Shown here: piece after piece, positions 1-64,000 of the stretch
How positions within the stretch are numbered: the stretch's first letter is position 1
How the letters are laid out: every line of letters begins with the position of its first letter
Position numbers and translations under genes: made by a program
The notes under the pieces: generated by a model
What the model saw: the letters and a program-made list of their open reading frames with translations, nothing else
What the model was told of the DNA's origin: nothing
The model's database searches: none
From: Agelas oroides
Lineage: Eukaryota; Porifera; Demospongiae; Agelasida; Agelasidae
Reading direction: 5' to 3'
DNA: 64,000 nucleotides
Assembly (NCBI GenBank): GCA_949130485.1
Contig: OX422192.1
Span: 4,596,085 to 4,660,084 of the forward strand

Positions 1-1241
1 TATCCATACCATGTTCTTTGTAAAACAATTATTCGTTATCGTAACTTCACACTAGGATCTGAGCTGAAAGAGACAGCACTGAGTCACTAAGTAACAACCT
101 ATCACAAGAGCTTCATTGCCACATGCTGCCTACTTACACAATTTTATCTTGACTTTGCTCATCTGCAAGTCAGCACCATGAGTACTAGTCTTGCCTAATT
201 GTTCAGTTCTGTGGGATTGATGTTGCCAGGAGTAATTTTAATGTGCCGAGTTGACTCAGCGTGTACATTTTGTTGCATAGCTATATGTGTTTCATAGATG
301 AATGGGTTGCATGACCTAGGTACCCTGTAAAATGCAGTTGAAGGGAGAGGATACATGCATGGAGTCTGCCCATATTATTTTCATCACTGACACAAGTCTT
401 ACTACAGGCTTTATAAGTTAAAAAGCTAATTCTGGCACAACATTCTGACCTCTGTATGCCCAATGCAAGTAACTCAAGTTTAACTTGGGAACCAAGTAGT
501 CAGCACTGATCATGAGCTCATAAAATTACCCTTGATCACCAGCACCACACACTGTCATCATTGTAATTATACAAAAAGCAATGTATGTGCCTAAATCTGA
601 AAGTGCTTTGATTGGACATATCGCTGGCATCAAGTTTACATAACTGAGAGGAGGATGCGGCTTGTGCAGCACTGGTTGCTACACCTTTGTACAGACTTAA
701 GTACAACTTTGGACTGTTCAGTATGCATAATGCACTCTTGACAAAGGAAGGTCAGTAAGCTGGGTTCAACAGAAAGCACAAATAGGAGGGGTGTGACCAG
801 CAGCTACAACTTACATATCTCACTTTGTGACCATGGTCATCGTCACATCTTGGGACATTTCAGTTGCAGACTTACTGAGTTAAAGGCTTCTTCTCTGGGA
901 CAGGAATGATTTCTACTTTCCTCCCAGCCATTGCTCTCTTGGACTGGCACAGGTGAAGGGACCCTCCCGGTGGGCCGGTTTTGAGGGCTGTTAAAGCACA
1001 CCTTTTGTTGGCCTTGACTTGAAAGCACTGGTGTCTTTCTTTGACAGGTGTCAATACTTCCTCAGCTGCACCTTCCTTCATGGGTGGCGCAGGGAGGGCA
1101 GTAGCGGTAGATTTGAATTCACATGTACAGCTCTTTTCCAGTGCTCAAACAGAGGAAGGCTAGGGGAAGGTTCATCTGTGTGCAGTGTGTCCTGAGTCCT
1201 CTGGTGCTCTGAAAGGGATGCTAGGGGAGAACCTATATAAT
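1..1241. other. No gene recognised
   Basis: AT-rich sequence with scattered stops in all frames. I see no domain, long ORF or clear repeat here. Confidence 0.5.
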
Positions 1242-1974
1242 ACAAGACTTAAAAACATTAAAAATGTAAAAAAGATGTAGGGATGGCATGCCAAAAAGTA
1301 TGCAATCAAGGTAGGGATGATATAATACACTGTAAAAACATTTGGGTTACTTCAACCATATTATGGTAATCTCAGTTGCATGCCTGTTGTGTATGTGACA
1401 CTTTACAAACTTCAAGGGATGCTTCCAATTTGATTGAAAGCTTAAGTGTAGTTGAGACGCTTCTCCTTTTTGTTAACTTAGGATCTTCTTTTAGAAAGCC
1501 TAGCTATTTGGCTACATTCCTGGATAACCATGCAACCAAGGAACTCCTCCAGGGGCGGATGTGTAGGATCTAAGAAACACCAAACCTTACCAGAAATGCT
1601 GATTTATAGGCTTTCTGCAAGATGATCCTAATCTAACAAAAGGGAGAAGCTTCTCAACTACACTTTGATTCAAATTGTAAGCATCCCTTGATGACGTTCA
1701 TAGCTAATGTTTCACTTACACAACAGGCATGCAACTGAGGTGACCAAAATATGGTTGAAGTAACCCAAATGTTTTTACAGTGTATAGTGAAGGTAAATTT
1801 ACAAAGCCTCATCCCTGCATCGTTTTCACACTAGCTTGCAACTGTAGTGTAAAAAGATGTAGGGATAGGGCTTTGTAAATCTACCTTCACTATTATATCA
1901 TCCCTACCTTGTTTGCATACTTTTTGGCATGCCATCCCTACATCATTTTACATTTTTAATGTTTTTAAGTCTTG
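1242..1974. mobile_element. Nested foldback element (three hairpins)
   Basis: The outer arms (about 1242-1320 and 1895-1974) are inverted copies built around AAAAACATTAAAAATG and GATGTAGGGATGGCATGCC. Inside lies a 455-bp near-palindrome, 1328-1782, whose ends read CACTGTAAAAACATTTGGG and its complement, flanked by TA, as for mariner-type insertions. A third hairpin (1783-1900) carries TAGTGAAGGTAAATTTACAAAG and its complement. The short ORF at 1376-1573 lies in an arm and is not a gene. The family name is unknown. The folded structure is read directly; mobility is inferred. Confidence 0.75.
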
Positions 1975-2429
1975 TTTCTGTAGTTTTTTTTTATCATAAT
2001 CTCAGCTACAGTTAGATCTGGCTAAGCTTCATGAAGAATATTTTTCAAGTGTAACCACAACCTTAGAACTTGAAGCAGCATTGACAGATTAGTAGTGGTT
2101 CCAAGCATATATGCCAGCTGGAATCTGATGTAGAGCCAACCACTCTCCATACCAGATTTTTATCCCTTTGTGAAGCAGATTTCCTGATCACATGACAACT
2201 GACCAGCACAGAAATCTGTACCTACAGAGCATAAAAACTGACCATCCCAGCTTTACCAAAGCTATGAGTATCTTTTAGAGACTTAGTGTAGCTATAAGTA
2301 AGCAACTTAATGCAGCACCTTACTTACGTGGTGTCCATTTGCGATCACATGGGATGCTGGGTGACTTCATGTAGAGAATTATGTCATAGAATTAGTGCCA
2401 CAGTAAAAATTCAGTACTTACATTCTATT

Positions 2430-2486
2430 CTACACCATTGAAGTGCAGTCTAACTTAGAATGCCTAACTGCGCTTCAATGGTGTAG
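2430..2486. repeat. 57-nt hairpin
   Basis: CTACACCATTGAAG at the left and CTTCAATGGTGTAG at the right form an almost perfect hairpin with arms of about 20 nt. It could be a tiny palindromic MITE or a structured transcript. Confidence 0.5.
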
Positions 2487-2670
2487 CTGAAAAATGTAAT
2501 GCTCAGAGTTTCATTTGGGCTTGTTACTGAAGGGTACATGCAAAACGCCAGTCTATAGATCATATTTTGAAGCTGAACATAGTTTGGCCATAATTTTTTG
2601 GATCTTGCACGCTAGATTAGTGATAATGCTGTTCAGCTGAAGTAGACAGGCATACTAGTTTCTAGCTAGG

Positions 2671-4170
2671 TAGAGTGCACGGTATATGCCACTTTCATTT
2701 TCCTGACAGACTAGCTACACGCAACTCAGGTGGAGTGCATGGGGTATGCCTGTTTCTTTTTCCTAACAGAGGCCAAAATTCCTGACAGAGTAACTACACG
2801 CAACTCAGGTGGAGTGCATGGGGCATGCCTGTTTCTTTTTCCTGACAGAGGCCAAAATTCCTGACAGAATAACTACACACAACTCAGGTGGAGTGCATGG
2901 GGCATGCCTGTTTCTTTTTCCTAACAGAGGCCAAAATTCCTGACAGAGTAGCTACACGCAACTCAGTGAAGTGCATGGGGTATGCCTGTTTCTTTTTCCT
3001 GACAGAGGCCAAAATTCCTGACAATAACTACACGCAACTCAGGTGGAGTGCATGGGGCATGCCTGTTTCTTTTTCCTAACAGAGGCCAAAATTCCTGACA
3101 GAGTAGCTACACGCAACTCAGGTGGAGTGCATGGGGCATGCCTGTTTCTTTTTCCTGACAGAGGCCAAAATTCCTGACAGAGTAACTACACGCAACTCAG
3201 GTGGAGTGCATGGGGTATGCCTGTTTCTTTTTCCTGACAGAGGCCTAAATTCCTGACGGAGTAACTACACGCAACTCAGGTGGAGTGCTTGGGGCATGCC
3301 TGTTTCTTTTTCCTGACAGAGTAACTACACACAACTCAGGTGGAGTGCATGGGGCATGCCTGTTTCTTTTTCCTGACAAAAGCCAAAATTCCTGACAGAG
3401 TAACTACACGCAACTCAGGTGGAGTGCATGGGGTATGCCTGTTTCCTTTTCCTGACAGAGGCCAAAATTCCTGACAGAGTAACTACACGCAACTCAGGTG
3501 GAGTGCATGGGGCATGCCTGTTTCTTTTTCCTGACAGAGGCCAAAATTCCTGACAGAGTAGCTACACGCAACTCAGTGAAGTGCATTGGGTATGCCTGTT
3601 TCTTTTTCCTGACAGAGTAACTACACGCAACTCAGGTGGAGTGCATGGGGCATGCCTGTTTCTTTTTCCTGACAGAGGCCAAAATTCCTGACAGAGTAAC
3701 TACATGCAACTCAGGTGGAGTGCATGGGGCATGCCTGTTTCTTTTTCCTGACAGAGGCCAAAATTCCTGACAGAGTAGCTACACGCAACTCAGTGAAGTG
3801 CATTGGGTATGCCTGTTTCTTTTTCCTGACAGAGTAACTACATGCAACTCAGGTGGAGTGCATGGAGCATGCCTGTTTCTTTTTCCTGACAGAGGCCAAA
3901 ATTCCTGACAGAGTAACTATACACGCAACTCAGGTGGAGTGCATGGGGTATGCCTGTTTCTTTTTCCTGACAGAGGCCAAAATTCCTGACAGAGTAGCTA
4001 CATGGAACTCAGGTGGAGTGCATGGGGTATGCCTGTTTCTTTTTCCTGACAGAGGCCTAAATTCCTGAAAGAGTAACTACACGCAACTCAGGTGGAGTGC
4101 ATGGGGCATGCCTGTTTCTTTTCCCTGAAAGATCTAGAGGCCAAATTTCCTGACGGAGTAGCTACTCAGT
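2671..4170. repeat. 79-bp minisatellite, about 19 copies
   Basis: The unit of about 79 bp runs from AACTACACGCAACTCAGG through GTGCATGGGGCATGCCTG and TTTCTTTTTCCTGACAG to CCAAAATTCCTGACAGAG. Some copies are short (about 52 bp) and lack the GGCCAAAATTCC segment. Copies differ mainly by GGGCATG/GGGTATG and by AGGTGGAGTG versus AGTGAAGTG. ORFs across it (for example 2888-3079 and 3853-4068) only reflect repetition. Each unit has pyrimidine-rich TTTCTTTTTCCTGACAG, a plausible splice-acceptor-like string. Confidence 0.9.
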
Positions 4171-5139
4171 TGAGGTGGAGTGGGTGCTTGCTGAGATCTT
4201 TTGTGTTTCACTAAACTCTGTGTAGCTATGTTTTAATTCCGCACAAAGCCAGCTAGGCTATAGTGATTCAGGTTGCTTTTTGTAAATACAATTACACCTT
4301 CATGTTTGTGTATATTGCCACATGCAAACTGACCTTTCCAATCACCATGCAGACACGTACGTATAGCTTGGATTGTAGTTTTATCATGACATGAACCAAA
4401 GTCATCAGGTCGAAAAATACAGTGGAGCCCGTCTAACTTGAACACTGGAATATGGAGTATTTGAGAGGCTTCTGGTATACTTCCAGTAAATGTGGTAATG
4501 CAAACTTGCACTGTTGAGTGCACATTCCAGAGCTCTCCCATGCTGTACATTGGCAAGAAAGGCTAACCAGAGGCCAGTAATACACGTATACCAGTGCTAA
4601 TTAGTCATAGAATCGAGCTAGTCTGGATCCCAGACCCTTCTGGCCACACGACTAACCCTTCTTCATGCAACCAGAAGGGGCTGGGGTTCAGACTAGAATC
4701 GGTTTGCTTGAGAGGCATGCAAGTGGCCGTGTTATATGGAGTGAATTTTCTACAGTCCATGTGCCATTGGAACCAAAAAACCTGTCCACTTTATGGAACA
4801 GCGGAGTGTCCACATTTCAGAGGCTAGCAATAGTGGGGTTCCAATCAATCATTAGCAATAATGAGTAAATAAATGTGATAATGCAGCTTGAACACAATCA
4901 CCATAGCAACAACTGAGTGTTAGTCCAGAGTTGTACTACACTTGGGACAAAACCAATCTCTTTTTCTTCATTTTTTGATGGATTTGTTTATAGTGCATTT
5001 AACCACCTTCAGGGGTGAGCAGGGTGTTTCATCAGCAGAACATTTCCTTTTCTTTATGTTTCTGGTAAAGAAAATTAGAACAAACTTTTAGAGTCTAGTG
5101 ATTGTTTTTAGTTTTGTAACTTCAATTTTATACCTTCCT
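4171..5139. other. No gene recognised; MITE-like fragments
   Basis: Around 4420-4460 there is an ACAGTGGAGCCCGTCTAAC string resembling the termini of Tc1/mariner MITEs; a matching end is not clear, although 4740-4850 contains related words. A 107-codon minus-strand ORF (4233-4556) has no recognisable domain and overlaps this material. Confidence 0.35.
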
Positions 5140-5436
5140 TCATGACAACTGTTTAGCTCTTCCAGAGTTTCCTGCATGTTGGTAAACTTGTTGGGAGATG
5201 GACTTGCATGTTGGTGAACTTCTGAGGGAACTGGTTGCCTTCTGAGGGGAGGTGAAAGTCAATTTCCGGCCAGGTGATCCCTTTTTAGGGGAAAAGTACT
5301 TTTGCAGAGGGGAACGATATGGGTGGTGTTTCATGATCACTACCCGCTTCCGGAAATACCTGCATAAAAATAATAATTGTGCTTGTGACTTACTTGGTAA
5401 AATAAATAACGTCTTGCACTCTATTTGTGAGTTAGC

Positions 5437-5862
5437 ATTATAAGCTATTACAGAGAGGGCATGGGTATAATACTTTACCAGGATTGTGACATACCTTCTT
5501 TTATGTGCACTGGAAGTGTTGGGCAGGTCTGTATTCTTTCGATTCTTTGCAAGTGTTCCCTTCCCCACCAGCTCCTCCTTTTTCACTTTCCCAATCTTCT
5601 TCACTTTCACTGAGCTCTTCTTCACCATCCTCTTCCTCATTCACTCTATTTATGACTTAGCATTAAGCTATTACAGCGAGGGCATGGGTATAATAATTTA
5701 GATAGGATTGTGACATACCTTTTTTCTGCACTGGAAGTGTTGGGCAGGTTTGTATTCTTTCAATTCTTTGCAGCGTTCCCTTCCCCACCAGCTCCTCCTT
5801 TTGCACTTTCCCGAACTTCTTCATTTTTACTGAGCTCTTCGTCATTCACTCCTGTCTTCCCT
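5437..5862 (-). repeat. Tandem duplication of a Lys/Glu-rich exon
   Basis: Two copies of about 220 bp (about 5437-5640 and 5661-5862) share the exon, the donor GTATGTCACAATCC and the flanking intron. In one frame both read Lys-rich (KSSVKVKKIGKVKKEELVGK; KSSVKMKKFGKVQKEELVGK). In another frame they read acidic (EEELSESEEDWESEKGGAGG). A one-base difference near the GKGTL codons makes the downstream frames disagree, so the true frame is unsettled. Confidence 0.6.
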
Positions 5863-7860
5863 TCGTCTTCCCCAGTGCTCTCTTTAAATCTTCTTTTGTC
5901 ATTTTTTCTGTCGAGCCCTTCTTCAACTTTGTGTTGGCTCTATGAAATTGAAGGTAAGCCAACTTGAAAGAAGTAAGAATGAGAAATTTATCCATAGCAA
6001 TTTATCATCCACAGCGATTCAAAAGTAACTCAGAAATATGGAGTGCATGCATGTTTTACACAATAATAGTATTCATGCATTTTCATGTCTAACATAGCAT
6101 TGGAATTGAAATTATTTAGATTGATTGATCATATCACAAGAAAGCTGACTTGTACTCTTACGGCTAACTATGAATTTACCTGTTGAAATCAGGCTAAAGA
6201 ACTGTTTTGGTATGTCTTTTTGAGGCAGAATGACACACGAAAGGTTTCGTGTGTCTCCTCGCTTTCTATCAATATCAGTTGATGTTAACCCCTTCATCAA
6301 GAAATGCTGGTTTGCAGTAGTTTTACAGTCACTCCTTTTCCGCAGCTGTCGGCGAATAGATGACTCATCTGTGTGCTGAATTCCAAGATTGTCTAGCAGA
6401 CGAAGGAGCTTTTTCAGGACAATAGCAACTCCAGGCTGATTTTGGCAACTTGATTGGCACCAGAAGAAGCACTGTGGATTAACCACACTGAGAACCTATG
6501 TACAGGACAGGAATATACAAAATGATAGGACTCCTACACAGAGATCAGTATAAGCTGTATGGTTTCCTTCTCAATTTTCAAGCACTGATCACAAACCACT
6601 TCTACTATGCCCGTATAGTCTCACAAACTGGTGTACATAAGTTATTGATGGTAATTTCCTAAATAGCTGCTAACTACACACCTCACTGCATGTAGAAGTT
6701 TTTGCCAAAGCTAGAACATACTCTCCAAGTAGGGAGCTTGTAGATGGAACTTGTTACTTGATTGCTGGTGCGAGCATTATAAAAAGTGTCAGTCACAAAC
6801 TCTGTAGTGAGTATCTCATCACTGACTGCACTTTCAATCTGCAGTGTTCAAAACAATAATGTAAGTGAGGCTATACATTTGCATTTTTCATTTCTTGCAA
6901 CAAATTTTTCATACACAGATAATGCCAAAGTGCCAGCTAACATGCATCAAAGATATTAGTAATCTGTAGCAGAAAAGTAGCAGCATGTATGTAACATATG
7001 CACATATGTACCACCAGAGCAGAGGCCACAGTCAAGGTGTATTCCATTACGATCCTGGAGTCCAGGGCTGGGATTGCCTGTTGTATGGTATGCATGACAG
7101 ATGCCAGGTCACTTGGGTCCCGTTGTGACAGCTTGTACCCCAGGTGGACAAGATGTGGTAGAGCAGCCGGCGCAGAATCAAAGGCTGCGTTAATTTTGGA
7201 TGTCTGCATGAGGTTGTACTCAACTTCATGGAGGAAGGGAATCAGCTTAGCTCTGCATAGGATCCTATCAAAATTAGGTTACCAAATAACTAACAGGTTG
7301 GAGAATAATGTACTAATCTATAACTTCAGTTCAAACAGATACATCGTGCACGGAACATTTAGAAATACACGACTTGAGACCTTTCATCTCTAGTAGCAAG
7401 CTCATCCAAGATGTGCTGATTTGCTGTTGCCACTGGAACAATCCTTGAGGCACCATGGGATTGAATGTTATCAATGGTGTTTCCCCCAAACACAGTCAGC
7501 AACACCTTTTGAAGTTGTTCAGCATCATCAGGGTCATCAAAACACCATGGCATGGCCCCCAGCAGTAACTTGCGCAGGAATGCATCTGAAATTGATGAGA
7601 ATTTGGCCTTTCGAAGACCAAGTGCTGCAAGTGAGAGCTCCACACTCTTGGACTTTCCGCCCAAATGCTAGGCTGACTCCACAGCTGCCAAACGTTTTCA
7701 AGATGTCTTCATAGAACAGTGAGGTAACCAATGCCCCTAGATTTTTGCAGTAAACAAGACTTACTAAAAAGCAACTACATAATTATGTGCAGAAGCATAC
7801 AGTGACACTATGTGCAATAATGACATGAAAAATATATAATTCAACTAAATACTGAATGTG

Positions 7861-8034
7861 CGGGTAGAAATCGATTCGTCACATATTTCAGTCGCGTTTC
7901 TCCACTTGAAGAGCAGTGTTGCACAACTTCCGCTAAGGACTTGTTTCGTCCTTAGTGGAAGTTAAGCTCTACTGCTCTTCGACTGCAGTAACGCAATCAA
8001 AATATGAAATGGATTGATGTGGGATTTCTACCCG
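7861..8034. mobile_element. MITE with CGGGTAGAAATC ends
   Basis: A 174-bp inverted-repeat element in an intron of the minus-strand NTPase gene. The left end CGGGTAGAAATCG and the right end GGATTTCTACCCG are complementary. A second, inner inverted pair surrounds the centre (ACTTCCGCTAAGGAC / GTCCTTAGTGGAAGT). No clear target duplication was found. Confidence 0.7.
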
Positions 8035-9002
8035 GTAGTACGACATATACAAGTTACTGCACATAAAGTGACCTGACAATTTTGAAGTCAGGGAACTGCT
8101 GCTGTTTTACGCACACAAGACAAACACTGCTGATCCAAAGTTTTCCTGGGTCAGAGTCTGAAGTCCCTGCAGTAACGTCTCCAGTGGTTGGTCACAGTGA
8201 GGGACTAGCTCCAGCAGTGGTGAATCAGGGATCACACTAGCCAAATCAACTACCTGCTGTACCCATTCATATTCCTGGCTTTCGAGGGGAATAAGGCCAC
8301 CGTTGCTGGAAATTTGTGCTGTTGGCCCAAACACAAACGTCTCACTGTCAAGCTGCCTGCCGAGAGTTGTAACCGCCTTCATCACCTTGGGTTCACTGTA
8401 TGAACAAGCAAACATTTCAAAGTCAATACTTGCTACCCATAATAATCCATTTGCTACATTTTTCACTAGTAGCATAGATAGTAGAGTACTATCTACACTA
8501 GTAGTTACTGCACTGATAATGTAAATCACCTATAATGACTGCATCAATAGTGTCAAACACATTAGAGTTACTGCACCATTAGTGCTCACTAAAATCTTAG
8601 TACTCTGTAATTTAATTCACAGTTTTATATATGGCTATGGACTACCTTTGATACTCAGAGAGCTTCATCCAGAACACATCCTTCAAGTGGCTGGGTGACA
8701 GTTTGGACATCAGTGTACATTCTGGAATGGCAGAACCCAACTCTTTGGCAATGTTCAGCCCTTTCTGTTGTGTCTTATACCATGGAAGAAAGCATCTCCT
8801 GTGTGTTTTGAAGCAACAAGGCATTAAATCAACAAATCAAGCAAAAATAATGACGAGAAGTGACACAGGCAAGCAACAATGACAGCAGACAACACAATCC
8901 ACCAAATACACTAAATTGGCAAACCCTAAACAAACTATATAGCATGATGGCTAAAATGTAGACACAAGTGTGGACACGGACAAGCAATAAACAATATGGG
9001 AA

Positions 9003-9093
9003 AGATGGCAAACCATGCGAGATGGCAAACCATGCGAGATGGCAAACCATGCGAGATGGCAAACCATGCGAGATGGCAAACCATGTGAAATGG
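9003..9093. repeat. 17-bp tandem repeat, about 5 copies
   Basis: The unit GAGATGGCAAACCATGC is repeated about five times, nearly perfectly. The minus-strand reading (HGLPSRMVCHLAWFAI) is a by-product. Confidence 0.9.
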
Positions 9094-9152
9094 TAAGCAA
9101 ACTACAGAGACAGTCACAAGCAGTCATGCTCAGCTGTTGGTAACCTACCAGC

Positions 9153-9872
9153 TAGGGCGTCTCTAATCGCTGGACTGGAATATGGAACGGAACAATGGAA
9201 TGGAAAATGGAATGGAACAGTGAAAGTAGCTAACTTGTGTAGCTGACGCTGCTCAGTCTAGGTTGAACTACCTAGTGTATCTCCAGGGCTGTTATCTCAC
9301 TGCAGAAGCTTATGAACAAGTACGGCATTGCCCACCGTCATGCTTCATTATCCTAGCATGGTACCGTTGCTGGCTCATCATCAGATGCTTTGTTATTCTA
9401 GTCTTGCAAACCTGACTCTCGAACGAAAAACAAGGGTCTGGCTTCGCAAGACCATAGTTATAGTCCGTAGACAAACTTGAATGTGCTTGATGGCAGAAAT
9501 TAGTGCTCGATCCTCAGTTTCTTCGCTTTGGTCTTGTCTGTGCACCTCAATCCTTGGTCACACAACCTTAGTAGCAGCCTTCCTTTACAGTAGTAAGCAT
9601 GACTCCTATGTATGGTACTGTAGCTGGTCTCCGGGGACTCCGAGTTCTGACCGTGATACCAGACAAGGAAGAATGCTGCCAACATGCACTGGACTTGCTC
9701 ATACAGCCTCTGCGGTGAGATAAGAGCCCTAGACACATAGTAGCTAGCTAAACCTTGAAGAACAGCGCCAGCTACACAAGTTAGCTGTAACTATGTACAT
9801 TCACCATTTCCATTCCATTTTCCATTCCACTGTTCCATTCCGTATTCCATTCCAGTGATTAGAGACACCCTA
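9153..9872. mobile_element. Foldback MITE with TGGAA-rich arms
   Basis: The arms at about 9153-9250 and 9765-9872 are inverted copies beginning TAGGGCGTCTCTAATC (left) and TAGGGTGTCTCTAATC (right, reverse complement). Each carries TGGAATGGAA-type repeats and a shared ACACAAGTTAGCT / AGCTAACTTGTGT segment. The 500-bp middle has no recognisable gene. CTACCAG occurs at both borders, but the duplication is not clean. Confidence 0.75.
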
Positions 9873-9984
9873 CCAGTTATGACTAGCTCTACACAGTCAG
9901 CGTGAGAGCACCCACATTTCCATGCATCAAAGCATGTAAATGTCTCACCCAAAATTGCCTGTGTGACTTCTCACTTGCAATCTT

Positions 9985-10200
9985 GTGGGGCATTCCCACC
10001 ATATTACTGCTGGTGTGACTCACACACTCTGGTGGAACCATATTGCCATTGGTGTGACTAACCTGGTGGGAAATTCCCACCATATTGCTGCTGGTGTGAC
10101 TTCCCACTGTCTATTTGGTAAGACAATCCCACCAAGTCACACTGCTAGTGTAACTTCACACTGGGTGTGTGACAGAGCCTTGGTGTGAAAAACCCACCAA
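9985..10200. repeat. Degenerate about 55-bp tandem repeat
   Basis: Three to four imperfect copies contain a CCCACCATATTGCTGCTGG-like string followed by TGTGACTTCCCAC. Short ORFs over it are not credible. Confidence 0.6.
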
Positions 10201-10425
10201 ATTTTTTACAGTTTATATTTTGTACCATAATAGTTTACAGGTATACGGTATCAGTATCACGTTGAGGGTTCCACCAGCTTATAAAACTTAAACTATAAAT
10301 ACATTATTGTATGCCAATGCCAACGGAAAGCTCGTATGGACACTGAAAGCAGTTTTGGAAGGCAGTGAGGTTACTGAAAGGAGACAACAAAACAATACCA
10401 ACACTAGTTGTCAATGACCATGAGG

Positions 10426-10537
10426 TCTCATCCTAACCCCCCTCCATTTGTATATCCATACACCACCCACATTTTAATGTCTCTTTTATTCCCTTACAGG
10501 AATGTGGTAGGAAAGTGTAGTAAGGATTACAATTATT
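10426..10537 (+). repeat. 112-bp direct repeat, copy 1
   Basis: CTCATCCTAACCCCCCTCC through GGAATGTGGTAGGAAAGTG and AAGGATTACAATTATT. It recurs almost unchanged at 11042-11153; the hAT MITE lies between the copies. Confidence 0.85.
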
Positions 10538-10626
10538 AGCCATGGTAACTACGCTGCAAATGTGGCAGCAAATTAGCATGTTACATGCTGATGCAGTATA
10601 ATGGTACTGTCTATACTACATGTATA

Positions 10627-10998
10627 CAGGGGCGGAGGAACATAGTTTGATTTAGGGGGGCTGAGCAGTAGGTGAAACAAGAAGCCTTTAGGGTGGTCTG
10701 GGGGCATGCTCCCCCAGAAAAATTTAGAAATTTGCATACTCTGAGATGCAATCTTACGCCATCTGAGACAAAATTCCATGACAATTAAGTATATACACCA
10801 TTCACAATTACATACATTAAAAGTTGCCAAAAAAAATGTTTCCTTCGACTGTTTCTTGATACAAAATCTTGTGCAATTTCTGGTCTGTATAGTGCAATGG
10901 ACTGGAGACTCAGTGGAGAGTTGGGGGGGCTAAGCCCCCCCTTTGCCAACTTTAGGGGGGCTGTAGCCCCCCTAGCCCCCGTGGTTCCTCCGCCCTTG
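10627..10998. mobile_element. hAT-type MITE, perfect 8-bp TSD
   Basis: Terminal repeats CAGGGGCGGAGGAAC (left) and GTTCCTCCGCCCTTG (right) differ at one base. The flanking CATGTATA at 10619-10626 and 10999-11006 is an exact 8-bp duplication, the hAT signature. The 372-bp interior is non-coding, with GGGGGGCTAAGCCCCCC-type palindromes near the right end. A related sequence occurs near 60650. Confidence 0.9.
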
Positions 10999-11041
10999 CA
11001 TGTATATATAAGTTCACTCATCAAACACCCAAATTATACTG

Positions 11042-11153
11042 GCTCATCCTAACCCCCCTCCATTTGTATATCCATACACCCCCCATATTTTAATGTCTCT
11101 TTTATTCCCTTACAGGAATGTGGTAGGAAAGTGTAGTAAGGATTACAATTATT
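11042..11153 (+). repeat. 112-bp direct repeat, copy 2
   Basis: Near-identical to 10426-10537. It is followed at 11154-11190 by an inverted partial copy (ACTACACTTTCTTATACCAC). Confidence 0.85.
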
Positions 11154-11201
11154 GTGATCTTTACTACACTTTCTTATACCACACTCCCCCTTATTTTAAT
11201 T

Positions 11202-11788
11202 GGGGCGAGCCTGAGCGAGCCCCACACTAGCGTGACTTCATTGCGCACGTGCGTGTGTATGTTTGCTTGCTTGCTTGTTTGGACCGACCACTTACCGTAA
11301 ATTTTAAATGAGCGCATTCAAATATTTCACGAACATCGATTATCGTGAAGCATGTGAAGGCCAGTGGAGTCGGAGTGCAGTGTTGGCGACCCGGAGCGAA
11401 GACGACTGGGGTTGAAGCACGCGTGGCAACTTAATTCTGATTTGTGCTTGTATCGACGACGGCAGGCGGCGCTCACAGGCAGTAAAAATATGGACGGTAG
11501 CTAGGTGACTGCCGGGGTCGCTTCAGGTAGGGCCATGCATAAATGGTACTCATAAACGCCAGAAATTTAGCTCATGATTTCGGCTTAAAGCTTAGTCCAT
11601 GCATGTGTAGCCACGTTAGTTGCCCTGGCTGGAGAAATGGCTGGCATATGTGATATATGCATAGTGAGGACTTACAAGTTACTTATGCGTTATCAAATTT
11701 GGCTTTAAGCAGTCGACAGTGACACATCCTGCTGTGTGCCATGACAAAGTAGTAAATCAGCAGTTTGCTGCTTGCTCAGGCTCGCCCC
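11202..11788 (+). mobile_element. GGGGCGAGCC-terminated element, copy 1
   Basis: A 587-bp element with ends GGGGCGAGCCTGAGCGAGC and GCTTGCTCAGGCTCGCCCC (inverted). It contains a (CTTG)n run and GC-rich stretches unlike the surroundings. No coding capacity is seen. The superfamily is unknown. Confidence 0.7.
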
Positions 11789-11860
11789 ATGATGATGATA
11801 ATCATCTCACTAGTACCTTCCTGTAACTATGTATAAGTATTGTGTCTCATACGCCTTATT

Positions 11861-12445
11861 GGGGCGAGCCTGAGCGAGCCCCACACTAGCGTGACTTCAT
11901 TGCGCACGTGCGTGTGTATGTTTGCTTGCTTGCTTGCTTGCTTGTTCGGACCGACCACTTACCGTAAATTTTAAATGAGCGCATTCAAATATTTCACGAA
12001 CATCGATTATCGTGAAGCATGTGAAGGCCAGTGGAGTCGGAGTGCAGTGTTGGCGACCCGCAGCGAAGACGACTGGAGTTGAAGCACGCGTGGCAACTTA
12101 ATTCTGATTTGTGCTTGTATCGACGACGGCAGGCGGCGCTCACAGGCAGTAAAAATATGGACGGTAGCTAGGTGACTGCCGGGGTCGGGCCATGCATAAA
12201 TGGTACTCATAAACGCCAGAAATTTAGCTCATGATTTCGGCGTAAAGCTTAGTCCATGCATGTGTAGCCACGTTAGCTGCCCTGGCTGGAGAAATGGCTG
12301 GCACATGTGATATATGCATAGTGAGGACTTACTAGTTACTTATGCGTTATCAAATTTGGCTTTAAGCAGTCGACAGTGACACATCCTGCTGTGTGCCATG
12401 ACAAAGTAGTAAATCAGCAGTTTGCTGCTTGCTCAGGCTCACCCC
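11861..12445 (+). mobile_element. GGGGCGAGCC-terminated element, copy 2
   Basis: Same orientation and about 97% like copy 1, with a longer CTTG run and one short deletion near 12184. Both copies are followed by the same ATGATGATGATAATCATC, so the duplicated unit includes that flank. This points to tandem duplication rather than two independent insertions. Confidence 0.75.
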
Positions 12446-12635
12446 ATGATGATGATAATCATCTCACTAGTTAGGATGGTTGTGGACACACACAAGTTAC
12501 ACATAAACAAAATTTGATCGATTGATTGATTGAGGTCTTTTAGAGTTAACTGTCACAGTTATGACCACATGCATTTACTGTAGTATATTGCACTTTCAGG
12601 AACCATGCATGGGTATCTTTTCAAGGTTTTTCTGA

Positions 12636-15600
12636 GAGTTACAATGATACACATTCATTGTCAAAGGATAAAGGTAATAAACTTGCAACTAGTGTACTAA
12701 TGCACATTTTATTAACTATATGCTCAACCTCTCACGCAGAGGTGAACCCACACACTGTGGCTGATGCCTTCTATAATGGAGAGCTTGAGTCTGAGATCAG
12801 ACTCTTGGTAACCACAAGTGGCACAGTGACTCTGAGTGACTTCACATTTAGAAAGGACTCAGACAGAGAGGCACTCATGGAGAAGATAGAGTCCATTTGC
12901 TCGCAGACAATCTACCACCACCATGAATGCACACCAGACTGCAAAAAAAGGGGTAAGCTAAATAATTTTGGAAGTAAAAGAAGCAGCACCATTGTAGTGG
13001 TGAAAATCCCAAGGTGTGGGGAAAGCCAGAACATCATATTTCTTTGTTGTACACTATGGGTCATGGACGGCATTTGGAAATTAACCTTTCCCCATTGCAT
13101 GCATCGAGTCAAGGTACCTTGTTTAAAACATGATGGTATAGTTACCTATCTAAATTGATTATAGCAAATCTCTCTCCTCTTTGTAGTATAGTTGAAAAGA
13201 TCCCAGCTCTTTCCATGCCTGATGTCTGTACAGCAACACCAGTTCATGGTAAAGCTTTCTGCAAAGAGAACTGTGACGCACTGTGAGCTCCTGGAAAAAC
13301 AAGCACCACCCATTCCGACAGATTTGAGGGGATTCCTCAAGCACTGTCAAGTACTCACAGGTTAGCATCAATTTATGGTTCATGAAAAGCTAGCTTGCCT
13401 TCACTTTGCATTGTGAAACATAAGAAGGCTAAATGAAGAGGTTATCTGTTACCAACTTGAGCTTGGAAAATAACTTGGTGATGTTTTGACTGAATGCTCC
13501 AGTCATCATCAGCGCTCAAGTTGGTAACAGATAACCTTCTCTTCATTTATGCAGAAGCCAGTTGAGAAGCCACTGTAAATAAGAAGGCTACATATAGTAA
13601 CTGTTTTTTTCTTTTTGTCACTTCTAATGCCTTGCATATTACAGAGGATGATAGTGCAACTCAGGAAGAGGAGCAACAGATAGAACAAGTCCTGGATGCT
13701 ACTGCAGTTGATACTGGAAGGTTTGTTTGTTGAACTTGCTTTACATGAGAAAGACAAATAAGAGCAGAAATTCTCAGGCCTGTAGCCAAGGGGGATTTGA
13801 GGGGTTTGACTGAACTCCCCCTGGCTAACAGACTAATATGAAGCTAGAAGGGACCTCTGCTATCCTTTGTATTCTATGAACAGTCTGAATAGTTTCCACA
13901 ACACATTACCCATGGCGAGATTGCTGGGTGTGGCAACACCCCCCTGCCACATGCACAGCACACACCCTGTGGCCCAAACCCCCTTTAAGAAATCATGGCT
14001 ACAGGCTTGATTGGCTCTAAAGCACAAAGATTATAGCCCAAGAGTGGTTAAGGCATATCCCAAATTTGATTTTGCTTCATATATTGAAGACAAAGTACAT
14101 GTACAATCATTTATTAACCAAATAGCTAATTGATTGTACTTTATTATGAACAAGCTAGCATTACCATGACAACATGCTAACAATCCTTTAATTTCCTTTC
14201 AATCCCGATGCAATGGATATTAAGCGAAAGCTTTTGTTTTAGCTATCTGAATCTGGGTAGGGACACTGTAACAGTAAGAGATACCAACCTGAAGCTCCAA
14301 GAAGCAAATAATTTTGATTAATTATGAAAGCTCACCTCTCCAGTGACAGCAACAATAGCCTCTGTCCCCAGGTACAGTACGTTAGTACAACTAGTCCACT
14401 ACACGCTCGAAGTATTAGCCACAAATCTAGCCATCTAAGATGATAGGCCATCATCGCTCGAGTATATTCCCTTCTCCTGCTCCCAGAAACATACAGTGCT
14501 TGACCTCAATCGCAGCCCTCGGTAAGTCTGACCTACCTACTTCACAACCATGGATAACACATATGGACTAGCAGCGAGAATAACACTAGCAAAGCTAAGA
14601 AGCTTACATGTGGCAGCCATTCAATCCCTGTGAACTATGGCAATACTTTTGCAATTTGTTGCATATCACATTTGGGGCCGCCTTAACCGACCTGAGTTTG
14701 CAACAGCAAGGAGGGGGGAGCTGACATCTGGTTGCATGGTACATGTGTAAACATTCAATAGTAAGGAGACCTGACAACAAGCTAATAGCTTTCCCTTACA
14801 TAGTGAAACACTAACAAACAAGTCATCTAATCTCTATAATCCTCTAATGGAAATTTCCGTTTCTGTATAGGCGTATACATCACCTGCTTCATGATCATCC
14901 ATCACTGCTCCAAGAAGCAACTGCAGAGTTCAGCCCCGTCACATGTACCAAGAACACTGGTGAGACAAAGTGGTTGCGATGGTGGTCCAGGGGGCATCAG
15001 CTGATTGTGAGAGCTGGAGGGCATATTGAGGCATGGCAACCTCTATACATGTATGTCAACATTGCATACTGATCACTGGGACTGACTCTGCAGCTAGTTA
15101 CATGCATTCTTTGACGTAGATGTAATTCATTAGTTTGCACCTTCTCTGTGACATCAGAATCCTTTGTTTGCACCTTTCTTTGTTTGGGCCTAGAGTAACT
15201 GCTTAATGGTGTCAGATATGCATGCAAATATGCATGGCCAGAAAAGCCCTGATATGCACCTACATACCATAGCAGTTTTACAGCTGTAGCTGGTGTCATG
15301 TTAATGTACAAATACAGGTATAGTATGGATTGTGCACATAAATGTTCCTTTCAGTCAATGCAGCTAACTATAGCTGCATTGTATTACAATTCATGTATAT
15401 ATTTTCATTTTTAGGTCAGAGTCCCCGAGTCAGGTCTTTTTCATTGTCCTGACATGGTTAATTGCGCTTCTACAGTCATCAGCCATCAAGCCAGAGGAAC
15501 TGCAATCCATATACCTGGCTTATGACAACATGTGTAATTTGTGCCACCTGAAAGTTGCAAGAAAGCCATTACCATTAAAACCACCACTTGATCGTGCATG

Positions 15601-15873
15601 GTTAAGTATGAACAAGATTATTGACAGTTTTCATCTTCGAAACCATGTAAATCCAGAGTGTCACACCACATTTTCACTACAAAGATTAAAGGAGATGCAC
15701 CCCGATGCTAACACCCAAGCTGGTGAGCAAACATTTGTTTGGATGGCACGATACAAGAACATTGTTTGTGCTATGAACAAAACTATCATTTATTCTATTT
15801 ACACCACATGATAAGGAGAAACAATTATACAGCGAAATGCTATGCCAATGGCAGAAAGCCTGTGTTGCCATGA
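12636..15873 (+). pseudogene. KDZ/CxC-type transposase-like gene, decayed
   Basis: Exons, by phase and GT-AG borders: ..12673, 12740-12952, 13187-13360, 13645-13720, 14871-15050 and 15415-15873. Exon 13187 carries HGKAFCKENC and, after a frame change near 13280, CELLEKQAPPIPTDLRGFLKHC-like sequence: a Cys/His cluster of the kind linked to KDZ transposases. Exon 14871 reads CTKNTGETKWLRWWSRGH. Exon 15415 has YDNMCNLCHLKVARKPLPL, IIDSFHLRNHVNPEC and DANTQAGEQTFVWMARYKN, the D/H/C/E spacing of an RNase H-like end. A second one-base frameshift near 15783 separates CAMNKT from HLFYLHHMIRRNNY, and the frame then ends at a stop at 15871. The E2/E3 phase also fails. The KDZ assignment is from memory; a domesticated relative is possible. 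Confidence 0.5.
13441..13600 (-). mobile_element. Penelope-type end with hammerhead-like core
   Basis: The perfect 22-bp arms 13441-13462 and 13514-13535 enclose, on the minus strand, CTGATGA, a GACTG/CAGTC stem, and AAAACATC. This is a hammerhead-ribozyme-like order. It is followed (plus strand) by CTTCTCTTCATTTATGCAG, which also follows the copy at 31442-31560. It lies in an intron of the KDZ-like gene. Confidence 0.5.
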
Positions 15874-15889
15874 GTGAAGCCTTAAGTAT

Positions 15890-16160
15890 TGTGACATTCA
15901 TGTAGGTACCTATTCTGTTAGTACAATGTTTATGCATGATTTTGTATTAATTTTTGTGTCACTTAATTTACACTCCAATAATAAATACCTTTGGTTTTGC
16001 TGAAGTGATAATGAGGTTTGTTGTTATTTTGTTTTCTTAACTATTGTGGCATTCATCCTATTCTGTTAGTACAATGTTTATGCATGATTTTGTATTTTGT
16101 GTCGTTTAATTTACACTCCAATAATTAACACCTTTGTTTTTGCTGAAGTCATATTGAGTT
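15890..16160 (+). repeat. Two copies of a 3' flank, about 115 bp each
   Basis: CTATTCTGTTAGTACAATG through TACACTCCAATAAT and TTTTGCTGAAGT occurs twice, at about 15906-16006 and 16047-16150. The first copy has AATAAA (about 15980) and the second lost it (AATTAA). This probably duplicates the polyadenylation region of the KDZ-like gene. Confidence 0.7.
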
Positions 16161-16439
16161 TTGTCACAGTCCGTTGTCTTGTGTAGCGCTCAGGCCACAC
16201 CCCGATCATCCAACTAGGTGTGGTCGGCACTGGATACGAGGTGACTGAGGACTATATTCGTATTAGTATCTCACTGACGCGCGCGAAGGTTACGACCGTC
16301 AAGTTCAGGGCTGGAGCAGCCCGAAGCTTGAAGTTTCTTGTTCTAGAAGCAAATAGAGACTACGAGAACGCTATTATTAAAATTTCCTGACCGTGAGCCT
16401 GACAGCGGATACGGTGAGCTAGCGCATATATCGCAAATG

Positions 16440-16732
16440 TTTCAGCATATGTTGAAAGTAGCTCTGAACAAAAGCTGGCACAGACTGATTTGAGATACAT
16501 TGGTGGTTAGAACGCTACCTACAGTGAGCATGTACATGTAGATGCGTCCATCGAGTGATTTTGGGTCATGAATATATTAATAAGCTACTAAAACCCTTTT
16601 TTAAAATTAGGCGAAGCAAGATTGCCCTAAACCAAACCCTAACCCTGAAATTAGGAGTAACACTGGTCCTGATTGTAACCCAGGTTTATGTTTTCGTTAA
16701 CTTCCGCCGAGTGACTTCCACCGCCACCTTAA
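16440..16732 (+). mobile_element. Right end of a TTAA element
   Basis: Matches the right 270 bp of the element at 40827-42382 (GATACATTGGTGGTTAG; GATTGCCCTAAACC; CCGCCACC then TTAA at 16729-16732). The left part is not found next to it. Confidence 0.6.
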
Positions 16733-17065
16733 GAGCTCACTGGGATAAATGTCTTTACCAGAAATGTCTCTTTTTCCAACTGAGGCAAGATTTTTATATC
16801 ATTTACAATGAGAAAAACCACTCAGCATGGGTTGTCTCCTGATAGACAGAATTTTCCAGTCGAAATCGGCACATATTTGTTGCATGCATGTAAAACTGTT
16901 TTTGATCAGGTCTAAACAAGATGCAACAATAATCCACATAGATTACAGCCTCCTAGCAGGTTGACTGCAATTAAGGTGTATGTGATTTCATCTAGGTAAC
17001 ATACTACAGTAACCACTCAGGATATACTTCATATTATTCACATTGACACTGTTTGTATACTTCAG

Positions 17066-17438
17066 CTGGGGCTATACTCTCCTTACGCTATGAGTCGGTT
17101 AGCAAGCGGTGTGGGAGTGTTGCAGTACCCGTTGTCTATGGTCGTCACTGCCAGGGTAAGAGCAATTTTGTGAAGATTGCGTTGGCTGTCTATGGCAACC
17201 TAGAGAAGGGTGTGGCCACTTACCTGAGTGCGAGCAGTACTCGTACGAAAATTGGAGCATCACTTCCGTTTGCCTATGACGACCCAAGCAATAGTGAAGC
17301 CAAATTTAAACAAATGATAATCAAGGTATTTGGCGGAGCATCAGTTGAGCATGCAAGGCAGCAGATGACAGCTCAATGTGTCCCACTGATAACAGCAAAT
17401 GAATTCATCATAGATAAACTCACTGCAGATGAACCAAG
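17066..17438 (+). CDS. Orphan exon: P-loop NTPase with intact Walker A
   Basis: One open exon, acceptor TTCAG at 17061-17065 and donor GTAGGG at 17439. It contains GRHCQGKS, a textbook GxxxxGK[ST] Walker A (about residues 27-34), and LPFAYDDPS (Walker B-like DD). IIKVFGG and CVPLITANEF follow. It is the paralogue of exon 7736-7381, with the same end phase. No neighbouring exon of this gene is visible: repeat elements occupy both sides (ending at 16732 and starting at about 17460). It may be an exon stranded by insertions, or part of a gene with long introns reaching beyond the repeats. The family is resembled by DUF927/SF3-helicase-like ATPases; function unknown. Confidence 0.6.
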
Positions 17439-17459
17439 GTAGGGGTAAAATATCAGTAT

Positions 17460-18622
17460 TGTCCAATGTTTTAGCCTTTCTTTCCAAGCCTGAGAGGGCT
17501 TACTGAAGTTTGATACGACAGTTTGAAACAGTTATCATTGAAGTATCTGCTGTGCAAGCGCTAAGGTTGAGAGCTAATTCACGGCGATTGCACAGGGCCA
17601 TACATTTTCCATCAATGAATTGGACCTAGGGTGACATAGGATTTTACAGTGGCCAAACTAGCTATCTTTACATGAAGGTACTTACATCTGCTAAAAATGA
17701 GAATATGAGTTTTAAACCACTGCTAACCTGAGTTATGATCAAAAATGTTGACACTTCAGTGACCACACTAAACTTGCAGCTCTGAAGCCTTGTATAATAA
17801 TTAAGGTAGGTACACTGTTAACAAGCTAGGTCTATTAGCTACAACGTTCTGGTAGCAGACTACCAATACAGCACAGCCACACTGAGCTACAAGTCACTTT
17901 GATACTTAAGTGAAGTGCGCACTTCGCTACAGGCTTGCTGCACTACAGCACATCCCATGCCTCCACAGCGCTTTTGCTGGCAATGGCATTTCTTTACAAA
18001 ACCAACTGATGTCTCTCAGTAGCATATGTGTGGTGTTCTTATTTTCTATACAATTTAGATATAGATGCATACAACAGTAGCATGGCCATCTTCTGCCCAG
18101 CAAGTTGGCTGCTTTTGTATCATCTTGCCTCTACATGACTTCAATTCCCACCTATTAGCACCCTCTTCTACATGGCTTCATATGCCAAGTAAGTCACTCT
18201 ACACCCAATGACTATGCTTAATGTTAGAAGCTGGATTGTGCACCTAACTCCAATCCCCTGTTCCCTGCTCAACTTTTGCCCTAATATAGCCAGGCTTCCA
18301 CACTATGTGTTGTTAGTGGGTTTCTCTTAGTCAAAGTTTGTGCCCTTGCTGCTTGCTCACCATGCACCTGGAAGTGTGTGCCTCTAGTGGATCTGCTCAA
18401 CGGTCTGTTATGGGCAGGACGAAATGGCCTGCCACCTACACCCAATATTTTGCACTTGGGATGCAGTTACCAGCTGCACTCCAGTCACCGTTTTCTTTCC
18501 ACTTGGAATGAGGTTAGACTCCTAAAACCAAGTTTTGCTAAAAGTTTATGAAGGCAAACAGTCTAGCAGCTTGGATTCCAGGTTTGCCGACCTTGAAAAT
18601 CCAGGGTTCAGTACCACCTTAA
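17460..18622 (+). mobile_element. Dispersed repeat, ends at TTAA
   Basis: 17465-17650 and about 18240-18510 match about 41110-41300 and 41300-41640 of the TTAA element at 40827. The right edge, 18545-18622, reads CTTGGATTCCAGG through ACCACCTTAA, an inverted copy of the left terminus of the same family. The middle (17650-18240) is unmatched and non-coding. Confidence 0.6.
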
Positions 18623-18640
18623 TAGAACAAGGGTACTGCT

Positions 18641-19345
18641 TCACTTCATGTTAACATATTTCCTTCATGTGAACATAATTCCTTCATGTGAACATATTCC
18701 CTTTATGTGAACATATATTATCCCTTCATATGAACATATTTGCTTCATGTGACCATATTCCCTTCATGTGAACACATTCATTTCATGTGAACATATTTCC
18801 ATTCATGTGAACATGGTGAACATATTTGCTTCATGTGAACATACTCCCGTCATGTGAACATATTTGCCTCATGTGACCATATTCCCTTCATGTGAACATA
18901 TTTGCTTCATGTGAACATATTCCCTTTTAATGTGAACACATTCCCTTCATGTGAACACATTCCCTTCATGTGAACACATTCCCTTCATGTGAACATATTT
19001 CCTTCATGTGAACATATTCCCTTCATGTGAACACATTCCCTTCATGTGAACATATTCCCTTCATGTGAACACATTCCCTTCATGTGAACATATTCCCTTC
19101 ATGTGAACACATTCCCTTCATGTGAACACATTCCCTTCATGTGAACACATTCCCTTCATGTGAACATATTTCCTTCATGTGAACATCTTTCCTTAATGTG
19201 AACATATTTCCTTCATGTGAACATGGTGAACATATTTGCTTCAGGTTAACATATTTCTTTCATGTGAACAGATTCACTTATTGTGAACATGTTCCCTTCA
19301 TGAGAACACATTCCATTCACATAAATATGTTGCCTTCATGTAAAC
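18641..19345. repeat. 20-bp minisatellite, about 35 copies
   Basis: The unit TTCCCTTCATGTGAACAYAT is repeated across 700 bp, with TTTCC/TTTGC variants at the edges and the most regular copies in the centre (about 18930-19170). Confidence 0.95.
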
Positions 19346-19608
19346 ATGTTTTATGTTCATGAACATCTCATAGCTTTCTGAACAAGATCTGTTAACATGT
19401 TCTGGCCATGTATTTCAGGTGTACCTTCTTCTCTGGCATGCAAACACCTCCTAGAAATGTCCTGCATGATACACAATTTGATGAACACTTGAACCAGAAC
19501 ATCATTGTTCACGTGAACATTCACATCATGTATACTGCAGAAAATGTCTCCTAAAATCATGCATGGTATCAATTTAATAGCCCTTGTGAAAACTTACGGT
19601 CTACTTGG

Positions 19609-19884
19609 GTGTCCGTCCTTGGGAGGGCAAAGCAAGAAACACACTGCACAGCTATTACCACCACTACAATTAATTCTCTCACAAACAAGTTCATTATGAA
19701 TTTTCTGAGAACTGAATTTCAGCTACAAATTGCCTTCAGTCTTCACGTGGACCACTTGAATGTGTATAGATTTACGTGTGGTGTACGGTTGGGGGCGTGG
19801 TGTGGTGTCCTGCATGGCGGCGCACGCCCGGCGGGGCGTATTGTCCGGTGCCGCGCGCACTGTGGGCGTTGGCATCGTCGCTCG
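19609..19884. other. No gene recognised
   Basis: A GC-rich stretch (19780-19880) leads into the 21-bp repeat. Overlapping ORFs here read through repeats and have no domain. Confidence 0.4.
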
Positions 19885-20070
19885 CATCGCCGTCGTCTAT
19901 CGTCGCATCGCCATCGTCTATCGTCGCATCGTCATCGTCTATCATCGCATCGCCATCGTCTATCGTCTATCGTCGCATCGTCATCGTCTATCATCGCATC
20001 GTCATCGTCTATAGTCGCATCGTCATCGTCTATCGGCGCATCGTCATCGTCGCATAGACATCGTCGCGTA
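19885..20070. repeat. 21-bp CGTCATCGTCTAT repeat
   Basis: Units of CGTCATCGTCTATCGTCGCAT and close variants, about nine copies. It directly abuts the 5'-truncated MULE domain, so the break in the transposase may have happened in or next to this array. Confidence 0.9.
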
Positions 20071-20094
20071 GCGCGACCTCCAGGGCCACCGTAA

Positions 20095-21110
20095 ATAACG
20101 GATGAGGAGAGGGGAATTGTTAACGCAATCACCTCAAATCTACCTGCAGCAATTCGCCTACGATGCTGGAATCATATCTTCCAAGATGTCACAAGATGGC
20201 TTCGCAGTCATGGTGCCAAATCAGAGGAAATCTCCATCTACCTCACAGATGTACGTGACCTGTTTCACCAAGCTTCAGAGGTGGAGTACAGAGAAATGCA
20301 AATGGAGTGCACCATTTCATGAGTACTACACCAATGAAGTAGCACCAGACATCACCTCAATAGCAAGGTGGGTAATTGAGCCCTACGGGGTTTATGACCC
20401 ATATAGTGGTATTACCAACAACCAGGCAGAGGGCCTAAATTTTGTGTTGAAGCAGCTCCAAGAATGGAGAGAGGCTCCAATAGATTGCATGGCCTTGGCT
20501 CTCCACCACCTTCAATCCTACTATTTGGTGGAAATTGCCAGAGGACAACATGGCATGGGAAATTACCATCTGCACTCACAGTACCTACAGCTTAGAGAGT
20601 TGACTCCCATTCCCACCTCATCCTTCAGTCCTGATGAAATTGTCAGCAGAATCAGGGGGAAGTTAGCTCATTCAACTGAACAAGAACAAACCCCCAAAGT
20701 ACATCTGTCTACTTCTAAGCATGATCCAGGAACACAATTCAGCCAAGTGGAATGAGCAAGGCTAATTGTCGAGCAAAACCGAATTAATCTTGACACAAAA
20801 CTCCACACGTTTACAGTTTTGGGCTCAGAGCGACCACATGTGGTGACACTATTTCCTAAAGAGACATGCTCTTGCCCATCAACAACAACTTGCTACCACA
20901 TACTTGCGGCAAAGATGTCTCTTGGGGTAGATCAGAAGCAACAGACTCAGCATCGAGTGAACCTCACACAACTTCGGAGAAATGCCCGTAGCAGGAGAGA
21001 GAAGAAGTCAGGGCGTAAGCATCCACGGCCAGGTGACTGTGATGTTGTCCCAGCACCAGATTCGTCTGCAGTCATGGACACCTCTCCCACAAATACACCA
21101 GTGAAAACAG
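20095..21110 (+). pseudogene. MULE transposase domain plus SWIM zinc finger
   Basis: In the frame of 20101 the sequence reads TDEERGIVNAI (second catalytic Asp context), then LRCWNHIFQDVTRWLRSHGA and IYLTDVRDLFHQASEVEYREM. A frame change at about 20297-20303 moves to KWSAPFHEYYTNEV, ARWVIEPYGVYDP, SGITNNQAEGLNFVLKQL (third acidic residue context, NQAE) and IDCMALALHHLQSYY. After an in-frame TGA (20753-20755) come VVTLFPKETCSCPS and CYHILAAK. The SWIM ligands CxCx5CxH have codons at 20867, 20873, 20891 and 20897. The exon ends at a donor (21111) after a basic stretch. This order, MULE then SWIM, is standard for Mutator-like transposases. The first catalytic Asp and N-terminus are absent upstream, where a minisatellite begins. 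Confidence 0.75.
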
Positions 21111-21408
21111 GTAACTACAGGTGATACATACAAGAGACATGTACCCATTTTACATAGATATTGCACACTATCCTTATCACCTGCCAATGCACAATGTAGA
21201 ATGACCCAGTGCATAGCCGTAGATTATATTTGCACTTCTATAAACACATGCTGCATACTTCGGAAGTGAGTATGGTTACTGTGGCTCAAAAGCCACAGTT
21301 CGTTTCAAATATCATTAAAAAGTTCCACTCCATTGTAATGGGTGCTAAATAATGTAAAAGCAAGCTGATTGATATCAGTTTACCATACATCAAAAGTTGT
21401 GCTACCAG

Positions 21409-23297
21409 ATTTTTATAATCATACTCCAGATGATCCTGAGGTCCTCTCTGATGCTGGAGAAGCTCTGAACATAATGTGGGAGCTGTTAACTCAGAGTGAC
21501 AATAATCCAGGTGAAAATCAGCCAGCCTGTGCTCCATCTGATCCAGGCCTGCAAGGTGGGAGATTCTCCCTAAGGCATTTGCAACGTAAGAAGTTAGTAT
21601 GCATCTATTTGTTCTGATACAGACTCTGAAGACGAAGATATACCACCTTTGCCACCACCCATGCCCAGTTTGTCTGAACTGTCAAATATTCAAAAAGGTC
21701 AGGCAAGCAGATTAGAATTTAATTGGCTGCTAGTGATATAGACATTAATCACTTACCAACCAGGAGGAAATGGCTCAGAGGTGACTTCTTCTGGGAGCAG
21801 TCTCACTGACCCATTCATACCACCCACAGCCATCAAACAAGGTTACCTAATTGACTTTGAATAACCATATCTATAATTTCAATGTTAGCTCTGCCATCTA
21901 GACAAAGGAAATGATGGGGAATCAAAAAGAACTGGGAACAAAAGAACACAACAATCAGAAGCACTGCAAACAAAGAGAAGAAAAGTGACAACATCTACTG
22001 GGTCTGAGATGGTTGATGAGCTGGCACAACAGAAGCCACCAACTGTGTCTCCTCATCCAAATTACAAGCAAGGTAGCGTATTGATGTTATTGTGATAGAC
22101 ATTTACTGTGAGTGCAACTCAATCAGCTTTTATCCATGCATTGGGACTTAATTTGGGAGAGCAAAATGCATCCTTGTGTAATGCAGCCGATTTAGTTAGC
22201 AAGACTTGAGGTAACTTTGAGGTTGATGGTTGAATATAAATGACTGAATATGTGCGAGTATATGTGCATTTATATAGTGAGTGAGAGTGATGATCTAAGT
22301 GCTAATACATATTGCTCAATATCCTGCTAGTCCTATACAACAAAGAACAGGAAACCAGTGTCTAAGAGATAAGGTCTAGTTCAGCACAAATCAAGGATTT
22401 AACACCTATACAGCCTAAGGGAAATGAGTACATAAATCAGAACAAATCAGCAAATCAGTCACCAACTTACATGAATATTGCCTTATAAGTCCAAAAGTAT
22501 CTACACCACAATAATCAATTCAAGTCCACAAGAATATTCCATTACACTTGCATACTTGACATTTCAAATCAGAAAAACTCAGGTGCTAACATCACATCCA
22601 GTAAATTCTTCAGTGCCCCACAAAGATAAAAAGGTTGATTCTTTTTTTTTTGGTAGAGAAGTCAAGAGGTACATCAAAGCTGCCAACACATGTACAGAAT
22701 GTTGCTGAAGGGCAGAAATGCAAAGGTAAGTAACTTCCATTGAAGTAAGCATGTTTGAGCTCATTAATCGGGTTAATTTTTTTACCTACTCAGATTCAAG
22801 CACCAAACCTACTGCTTTAAAACCCACGACTAGAAATGCCAGCACATTCAAAGATCAAAAACAGAGACCCTCTGCAACTGTTTTTGTAACGCCATTGAGT
22901 GCACTTCAGAAGCACAGGAAAAGTCGTGAGAACCTTGCAGGTTGAGCTAAAAGTGCATGTTGAATCAATTTATTTGATGCTGTTTACATTTCACTTATAT
23001 TTCTCCATCTAGAAAGTGAACACAGTAAATGCAGTAGGACCCAGCCACTGAAGTACACTCCTCCGAACAGTGAAACCAGCAGTGATATGGTTATTAATTT
23101 TGTAGCTACTTTTGTGCACATAATTGGTGTATCTACATTTGTGCATGTCCATCACCAATTTCACTTATTCATTTGTAGATGCAAGTTGATGCATCACCTC
23201 TCATCACAGTGTTGTGCAAGAAGTGTCACAGGCACTATCCACTAAGACAAGCACAGCATCATGCACAGAATTGCACCCATGTGGAGACAATAGAAAG
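21409..23297 (+). CDS. Linker exons: acidic, NLS-like and C2HC finger
   Basis: Short exons in series: 21409-21510 (HTPDDPEVLSDAGEALNIMW), 21623-21697 (DSEDEDIPPLPPPMP), 21774-21841, 21902-22072 (contains TKRRKV, a monopartite NLS-like motif), 22657-22725, 22794-22940, 23013-23089 and 23179-23297. The last reads LCKKCHRHYPLRQAQHHAQNC, a CX2C-X11-H-X4-C finger resembling UBZ-type or other small zinc fingers. The stretch links the SWIM and Ulp1 regions. The composition fits a disordered nuclear linker. Exon borders are by eye. Confidence 0.5.
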
Positions 23298-23563
23298 GTA
23301 TCATGCACACGTGTTGCAAATAGTTATTAGTCTAACAGACAAACTGGTAAAACTAAATTATTAAGCATATAGCTGACTGACTTATAGTATGAAATAACTA
23401 GCTGGTTATATAGCTACTCTTTTAACACAAGGAAAGGTCCATCCACCAAACTAACTGCTAATTTACAGCTCACAGTGCTAATGACACAGTGCAATAATCA
23501 CAACAATTAGCAAGTACAGGGTTCAAACGTAAACATGTATGACTATTGTGTAGTCAGTTGTAG

Positions 23564-25017
23564 CACAATTTTTGCAGTATAGGTAAATTATATGCTTCAA
23601 CAATACAATACAGCACTCCTCTTACCTCCGGGGCTGAGTCTCTCCCTGTGACAATGGATCTTTCAGAACCCAACAATCCCTCTGTTGTCAAAGTGCCCAA
23701 AGATCCATCTGGGATTAAAGAACTCCCACTGGCCAAGGATTCCTCTGTAGTCCAAAATTCTTGAGTGGAAATAAGTACAACTGTCCTGGAATATAGTCCA
23801 AAGCAGGTCAAAAAGTCAGCAAGCGATCTGAGACTAATTGCTTATGGACATGCACTAAATGACAAGGTAACAGAGTTGTTATTGTGTAGATGTAGATTGG
23901 TATTGTACATTTCTCATTTGTATAGGTGATAAATTTCTTCATGTGCTTGCTAAACGAATTGGAGGAGAGAAGACATAAAGAGGTAGATGATTTTTCAGTA
24001 CTGTATGTTACCATAGAAATCCAGCCTTTTCTTCATACTTTAGCTGCCAATTGTCAGAAGACTGCACCAAAAGAGGGTTTTGTGTACCACCACATTCTTC
24101 TATGAATCTCTGCTGCGGTTGAAGAGTGGGCAGAAAGGATATTCCAGACAGATTGTAGCAACACATATCAAGGTTTTTCTTAAGTTTAAATAGCAATATG
24201 CCCATTTGATGAACTATGTTAGTAATCCTTTATACAATTGCAGGTGAGGGTAACAGAAATTTCACGCCTCTTGGTACCCATCAATTGCAATCGAAACCAT
24301 TGGATATTGCTGGTAAGAAGTAAAAGTGTATGTGGTAGATGGAATACACAAGTACTTTGTAGTATGCTATTGAGTGGGATGGAACACCAATTTTGGCATT
24401 CCTGCACATTCTAATAACTCACTGTTACGTACATAGGTGTATGACTTGGAAAAGCATAATATCAAGAGTCTTGACTCCCTGACTTCTACTGCCAATCATG
24501 TACAGCAGGTGTTGACTATAAGGTAAGGTACAATAGCATTAAGCAGGCATGTGTGAAATTTGAACTTCTCTCAGATGACAGTTGTCACCCCCCCCCCCCC
24601 CCCCCCCCCCCCCCCAACCACCACCACCACCACCACCCTATAAAAAGTCACTTCTTGAACACCCTCTTTCAAGATGACGGCTTCAGACAGAATGTGCATG
24701 AATGGTGCATTAGGCTGATGAAGGTAAACACTAATAAAATGTAGTGTAGTATGCAACTATGCATACACAATATGCACAAGTGATACATTATGTCAATGTG
24801 ATATAGGATCTGCCCCAGCAGGAGTCCAACAGTGTTGACTGTGGGGTTTTTGTTTGCAAGGTAATGTATTGTGCTCATGCTGTTGTATTATTAAGGCTCA
24901 GTGATAAGAATGCAGTGACTGACAGTTTGCAGAGTGTGCAATGTTGAAGTTGCCATTTCACATTGGGCAAGATGCTGATAGCCTTAGAAAGTGGTTACTG
25001 CAGGAACTAATTGCAAG
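23564..25017 (+). CDS. Ulp1/SENP-type (C48) cysteine protease domain
   Basis: Exons: about 23564-23866 (ends RLIAYGHALNDK), 23926-23982 (VINFFMCLLNELEER), 24044-24172 (CTTTFFYESLLRLKSG), 24244-24312 (RLLVPINCNRNHWILL), 24437-24522 (VYDLEKHNIKSLDSLTS), 24648-24723, 24807-24860 (LPQQESNSVDCGVFVCK) and 24935-25017. These are the landmarks of the Ulp1 fold: the L-N-D-x-V-I-N-F/Y-x-M entry helix, catalytic His (NHW, codon 24298), Asp (DSL, codon 24473), Gln of PQQ, and Cys (DCGVF, codon 24840). All are present, and most exon lengths keep phase, unlike the decayed transposase half. One in-frame TGA (about 23758) lies upstream of the fold. The expected activity is removal of SUMO or a related modifier, in the nucleus. 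A cellular SENP gene next to a MULE relic is the alternative. Confidence 0.75.
24588..24637. repeat. C28 homopolymer plus CCA repeat at a splice acceptor
   Basis: A run of about 28 C is followed by (CCA)n, ending ten bases before the acceptor of the exon at 24648. It may serve as the polypyrimidine tract. The minus-strand poly-Gly ORF is an artefact. Confidence 0.85.
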
Positions 25018-25114
25018 GTACACTAAATTATATCTTACACATGTACACATGCAGCAACATGAATGGTACTTTCTCTATGTAGCTCGAGTGTTTGTGAATC
25101 ATTTTCCTCTACTG

Positions 25115-25847
25115 GAGCTATAAACAAACTTGTTGAAGAGTTCAGGGATACACTGAATGTCGACATAACCAGGACTAAAAAGGTATAAAATTCTTCATTG
25201 CATTGGCTCTCTTTATCGGTTCACATTGCCTACGTATGTATTCTGAAAAGTGAGCATCCACACAATGTGTCTCTTGTGCTTTACAGTGCCTTTCACCAAA
25301 ACATATCCAACAGATCACACAACACAGCTCAGGTTAGAAACCTCGCCATGCAAATTGTAATAATCACATACATGTGAGATTGTTATTACACTGCACTTCA
25401 GATGATGATGGAACTTCAGATGATAATGGGTCATCAGATGATGAACAAGCCTTTCCTAACATCGGTACAATTGTGTATATACAACTTGCTGGAAGTAATG
25501 CTATATGTTCAATATGTTGTCCCATGATAACCACAGGTGAAGATGACATGCTTGTTCCTGATTTCTGGCCAGAAATCATACCTACTCCAGAAGATAGCAT
25601 TTTTGCCTACACCACACCAAAAGAATCATACATAAGGGCATTGAAAAATATCATGCAGTCATCAGCACTTGGCATTCCTATCAGGTGCGTATATCGTTGT
25701 TCTGCATGGCTCCTGGTACTGCTATGTGGTGTGATCCTTGAGAAGGACTTTACTGTGCTGGAAATGGCATCTGTTGCTTTCAGGGATGGAAAAACCTCTA
25801 GGGGTACAATAATTGAAGCCCTGAAAAAGGCTGAAGCAAGTTTATAA
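25115..25847 (+). CDS. C-terminal exons of the MULE-Ulp1 gene
   Basis: Exons around 25115-25182 (INKLVEEFRDTLNVD), 25288-25334 (CLSPKHIQQITQH), 25402-25464 (DDDGTSDDNGSSDDEQAFP), 25535-25685 (GEDDMLVPDFWPEIIPTPED) and 25784-25847 (DGKTSRGTIIEALKKAEASL, stop). Acidic and without a recognised domain. They may belong to the Ulp1 gene or be its own tail; borders are tentative. Confidence 0.45.
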
Positions 25848-25860
25848 CAAACAACTTTAA

Positions 25861-26359
25861 CCCTTTAAACACTGAATTTTTTCCACTGGAGATTAGTTTT
25901 AGCCTAAACATGCCTTTAACGCACCGTATCTCCATTTGTGTCAAAGCTCTGACTCCAAAACTGAGCCCAACTCCACTTCCAGCCTTAGCAAGCAGACACG
26001 TGACCTTAACCACGCCCCCTCATTAACGAGCATGCAATGGTCAGCACTCTCGATTGGCAAACAACCGCTTAGAGCCCAAGAAGCCTTCCCTGCCAGAAAT
26101 GAACCCCCTGAAAGGTGAGAGTAGCATTTTCTAAGCCTGCTCATGCAGCCAGGCCAAGAGATGGCCCACCCGGTGCCAACCACGGTCCTTTTGCAGCCAA
26201 GCCTAGCAGCTGCCATGTGCACAGCACCCTGCGGGTGACCCCACCCACCTCCCCCTGTCCCATGCTGACGCAGAACCTGCGCGCCAGCGCGCAGAGACTA
26301 TCTTTTCTGCGCAGTGTGCAGTATGACATTATCAAAAGTGTACTATAGGGTTTAAAGGG
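25861..26359. mobile_element. piggyBac-like MITE, TTAA target
   Basis: TTAA at 25857-25860 and 26360-26363 flanks ends CCCTTTAAAC and GTTTAAAGGG. TTAA duplication with CCC-starting termini is the piggyBac pattern. The 499-bp interior is related, inverted, to 27420-27800, 42390-42680 and 44627-44950 (GGCTTAGAAAA, TTCATTTCTGGCAGGGAA). Confidence 0.85.
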
Positions 26360-26363
26360 TTAA

Positions 26364-27415
26364 ACCAGCAGTCTCGAGCAGACTTACTGCGGTAGGTTGG
26401 TTCCTAGCCAAGCGCAGTGGTACATTTGATGCTGGGGTCTGAGGGTTGGACCCAAAGCTAGAGATTTGTTTGAGAAGCATCAGGAGAGTCGTGATAACAG
26501 AGCAACGGTTGCTGTCACCCACCAACACATTCAAAAGGCATTCCGTCGTGTGATGCCCATAGTAACTTAGACCCCCCCTCACCAATACAACCGGCTCAGT
26601 GGGGGACGGTAGGGCCACTGCCAACCGCTGAGAGAACTCCTTTCAACCTAGAGCCCACTTAACCCGAACTGTACTCAGCAATCACCTGAGCCACCACTGC
26701 TTCAGCATGCTTCAAATGCCACATTGGCGCAGGATCTACTTCAGGTGCAGTGAGAGTGCATATAGTTGGTTATTTAATTACATCAAGTTGACATATAACA
26801 GCATGTGAGTGTATACCTGGAGCACTCACTGAGCTAGATGTATTAGACACTCAGTATTCTCTATTTATACTTTTGGGGGAATCTAAGGGGCCACCTAAGG
26901 GGTGGCCCCTCCAAAGTAAGAATTGGAGGGCTCTTCCCCCCAAAAGGAGTACGTGCTCAAAGCTACAACAGTGCCACAGGGAGCTGATACACGGAGTCAG
27001 TATCTCGTGCCGTAATTTTAAGTGGCTCTAGGATACCTTCACAATTGGTCGGCTGGCCCACAGCAAGCAGAGGAGTAGTCTTGGGTAAAACCCTGGATCG
27101 CTGTCCCACAGCAAGCACAGGTACTTGCAGCCACTAGAGGATATTTATCACTATAATGGGGCCGCTGTCCCACAGCAAGCAGAGATACTTACAGCCCACT
27201 AGAGGATATTTATCACTATAATGGGACCACAGTCCCAGAGCAAGCAGATATTGCTCAAGAAGCATATAGTCACAGCCTGCAGGCTGGAAGGGGAGACACA
27301 ACTCCCCTTTATAGCATAAAGGGGGGTCCCTGCACTGCCTCTGCCAAAACCATCGGGACAATAGTTGGGCACTTATGAGGTCAGTGGTTAAATGAGGGGT
27401 TTGCCAGACAACATC
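26364..27415. other. No gene recognised
   Basis: 27110-27250 contains two to three imperfect copies of a unit with GAGGATATTTATCACTATAATGGG and CCCACAGCAAGCAGAG (about 68 bp). The rest has no recognisable feature. Confidence 0.5.
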
Positions 27416-27419
27416 TTAA

Positions 27420-27831
27420 CCCTTTATACCCAATAGTGCACTTTTGGTTACATCATACTCCGCACTGAAAAGATGCTCTCTGCGCGCTACGCAGACGGTT
27501 CTGCGTCAGCAGAAAGGGTGGCACAAGGGGAGGTGGGCGGGGTCACCCGCAGGGTGACATGCACATGGTGGCTGCTAGGCTTGGCTGGGACCAGGTGGGT
27601 TAATTCCTGCCCCGGCTGTATGGACATAATCTCACGGAGCCAGACTCTCACACGAAAAGCGGAAGAGTCTGGCTCCGCGAGACTAGTACGGACAGGCTTA
27701 GAAAACGCTACTCTCACCTTGTAGGGGGTTCATTTCTGGCAGGGAAAGCTTGGGCTCTGAGCGGGTGTTTGACGTCCTAAAGTGCTGACTATTGCGTGCG
27801 CAGGATGATATGCACAGGGTGGCTACTAGGC
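27420..27831 (+). mobile_element. Partial piggyBac-like MITE
   Basis: Starts after TTAA (27416-27419) with CCTTTATACCCAATAG. It shares CTGCGTCAGCAGAAAGGGTGG and the cargo of the family with 44627. The right end is missing; a palindromic insert (27634-27690, GAGCCAGACTCT / AGAGTCTGGCTC) lies inside. Confidence 0.6.
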
Positions 27832-27885
27832 TTAAGGTGGCAGAGAACCCTGTACTTTCAAGGTCGACAAACCTGGAATCCAAGC

Positions 27886-28125
27886 GGGATCGTCTAAGTT
27901 CACATAGCTCCATGAGGTTACGTCATAAAACATCACATGGGAGTTCCCCGTGCCCACCGAATAATCGCGATAACCCTCTTTCTACGTAATTTAACTTAAC
28001 TAAACATTGTTCTGAACTAGCATGCATTCAGAGAGTATGCAGCACATCAAGGTAAAAGAGACCAAGTAAGCATAATACCAGTAAGGTGAAGTAGTCAGGA
28101 TGAAGGGATATTCGTGGCAGTTGTT
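27886..28125 (+). repeat. Left TIR of the 10.2-kb element
   Basis: Pairs with 37890-38128 through shared segments such as TCCATGAGGTTACGTCATAA, AACTAGCATGCATTCAGAG and AGTAGTCAGGATGAAG. A short insertion (about 27989-28008) is unique to this side. Confidence 0.85.
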
Positions 28126-28454
28126 GAGGGGGGAAAATCGACTGTACAGGACAGAGCTAGCCTCAAATATAATACAGCATACTTGGTAAAGATGATCATA
28201 TGAGAGTACAATCAGTCCATGAGGCCTAAATTTGGGCAGTGAAAGCATGTACATGGTAAATTATTTTCACACACAAGTTGATCAAGATTTCAAGTGTCTG
28301 TGTGCATAATTTGTTAGTACCATGGCAAACCTGCTGTGTACAGTTAGCTGTGTGCATTGTGAGTTTGCACTCAAACTATCCATGACATTTCTACCTTCTC
28401 CACTGACTACTTATGTTGCTTACTTGATTCTATTACACTTGACATGCTAAATTC

Positions 28455-29120
28455 TCACTCAATGATACTGTCTGTGTCACTGCATACACAGCCAGCCGTT
28501 GGGGTATCGGGTGGGGGAGCGCCAACACTGCTACGCACATCGTAGCTCCCATTTGTTGAGGCAAGGCTCGCATAGTTGTGTAAATTGTGTCTTCTCCTAA
28601 TGCGTGGGGATCGTTGAGGGAGAGGGGGGGGTGATGGCCACTTGTTCTGGGTTATGCTGGGGGTGGGGCTGAATAGTTCGATGGATCCAGATAGGGATTC
28701 TTCATGCTGGGGACTAGTGCTATGGGAAGAGGTTAGACTGTTAGTGGGGCTAAGTGGAGGGGGAGGTGGTTGGTCCTGGGTGGAATCTGGGGTAGGGGCA
28801 TGGACTGGGCTTGCGGTGGGTGTGGGGCTAAACAGTAAGGGGGAAGGGCTATGGTTAACAGATTCTATACTACTTATACGGGGCATGCACGGGGTTACCG
28901 AGAGCGCCAGCCTAAACTGGCTGTTCGGTGTTTCTTGTATGCTGCTGATGCTGTCATCCTGCGTCTGGGGGGGCTCTGATAGTATCTCCGGGGACGTAAT
29001 CGGTTCCTCGGTATAGATCTCTCTGGATCGAAGTGCGTATCTCAGCCGAGTTGTATAGTGCAGTAGTTTCAAAAAGGTTCTCGTAAAGTGCAGACAGAAT
29101 GTCGCTAATAAATTATTCAT
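28455..29120 (-). CDS. Proline/serine-rich ORF, unknown
   Basis: 221 codons from ATG at 29120; an in-frame stop lies just upstream. It starts MNNLLATFCLHFTRTFLKLL (moderately hydrophobic), then a long Pro/Ser/Thr region with SPSPLLFSPTPTASP and DQPPPPPLSP. Basic PQRSPRIRRRH with SH3-ligand-like PPPLP follows, then an acidic end, CVCSDTDSIIE. It resembles a disordered cytoplasmic tail. Its 5' part is repeated, inverted, at about 32540-32608, where it is cut off. Next to it (29404-29183) is an ORF with ITVMYVDSVPPQRERACLDL, also copied at 32385-32540, where the reading frame is longer. Possibly exons of one gene captured by the 10.2-kb element. No homologue recognised. Confidence 0.4.
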   Translation of the reverse strand: MNNLLATFCLHFTRTFLKLLHYTTRLRYALRSREIYTEEPITSPEILSEPPQTQDDSISSIQETPNSQFRLALSVTPCMPRISSIESVNHSPSPLLFSPTPTASPVHAPTPDSTQDQPPPPPLSPTNSLTSSHSTSPQHEESLSGSIELFSPTPSITQNKWPSPPPLPQRSPRIRRRHNLHNYASLASTNGSYDVRSSVGAPPPDTPTAGCVCSDTDSIIE

Positions 29121-29640
29121 AAGTCGTTATTTTAACCCCGTAGATCCTTGTATACTTGCAACAACCCTGACAGCGCTGACGGCTAAGTGTTCTGAACACT
29201 CTCATATATCCAAAGGAGGTCGAGGCAAGCTCTTTCTCTCTGTGGAGGTACAGAATCTACATACATTACTGTTATAGACGATTCCGGTCCGTTTGGAAAT
29301 GTTAGTTGTGTGGCACTAGTTCCAAGTATGGCCCCCGTCTTTGATAGCTCAGTCCTCAAGTAATCAACTAGCCTTGTCCCCAGGCTCTCCTGCACGACCA
29401 TCAAATTCTGGTGACGAGGTTAGATTTGTCTTGCATGGGAGTAGTCTTGCCTGATAGACTTTTGAGTGCTACAGTGTTGTGTGTGTAGAAGCAAAAGCAG
29501 TTTTAGATACGACAAGTCTGCATGTAAGCATATCAGTGCTAGGAGAAGCCATGGTCTGGCAGGCAAGACTAGTATTTACGTAATGGCAAGGTTACGTTGA
29601 GCTGACAAACGTGACGTAACCATTACCAAGAGTGTCAGCA
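29062..29640 (-). repeat. Inverted 0.5-kb repeat, left copy
   Basis: Pairs with about 32155-32608. Shared marks include CAGTAATGTATGTAGATTC (complement here), GCAAGTATACAAGGATCTAC, and CTTGCCTGCCAGACCATGGC. A MITE (about 29434-29571, TAGTCTTGCCTG ends) lies within both. The copies differ by small indels that open or close the reading frame. Confidence 0.8.
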
Positions 29641-29673
29641 TGAAGTCAATGGTGGCTTGATATGCCCTTATAT

Positions 29674-29937
29674 GATTCAAGAGCGCATAAGAACAGGCGG
29701 CTAGAGTAACAGTGTGTGTGTGTAACTCAGTAAATTTGAAACCGGTTGGAATTATTGAACCGTACTAAAAATAGTAGCACGTATTGCGCAGCTGCATATA
29801 GATATAAACCATTGTTGCTAAGCACGTGCCAGGTGTTCTATTTTTAGTACGCTTCAATAATTTTGACTGGACTGTGTGCTTCTATTGGAGTTACATGCTC
29901 TTACTCTAGCTGCCCGTTCTTATATGCGTTCTTGATC
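29674..29937. mobile_element. Palindromic MITE, two nested arms
   Basis: The outer arms contain CGCATAAGAACAGGCGGCTA / TAGCTGCCCGTTCTTATATG. The inner arms, 29749-29773 and 29839-29863, are complementary at 24 of 25 bases (AATTATTGAACCGTACTA). No gene inside. Confidence 0.75.
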
Positions 29938-30000
29938 ATTGGTACGTTATCGATGCATTAAGTTTTGTTTCATTTTCATGGGGGTCGCTGGTGATCCTCA

Positions 30001-30379
30001 GACTCATGCCCAGATCCCACCCTCACACTAGTCTTGCGAGCCAGCCGTATTTTCCTTCATTTCCGGTGGGAGGAAAGAAAAATACGGCTGGCTCGTGAGA
30101 CTACCCTCACACAAGGAAGATGGTCTGGTGAACCAAGTCAAACCTCTTGGGGTAGTACACAACTAGGGTAACCTAGCAACAATCAAAACATTTTGCACGA
30201 CACCCACTCAAAATATTTGGGAAAATGTTACTGCAGTAAGGAAAGTGCTATGTAATAGTTAAAGATCTCCCAATCTCATGTCCTTACTACAATTTGGGAA
30301 TAGGCCCAAGAAATTCATCTTTGTTCACCAGACCACTTCTCACTGCATGGGAGGCAATTGCGGGTTGGGCACAAGACTA
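30001..30379. mobile_element. TAGTCT-family MITE carrying a smaller MITE
   Basis: A copy of the element at 31821-32132 (shared GGTCTGGTGAACCAAGTC, CCTAGCAACA, CCCAAGAAATTC), ending TTGGGCACAAGACTA. It is interrupted by the 75-bp MITE at 30029-30103. Its own target duplication is not clear. Confidence 0.7.
30029..30103. mobile_element. 75-bp palindromic MITE, perfect 9-bp TSD
   Basis: TAGTCTTGCGAGCCAGCCG at the left and its near-complement at the right. CCCTCACAC is exactly duplicated at 30020-30028 and 30104-30112. The uninterrupted target is visible in the related copy at about 31845. The 9-bp size is the Mutator hallmark. Confidence 0.9.
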
Positions 30380-31441
30380 GTGCTTGGTATGTTTTGTGAG
30401 GTATGTTAGAAGTTGAATGTGGCCAGTCAGATTGATAATTATTATACCAGATACATTTCGCTGAAGTAAATTGCTCAGTTATTTATTCTGCTGTGTTTCT
30501 ATGCCACAGTAGACTTCAAGTCAGAAATGATGACTTGAACAGTAGCAAAATACTAAAAGGTTTAAGTGCTATCAGTCTGCAACCTGATGAGTATTCTCTC
30601 GTGACTTCATTAATACATTCCACATGCTATTTTTGTGTCAGGCTGACTGATAACATGATGTGTAATTTAGCAGTTGAATTAGCCATGGCATCTACGGCTG
30701 ACATTGAGGATGGCCCCATTCTAAACGAAACAGATGTACATTGAAATAGTTTTGAAAGGCTTACTGGTTCCTCTGAACCTGATGGTTTCATGGCATGCAG
30801 AGTAACTGGTCTGGGACACTTTATTTATGCTCAACTAAGTCAACTAGGTAGTATACCAACACTTCAAACACACTATGGAATATGCACCTCTAAAGAGCTT
30901 GCTTCCACCTCAGAGTATGTTGTGGATTGAAGTTTTGTTGCTTTGCTACAATACTGTAAGACTCAGTTCATTATGTAAGATTGTGTGTCACAAGGCAACA
31001 GACCTATGAAAAAAGGATAATATTAATGCTCTAGTTCTACAAGCATGAGCAGTTACAAACCACACTTCTTTAGCCTGATGTTAAACAGCTGTGTGCAACT
31101 AATAGGGTAGGAGCACGCAACAATGTCCTGAATGTATAATTATGCTATAGTGTCTGGGTCACCATCTACTATTCATCCTTAGAATCACTGACTGTTGTTC
31201 ATCAAGTGGTCCGACTTATATTACCCTGTGCATACACACATTTGTACCAAGTGTATGTCCTGTTGTATAGTGTTACATTTGCATGCCCACTGTCTACGCT
31301 AAATGCATTTTCTGTTTGAGAAAAGATGTGTGCTTTGCTTGGTGAAAACCACATGCATTTTGAGTACATGGTTCACAAGTTACAGTGAGAAGAATTTCTT
31401 GCAAAAAGATGTGTAAATTTTATCTCCAGTCGATGAAGAGT
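30380..31441. other. No gene recognised
   Basis: An 83-codon ORF (30493-30744) has no recognised domain; the rest is AT-rich without clear repeats. Confidence 0.4.
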
Positions 31442-31536
31442 AGGTTATCTGTTACGAAAGCCCTGATGACGACTGGAACATTCAGTCAAAACGTCGGCAA
31501 GTTATTTTCCGAGCTCAAGTTGGTAACAGATAACCT
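31442..31536 (+). ncRNA. Hammerhead-ribozyme-like motif (Penelope-type)
   Basis: AGGTTATCTGTTAC (31442-31455) can pair with GTAACAGATAACCT (31523-31536). Inside are CTGATGA (31463-31469), a GACTG/CAGTC stem, and AAAACGTC (31488-31495) where the consensus is GAAAC..GUC. Hammerheads with a very short ACGU stem III are known from Penelope-like elements. The G-to-A change in the GAAA box may weaken or kill it. Confidence 0.45.
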
Positions 31537-31820
31537 TCTCTTCATTTATGCAGAAGCCAACTGAGAAGCCACTGAAAGTTTATCTCCAGTCCTTCCACCT
31601 GCAATGTACAACTTCTCCACTTGCAAATAAAACCTTCCATATAAGGCACTTATGCTACGCTAGGCGGACCACTGCATCTAGAATTGGGTTTTGGTATTCC
31701 TATAGCAGTTCAGAAATGCCCCCTCAGGAAGCTGCAACTTGCTCACACTTCGGAACTCAAGTGCAACTTAAATCCAGCAAATAGTTGGTAGGCTTAGTTC
31801 TAACCGAGCATCACCAGAAT

Positions 31821-32132
31821 TAGTCTCGTTCCCAGACCCCACCCTCTCGTGAGGAGAAATGCGGTCTGGTGAACCAAGTCAAATTTCTTGGGCTAGCACA
31901 CACTTTTGCGACAGTGTCACCTAGCAACATTCAAAACATTTTACGCCAAATCTGCTCAAAAAAGGTATGGATACTCGAGTAGATAAAAAGTTGTAAGGGA
32001 AGTGCTACGTAATAAATTGACCTTGCAATCTCATTGGTCCTCACCACTTTTGGGGAATAAGCCTAAGAAATTCGACTTTGTTTACCAGACCGTTTCTCGC
32101 CGGGAGGCATGTGCGGGCTGGGCATAAGACTA
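31821..32132. mobile_element. TAGTCT-family MITE, 9-bp TSD
   Basis: Ends TAGTCTCGTTCCCAGACCCC and, inverted, GGCTGGGCATAAGACTA. Flanks CACCAGAAT (31812-31820) and CACCAGAGT (32133-32141) match at 8 of 9. Related to 30001-30379. Confidence 0.8.
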
Positions 32133-32154
32133 CACCAGAGTATGCCAATCACAT

Positions 32155-32608
32155 AACCATTACTAAGGGCATATCAAGCCGCCATTGGCTTTATGCACCT
32201 TTGGTAATGGTTGTCACATTTGTCAGCTCAATGTAACCTTGCCATTACTTAAATCCTAAAACTAGTCTTGCCTGCCAGACCATGGCTTCTCCTAGTACTG
32301 ATATGCTTACATCATGTGTGCAGACTTGTATACTTGGAACTCATGCCAAACAACCAACACTTCCAAAACGGACCAACATCCACTATAACAGTAATGTATG
32401 TAGATTCTGTACCTCCACAGAGAGAAAGAGCTTGCCTCGACCTCCTTTGGATATATGAGAGCGTTCAGTACTGTAGAATACCTACTAGCCGTAATAGCGC
32501 TGTCATTTTGTTGCAAGTATACAAGGATCTACGGGGTTAAAATAACGACTTATGAATAATTTATTAGCGACATTCTGTCTGCACTTTATGAGAACCTTTC
32601 AAAAATGA
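32155..32608 (+). repeat. Inverted 0.5-kb repeat, right copy
   Basis: Complement of about 29062-29640. It contains the open frame ending at 32540 (VYKDLRG). It abuts the 3' region of the Penelope-like element near 32610, which probably inserted here. Confidence 0.8.
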
Positions 32609-33002
32609 CGTCATACTGCGGCGCTGCGGTATAGGCTTATTGATGAGGACAGTAGGAGGGGGTTGGCAAAACTTTATTCTCTGTTTAGAGGCCCGACGTT
32701 TCGCTCATCTATGGAGAGCTTTTTCAAGGGTAAGTACAATGAAATGAACCAGCGCTTAAATATAGGTTTGCTTAGTAACAGCGTGTATGATAACTAGCAA
32801 CGGCGTGTATCTAGTGATAGCGTGTTTGCCATGGCAACAGCATGCTATCGTAAACTATGTAAGGCCTAAGGGATACAGCATGTGAAAGGCCTAAAGGGAC
32901 TTCCAATACAAACAAAAAAAATTAAAAGGGGGGAGGTATACTCCAGGGAACGAACCCTGGAAGGACAACAAAACGGGAGCAATGGCAGTAGGTGTAGGGA
33001 GG

Positions 33003-35033
33003 CTATGGGATGATATTTAGTCCGTAGGGTTCTATTGTTCTTAAGGCCTTGATCCAAGCACTTTCTCTCTTCTTCAGACTTCTTTGATCTTCTGTGCTTT
33101 CAACTGGCTGGACTTGGATGTCAGAGGGGATGTGGTGGTTCTGTTGGACATGTCTATACAGGCGAGTTTGTACCCAGTTAGCTGGTCTTTTGGTGAACAT
33201 TTCTCTCAAATGGTTTCTGAATCTATTGTGTAAGGGTTGTGTGGTCATTCCTGCATATTGGACTTTACATCTAGTGCATATTATTACATAGATGACATTC
33301 CTTGTTTTACAGCTGATGGTGTTTGTAATCTTGAGGTTGTGGTATGTACCTTTGGAGGTGCTCTTAATATAAGGTTTGGTATCGAGGGCTCTGCATGTCA
33401 AGCAGTTATTACTGCATCTTTTGATTAGTGGGGGTGCATTCAGGGCAGGCAGGGGTTCACAAAGGAGAGTGAGGTCTCGGTCAATTTTATATACGATCTT
33501 TGAGTCCTCTAGTCTTGCTCGGGTAAGCTGTTTTCTGATGCTCTTATGGGTTCTACAGGCTACCGTGGGTCTATTTGGGAAAAGTCTAGAAAGTAGCGGG
33601 GATTTCTCGATGAGGTGCCAGTGTTTAACAAGCAATCTTCTGAGGCGGTGTGTTGGTAAATGCGGTGAATATGTAGTAGTGAAAGTTAGGCGTTCATCTC
33701 CAGCGTGTGGTTTGCTTGCTAGCGTTTTTAGTCTGTCAGGGAATTTAATCCCTCTAATGCTCTCGTCTATGGTCTCTTGCCTATATCCTCTTTTTTTCAT
33801 ATTTTCGACATGCTTCTCTCTGTGCGTTTGGAATGTAGCTTCGTTTGAGTTCGTTCGGAGGTATCTAAGTAGTTCTCCTTTGATGATACCCCGGCCTGTT
33901 CCAGAGGGGTGGGCAGATGAGGCATGTACATACTGTTGGGTATTGGTGGGCTTGATATGGGTTTTGATATCCAGGATGCCTTCCTTGGTAAATCTCTCCC
34001 CTTTGTATAAGCATAGGTCTAAGAATGTGATTTCGTCTGTTGAAAACTCGGCAGTAAAATTAATGCGCGGGTGTAGGTTGTTGATGCTTTTGATGAACTG
34101 TTCCAGGCTTTCTTTCGTGTCAGTCCACACTAAAAATATATCATCTATGTATCTCTTCCAATGTATGGGGGAGGGGTTTGTTTCAGAAAGGATTCTGGAT
34201 TCCAGTGCACCCATGAAAATGTTAGCATAGGCAGGTGCCATCTTTGTACCCATGGCTGTGCCTTGTTTCTGAATGTAAAAATTATCGTTAAATCTGAAAA
34301 CATTTTTGTAAAGAATGAGTTCTAAAAGCTTTTTTAGCCAACTGGTTGGAGGACACAGAGGGTCCTTGTTATCCCAGTTTTCAATGGCTTGAAGCGCAGC
34401 GTGAATGCCATCTTCCGTCGGGATGTTGGTGTACAATGAGGAAACATCCAGGGTACAAAGAATGCAGTCCTTGGGTAATTTAGTGGATTCTATGTATTTA
34501 ACAAATTCATTTGTGTCTTTTATGTAGGAGGGGAGTGATTTCGCTAGGGGCTGAAGCCAGTGGTCCAAGTAAGCTGAAATCTTTTCAGTTGGACCATCAC
34601 AACCTGAGACTATGGGCCTAGCTGAGGGTGGGTTTTTATGTATCTTTTTTAGGAAGTACATTTCCTGTGTCCTCACCATTCGTGGAGGTAGGAGGTACTC
34701 AGCAGTGGGTTTATCTATGTGTCCCTCTTGGTACATGGATCTAACAGCTTGGGTTACTTCTTCGGCTACTTGTTTAGTCTGGTCTTCCTGAAGCTCATTG
34801 TACGTATCTCTATCTGAAAGATGCTGTAAACCAGTTTCAATGTATTCCTGTCTATCTTGTATTACAACAGTGGATCCTTTGTCTGCCTTTTTGATGATAA
34901 TGTCTTTCCTTTTTCTAAGTTTTCTGAGGGCTATTCGTTGGCGTTGGCTTAGATTGTTTCTAGTCCTATGTGGTTTCAACTTGGTAGCTTCTATCTTGAG
35001 GGCATATATATAGTCTTCTAGGCAATTATTCAT
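33003..35033 (-). CDS. PLE reverse transcriptase with GIY-YIG endonuclease
   Basis: 676 codons without a stop. IIKKADKGSTVVI near residue 48 is the conserved PLE entry. RT motif A is LDVSSLYTNIP (about 196), motif B GTAMGTKMAPAYANIF (about 260) and motif C RYIDDIFLVW (about 295). RT thumb sequences follow. A CSNNCLTC cysteine cluster precedes the GIY-YIG domain: VIYVIICTRCKVQYAGMT, then the R and H of LHNRFRNHL. The enzyme copies its own RNA at a nick made by the nuclease. The ATG overlaps the upstream TGA (ATGA, 35030-35033) beside a C7 run, and one extra C would join both frames, so this may be a single protein split by an indel or by programmed slippage. It looks recently active. Confidence 0.95.
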   Translation of the reverse strand: MNNCLEDYIYALKIEATKLKPHRTRNNLSQRQRIALRKLRKRKDIIIKKADKGSTVVIQDRQEYIETGLQHLSDRDTYNELQEDQTKQVAEEVTQAVRSMYQEGHIDKPTAEYLLPPRMVRTQEMYFLKKIHKNPPSARPIVSGCDGPTEKISAYLDHWLQPLAKSLPSYIKDTNEFVKYIESTKLPKDCILCTLDVSSLYTNIPTEDGIHAALQAIENWDNKDPLCPPTSWLKKLLELILYKNVFRFNDNFYIQKQGTAMGTKMAPAYANIFMGALESRILSETNPSPIHWKRYIDDIFLVWTDTKESLEQFIKSINNLHPRINFTAEFSTDEITFLDLCLYKGERFTKEGILDIKTHIKPTNTQQYVHASSAHPSGTGRGIIKGELLRYLRTNSNEATFQTHREKHVENMKKRGYRQETIDESIRGIKFPDRLKTLASKPHAGDERLTFTTTYSPHLPTHRLRRLLVKHWHLIEKSPLLSRLFPNRPTVACRTHKSIRKQLTRARLEDSKIVYKIDRDLTLLCEPLPALNAPPLIKRCSNNCLTCRALDTKPYIKSTSKGTYHNLKITNTISCKTRNVIYVIICTRCKVQYAGMTTQPLHNRFRNHLREMFTKRPANWVQTRLYRHVQQNHHIPSDIQVQPVESTEDQRSLKKRESAWIKALRTIEPYGLNIIP

Positions 35034-36090
35034 TGATGGGGGGGTATGTAATTGCTTTGGGGTTTAAATTTCCTTTTCTTTGGCCTGTTTTGCTGAAACT
35101 CATATTTAAGCCTAAGGGTACGGGCAAATTTGTTTATATCTTTCTGAATGGCAGATGGGTGTGGTATGGGTGGGGTTGGGACAAAACCTAAACCTTTGCT
35201 GAGTATCGAAGTCTCCTCTTTGGTGAGGGTACAGGAGGACAAATTTACACAGTGGTCATTGTTTTGTACTCTATTTGGTTTTTGTTTATGTTGATTGTTA
35301 TGATTATACCTTCTAAATCTACGGCATTCTTTACTGTTACTTTTCAAAGGATATTCAGCTTCGTCACTTGAGCGTAGCTCAGGGGGGCTGGCTTGGGGGC
35401 TAGTTGGTGTGCCTGTAGTGGGGGAAGCTTGAGAGACATTAATGGTGGGGGCTTGGTTAGTGGGAATGGAGGTAGAGGTGGAAGAATGAGTGCCATTAGG
35501 GGGGGTGGGGGTAGTTTGAGTGACATGAGGGGTGGGGGGGGTTGTGTGTGCATGTGTGATTGGGTTGGGATATGGTGGTACTGTGGTGGTGGGGGGTGTG
35601 GTCTTTTCTTGTGGCACGTGTGTGCGTGTCGTTGGGTTGGGATGTGGTGGTATTGTGGTGGAGGATATGGTCTCATCCTGTGGTGTGCGGCTTGTTTTCG
35701 TGGGAAAGCCGGCTTGTTCCCACACTTGCCGTTTGGGTGTCGTGGGGATTGAGGGTTTGGTATCCGAACATTATTTCTTGAGGCTTTCTTCTCTCTTTTC
35801 TCCCTGAGTTGATTTCTTAATTTGTTAGCACGGTTTTCAATGGGAGTTATTTTGTTTTCAATGATCTTTGTGAGCCTTTGTTTGTCTTTGATTGAAAGGC
35901 TTGAGGCTTCTGCCTTATTAAACATGCTCTTTTTGGTCGATTCTATCTTAGATTCAATTGTATTGGCTAGGCTCTTATAATGCTCGAGTACCAAGTCTCG
36001 TAACCTATTACCGATTTCGGTTTGGAGGGATAAGATTTCTTTCCGTAGGCCCTGGAGGAGTACTAGGAAATGGCTTTTGTTAAAGACCAC
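35030..36090 (-). pseudogene. PLE N-terminal region, coiled coil and Pro-rich, frame-shifted
   Basis: The upper frame from 36090 gives a helical, coiled-coil-like start (LQTEIGNRLRDLVLEHYKSL; IENRANKLRNQLREKREKK). It then runs on as a His/Pro-rich stretch to 35344. From about 35725 a second frame carries TTIPPHPNPTTRTHVPQEKT repeats. It then reads NLSSCTLTKEETSILSKGLG and IQKDINKFARTLRLKYEF, the conserved PLE segment before the RT, up to the TGA at 35030. So the frame must change between about 35750 and 35350, in low-complexity C/A-rich DNA. Either a frameshift mutation or sequence error. Confidence 0.75.
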
Positions 36091-36126
36091 CTAAAAAATT
36101 AAAAATACAGTTATAGGTTTTACCTC

Positions 36127-37216
36127 TCAGATTGCATTGCAAACAATCTCAGAGCACCTAAAACCCACATTTTTGTTGAGGAGCATGCCCGCAGAGCCCC
36201 TAGACAATGCTTCAAACAGCTTCCCCCCAAAACTCAAAAGAACCCTCTCCTCTCGAAACATGAGGGGACAGACTGCACACAACAGATCTTCCTCTAGCAA
36301 CCCTCTTGGAGAAAAAGGAGACATCCTATATTTGATGACAAGCATCCTGGGTGTATGTTCCAACTCTCACTTCAAGTGTCAGGCATCCCATGACCCATTT
36401 GCTGCCCCGTGATCTCTATCTGTGCTGTTCTGGATGGGGCTTAACAGATACTTCCATCACTTATTCACTTGATGAAATTGTCTGAGTCTGTATTTATGAA
36501 CTCCGTCTGCTGAGAAAAGTTGTGGTAGTGATTGCATGGTTAGAAATCAGAAGTCTGGCTGTACTCTTCATTGAATCTTGCATCCTCGTGCAAATTTATT
36601 CAGTGATCAGTCCTTCACGGTGCATAGATCGTATATTTATATTCCTTAGCCTTGTACCCAGGCTCTCTCAACACAAGGCTATGTCCACCTATTTGAAACA
36701 GTCTCAGACTTCACCATGCCAAACCATCCCCTATTCCATTTCTCTCAGAACATCAACCCTCCTTCTCCTAATTTACATTTTAGTTGATGTAATTTGTGAA
36801 TCAAGACTTGTGTATGCTACACTGATATAATGGTCGTCATGGGACCAGCATTTATTTTTTATTTGCTGTTTCAGGCAGGTGGTTGCTTTATGCTGGTCAT
36901 TTTGCACAATTAGTACAACTGGGACCAGGAGTAGTTACCGTAACAAACAAGAGCTGGCTGTCTTTAACATGCAGCGACCACTATAGACAGGTTTCACTCT
37001 AGTGACAATACATTGAGTGAGAATGCAGCATATCAACTAGTAAGCGGTAGAATATGTCAAAGGAGAAGGTACACATTCTACAAAGAGTTTGAGTGCAGCA
37101 GAGTTAGTTAGCTTGCAGTACATGCCGATATTAAATGCACACTGTCACTGCTCACTTTGGCCTGGGCTTGCTACGGAATGATGCACACAAATGATCAAAA
37201 AGTAATTCGTGTGGAA
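36127..37216. other. No gene recognised
   Basis: 36135-36412 has CTCAGAGCACCTAAAA, also seen at 62605-62630, a hint of a dispersed repeat. The rest has no support for coding. Confidence 0.4.
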
Positions 37217-37218
37217 TA

Positions 37219-37748
37219 CCGTATAGCCGGTTAATTTCGCGGGGTGCAAATTTTCGCGTTTTTCGCGAGTCGGGACCGATTCGCGAAAATTTTCTCCCGC
37301 GAAAATTTAGCTGTTTGTTGAAAGTAACACGTGAAAGAGACCGAGTATCATTTTAGAAGTCTGTCGTTGTAAAGCAAAGTTCTAGATGTCTATCGTTTCC
37401 TGTGTCTTACAATATCGCTCCCTTCAGGGTTCAATACTGCCACTGCGGGATCTTTTGCGTTTCTACGTTCCTGTGCACACTGTAGTTGCTCTCCAACTGT
37501 TGCTACCCAAACAGCGCTATATGTGTGGTAGCCTCGAACGCAGCTTTCTGCTTCAAAAGTCTCCATTGGTATCATTCGCACGTTTTGCTTCTCTGCTGGC
37601 AAGTTACGGTAGTTGTACATGTGCGCTAAATAGAAATTTATGACGACGCGTGTGTGACCGCGAAATTTTAATTCGCGAAAATTTGTGCTGAGGCATCTTT
37701 TGCTCGATTCGCGAAAATTTGTACCCGCGAAATTAACCGGCTATACGG
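37219..37748. mobile_element. TA-flanked MITE with about 40-bp TIRs
   Basis: Ends CCGTATAGCCGGTTAATTTC (left) and the complement (right, 37709-37748), each flanked by TA. The subterminal CGCGAAAATTT motifs repeat several times. TA target and TIR form fit Tc1/mariner-type MITEs. The interior (37330-37650) is unique. Confidence 0.9.
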
Positions 37749-37889
37749 TAGTAAACCTTTTACAAGCCTTTGCTGCCCAATAGAGCACAAATTTAGGGCT
37801 CAAAAACAGACTGTATCTTCAAACAGTCGTCTCACTTGATCCAACATGCCTCTTATGGAGGCCGCTAGCTCTGAGCTGTACAATCCATT

Positions 37890-38128
37890 TCTCCCTCCCA
37901 GCTGCCACGAATATACACCTTCATCCTGACTACTTTATCTTACTGATATTTTCCTTACTTGTTCTCTTTTTCCTTGATATGCTGCATACTCTCTGAATGC
38001 ATGCTAGTTCAGAACAATTTTTGGTTACGTAGAAAGAGGGTTATCGCGATTATTCGGTGGGCACGGGGAACTCCCATGTCATGTTTTATGACGTAACCTC
38101 ATGGAGCTATGTGAACTTAGACGATCCC
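37890..38128 (-). repeat. Right TIR of the 10.2-kb element
   Basis: Inverted copy of 27886-28125. The direct repeat GAATCCAAGC follows at 38129. Confidence 0.85.
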
Positions 38129-38693
38129 GAATCCAAGCAGATAGTCTTCTTTGTCTTGTTAAACGTTTAGCGCAGTCAGTGCTTCACTGTCGGTAAAATT
38201 GGGGATTTCCCCCATTTCCTGTCGGCATTGGCATCCAATAATCACTTTATAACTAGGGATACACATTGTGCAAATGACCTCGCTCCGCGAACGACCGCGT
38301 TTGCCCTCGTATTTCCCAAGTATAGTTTGTACGTTCCCAATCCATGTATCCTGGGAACCAAACCAGTCTTACCATGTAAAAATGGCTGCTGTTGTAAGCT
38401 TGAGTTGGTAGAACAAAGAGCGTGTTTGTCTTATGGTACAGTCGCTATTTGTCTGCCGTGGGTTGCTCACAGATGGAACTGTCATACCAGTAAGTTTGGT
38501 AGCTGTTGTGTCTACCGTTCTGGAGAAATCCGTGTTTTGCGGATATCTCACTCCTGCATCTGTTTCCCTTGGGCTACCGACACAGTTCGCTGACTGTTGT
38601 TTAGTAACAGCTAGAGCTTTCATGCCTGCCAGTCTGATAGTGATCTCGTACACCATTCTTGAGATATTGAAGTTTTTAGGCCAACTTCCGGTT

Positions 38694-38721
38694 GACGACG
38701 ACGACGACGACGACGACGACG
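38694..38721. repeat. (GAC)9 microsatellite
   Basis: Reads as poly-Asp in one plus frame; the surrounding ORF (38433-38774) is unsupported. An A19 run follows at about 38843. Confidence 0.9.
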
Positions 38722-39364
38722 AAAAATCTCAATTGAACACGGGTATAGCCTCGCTTCGCTCGGAATTAAGTTAGTTAAGATATGGCCTGGCGGAACCCCT
38801 CATGTGGTGGTCGGAACTTTGAAGATAAGCTTAGATTCACTTGAAAAAAAAAAAAAAAAAAAATAATAAAAATAAAAGGAGTTTAGTAGAGTCGAGTGCT
38901 GCGCTGGGCTTTAACTACGTAGAATACGCAATTTATACTCTGGTACCCAAGGGAGCTGTACGGTGGTTGTGTGTGGAACAGAGCCGTGAGTTGTTTAGTG
39001 ACATAAGGGGGAGAGGTGGGGCTAGTAATGCTTGCTTCCACTCGTGAATGAGCCCCCCCCCATAGACAAGCTGTGAATTTTTTTGAAATGTGCATTCATT
39101 TTGGTGCGGTCAAAGTTGTCCATTCCAAGAGTATTGACAAACATGAGTCTAGCCTGACTTTGAAGTAGCTCTGAGCAAAAGCTAACATAGATTGGTTTGA
39201 GATACATTGGTGGTTAGGATGCTACCTACAGTGAGCATGTAGATGCTAACCCTAAAGCAAACCCTAAAGCAAACCCTAAACCTGAAACTAGGAGTAACCC
39301 TGGTCCTGACTGTAACACATGTTTATGTTTTTGTTGACCTCCGCCGAGTGACGGGCGTGCCACC

Positions 39365-40826
39365 TTAACCCTAAAATCCCTAACCCTAATGTCATTAACC
39401 CTAATCTCCCTAACCTTAGTTTGCCTTAACCCTAAAATCCCTAACCCTAATCTCATTAACCCTAATCTCCCTAACCTTAGTTTGCCTTAACCCTAAAATC
39501 CCTAACCCTAATTGAGCCAATGAATCTAATTAAAGCCCAACAGAGCTCCAACATCTGGAGTGTTTCTGTCCATCTCATGAATATTAATTAGTTGGTTTTA
39601 ACTAGCCCTCAGCATTACCCATGAACAACCCTGGGTTCAGTCAGCTGTCCAATGGGAGGGTTAGAGTATGTTGACTCTCATAAACTTCATTATTGACCTT
39701 CTGTTGAAACATTGGCAGCTTGGCTTGGGGTTGAAAGGAATGGGTAAATGATGATGAATATTTATAAGTATGCCCTAACCCTTTCATGGACTCAAACCCG
39801 AAACAGAACAGGGCTATGAATCTCATTAACCCTGCTTGGATACTTGTGAATGTTGTTAATGTACCAATTAAGATCAGTGAATCTCATTTAAGGCATGTAT
39901 AATTCCAGCTGGAAGTCAGGCAATCTCTCCCTTCATGCATACTAATACTTGAATTTAGCTGGCTCTGTGTGGCACCCCTAGGCAACATTCCGTTCATTAG
40001 TCCTCAAGAATACGATTAGTGGTGTCATGTTTGTTCTGTGGTAGCATTGGATTGGGTTGACTTGACAAATGTAGCATGTGAAATATTCATAGGTTCAGAT
40101 ATGTGCGGCATCTTAAGACCCTAAGTCTAGCCCTAGCCCTAACCCTAGTTTGCCTTAACCCTAAAATCCCTAACCCTAATCTCATTAACCCTAATCTCCC
40201 TAACCCTAATTAAGCCTATTAAAGCCCAACAGAGCTCTAAAATCTGGAGTGTTTCTGTCCATCTGTACATCTTGTGAGTGTTTCTGTCCATCTCATGAAT
40301 ATTAATAAGTTGGCTTTAACTAGACCTCAGCATTACCCATGAACAACCCTGGGTTCAGTCAGCTGTCCAATGGGAGGGTTAGAGTATGTTGACTCTCGTG
40401 AACTTCATTATTGACCTATTGAAACATTGGCAGCTTGGCTTGGGGTTGAAAGGAATGGGTAAATGATGAATACTTATGAGTATGCCCTAACCCTTTCTTG
40501 GACTCAAACCCGAACAGAACAGGGCTATGAATCTCATTAATCCTCCTTGCATACTTGTGAATGTTGTTAATGTCCCAATTGAGATAAATGAATCCATTAA
40601 AGGCATGTATAATTCCAGCTGGAAGTCAGGCAATCTCTCCCCTCATGCCTACTAATACTTGAATTTAGCTAGCTCTGTGTGGCACCTCTAGGCAACCTTC
40701 CATTAACTGATCCTCATGAATATGATTAGTGGTGTCATGTTTGTTCTGTGGTAGCACTGGATTGGGTTGACTTGACAAATGTAGCATGTGAAATATTCAT
40801 AGGTTCAGTTATGTGCAGCATCTTAA
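39365..40826 (+). repeat. Tandem duplication with telomere-like repeats
   Basis: Two copies of about 690-740 bp (from about 39365 and about 40106). Each starts with degenerate TAACCCTAAAATCCCTAACC repeats, then shares AAAGCCCAACAGAGCTC, CAACCCTGGGTTCAGTCAG and GGTGTCATGTTTGTTCTGTGG. Interstitial CCCTAA-type repeats, non-coding. Confidence 0.85.
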
Positions 40827-42382
40827 GGTGGCAGAGAACCCTGTACTTTCAAACCCAGAATCCAAGCGGATAGTCTTCTTTGTCTTGTTAAACTTTTAGC
40901 GCACAGTCAGTCTTGGGAGTCTTCAACCGTTCACTGTCCGTAAAATTGGGGATTTTCCCCATTTACTGTTGGCATTGGCATCCAATAATCAGTTTATAAT
41001 TAAGTTAGTTAAGATGTGGCCTGGTGGAACCCCGGCCTCATGTGGTGGTCAGAACTTTGAAGATAAGCTTAGATCGACTTAATTACACCCAAGTGGAAAG
41101 AAAAAGTGTACGTGCATGCCCAAAGTTTTAGCGTTTCTTTCCCAGCCTGAGAGGACTTACTGGAGTTTGACACCACAGCTTGAAACAGTTATCATTGAAG
41201 TATCTACTGTGCAAGCGCTAAGGTCGAGAGCTAATCCACAGCTATTGCATGGGGCCATACATTTGCCATCACAAAATGGGACCTATGGTGACACAGTGCC
41301 CAAACTGTACCCTGTTCCCTGTTCCACTTTTGCCCTAATCTAGCCAGGCTTTTACGTAGTTAGTGGGTTTCTCTTAGTCAAAATTTGTGCCCTTGCTGCT
41401 TGCTTACCATGCACCTGGAAGTGTGTGCCTCAAGTGGATCTGCTCAACAGTCTGTTATGGGTAGGACGATCAAAGTGGCCTCCCACCTATATACACCCGA
41501 TACTTTGTACTTGGGATGCAGTTACCACCTGCACTCCAATCACCGTTTTCTTTCCACTACCGATATTTTGCACTTGGGATGCAGTTACCGCCTGCACCCC
41601 TGTCACCCTTTTCTTTCCACTTGGGGTGCAGTTATGCTCGAAATAAAAAAAAAAACATATAAAAGGAGTTTAGTAGAGTGCTGTAGTGTTGTAGCTGTGA
41701 GTAGTGCGTAATGCCTGCTTGTGAAAGCAACCTTGTGTCTAGAAGCAGCAGAAAGGCCACAGTGGCCAAGACTGTATTTGTTGAGTACGCCCAGGTCTTG
41801 CGGCCGTATGCCTAGCCTAGTTGGTGACCGTGGCCAGGTGCTTCGAGTGCTGGGCTGGGCTTTAACTAGAATATGCAATTTATCGTTGGTGCTACACTCT
41901 GGTACCCAAGGGAACTGTACGGTGGTTGTGTGTGGAACAGAGCCATGAGTTGTTTAGCAACATAAGGGGGAGAGGTGGGGCTAGTAATGCTTGCTTCAAC
42001 TCGTGAATGAGCCCCTCCTGTAGACAAGCTGTGAGTTTTTCAAAATGTGCGTTCATTTTGGTGCAGTCAAAGTTGTCCATTCCAAGAGTTAGTGACAAAC
42101 ATGAGTCTAGCCTGACTTTGACAGTAGCGCTGAACAAACATTGGCGTAGAGATACATTGGTGGTTAGGACACTACCTTCAGTGAGTGTGTAGATGCGTCC
42201 ATTGAGTGGCAATTTTGGGTTAATGAATATATTAATGAGCTGCTAAAATCCTTTTTAAAATTAGGCAAAGCAAGATTGCCCTAAGCAAAGCCTACCCCTG
42301 AAACTAGGAGTATAACCCTGGTCCTGACTGTAACCCAAGTCTATGTTTTCGTTAACCTTCGCCGAAAGACTTCACCGCCACC
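40827..42382 (+). mobile_element. TTAA element, 1.56 kb
   Basis: TTAA at 40823-40826 and 42383-42386. Ends GGTGGCAGAG and, inverted, CACCGCCACC. It is the best-bounded copy of a family also seen at 16440-16732, 17460-18622, 27836-39364 (split) and 44240-44622. No transposase; a partial tandem of CACTTGGGATGCAGTTACC lies inside (41510-41640). Confidence 0.8.
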
Positions 42383-42386
42383 TTAA

Positions 42387-44240
42387 GGCTATCAAAGCAC
42401 CATGGTTGGGACCAGGTGGGCCAATTCTTGCCCTGGCTACATGGACAGGCTTAGAAAACCCTACTTTCACCTTGTACAGGGTTCATTTCTGGCAGGGAAG
42501 GCTATATACTAGGACTCTGAGTGGGTGTTTGACCTCTGAGAGAGCCAAATATTGCATGCTCATTACTGAGTGGGCATGGTTACAATCTCAAGTCTGCTTG
42601 CTAAGGCTGGAAGTGGACTTGGATTCAGTTTTGGAGTCAGAGCTTGGACAGAGATGGAGATATGGTGCGTTAAAGGTAGGTTTGTCAACATTAAAAATAA
42701 ACTTCACAAGTACAGCACACTTATACCCTCATAGTTTTACCTTGCCTATGGTGACTTGCACTGTACAAAAAGTTTGATGAAAATTGGCTGATCTCCATGG
42801 AAATGGGATGTGTTTTGTACTACACTGCAAACCATGGTTTAGAGGAAATCCTCTGAAAAATGATCTACAGTATGTAGTAAAACAATGCTTGGTGGCCAAG
42901 CTTTAAAATTACATTTCCAGCTACGTTAGTCCTTGGACAAACTCTACAAGTCATAGAAGCCATTATCAGGCGTTGTCAGTACCTTTGGATCTCTGACAGA
43001 GTGAGTTAAGTAGTTGATATCATAGCTACATGATTCAGGCAAAGTTTGGACAGAATTATCAGTTAACTCTGAAAGCACATAGCTACACAGCTAAGTCAAG
43101 TAGTCCATGTTTATAAGATCAACAATTTCAGAGTCCTCTAAGCCTCCAGCAGTTCAAGGTGCATTGATTCTCTCAGTGTGAATACAAGGCAGTAACAATG
43201 GTATGATAACTAAGGCAGACAATACTGCTTTTAGGAAATATTGCTTTTAGGCAATACTGCTTTTAGTCCCACTACCTCTACCAAACCAAACCAAAAGTGC
43301 ATTAATCTACAAGGTGACAGACAAGCTGAGACAGCTAGGGTATGAGGTTTAATTCATAATACTTTAGTAGATGCTGTTGTATGGCCTCACAAGTATGTTG
43401 TATCTACAGTATAGCATTGTACTATAAAATTATTCCAGTAACACCAGCTACAGAACATGAAAATATATCTCAGAAGTCTACAGCTTCAAACATGACAGAA
43501 TCACATGCCAATTCATCTTTGAGGTCTACATTGTCTTGAGATTTTGACAAAATAGGTCATATTGCATTATGGTTTCCCATAAATATCTGAACAAGTGACT
43601 TTCTAAAAGCAGTCAAGGAAACAGCCACGTAGTCACACTTCACTTAAGGCAAACTCCATGATTCTAAGTGCAATGATCGATTTCATTATGCCTACTGGCG
43701 CTTGCGGGGCAACATCCTGCTTTTCTATGGAGCCTAGTACAGGTATTCCAAACCAGTGACTTTCAACAAGCAATTTAACAGGTGACCACATGCAATGATA
43801 GGCACCAGCAAGGCAACTTTATACCAAGGTGCAGTGTCTTTGCAACTCACTTGTATATCTGGAAACAGAGCTTGAGTGAGTTGGCGAAATAGCACTCTTT
43901 TAACTTACCTATATGAAAATTAAAGTCTTGCAACTGATATGGGTTTTATATATCCTTGTGAGGCCGTTGCTGGTATGTTTACAGCAGTCCAAAAGAGCAT
44001 CGCTCGCTTCTCTTGAAGCTTCCACACATGAGAAAATTATGTAATCTCAAATATTTGACTCCAACGTCGTAGAGAAGTCATAGCAGTTTCCACTAACGTA
44101 GAGATTCCGGACAAAAAGAGTGCTCATTTATTAATAGTAGATGAACAACTATTCAAACCATATACTTATGTTACTCTATATCTTCATTTTCACGTTTTCA
44201 ACTCTATTAAAGACATTCATGGGCTAAAACTAGTCTCAAG
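42387..44240. other. MITE cargo, then no gene recognised
   Basis: 42390-42680 matches the interior of the TTAACCCTTTAAAC MITE family (GGTTCATTTCTGGCAGGGAA). 42690-44240 is AT-rich with no ORF or repeat I can support; 43225-43270 has three copies of GCAATACTGCTTTTAG-like sequence. Confidence 0.5.
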
Positions 44241-44622
44241 TGGAATCCAAGCTGATGGAATTCTTTGTCTTAAACATTTAGCGAACAGTCAGTTTTGGGA
44301 GTCTTCAACCATTCACTGTCCGTAAAATTGGGGATTTTCCCCATTTCCTGTTGGCATTGGCATCCAATAATCAGTTTATAATTAAGTTAGTAAACCCTGA
44401 ATTGTTTTAGCCCAGCAAGCCACTCATTGTTCTGCACTGTATACATAAAACGCAAGTGTAACGAATGAGTTGCACTTGGATTTTAGTAGACTTGAGACAG
44501 TTTAGGAAGACACAAGTGTGTACACAGGCAAAATGAATAATAGCTGCTATCAATAGGCCGGGTTTGGATTCCATTGGTCGCATAGGTTTGTTGACCTTGA
44601 AAATACAGGATTCTGTGCCACC
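44240..44622. mobile_element. Short TTAA-family element fused to the next
   Basis: GGAATCCAAGCTGATGG at the left and GGATTCCATTGG through GTGCCACC at the right are inverted ends of the GGTGGC family. The right TTAA (44623-44626) is shared with the adjacent MITE. Confidence 0.6.
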
Positions 44623-44626
44623 TTAA

Positions 44627-44952
44627 CCCTTTAAACCCTATAGCGAACTTTTGGTTACATCATACTGTGCAGAAAAGATATATAGTCTCTGCGTGCTACG
44701 CGAGTGGTTCTGCGTTAGCAGAAAGGGTGGGACAGGGGGAGGTGGGTGGAGTCACCTGCATGGGGTGACATGCACATGGTGGCTCCTAGGCTTGGCTGTC
44801 AAAGCGCCATGGTTGGGAGCTGGTGGGCCAATTCCTGCCCTGGCTGCGTGGACAGGGTTAGAAAATGCTACTCTCAGGGGGATTATTTGTTTATTTCTGG
44901 CAGGGAAGGCTGCTTGGGCTCTGAGCGAGTGTAAATAATTCAGGTTTTAAAG
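44627..44952 (+). mobile_element. piggyBac-like MITE sharing a TTAA
   Basis: Starts CCCTTTAAACCCTATAG right after the shared TTAA; ends near TTTTAAAGGG without an intact TTAA. Interior as in 27420. Confidence 0.7.
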
Positions 44953-46200
44953 GGCAAATGAACAAACACTGGCTATTTTCAGATTTAAGATGCAGTACAC
45001 TTGAGACTATTTTAAGATTGTGGCTGATTCAGACATCAGGCAGTTATAAGAACATTTTTCCACATAAAAGAGAAGAAAATTTAGAATTTCATCATCTTAG
45101 CTTAAAATTTGGTTTTTAAGACATTTGCCAGCCTATCATGACAATTTATGATGTTTAGAGGCTATTTTCAGATTTTCATTAGACAAGTTTTGATGAAGTT
45201 CAGGGGAAAACTAGTCATAGTGTAAGAAGTTGTGCATAAGCAAAAAGTAGCCATGAGAAGTTGATAACAAAGGTTGATGTACTAAGGATGCGTGCCAACT
45301 CCTTTGTAATGGTGGAGAAAAGTTAACAGACTCACACATTGCATGCCGCCAGTACCTGCCTTTCTATTCTGTCTGTAATCACTTGGTTGTATTGGAGGGA
45401 TTTCAGACATATATCCTAGATGATACCAAAATGAACAAACACTGTGACTGTGACACTGATAAATGTGTGCATGTTTTGAGCATGCAATTACCAGTAGCGA
45501 ACAGTTGGTTTTCATGACGCCAATTAACCATGACAATTGATAGTAGCAAGAATTCACTTGTACCAATGCAGATAAAGGCAAGAAAGATTAGCTTACTTTT
45601 ATTATTACTCTACATGTACATACTGTCAATGTGTACAAGAGAGTACGAGTGCATGAGGTGAGAATCACTTTTCACCTAGAAAGTTGTGTGGCTTGATACA
45701 AGTAGAATAGGCTTGGTTACTATAACCTATCTTATTCTATACTTGATACTGTGAAAAATTCACATTTTACGTGTGTCGATTGAACTACATGTATATTGTT
45801 TACTGATTAGAACCCTAGCTAATTATCTCTACAGACAGTGTCAATTATACAATTTATTTCAGCTGTGGGGTTTGTGAATTGTCTGGAGTTCTAGAGCATT
45901 CTGTGGCATCCCTATATCTATTTCTGGGTGCTTTTCGCAGTAAAGAGTCAGTCATAATCCAGTCTTAAATCTCTGTCTGACTGCGAACTGCTAGCCATAG
46001 TTGCTTGCTGGCAGCAATTGTTGCATTGGTCAGTGTCTGGAATTCCTGAGTACAGTACAAATGCTAAAGACTGCAACCAGGCATATAACTCTTCTTGTCA
46101 TGGCTGGCAAGCTTTTTTCCTCACTTTGGCTTGAGAGGTCAGCATCTTACTGGCAAAAGTTCTATGTATACACCAACATGCACATAACTTCACTATAGAA
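44953..46200. other. No gene recognised
   Basis: AT-rich. A 99-codon minus-strand ORF (45282-45581) contains several Cys but I cannot assign it. Confidence 0.4.
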
Positions 46201-46203
46201 CAG

Positions 46204-46347
46204 TTGTATATAAGAAAGGTGGTGGTGTACCGTAATGGACATTGGGCGACGATCTGTAGGACTAGTAGGTTTCAAGCTACTGAGGCAGAGTGCATGTGCA
46301 GACAGTTTGGATACATTGATGGCAGTGGCCATAACCATTTAAGCTTT
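46204..46347 (+). CDS. SRCR-domain exon (first half)
   Basis: Open exon with acceptor AACAG and donor GTGAGT (46348). It reads VVVYRNGHWATICRTSRF, EAECMCRQFGYIDGSGHNHLSF: the NGxWxTIC and CRQFGY marks of a scavenger receptor cysteine-rich domain. It ends at the same place and phase as the exon at 59084-58855 on the other strand. The usual VRLVGG start is missing. A phase-compatible candidate next exon begins at 46396 (QPVCCSFCTASNG), but its cysteines do not fit well. Probably part of a secreted or membrane receptor gene. Confidence 0.7.
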
Positions 46348-46520
46348 GTGAGTTATTCAGTAGAGGTTTTGTCTTGAAAACTATTTAGCTACAGTGCTTC
46401 ATGGCCCTCCCAACCAGTTTGTTGTTCCTTCTGTACTGCGAGCAATGGAAGGCAAGGGAACAAGTCCTGTGTGAATGTCACTGGGCAGAGAAGGGCTTTC
46501 AGAAATCAAGATTATTTGTT

Positions 46521-47872
46521 GCCAGAGTGAACATGCATATGATAAGTTATACTTTTGCCAGGCTCAATTTTACATTTGATTTGATTTCTAATTGATGCAT
46601 AGCTCTTAGACTAATATTGTGAATTCAGATAGTTGTCTTAACCACTGTGCCTTCTGTCTCTCTTGTAGCATCTCATAGCTAGCATGGATGTAACAGCGCA
46701 TTGTAATGAACAGGACCAAATGTATAACCTACATGTGTATAAACATACTGTATCTATTGGTTGAATGGTTGCTGATGTTCCAACTGTGATAAAGGGGGGT
46801 TAAATTTTGCCATTTTACATTTTGTCTAGCCTCATGGCCAGGTACCTACCCAGCATTTCAGCATACTGCAAGAAATGCTGAGAAGAGGCCTAGGAATCAG
46901 GCTATAGCTGGTCTGCATCAATAAACAAGGTTATGTCCCTCTGCTAGCTTTGTTCCAGGGCTTTCCCCTGCACCCCAAATCTGAGAATGCAGCTTTACTA
47001 CTGTCTGATCTAGTTTCCAAGAAAGGGACAGTTTGATCTGAAACAGTAATACCATGTCATGGAAAGACAGTTATCCATTACTGAAACCAAAGTCACCAAA
47101 ACTACCTCTACAGCGTAAAGTGTTTCTTTGCAGGAGAAATCTTGCAATATATATGACATAAAGCCAACTACAAGACCCTATTTGCATAACACACAGAGAC
47201 TTACTTAGTATATGGGTACACAACATATAGTGAACTTGTAACTAAATGTAGTACTATCAGATTGTAGTGTAGAGCTATAAAAATGCTAGGACCACAAGCT
47301 AACAAATATAAATTAACCAAACATTAAAACACACGCACAATTATAACTAGCGAAAATAAACTGACTACATAAAAGCAGGTCAATACTCCCGTTTAATTAT
47401 CGTTTAAAGCACAATAACAACAACAACAAATACAGACAAGTAAAAGAATGGTGCCGACTGCACCACCCACAACTCCACCAGCTACAGCCCCTATGTGAGG
47501 AATGAGAAGAAAAAAAAAACAATTTCAGAACTCATGCAGACATGTTTGATACTTCTCTGAAGTCAGGAATCATTTTATTAAGGCACATAACCTCTTTTTT
47601 TAGTAAGTGTAAAATAGTTTTGATGAGCACAAGTTCACGTAGGGACGAAAAAGCTAGGTCATGAGTTCAGCAGACAAGGGCAATGGAGCATGAGAAAAAG
47701 CTACAGCCAATGCCACAATTATTTACACACACTAAAGAATGGGAATCTAGCTTTTTCAGATAATATTTGATCTAATGTTACAGCTTTTGTCTCACCAGCA
47801 AATTGCAGCAATGATGCAATTAGTTTGGCATGGTACACACTATGGCAAAAGTAGATTATTGTAATAACATAC
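46521..47872. other. No gene recognised
   Basis: AT-rich sequence without repeats or domains that I can name. Confidence 0.4.
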
Positions 47873-47932
47873 TAGCCTCGTAACCAGGCTCCTCCACTTT
47901 TTGGTATGGGGAGGAGCCTGGGTACGAGGCTA
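47873..47932. mobile_element. 60-bp near-perfect palindromic MITE
   Basis: TAGCCTCGTAACCAGGCTCC pairs with GGAGCCTGGGTACGAGGCTA. Sister of 59291-59399. No clean target duplication. Confidence 0.8.
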
Positions 47933-49450
47933 CTAATGATCCATGTGAGGGCCGAAATCTGGGAGGAATAGTTTGTGTGGCTGAAGTGCATTTGAGGCCA
48001 AAGCTTTGGTCTGACCCTACTTGGGTTGTAACCTGCTCCAAGTGCACCATGAATCTCATTATGCACAATGAATATCATTAACAAGCAGTTGGATACAGTT
48101 TGGTAGATTGGACTGGTCATGAATCTCATTACAGCTTTGTACAGACCAACAGTGGCAAACTCAGTATTCTAAGCCCTTACCCGACACTGTCCGATTGCAG
48201 TGGTTGACAGAGCCCTCATGAATATTATTAAATGCTGCTTTTTGCATTTACCCAGTTAAGGGGCTGTGTATGAATGATCACACTGAAGGTTGGCAGACAA
48301 TTGCAAGAGAAGATAGGCTTATCTGAAGTCTTATATGTGATCAAGTCATGAAGAGATTTAATATAGTTCAAGTACCCTGTAGTTTAGCCATTTGATGTTA
48401 CTTAATCATGTTGGTCGACAAGTCTTGTGGCAAATTGATCTTGTTGAAAACTGATCTTGTGAGAGTTGGTTTCATGACAAGTTGACCTCATGTGAGCTGA
48501 TCTGTTGGTGATTGACCTAGTGAGAACTGCTCATGAGAAGAAAGCCACATGGTCACTTTGGATGGTTTTGAATTTTTCACTTTAGTTACAGGTCCAATTC
48601 AAACTTTCAATTTGCTAAGATTAGTACCCACAAATTTAGAATATGGCCTCAATTATTTAAAGGCTTCAGGCATACCTAACATGCCTAACGAATTGTAGAT
48701 CTGGAAATTTTCCCCTTGAAAATATTCTCATCAGTATAGACCATGTGCCTAAATGGACATTGTTACAAGTGGCAGTGATGTCACAGACCATGGTGTCATA
48801 TTCTGATGACATAATGTAGGGCAAGAAATGGCTCTGTGAATGGCAAGTTTATACAGTGACGAGTTTGTGAGCTGCCTGCTGAACGCTACCATGTGCCACA
48901 TCTAAAATCGCTGCAGTATGACATACATTCGCTATTAGCCTTATAACATATGTGGGGCACTAAGCAGATCCAGCTGTCAGTATTGCTGGTAGGAAGCCAA
49001 CAAGGGGTCCATGTGTACATTACTGCTATTCTACTGCCCTACAAAATGGTGGCGAGTATGCGGAAAATCGTATACTTTTGAGTATAATATACGGACTACA
49101 CCCATGCAGGCACATGGTCTTCTATACGCCAGAGCGCCGAAAAATAAAATTATAAATGTGTGCTGGTCATATCGCAGAACCGTCGAGTGCTGAAAATTTT
49201 TTACCGCGAACACTTAAAAAGTGAATTACCATATGGCCAGAAAATTTGGTGGAGAATTAAATTTGGCGGATTGGCAGTTGAACAAGTAAACCGCTGAATT
49301 AAATTCCGCCAAATTGTCCGGGCACAAGACGATGTCATTGATCGAACACAAGGCAAGTGGTGTATGCCCCTCCAAATTCAGATGACGTTGATCAATTATC
49401 TAATCAGCATGCCAAATCCTGTGGTCGTTGTTGACGATTTCAACACCCCT
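47933..49450. other. No gene recognised; solo MITE end
   Basis: ACCATATGGCCAGAAAATTTG (49229-49249) resembles a mariner-MITE terminus, with GGCGGA repeats to 49315. A similar inverted end occurs at about 57700-57745. 48400-48540 has loose repeats of TTGATCTTGTTG/TTGACCTCATG. Confidence 0.4.
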
Positions 49451-49634
49451 GACATCAATAGACCTTTATCCATTGTTACGTAATTATGACGTCTGGGGGG
49501 AAATAGTAGGCATTAATTGGAATACGATGGCATGCGAATGGCGCGATTACCTCTACTCTTTGAGTTTTTCCTTGCGCGTGTCAACTGTCTTCCGCTATTC
49601 TTTTGTGAGATTAGTTCAGTTGTTTTCCCATCCT

Positions 49635-50475
49635 ATGGAATTGTTTCGAGAGCCGATGGCAACTAGAGCGGAGGTAGACGACAACGACTCTTCACCTGGC
49701 CCTTCGCGGTCTTGCAGCACTGCCCCGGTCCATAAGTGGACATGCGCTGCGCTCAAAACCTGGCTTAAGGTCCGCGGATTGAGCTATTCTGGGATGAAAA
49801 AGGACGAACTCGTAGCGAAGTAAGTTACAACGTAACTTGGTTACTGTACTGGCGGCCCAGTAGGCGGAGAGATTTGAGCCCGCCCTTCCAGTTAGTAAAA
49901 ATTATTAATACACCACATGAAAACATAATACTGGTTTATTTATAGGGTTGAAGGAGCAATCAGGAGCGGGCTTGATTCACCTGTAGAAGAGAGTGATGAA
50001 GAAACTGATGAGACAACACCTGATGGTTATCAAGCAAGAATAGTGTCAGATCAAGGGTGGATAGATGCTAATGTAGCTGAACTGCCTCCACTCACCCTCA
50101 AACACATTCACCAATATTTCATCACTGGTAGACTGCGCAAAGAGCGTGTCACCGCAACAAAGGCATTCAAGAGGGGATACAGGCTGTTTGACTCAAAGAA
50201 GGTCCAATGCCTATCAGTTCATGATGTGACCAGCACCTCAGTATACTGCATCATCCGTGCAACTGTGTTACCCTCACAGAAAGCTGGAGCATACAAAACA
50301 GCCTTTGCTGTTAACAAAACGAATGGGCAAATTATTCACGGAAGCTGTAGACGACATCAAGAGAGCACGTGCTACCCATGGAAACAGTGGTGGGCCAAGT
50401 TCGACCTCGCTGCCCAGAAAGAACCAATACCAGTGAAAATGCTGGCAGTGACCAGGCCAAAGTATAATCACACGG
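49635..50475 (+). CDS. SAP plus degenerate SWIM protein, N-terminal part
   Basis: Two exons, 49635-49819 and 49947-50475, with GTAAGT and TTATAG borders and a fitting phase. The first has the SAP motif (WTCAALKTWLKVRGLSYSGM, KKDELVAKV), a DNA-binding helix pair. The second, after an acidic stretch (EESDEETDETTP), reads LPPLTLKHIHQYFI, SVYCIIRATVLPSQKAG and GQIIHGSCRRHQESTC. This matches my memory of animal SAP-SWIM-YqaJ proteins. In those, SWIM is CxC..CxH; here it is GSCRR and CYP, so the ligands are lost. The YqaJ nuclease domain is absent: the exon ends at a donor (50476) and no further exon is seen before the right TIR. Likely a captured, shortened host gene. Confidence 0.6.
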
Positions 50476-50899
50476 GTAGAGGGGTAAAATTCTTTAAACT
50501 GTGCTGGCATATGTGTATCGATAACTGGGCCATGTGATGAGGGGTTTAAGTTACTGGCCTAAGAACTTGATCCAGGTTACACAGATACAGATACAGTAGC
50601 AATGCCAATATTAAATCAATGCGCTAAATCTTGTTCCAATAATCCTAATCGTAACCTTATTAATACCAGGAATAGTTCATCAATGGGTTGCGCAATGCTC
50701 GTGCTCTGGGTTTAAATGTTTGGGTAGAGGTACTCTTAACATCACATAGACGTAGATGACATAATAGAGGTTCAAGGTATCTATATAGGCACATAAACAC
50801 ATGCAGGGTACAATGGAAGGCCAGTATAAAACTGAATATCTGAATGGCTTCCTTCAAACTGCTTTAGGCAGAAACGCTGCGACAACAATGTTCATACTT

Positions 50900-51187
50900 C
50901 ATCTTCAAGTCGCAACACATCTGCCAGTAACTGAGCAATTTGCTCCTCATGCCTTTCAATTTCTCCCCTTGCTACTTCTGCTGGTGATAGAGGCTCCTCA
51001 TGCTTTTGTTTCTTGCAAGGTATGGGGTTACGGGTGGCTGGGGGTTGTCAACGTTTAACTGCCACAATCCATGCAAAAATGGTTGGTACTGGGCAATCAG
51101 CAGGCGGTGAAATTTTACCCCATGAAACTCTTCCCTATAACTCCTGCTAGAACATCCAGGTATGCTGCAAATCTGGTACCAAGGCAT
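50900..51187 (-). CDS. THAP-like zinc-finger start plus helical exon
   Basis: From ATG at 51187: MPWYQICSIPGCSSRSYREE then FHGVKFHRL, which resembles a THAP domain's C-x4-C and KFHR segment. The downstream CxxH pair is not found in frame. In a neighbouring frame, 51023-50893 gives EVARGEIERHEEQIAQLLAD, a coiled-coil-like end. It is encoded opposite the SAP gene within the same TIRs. THAP fingers occur in P-type transposases and host regulators. Truncated or spliced; weak call. Confidence 0.35.
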
Positions 51188-51939
51188 GGGATGGAGCCTA
51201 AGTGTTGAATTCAGTGCTCTATAATCTCGAGATCTTGTTCAAAGTTACATCCACGGTACAAAGTTGAAACACATCAAACAGATTTAGCAAACTAACTCCA
51301 CAAAACCAACACTCAGTCTAACAAATCGCGCTATTTCATTCTCAGTACCCTATCATAAAAGTATAAACTCAACTACATAAACTAAGCAACTTACCTAGCA
51401 ACAGTTTCCACGGCTTTTGTCCTCGTCTGCAGCCGCTGGGCTTGAGAGAACTGACGTTTTCGCGCTCTGTTCGCTTCACTGCCATCGCTTCGTATTCCAA
51501 TTAATGCCTACTATTTCCCCCCAGACGTCATAATTACGTAACAATGGATAAAGGTCTATTGGATGTCCCTCACTGGTTCCAATCACTCTTCCAATTCTTT
51601 GTGACCTTCTATTTGAGCATTACCTAAACCAGCTAGTCAACCATCCAACCCATACTTGATCTAGTACAAGAATGTCCATGTCTTTCCCTCAACAATACCT
51701 ACCCTTCCCCACTGACCACTTTGTAATCTCATTCGACTTTCATGCATGGACTCCAACCAACGCTACAATTACTCCCCACTTTGTTTTTGACTTCTCCAAG
51801 GCTGACCTGACAGGTCTCAGCTTCTTCTGATGGACACTGACTTTAGCTGCTGTTTTCAGTCCAGAGATGTTGAACTCGTATGGTCTGTCATCAAACACAC
51901 AATAGACCTTTCCCAATAGCATCAAAATATGTGCGGAAT

Positions 51940-52130
51940 ACATGATGTCACTCTGGGATGCTTCGGAAGGCTTGCTGGGGCGAATTCTCCATTGCTATAT
52001 ACGGAAATGTAGCCTATGTTCTGAGGGCTGCTGCCTTCACGTACAGGGGAATCCCAAGCTACCTAGACGCCGACCTAGAGTTCCAGCATCAGCATTTTCA
52101 GCAGTGGTAGTTCGAACTCCATGCGACTTT
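51940..52130 (+). repeat. Inverted repeat pair, left copy
   Basis: Complementary to about 53455-53645 (GAAGGCTTGCTGGGGCGAAT; GTGGTAGTTCGAACTC), about 80% alike. The 1.3 kb between has no recognised gene. Could be a TIR pair of a 1.7-kb element. Confidence 0.7.
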
Positions 52131-53454
52131 TTTCGACACCGCCGTGGAGCTGTTTGATGAACCTGTCTTTTGTGTACCAAACGGTTTGTGTGGCTACTAA
52201 GTGTCTACTAACATCGTAAGTTCTGGCCGAGTAGAACTTATAGTGGTGTGCACCAACCCAAAGTGTCTGTCGTCCAGTGTTGGCCTACGTAGCATAGCTT
52301 TGCGCTGCCTGACACCTATGAAAGCGTCTGAGTAAGCTATGTGCTCGAGAAAAAGCTATCTAGTAACTACATGTAGATACTCGAAGCTAAGCTGGGTAGT
52401 GACTAGTAAGTAGCACGTGTAAATGTACATTTAGACATTTTAAGGACAACCTTGAATCACAAATCTCCGAGTCATGTGGATGGACGGATGGGTAATGTCT
52501 AAGTGTACACAATATTCACAAAAAGTTTGTACCAAACCGCTTTCTCTACCTGATAAGGCCAAAAACCTCAATTTTTAAAAATTTGCACCCTCTCCAAGGC
52601 TCCACCCTCAGTCTGACCACATCATCAACACACACACAAAACAAGTAAAAACTTCATACCTATGGATTTGTCCTGGGACCACTTCAATTCCAGTCTACAG
52701 GCCAAAACACACATTTGACCTCAAAAACAGTAATTTTAGCTATGCTGGCTTTCAAGAAACATTCGACACCCCCCACTCAAACCAACCAAAACTGAGCCCA
52801 GTTTCAGGAAAGCTCAACTCACCCCCTACAAAACTATGTATGCTTTTTCCTGCTCACCTCCAGGCCAGGGAATTATGCCCACAAACCTACTCCCTGTCAT
52901 TGCCCCTAGAATGGAGCCAAGTTACACACATTCCCTCTAGCATAAAATTCGGGCGGGAGCTACAAGACCGAAAAGTCAGCTTTCTAAAGTACCTTGGCCA
53001 GACAACTTTGATGACACCCATCTTCCAGGATGGCTCTCTGCCTTTGCACCACGCTCACAAACATTCAAGCCCACTCTGGCAAGCTTTGCACACACAACTA
53101 GCCATCACATTCAACGGCTAGAAAATCTTTTGTGTGTTTTCCTTCTTTGTGTGTGTGTTGGAGGATTTCTTCAAAGTTCCGCCCAGCCACATCAAAGTGC
53201 TGCCAGACCACTACAAAGGGCTACAGGCCACATCAAAGGGACACGCCTCCCTTGTTGATTCCGGTTGCCACCAGTGGGAAAGTGTAAACAAGGCAATGAA
53301 TTTCAATCACGCCATTATATGGTCACCCGACTCATTAATTATTCATGAGCGGAATCGGCCCGATTCACGATCCAAGGTTGTCCTACCTTAACTAGCTCTA
53401 CAGCTCCACTCGCCAATAGTAATCCCTCCTTTACCTGGTGGTAGCCGACCACTC

Positions 53455-53645
53455 TGTCCAGTGTCAAAGTCAGAGTTCGAACTACCACTGTTGAAAAGGC
53501 CGATGCTGGAAGTCTGGATCGGTGTCAAGGCAGCTCGGTACTTCCCCTTTACACAAAGCAGCAGTAGTCTGAACGTAGGCCATTTCCCATATAATTCGCC
53601 CCAGCAGGCCTTCCCAGGCACTCCAGGCGTGATGTCACGTATACT
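53455..53645 (-). repeat. Inverted repeat pair, right copy
   Basis: See 51940-52130. The right copy borders the LINE remnant. Confidence 0.7.
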
Positions 53646-53689
53646 GCATTTATTTTGGCTGCAATGCACAAGTTCAACCCAAAAGTTAA

Positions 53690-54245
53690 GCTACAGTCGC
53701 ACCAATGTCCCAAATGGTTTACTTGACACTGCACTTGACACTTCTAAAGCCATGGGATTGGACCCAAAATTCTCAAGTCCAGTGCCCTTGCCCTGCATAA
53801 ACTCCTCGTCCATCTGTTTTCTCTCGCTCACTCTGAGCATTATTTCACCTGCACAATGGCACATGCACTTGATTACTCCAATTCACAAATCTGGTGACAA
53901 AACTACAGTACTGTACTCACTCGAAATTACGCCCCCTTCGATTATAAGCCCCCCTTACATGGCAACAGATCGTCTCAACTCACCACAAAGTGAAGCAGTC
54001 CGTCTCGTGCACTAACAAAACTACTTTAACAGACTTCCACGTCTTAGTAATTCCCTACCAACTATCGACCTCAATCAACCACTGCCTACCATAATCTCCG
54101 AGTTGAAACAATTTTCTGGAACCATTTCATTTATAATTATGACTCTCTTAAGACATGTACGTTCCACTACCTGTGTCCCTGTTACAAATGTTCTGTATCA
54201 CACTCTACTAACTTCTCTCTATTCAGTGTATCCACCTAATGTTTG
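53690..54245 (+). pseudogene. LINE (non-LTR) reverse-transcriptase remnants
   Basis: 53720-53905 reads LDTSKAMGLDPKFSS, then WHMHLITPIHKSGDKT. The second matches the W-x5-I-x-PI-x-K-x-GD motif that precedes NYRPISL in CR1/Jockey-type RTs. 54010-54170 reads RLPRLSNSLPTIDL and LKQFFWNHF, like the C-terminal end of such ORFs. Most of the RT core is deleted between, and frames shift. Confidence 0.65.
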
Positions 54246-54349
54246 CTTATACCTATAGACTCCCGGCTGTTAGCTTTGAGTCCAACGGACCCTCAGTTCA
54301 CTCTCACACTTTCAGTTCTATGTAATCCATTCCACACCCTCATCTCATT

Positions 54350-56697
54350 ACATCCCAAGATGCAACTTAAAGGACCCGCGTAATATAATATAATAGAAGC
54401 GTTGGACATCCAATCTGAGTTGATATTCGTTGATGGCATGGTGCACTTACCCCATGAATGAAACTTTGGTACACCAACAACTCTCCCTTCACCAGCTACA
54501 CCACTTCACCCCTCACAGCGACTCCCGAAGCCCTACGTGACGTCACACGTTCAATATACTACGTATAAAATCATTGCGTGTATTGAGCGCGCTACCGCGC
54601 TTCCGGCTGATATTACGCGCGTAATGCGCGAGTATAAAGGAGGTGAACGCGTGCCTTGCTATTCAACATTGATGAACTGATGTCTGGCTCCTCCCTTGAG
54701 GGTAAATCTTTTTTAAGAAACCACAAAACTCTGAACTGTTAAGGCTTTCTACTTCAGGTAAATTTGCAGCACAAAATCCTGATCTCTAAAACTACTTTAG
54801 GTATTGTAGCTAAGTAGCAGTGGCCTACCAGCAAACACTACCTCTTATAAGCATCTTGGGGTGCGGTTACTTTGCTCGTTACACCCCAAGATGCAACTTA
54901 AAGGACCCGCGTAAATAATATAATATAACTAATATAACTAATATAACCCAATATAATACACAGGCCGGAGGAAGCGTTGAACATCCAATCTGAGTTGATA
55001 TTCGTTAATAGCATGGTGCACTTACACCGTGAATGAAACTTTGGCACACCAACAACTCTCCCTTCACCAGCTACACCACTGTCACCCCTCACAGCGACTC
55101 CCGAAGCGATCCGCTTACGTGACGTCACACGTTCAATATACTAAATCATTGCGTGTATTGAGCGCGCTACCGCGCTTCGGGCTGATATTACGCGCATAAT
55201 GCGCGAGTATAAAGGAAGTGAAGGAGTGCCTTGCTATTCACAATTGATAAACTGATGTCTGGCTCCTCCCTTGAGGGTAAAGCTTTTTTTAAGAAACCAC
55301 AAAACTCTGAACTCTTAAGGCTTTCTACTTCAGGTAAATATGCAGCACAAAATCCTGATCTCTAAAACCTACTTCAGGTCTTGTAGCTAAGCAGCAGTGG
55401 CCTACCAGCAAACATTACCTCTTATAAGCATCGAGCAAAGTAACCGCACCCCAAGATGCTCACGGAAAGTTAGTGCTGCAGGTTTACCTTGGCTCGAACA
55501 GTTTAGAGTTCAGTCCTACACGTAGGTAAAATCTTTCTTAGTAGGCTTTAGGAAAAACGTTCACTGCTACTTAGTTACAAGACCTGAAGTAGAAGGCTTA
55601 AGAGATCAGGGATTTGTGATACAAATTTAGCTGAAGTAGGAAGACTTAGAGTTCAGAGGTTTGTGGCTTCTTAAAAAAGCTTTACCCTCAAGGGAGGAGC
55701 CAGACATCAGCTTATCAAGTCGTGAATAGCAAGGCACCCCTTCACCTGCTTTATACTCGCGCTTTACGCGCGTAATATCGGCCCGAAGCACGGTAGCGTG
55801 CTCAATACACGCAATGATTTTATACGTAGTATATTGAACGTGGACGTCACGTACGCGGAAAAATCGCTTCGGGAGTCGCTGTGAGGGGTGGCAGTGGTGT
55901 AGCTGGTGAAGGGAGAGTTGTTGGTGTACCAAAGTTTCATTCATGGGGTAAGTGCACCATGCCATCAACGAATATCAACTCAGATAGGATGTCCAACGCT
56001 TCCTCTGGCCTGCGTATTATATTATGTTATTTATTTATATTATCGAGCAAAGTAACCGCACCCCAAGATGCTCACGGAAGGTTAGTGCTGCTGGTTTACC
56101 TTGGCTCGAACACTTTAGAGTTGAGTGATATAGTAGGTAAAATCTTTGTTAGTAGGCTTTAGGGTAAAAAGTTCACTGCTACTTAGCTACAAGACCTGAG
56201 TTTTGTGCTGCAAATTTACCTCAAGTAGGAAGACTTAGAGTTCAGAGTTTTGTGGTTTCTTAAAAAAAGCTTTACCCTCAAGGGAGGAGCCAGACATCAG
56301 TTTATCAATTCGTGACTATCGAGGCACCTGCTTTATTCTCCCGCTTTACGCGCGTAATATCAGCCCGAAGCACGGTAGCGCGCTCAATACACGCAATGAT
56401 TTTATACGTAGTATATTGAACGTGTGACGTCACGTATGCGAATAAATCGCCTCGGGAGTCGCTGTGAGGGGTGAGGGTGGTGTAGATGGTGAAGGGAGAG
56501 TTGTTGCTTTACCAAAGTTTCATTCAAGGGGTAAGTGCACCATGCCATTAACGAATATCGACTCAGATTGGATGTCCAACGTTTCCTCTGGCCTGTGTAT
56601 TATATTGGGTTATATTATAATTATTTACGCGGGTCCTTTAAGTTGCATCTTGGAGTGTAATTACGCGGGTCCTTTAAGTTGCATCTTGGGGTGTAAT
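54350..56697. mobile_element. Head-to-head cluster of four about 550-620-bp elements
   Basis: Two forward copies (54350-54878, 54881-55440) face two reverse copies (55433-56043, 56044-56697). Borders are CACCCCAAGATGCAACTTAA and CTTGGGGTGCGGTTACTTTG. All share TACGTGACGTCACACGTTC-like sequence (a CRE-type TGACGTCA palindrome, altered in some copies) and GAGCGCGCTACCGCGCTTC. They also share GGGAGGAGCCAGACATCAG or its complement. The small ORFs (for example 55881-56162, 56464-56712) are shared by all copies and are not convincing genes. Confidence 0.85.
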
Positions 56698-58094
56698 TAT
56701 ATTACCAGTTAGAACACACTAGTAAACATGCCAATTATGTAAACCGCAGCATAATATTTCAGCCCAAATTTGAGCCCGCATAACTGCTAACTGCCGGAGC
56801 GGAAGTTTTTGATTTTTATATATTTTGTAGAGCTATCCATGGGCTATCCGTACATGTATATATCGCCAGGGTTCGGGTAGTGAAAAAAAATGTACTAAAA
56901 TACGCGGCAACATATCACGAGTCTCGCCCCGCGACGAGGTCGCGAAAAACGGTCGCAACGCTGGAAGGCATTACCAAACCGGGATACAAAGTACATTTAT
57001 GAACAGCAGAGAGGTACCTCTACGCAAACTGGCGCAAGTCCGGTTCGTTTCTGCCATTGCTGGCTGGAGCTAGCTTGTAGAAAAGTCAGGAAGTATTCAT
57101 TGCGTTAATTACACACTGGAATGTAGCTCTACGTGCACTTCCTGTATCTGAATAATTTCTATTGTTCTTGGACTGCTGGCCTAACAACTGGTAAAGCTTT
57201 TTTAAGAAACCACAAAACTCTGAACTCTAAGGCTTAAATTTTGCAGCACAAAATCCTGATCTCTAAAACCTACTTCAGGTCTTGTAGCTGAGTAGCAGTG
57301 GCCTACCAGCAAACATTACCTCTTATAAGCATCTTGGGGTGCGGTTACTTTGCTCGAAAGTAATAATAATAATAACTAGTGTCAAGTGGACAACTTAAGA
57401 CTTTGGCGATATTCAAACATTTTTGTCCAGCGGTTCCCACAAAAGGTTCCCCCTCTCACAGAGACGCTTCTCCCAAACATATAGCGTTCATGTGCTCTTG
57501 AAGACGTGATGTATTCGTACGCAAATGTCATGTGTCAGCTCTGTCTCCAACGCGTTTGATTTCACACTAGCTGGCTAGGGCCACAGCAGACTCATTCGCA
57601 CATGGCTTACATCCTTTAGCATGCACGTATGTGACTTTGTGCACACTGGCTCGTAATGAAACCGCCAACGGCCAAATTTTTGTACATAGCTATATGGAGC
57701 AATCCGCCGAATTTAATTCCCGCCAATTTTTTTGGCTGTGTGGTATTTTTACAAAGATACGGGCAATGAAGTTTGAATTTCAGTGGATATACACTGTGAT
57801 TATAAGCTCTAATAAAGATGTAGCATAGAACAATCGATAGAGCACTAAACTACCTACTCCATTTTGTCAACAAAACATTTAGTACAGGCACTGTAACTAG
57901 AAAAATTCACTTTGTATAGTACAGGTAGCAGTACTTGAAACTTTTGTATTTGTTTGTACAACAATGTAAAGCATACGTAGCCTAATGGAATCACTGTATA
58001 GCTCTTTAACGCTAAAATTGGAGTTTACTGACAGGAGTAATTGTCCCTAGAATTCAATTTTGATCACTCATATTAGCAATAACATCACACTTAC
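56698..58094. other. Partial repeat copy; no gene recognised
   Basis: 57190-57363 is a fragment of the 54350-56697 family ending CTTGGGGTGCGGTTACTTTG. Around 57700-57745 there is a mariner-MITE-like end (CGCCAATTTTTTTGGC). The rest is unassigned. Confidence 0.5.
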
Positions 58095-59084
58095 CAGCAA
58101 TGTTGACACCATCAGTTGGGGTTCCATCAGTTGTGGTCTCACCACCTCCATTAACATTAATGTTAATCACATTATTGTTGTTTCCATCCCCTCCAGTATT
58201 GCCTCCACCCCCACCCGTGTTGTCTCCACCCCCGCCCATGTTGTCTCCACCCCCACCAGTGTTGTCTCCACCCCCTGCCATGTTGCTGTTAGTTTGACAG
58301 TCATTCCTACCAGAAGGAGATCCACGCTGGTAGTCTGGGAGAGATAAAAACAATGCATTTAAATCATATACATGTAGGTCTGTCGGCCTCTGTTATTGTC
58401 AACCTGGTGACAATGCAAGCCCCATAGTTGTGATCTAAAGTAAATTTTCTGCTTCCATGGAGATATAATAGCACACAGAAAAGTGGTGAATGTTTTTTGT
58501 AGCTCACCGCACTGGATGGTCACATCACCTTGTGCGTACAGCTTGTGATGCCACGAGACGGACAGAATGTGCAGATGTTAAGACAGCTATTTGGGTAGGC
58601 CCCACAACTGAAAGATTGGAGCCAGATGGGTTGAGGATTGCTCCCATGTCTGCAGAACAAAGCAGTAGCAATTCACTTTGGTCGTACCTTCTGGCTCGAG
58701 CATTTTATATCTTATCTATCCACTAGTAGATTATGCATTCCTTAGCCCTCTCAGTTTTTGTATATACATCTGATCATGAAGCAGACATGGGTATAACAGA
58801 TACAATAGCTAGACATCAGAAAGGCATCTAGCCGGCTTGGTATGTATAACTCACAAGCTGAAGTGGTTGTATCCAATTGCATTGGTGTAACCCAGCTGTT
58901 TACACACAGTGTCTGCTTCAGCTTGCGAAAAACTACTACTGCTACAGATGGTTCCCCACTGTCCATTACAGTACACTTCCACCCTCCCCCGAGAGGGGTA
59001 GCTCCCTCCCACCAACCGAACCTTGAGTTCGTATGGAATGTCAGAAAGACGAGATTGGGCTGTAGCAAATGAGATAAATTGCAA
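58095..59084 (-). pseudogene. SRCR-domain gene with Gly/Asn-rich tail, one frameshift
   Basis: Three exons with matching phases: 59084-58855, 58649-58508 and 58334-58095. Exon 1 gives YELKVRLVGGSYPSRGRVEV, NGQWGTICSSSS, and EADTVCKQLGYTNAIGYNHF. Exon 2 gives NPQPIWLQSFSCGAYPNSCL, then ITSCTHK, and after a one-base frame change (about 58529) GDVTIQCG. This completes a group A-like SRCR domain. Exon 3 gives DYQRGSPSGRNDCQTN, then GGGDNTGG repeats and NNNNVININVNGG. SRCR domains bind ligands outside the cell; the Gly/Asn tail may be a stalk. More exons probably lie on both sides. The single frameshift, in a short G run, may be a sequencing error. Confidence 0.75.
58180..58275. repeat. 21-bp repeat in the SRCR gene tail
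   Basis: CCACCCCCACCAGTGTTGTCT and variants, about four copies, encode the GGGDNTGG units on the minus strand. Confidence 0.85.
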
Positions 59085-59290
59085 CTGTGCATCACTAATT
59101 GAGGTGAGAGCTCAAAACCATAGTGAATTAGAGGTCTTCAGAGAAGACACCCTCCACAACTTAAGTTACACCCAAGTAGTGACACAAGGCTATAGCTATT
59201 CACTTACCTATAGCATTGTGTCTTTACTGGTGCAACTACATTAGCATTGGGTATGTCTTCTTTGAGACTCCAAGTTACGCACAGTAAAGT

Positions 59291-59399
59291 TAGCCTCGTC
59301 TCCAGGCCACTCCCGGATTTTAGCTGTGGAGAAAACTAACTCGGGAGTTTTCTCCACGGCTGCAAGATAAAATCTGGGAGTGACCTGGGAACGAGGGTA
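59291..59399. mobile_element. 109-bp palindromic MITE, 9-bp TSD
   Basis: TAGCCTCGTCTCCAGGCC and, inverted, TGACCTGGGAACGAGGGTA. Flanks CAGTAAAGT (59282-59290) and CAGTAAACT (59400-59408) match at 8 of 9. Sister of 47873-47932. Confidence 0.8.
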
Positions 59400-59409
59400 C
59401 AGTAAACTT

Positions 59410-61257
59410 CCATCCTTTTCTTATTCTACTACTTTACTCGATAAATTAGATGCTGTTATTAGATTTAGCTTGATACAGTACTACCTATAACTTGTAATGT
59501 CTCTTTTGACAGTACTAGCTTTAGCTCAACAGATCTCCACTGCAGCAGGTTGGTCCAAATTCCAGTAACAATATTTTGTACGCCTTTGGTGGACTGTGAG
59601 AAGAACTCACTACGTGTTCATCTTGGTTAGGAGACAGAGTATTTTGTGTATACAAGGGGAAACAGATGCTGACACATCAGCTAGCTCTAAAGGAAAACAG
59701 TTGCACCTGATTCATGGCTAATCGAATGGGTTAGCTCGTGGATGAGCCACTGCTAGCAGTTTAGCACCGTTGTCATATAGCCAGACTGGCAATCCAATAG
59801 GGACCTTGAAAAAGTGTTGCAAATTTGTAGGACTTAGTTGACTTTCCAGCAGGCATATAGAAAAGCACTTGTAAACTTACTTGCAGGACCATTGGAAAAC
59901 TTTTTGAGGTGGGCTAGCTAAGAGTAAAAGAGCGTGTGTTTGGCCCCGAAGCAGTTGTAAAGTTTATCTGTGCTTTGCGCCAATACCCCCGAAATCATGG
60001 TTGTGCATCTACGTACATGGAACGTTTGGTGGCATCGATCGAGCACGCTCACAATAATGCTATTCAGAAAGAAATGAATGAGTGGAAAAAAACCCAGTAC
60101 CATTGAACCATTCAAAGTAATTTCAAAAGCTTACGTAAAAAATGCCCTGCTTCTGACGGCCCTGGCGACTTGGAAGGACGATTATAGGCTATTTTCTGGC
60201 ATTAATTTCTGTTTAGATGATCTGTTTAATGATTTGTAATTGTAACTCCACATGCTATGAGTAGGAGACACTGAATGTGCTGTTTCAGTTGGAAGCTGGG
60301 TTCATGCCCATACATCAAAAAGGTGACTCCAGTGTAGATGTTTGAATGCTTGTTCAATATGCAGATAAAGATTTATGGAGGGCAACTGTACATCCCAGTT
60401 GTGTCCATCGTCTTTGCCGTTAGTGTTGGCTTAAAATGTTCGACATGAACAATGGTCTGGGGGTTATAAGCCATTGTATTGACCTTATTAATACTCACAA
60501 GTTGGTATACTTCTTTCAAGACGTTGGACAACAATGCTGCTCAACTAAAAAGAAGCAAATTTTCAGGGTCGTCTGATCTGATGTTGGAAATATCTCTGAC
60601 CATTTCAGTAGTAATGCATACTATAATTGTTTCCAAGATACAATGCACAGGCGTAGGAAGCAGTTTCTTTTTGGAGGAGCCAAACTTGTACGAGCTGCTT
60701 ATGGCAGCTCCACTAGGGGGGTCTGGAGGCATACCCCCCCCCCCCCCCCCCCCCCAGGAAAATGTGGAATTTTAGACACTCTGAGATCGTTTCTAGGGCA
60801 ATTCCGCACGAGTTGGATGACATGCTGATTCGGTCTTCCATGATCGGTGCTACAGCAATCACCTGTACACTGCTGCTCTTGGGGTACAAAAGTAGCGGCA
60901 CAACTGGGTTCACCAGTGCTGGACTTGACGGGTACCATCTTCAGCGCCAAAACAGTCTATGCCAGAAGTACATGGCCTTGTAGGTTCCCCAGTATTGGAA
61001 TCAACTGGTGCATTGCTTTTAACACATACTACAGGTACTTTTTACAAAGCCAAGTAAGGACGTTTGTCTCATTTCTGATGGTCCACTGAGTGAAATCATA
61101 ACTACTGCTACATTCGAGAATACTGTTAGCATTACAATCCCTCCTGAATCAGGCAATCCTTCCTCTGGACCCCATTCATAGAACCCTAAGGGTTAGGGTT
61201 AAGGTTACATGAGAATAAGCTTTCTCTTGGAGCCCTTCATGGAACACTAGGAGACTG
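59410..61257. other. hAT-like fragment; otherwise no gene recognised
   Basis: 60646-60790 (CAGGCGTAGGAAGC; GGTCTGGAGGCATACCCCCC, C21 run, AATTTTAGACACTCTGAGAT) resembles the MITE at 10627, but I see no second terminus or target duplication. 60030-60480 and 60790-61257 are unassigned. Confidence 0.45.
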
Positions 61258-61265
61258 ACTACATA

Positions 61266-62744
61266 CAGTGGCGTAGCTACACCCGGGCCCATACGGGCCC
61301 AGGCCCTGGTGAATTTCTGAGTGCCCTGGTAAATCATGCGAGGTCAACTTACCTGAACCGCAACAGCGTACCCGGTGAACCGGTGCACCAGGTGAACCGG
61401 TGCACCAGGTGAACCCGGTGCACCGGTGCACCAGGTAAACCGGTGAACCATGTGAACCGGTGCACCAGGTGATCATATGAACCAGTGCACCAGGTGAACC
61501 TGTGCACCAGGTGAACTGGTGAACCAGTGCACCAGGTGACCCAGGTGAACCAGTGAACCAGTGCACCAGTGAACCAGTGCACCAGGTGAACCAGTGCACC
61601 AGTGCACCATGCACCAGGTGAACCAGTGAACCGGTGCACCAGGTGAAACGGTGCACCAGGTGAACCAGTGCACCAGGTGAACCAGTGCACCAGGTGAACC
61701 AGGTGAACCGGTGAACCAGTGCACCAGGTGACCCAGGTGAACCAGTGAACCAGTGCACCAGTGAACCAGTGCACCAGGTGAACCAGTGCACCATGCACCA
61801 GGTGAACCAGTGCACCGGTGCACCAGGTGAACTGGTGAACCAGTGAACCGGTGCACCAGGTGAACCGGTGAACCAGGTGAACCAGTGAACCGGTACAGGT
61901 GAACATATGAACCAGTGCACCAGGTGAACCTGTGCACCAGGTGAACCAGTGAACCGGTACACCAGGTGAACCGGTGCACCAGGTGAACCGGTGAACCAGT
62001 GCACCAGGTGAACCAGTGAACCGGTACACCAGGTGAACCGGTGCACCAGGTGAACCGGTGAACCAGTGCACCAGGTGAACCAGTGCACCAGGTGAACCAG
62101 GACACCAGGCAATATTATATAGGTTAATCAGTGCAACTAGGGTAGCACAAGGTTCTTCAGATAAATCAAAGCAAAGCTTTGTCACTTCGGACATACTATG
62201 TTGTACAAACTCAAGCTATAGACGCCTGCCATGCTCGTGACCTGTGAACCGTGCACCACCGAGAATGCGCTGGTCTCGTAACACAATAACCCAAATCGTG
62301 CCAGGTATATGCCGCTTAGGTCAGGCAAACTAGATTTGTTGTTTCGCATCAGCCACTTCCTCGATTTGCGTGCGGGCGGGCGGTCATTATTCATTATTTG
62401 TTACTATCAAAAAAGTGGGCGCGTCATTGCCCGGAGGGCGATAGTGACAGTTGAGGCGGCAGGTCTCGAAGGAAGCGGGCGCTGATGTGAAACAATAAAT
62501 CCGCTTTGCCTGGCCTTATCTACGATTTTAGCTTCTTTGCCCGTCAACTTCAGCAGCAAATATGAGCGCCAGGTGCGAGCTACGCTGTCTCAGAAGGCCC
62601 CAGAATGCACCTCAGAGCACCTAAAATTTAAAATAATATTCTGGGGGGGGGGGGGGGGGGGCATGCCCCCACAACCCCCTAGAGTGTGGTGGGCTTACGC
62701 CCACCAAGTGCCCAGGTAATTGCTGAACTCTGGCTACGCCACTG
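61266..62744. mobile_element. hAT-type element carrying a minisatellite
   Basis: The ends CAGTGGCGTAGC and GCTACGCCACTG are perfect 12-bp inverted repeats. Flanks ACTACATA (61258-61265) and ACTACATG (62745-62752) match at 7 of 8, an hAT-size duplication. The 1,479-bp element has no transposase. It carries the array below and, near its right end, a G19 run and CAGAGCACCTAAAATT. Confidence 0.85.
61373..62108. repeat. GTGAACCAGTGCACCAG minisatellite, about 735 bp
   Basis: Built from 9-bp words, mainly ACCAGGTGA, ACCAGTGCA and ACCGGTGAA, in higher-order blocks of 24-54 bp. All three minus-strand frames stay open for over 200 codons, because the 9-bp words contain no stop codon in any of those frames. 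The frames show cyclic permutations of VHLVHWFTWCTGSPGA-like sequence. Not a gene on present evidence. Confidence 0.95.
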
Positions 62745-64000
62745 ACTACATGCATAGAGACAGACAAGCCTCCCCCTGAAACTCTGGTAGGTTCTTTCCA
62801 TATTTGATTGTTTACCATGGTGAAATATGTAGGAAAATTTTCAACCATCATCCATCATGATCAAAAACCATTGACCATGCCTAATATCTAGAAAGCTGAC
62901 TTGGTTTACCAACACATGTTCATGAAGGGTTCCAAAGAAAGGCTTGCCAGACCTCAGGAGGGATTCTAATGTCAAAACTATTTTTCAATTGTTTATTTCT
63001 ATGATTTCAATTTTTCATTGTTTATTTCTATGATTTAGATTTTCAGTGGCAATTGTTTATTGCTATGATTTTGATTTTCAGTAGCAATTGTTTATTTCTA
63101 TGATTCACTCAGTGCACTGTCAGACACCATTCTTCAGCTCCATTCATGCGATGCTTTGGGGGGTCCTGTTGTGGACATTTGTGGGTGTAACATTGATGTC
63201 TGTGTAAACATTGAATATTATGCTAGCAGCGTCTAAAAGCAGTGAATAAAACTTTGGACAGTGCAGCCTTCCACTATGAAATAATTGCTGACTTTTATGT
63301 CATCCCATAGGTACTGGGCTGTCAGCTCTTTTGGGGTGGAGCAATCATCAGGCAAAAGAGCGAGTCATCAACCAAGCAAGGTCTCCAAATCTTGCGATTC
63401 TCATTCCAAGTTTGTGTTCTCCAACAACCTATCTGAGTACATAGAAATTTAAATTCTGCGGAATTTTTCAGATGAATCTGACTGGTTGATGACTGTTTAA
63501 TTACATTTCTGCCACGTAGGCACGTGTTGGTGTAACAACATGGGGAATTTGATTGACGATTGATACAAGAATCTAAGTGACCATCGTTAAGCAAGCTTAG
63601 AAAGCTCGAGTAGCTAGAAAGACATTGGTTTCACTACGTCGGGCAGTGCAAAGTTTCTCCACTACGGTAGTCTGCGTTCAATGATGGCATTTTGTGTAAT
63701 AGAGGTCACGGAGGCAGACGCAAGTCTATTCATAATTGTTAAACCCTCTGTTAAGTCAGGGCACCCCTGCTACTTTGTTGCATAATTAGTGCCGTAAGCG
63801 GCACTGACTCAGTACCTTAACATTTCACTTTAACGCTGGCCGTTGTTAGGCTTAACAAAATCTGTACAGCAAGTGTGAGTAAAGTACAGGTCTATTATAC
63901 TAACTGTTCTTAAATACTAGTCAGTATGCATTGAACATCTCAGTAGCATTCGAGTTCCTGGATGGCACCAAATGGTGACATTTGAGCATTGGATGTCCAG
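62745..64000. other. No gene recognised; short repeat
   Basis: 62985-63106 contains four imperfect copies of a 30-36-bp unit with CAATTGTTTATTTCTATGAT. The rest to the end is unassigned. Confidence 0.5.

Follow-up and report, generated by a model that had tools for sequence, protein, structure and literature searches.

A MULE transposon in the genome of the sponge Agelas oroides appears to have exchanged its protease for that of another kind of transposon. We consider it likely that this element joins a MULE transposase, by a predicted fusion, to an Ulp1 protease that was swapped in from an integrase–Josephin–Ulp1 transposon and that may serve tethered deSUMOylation. On the best reading, what is new is the origin of the protease, i.e., one transposon superfamily would have replaced its protease with another's, the direction being taken from parsimony. 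The window, meaning the whole stretch of 64,000 nucleotides that was analyzed, contains a copy of this element with the following features.

19882..20093, minus strand: end of a foreign repeat inside the element, terminus TACGGTGGCC..., with minisatellite
20094..25860, plus strand: chimeric MULE–Ulp1 transposon copy, equivalent to C7 copy 7950-13941 (of 6693-14939); both termini missing here
20095..20322, plus strand: part of the MULE transposase carrying TDEERG (Asp codon 20101) and CWNH, with a frame break near 20323
20324..20755, plus strand: next part of the MULE transposase, carrying SGITNNQAEGLN (Glu codon 20429) and ended by TGA 20753-20755
20756..21110, plus strand: last part of the transposase exon, containing the SWIM finger (20867-20899); splice donor GTAACT
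21430..22072, plus strand: four linker exons, frame open (21430-21585, 21623-21697, 21764-21841, 21902-22072)
22177..22549, plus strand: separate repeat, inserted into the junction intron of the chimera; it occurs at C46 and C6 as well, and the C2 copy lacks it
22556..25860, plus strand: part apparently derived from an integrase-type transposon, a Josephin reading-frame tail remnant followed by the Ulp1 gene
22657..23297, plus strand: four exons (22657-22725, 22794-22940, 23013-23089, 23179-23297)
23614..23866, plus strand: exon preceding the protease domain, with TGA 23762-23764 inside (CGA in C7)
23926..25017, plus strand: Ulp1 catalytic domain in seven exons (23926-23982, 24044-24172, 24244-24312, 24437-24522, 24648-24723, 24807-24860, 24926-25017)
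His 24298, Asp 24473, Gln 24816, Cys 24840, plus strand: Ulp1 catalytic residues
25083..25847, plus strand: five C-terminal exons (25083-25182, 25287-25332, 25402-25464, 25537-25684, 25784-25847), stop 25845-25847
25856..26364, plus strand: repeat with inverted ends TTTAACCCTTTAAAC.../...GTTTAAAGGGTTAAA and TTAA at both ends, adjoining the end of element homology

Exon borders were chosen by hand; downstream of the SWIM exon this gives 21 exons, and every junction has GT and AG. The model forms a single reading frame with one internal stop in the window copy, and arithmetic on the coordinates places the SWIM exon in phase with the Ulp1 exons. MULE, SWIM and Ulp1 belong to one element and, by predicted splicing, probably to one gene, as a first-pass annotation had proposed from the sequence; three genomic copies, TIRs with a TSD and the 21-exon frame speak for this. 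Exon 23179-23297 is rich in Cys/His (CKKC...), and a Pfam search of the exons within 22657..23297 returned no match for it. At the DNA level the linker exons matched neither the sister MULEs L042 and L044 nor the Ulp1 loci L045-L052, and the right end of the element was sought within the window and not found.

Motifs and catalytic residues lie where the first-pass annotation had put them, according to a sequence check and an alignment to SENP1. ITDEERG was confirmed at 20095, as were CWNH and SGITNNQAEGLN, the Glu of which is putatively catalytic by its motif, and the SWIM motif reads CSCPSTTTCYH, i.e., CxCx5CxH. Of the HMMER comparisons that had been suggested, the one with Pfam Peptidase_C48 was clear (spliced Ulp1 exons, E 2.5e-22, 80 bits vs a cut-off of 20.7), whereas the other two profiles stayed under their cut-offs: MULE (PF10551) matched the window piece at E 7.5e-4 and the whole C7 exon at E 8.7e-6 (profile 2-98/99; 26.5 bits, just under the cut-off of 27.6), and SWIM matched at E 0.0054 in the window piece and 0.019 in the C7 exon. 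In the HMMER alignment to human SENP1 (8.9e-15), the window residues fall on the H, D and C of its catalytic triad, and the His-Asp-Gln-Cys feature of Ulp1/SENP (C48) proteases is present in the Peptidase_C48 domain, with PQQ at 24813. Judged by sequence, the protease of the element is a SENP1/2-like Ulp1 cysteine protease. MULE membership was assessed by the PF10551 domain, a TSD of 8-11 bp (often 9), variable TIRs and, in some members, SWIM; the Mutator assignment is supported because the C7 copy has TIRs and a 9-bp TSD. A Zisupton/KDZ identity was set aside because of the MULE domain and the 9-bp TSD.

The 259-Mb host genome holds two further near-identical copies, C7 and C2; the three lie on three contigs, show 97-99% identity in those parts of either half that align, and share the order MULE–SWIM–Ulp1, except that the SWIM finger is deleted in C2. 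The C7 copy is 8247 bp long, has TIRs of 80-100 bp beginning GGCC[A/G]TCCC... and is flanked on both sides by the perfect 9-bp TSD CACTTTTCG; it alone retains both TIRs, the left one being missing from C2. Its transposase exon is open, and its post-SWIM exons 1-18, which include the whole catalytic domain, are open and spliceable; C2 has length changes in exons 1 and 9. The sister element L044 has an 83-bp TIR starting GGCCGTC, and no TSD was seen where one was looked for there. Since the copies are near-identical and one of them has TIRs, a TSD and open domains, this is one mobile element and not a host gene, and both halves move together.

The window copy is dead and decayed. The frameshift and stop previously reported in its transposase half, near 20323 and at 20753, are real and private to this copy, C7 and C2 reading Arg at the TGA. 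What had been described as a 5' truncation is an insertion together with a ~49-kb inversion: the 5' piece lies ~48 kb away on the opposite strand, the other end of the foreign repeat, ~49 kb off, adjoins it, and AATAAC stands at both junctions. The 3' end is also missing, and there are stops in both halves. Although the protease motifs are intact as described, the protease half is not undamaged; a private in-frame stop, TGA 23762, had been overlooked upstream of the catalytic domain.

To survey protease types, all 70 MULE matches, the C48-PHD matches listed (of 153) and 19 Ulp1 places were used, and a protease was counted if it followed a MULE locus by no more than 6 kb on its strand, ~0.003 per locus being expected by chance. 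Among the matches listed, PHD-type C48 was found at 17/41 MULE loci, SENP-type Ulp1 at 3/41 and both at 0/41, so that 17 of the 20 loci with a protease found carry a different C48 with a PHD finger. Neither protease was found at 21/41 loci among the matches listed; 14 of these are only 25-36% identical to the query, and one is the 5' piece of the window copy. At L042 the C48-PHD frame comes directly after the SWIM frame, and a classification of L042-L044 as protease-free MULEs was ruled out by the presence of the C48-PHD type. The C7 element gave no match to the C48-PHD query (best E 3.7), which rules out the C48-PHD-tailed MULE type for it. Another locus, L008, looks integrase-like by eye and carries C48-PHD. 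No relatives were found in viral and prokaryotic contigs, a result that says little on other animals.

DNA of the Ulp1 half recurs at eight other loci (one near-identical pair), in pieces mostly 66-80% identical, introns included; the main pieces of L045 are 72-80% identical in DNA. L045 carries an rve integrase (8.2e-8), a Josephin match (7.7e-5, below cut-off) and then Ulp1, and is the only one of the eight Ulp1 loci with all three together, L050 having Josephin in a rearranged locus. One sharp terminus is common to five of the eight (L045-L049), L048 has both ends (TGTAGCGGC...GCTACA) with the 6-bp TSD TAAGTC, and L051 and L052 represent fragmentary copies of this DNA, in which no integrase was seen. 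Ulp1 loci without MULE were ruled out as host genes or decayed MULEs because L045 is an integrase-type transposon, and also because of the Josephin of L050 and the common terminus of L045-L049. The order integrase–Josephin–Ulp1 on one strand was found for 10 of the best 16 of 93 integrase matches, examined with 15 Josephin places (from 18 matches, less three adjoining pieces) and 24 selected Ulp1 places; the remaining integrase matches are at E 1e-9 or weaker, many of them in long frames that are putative retrotransposons. By eye, some exon starts are common even to distant integrase-type members. The donor-type elements may be Ginger- or GingerRoot-like: compared with Ginger2 (TGTNR termini, integrase core, 4-bp TSD), they have a TGTAG terminus and rve, with a TSD of 6 bp in L048, the sole both-ended element, and GingerRoot is described in a passage of PMC10045372 with 6-bp TSDs and occasional TG..CA ends. 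No published name for integrase–Josephin–Ulp1 transposons was found in the literature searched; the word "josephin" is absent from the main text of PMC6431247.

The chimera junction lies in an intron and is visible in the C2 copy, which is free of the later insert; a decayed piece of Josephin reading frame, part of an integrase element, is found within the MULE intron. Substitution distances are dS 2.8 and dN 0.30 between the MULE 5' part and its sister L042, and dS 0.43 and dN 0.10 (ratio 0.24) between Ulp1 and L045; on these values, the halves of the chimera differ in age. In a small Ulp1 tree, built from exon pieces assembled by hand and with weak support for its root (0.76), the MULE Ulp1 grouped with L045/L050 (support 0.98), and other integrase-borne Ulp1s fell outside. 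By parsimony, the transfer seems to have run from the integrase type to the MULE. Sharing alone gives no direction, and the integrase elements may be many, and the MULE copies only three, because the former did better afterwards, yet it is very unlikely that the integrase-type elements obtained Ulp1 from the MULE family: Ulp1 is present in deeper integrase subfamilies (its exon pieces share 44-50% identity with those of the MULE, and the integrases share 55-66% with the L045 integrase), MULE relatives that are 50-64% identical have another protease, and the decayed Josephin-frame piece sits in the MULE intron.

A transposase and a protease encoded as two separate genes in one element would agree with the stop of the SWIM frame at 21122-21124, 14 nt past the splice donor, from which it follows that an unspliced message yields transposase alone, and with the separate genes of plant KIU elements (in the portion of PMC13317346 describing them). 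This arrangement is nevertheless unlikely, as a single frame spans the 21 junctions of the window model and, in C7, extends as far as exon 18, and the C48-PHD frame of L042 directly follows its SWIM frame. Somewhat more weight, though still on the unlikely side, falls to passive capture in Pack-MULE style, with the Ulp1 tail an idle passenger between TIRs. Against it, C7 stays in frame from SWIM across 18 exons and the triad is intact, the protease was replaced and not added (both types in 0/41 loci among the matches listed), and C48-class proteases recur on unrelated transposases (17 MULE loci listed, integrase–Josephin–Ulp1 elements, L008); in its favor are the few copies, the tendency of MULEs to acquire host gene fragments (a passage of PMC6446971, in which the word Ulp1 is absent) and a Ulp1 half without clear constraint among the three copies. 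Window and C7 differ in exons 1-18 by 2 synonymous and 6 non-synonymous changes, with no sign of constraint. The suggested dN/dS check per half could be made on few sites, with Ulp1-part ratios of 0.37-0.88 among copies and transposase ratios of 0.31 (window–C7) and 3.4 (C7–C2; 1 synonymous, 11 non-synonymous); selection on Ulp1 after capture is not demonstrable because the copies differ at so few sites. The proposal that the host had kept the protease half drew on the intact catalytic motifs of the window copy and now appears scarcely credible: TGA 23762 interrupts the frame before the catalytic domain, there is no sign of constraint relative to C7, near-identical copies are dispersed, C2 has changed in length in exons 1 and 9, and the window copy is dead.

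For the preferred reading, a protease swap, we hypothesize that the ancestor of the family lost its C48-PHD tail and took up the Ulp1 tail of an integrase-type transposon instead. With the junction in an intron, the frame would have held, and the family would have retained its own TIRs and mode of movement (cut-and-paste, Mutator superfamily). The transposase–SWIM gene would be spliced through into the SENP1/2-like Ulp1, and the tethered protease may take SUMO, or a like tag, off the transposase or off silencing or repair proteins at the element. As to function, we only infer that such deSUMOylation would favor expression or transposition.

The first-pass annotation named no well-described animal case; however, it is in print that hydra and lancelet have Mutator transposons encoding an Ulp1 domain (Bao, Kapitonov and Jurka 2010, PMC2836005, citing MuDR Repbase reports), and the legend of figure 1e there mentions transposases of Ginger1 and Mutator that have Ulp1 and PHD domains. 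Those elements likewise combine an animal MULE transposase with a C48/Ulp1 domain, and their Ulp1 with PHD resembles the 17 C48-PHD loci found here. By published description, the window family differs from them, having no PHD-type C48 and sharing a multi-exon SENP1/2-like Ulp1 with an integrase-type element. The KAONASHI (KIU) / VANDAL MULEs of plants, to which the element had been likened, are also MULEs with captured Ulp1, but are described in PMC13317346 as non-TIR, with Ulp1 in one of three genes; KAONASHI membership is ruled out by the TIRs and the in-frame exon model, i.e., the predicted splicing of Ulp1 to the transposase. In Ginger1 transposons that carry Ulp1, alone or together with PHD (PMC2836005, same passages), a Gypsy-type integrase is combined with a C-terminal C48 protease, and L008 resembles them by eye; their transposase is of integrase type, whereas the window family is Mutator. 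The integrase–Josephin–Ulp1 elements are donor-like kin of the Ulp1 half with another transposase, other ends and another TSD length (6 bp in L048 vs 9). Oomycete Cryptons with a C48 peptidase represent another transposon class with an Ulp1-family peptidase; they are tyrosine recombinase elements, and the passages of PMC3212892 on them, whose authors suggest that the similarity may stem from domains shuffled among Crypton groups, report no nucleotide-level donor.

Unrelated transposons carry Ulp1- or OTU-type proteases, for reasons that are only suggested in the relevant part of PMC2836005. In this sponge, C48 proteases are found on more than one transposase lineage in one genome, and integrase–Josephin–Ulp1 elements combine two kinds of deconjugating protease. 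The element offers a nucleotide-level case in which a lineage seems to have exchanged its protease with position and reading frame retained, an exchange between transposon superfamilies in which one can see the junction as well as the source family and the insertions that came later. As a tentative generalization, C48 (Ub/SUMO) proteases may form a module of animal DNA transposons that is under selection and can be exchanged: here, a Mutator lineage would have replaced its own C48-PHD with a SENP-type Ulp1 from a co-resident integrase–Josephin–Ulp1 element, and selection would act on transposase-tethered protease activity of any lineage, against SUMO-dependent silencing or for repair. The swap would then be a natural replacement experiment, with the prediction that what counts is the activity of a protease close to the transposase.

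The Agelas oroides genome (259 Mb, 141 contigs) carries in the window (C10:4596085-4660084) a decayed chimeric MULE–Ulp1 transposon. Nuclear-receptor zinc fingers are scarce in this genome, with at least four matches in three or four places, as would suit an early-branching animal such as a sponge. The motifs named in the first-pass annotation are present at their positions. In the profile search that it proposed, the Ulp1 exons matched Peptidase_C48 (Pfam, E 2.5e-22); the MULE and SWIM matches were weak, under or slightly under the curated cut-offs. Human SENP1 was the best match of these exons (8.9e-15), followed by SENP2 and yeast Ulp1, and the SENP1 triad aligned with the His, Asp and Cys of the window protease. 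DNA searches of the genome revealed three near-identical copies with both halves, in the window, at C7:7906692-7914938 and on C2, with 97–99% identity over the aligned parts. The C7 copy, whose transposase exon is open, ends in terminal inverted repeats (TIRs) of 80–100 bp and a perfect 9-bp duplication, CACTTTTCG, a usual length for a Mutator target duplication; in the C2 copy the right TIR is present and the left absent. The whole structure is mobile as one element.

The SWIM exon and the Ulp1 exons probably constitute one predicted gene. In the model, whose exon borders were our choice, 21 exons follow the SWIM exon (end 21110), with GT and AG at all junctions, and the frame is maintained to the stop at 25845-25847 with a single internal stop, TGA 23762-23764, which is CGA in the C7 copy. 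There, exons 1–18 are open, the entire catalytic domain included; exon 19 lacks its 3' part and donor but has a length divisible by three and could therefore be skipped. In the broken C2 copy, exons 1 and 9 are altered in length and a deletion has taken out the SWIM finger. The stop of the transposase frame ends 14 nt beyond the SWIM exon donor. Retention of the intron after SWIM would yield the transposase alone, and splicing could therefore, speculatively, set the ratio of transposase alone to fusion. The fusion would presumably be translated, and its Ulp1 may have desumoylating activity.

The 5' truncation reported earlier is an apparent one: the absent part survives, with a left TIR, at C10:4566960-4568229 on the opposite strand. 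Because the same repeat (TACGGTGGCC...) adjoins both broken ends with AATAAC at each junction, and the C7 copy is uninterrupted across the site of the break, we infer from the layout that a repeat insertion, then an inversion, parted the halves:

C10:4566766-4615990, inferred ~49 kb inversion; a repeat that carries a minisatellite and had inserted into the transposon contains one of the breakpoints

Just upstream, at window 18640-19347, lies an array in which a 19-bp unit (TTCCCTTCATGTGAACATA) recurs ~36 times. On the 3' side, element homology ends at 25860, where another repeat (TTAA at both ends) starts. Window 26081-27751 contains nested inverted repeats, with four arm pairs of 52–69 nt and 76–93% complementarity, which enclose a 65-bp tandem repeat at 27095-27248.

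Relatives of the element were collected with the C7 transposase exon as query; at least 70 genome matches were obtained, and matches less than 3 kb apart were joined into at least 41 loci. The sister MULEs L042/L043, a near-identical pair, and L044 exemplify the arrangement in the relatives: the transposase with its SWIM finger is followed by a C48 domain (1.7e-4, over the cut-off) and this by a PHD finger (6.4e-5, 23.3 bits vs a cut-off of 24). Among the matches listed, this C48-PHD protease is encoded on the same strand no more than 6 kb downstream at 17 of the 41 MULE loci, the SENP-type Ulp1 at three, all of the window/C7/C2 family, and both proteases at none; neither was seen at 21, which include 14 loci with just 25–36% identity to the query and the window copy's own 5' piece. 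The expectation by chance is ~0.003 per locus. The two proteases are far apart in sequence: BLAST gave just one notable match between them (E 0.016), over 17 residues that surround the Cys, and a C48-PHD query found nothing in the C7 element. Among the matches listed, the same query gave identical scores for L008 (C1:27936041) and four further places; L008 has a 540-aa frame joining, by eye, a Gypsy-type integrase C-terminus to the C48-PHD module, as in Ginger1. At L005 (C18:1444359), a C48-PHD-like frame is followed ~170 bp downstream on the same strand by a 336-aa frame resembling, by eye, a Tc1-type transposase.

The Ulp1 half matches eight further loci at the DNA level, in pieces mostly 66–80% identical, introns included. 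One of them, L045 (C2:18540500-18550499), indicates their nature: an rve integrase core (8.2e-8), a Josephin match (7.7e-5, under the cut-off) and Ulp1, in this order. With nine more places in the genome, L045 belongs to a group of integrase–Josephin–Ulp1 DNA transposons, which combine deconjugating proteases of two types. Of the 16 best of 93 integrase matches, 10 show this order on one strand, two have one partner and four none. A single sharp terminus is common to five of the eight loci (on C11, C8 and C2 and both on C19), and at L048 both ends are seen, TGTAGCGGC...GCTACA, with a 6-bp duplication, TAAGTC. The C19 loci are a near-identical pair; the stretches of ~10 kb at C19:4.01M/4.14M and at C1:5.45M/5.59M, each pair ~133 kb apart and 99.98–99.99% identical, are either recent segmental duplicates or artefacts of the assembly. 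Several Ulp1 exon starts appear, by eye, to be shared with integrase-borne forms just 44–50% identical in protein. A small tree, built from exon pieces assembled by hand and with weak placement of the SENP1 root (0.76), groups the MULE-borne Ulp1 with L045/L050 (0.98) and leaves the other integrase-borne forms outside. Sequence comparison demonstrates a common source for the Ulp1 of the MULE and of the integrase-type elements.

Integrase-type homology begins at ~22556 (C7 10720), in a stretch that forms the end of the Josephin frame in L045 and is intron in the MULE. The homology extends to C7 14376, past the protease gene, where the MULE's own right end follows. A later insertion at window 22177-22549, a repeat also found at C46 and C6, ends ~7 bases before the homology start in the window and C7 copies and is absent from the C2 copy. 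The four linker exons left of the junction (window 21430..22072) have no DNA match to L042, L044 or the Ulp1-half loci L045-L052. Against L042, the 5' part of the transposase (407 codons) gave dS 2.8 and dN 0.30, the 3' part being saturated. Between the Ulp1 half and L045 (181 codons), dS was 0.43 and dN 0.10, a ratio of 0.24. This unequal divergence of the halves agrees with the prediction of a chimera. Synonymous and non-synonymous changes number 2 and 2 in the window–C7 transposase, 2 and 6 in the window–C7 Ulp1 half, and 1 and 11 in the C7–C2 transposase, too few for a selection test.

Bao et al. (2010, PMC2836005) describe Ulp1-bearing Mutator elements from hydra, lancelet and plants and a Ginger1 with both Ulp1 and PHD; one of their figures aligns these two domains between Ginger1 and Mutator transposases, and roles in transposition and repair are suggested. 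An animal MULE with Ulp1 was therefore already known from the hydra and lancelet reports; the first-pass annotation named no well-described animal case. In our searches of the open-access literature, preprints and Repbase Reports excluded, we found no protease swap between transposon superfamilies, no Josephin in a DNA transposon and no name for integrase–Josephin–Ulp1 transposons.

In one MULE lineage, one C48 type appears to have taken the place of another. C48 proteases occur on MULEs, on integrase–Josephin elements and, by eye, on the Ginger1-like integrase L008; this recurrence on several transposases, together with the apparent replacement in one MULE lineage, is the argument for a function, and the protease may benefit the element.
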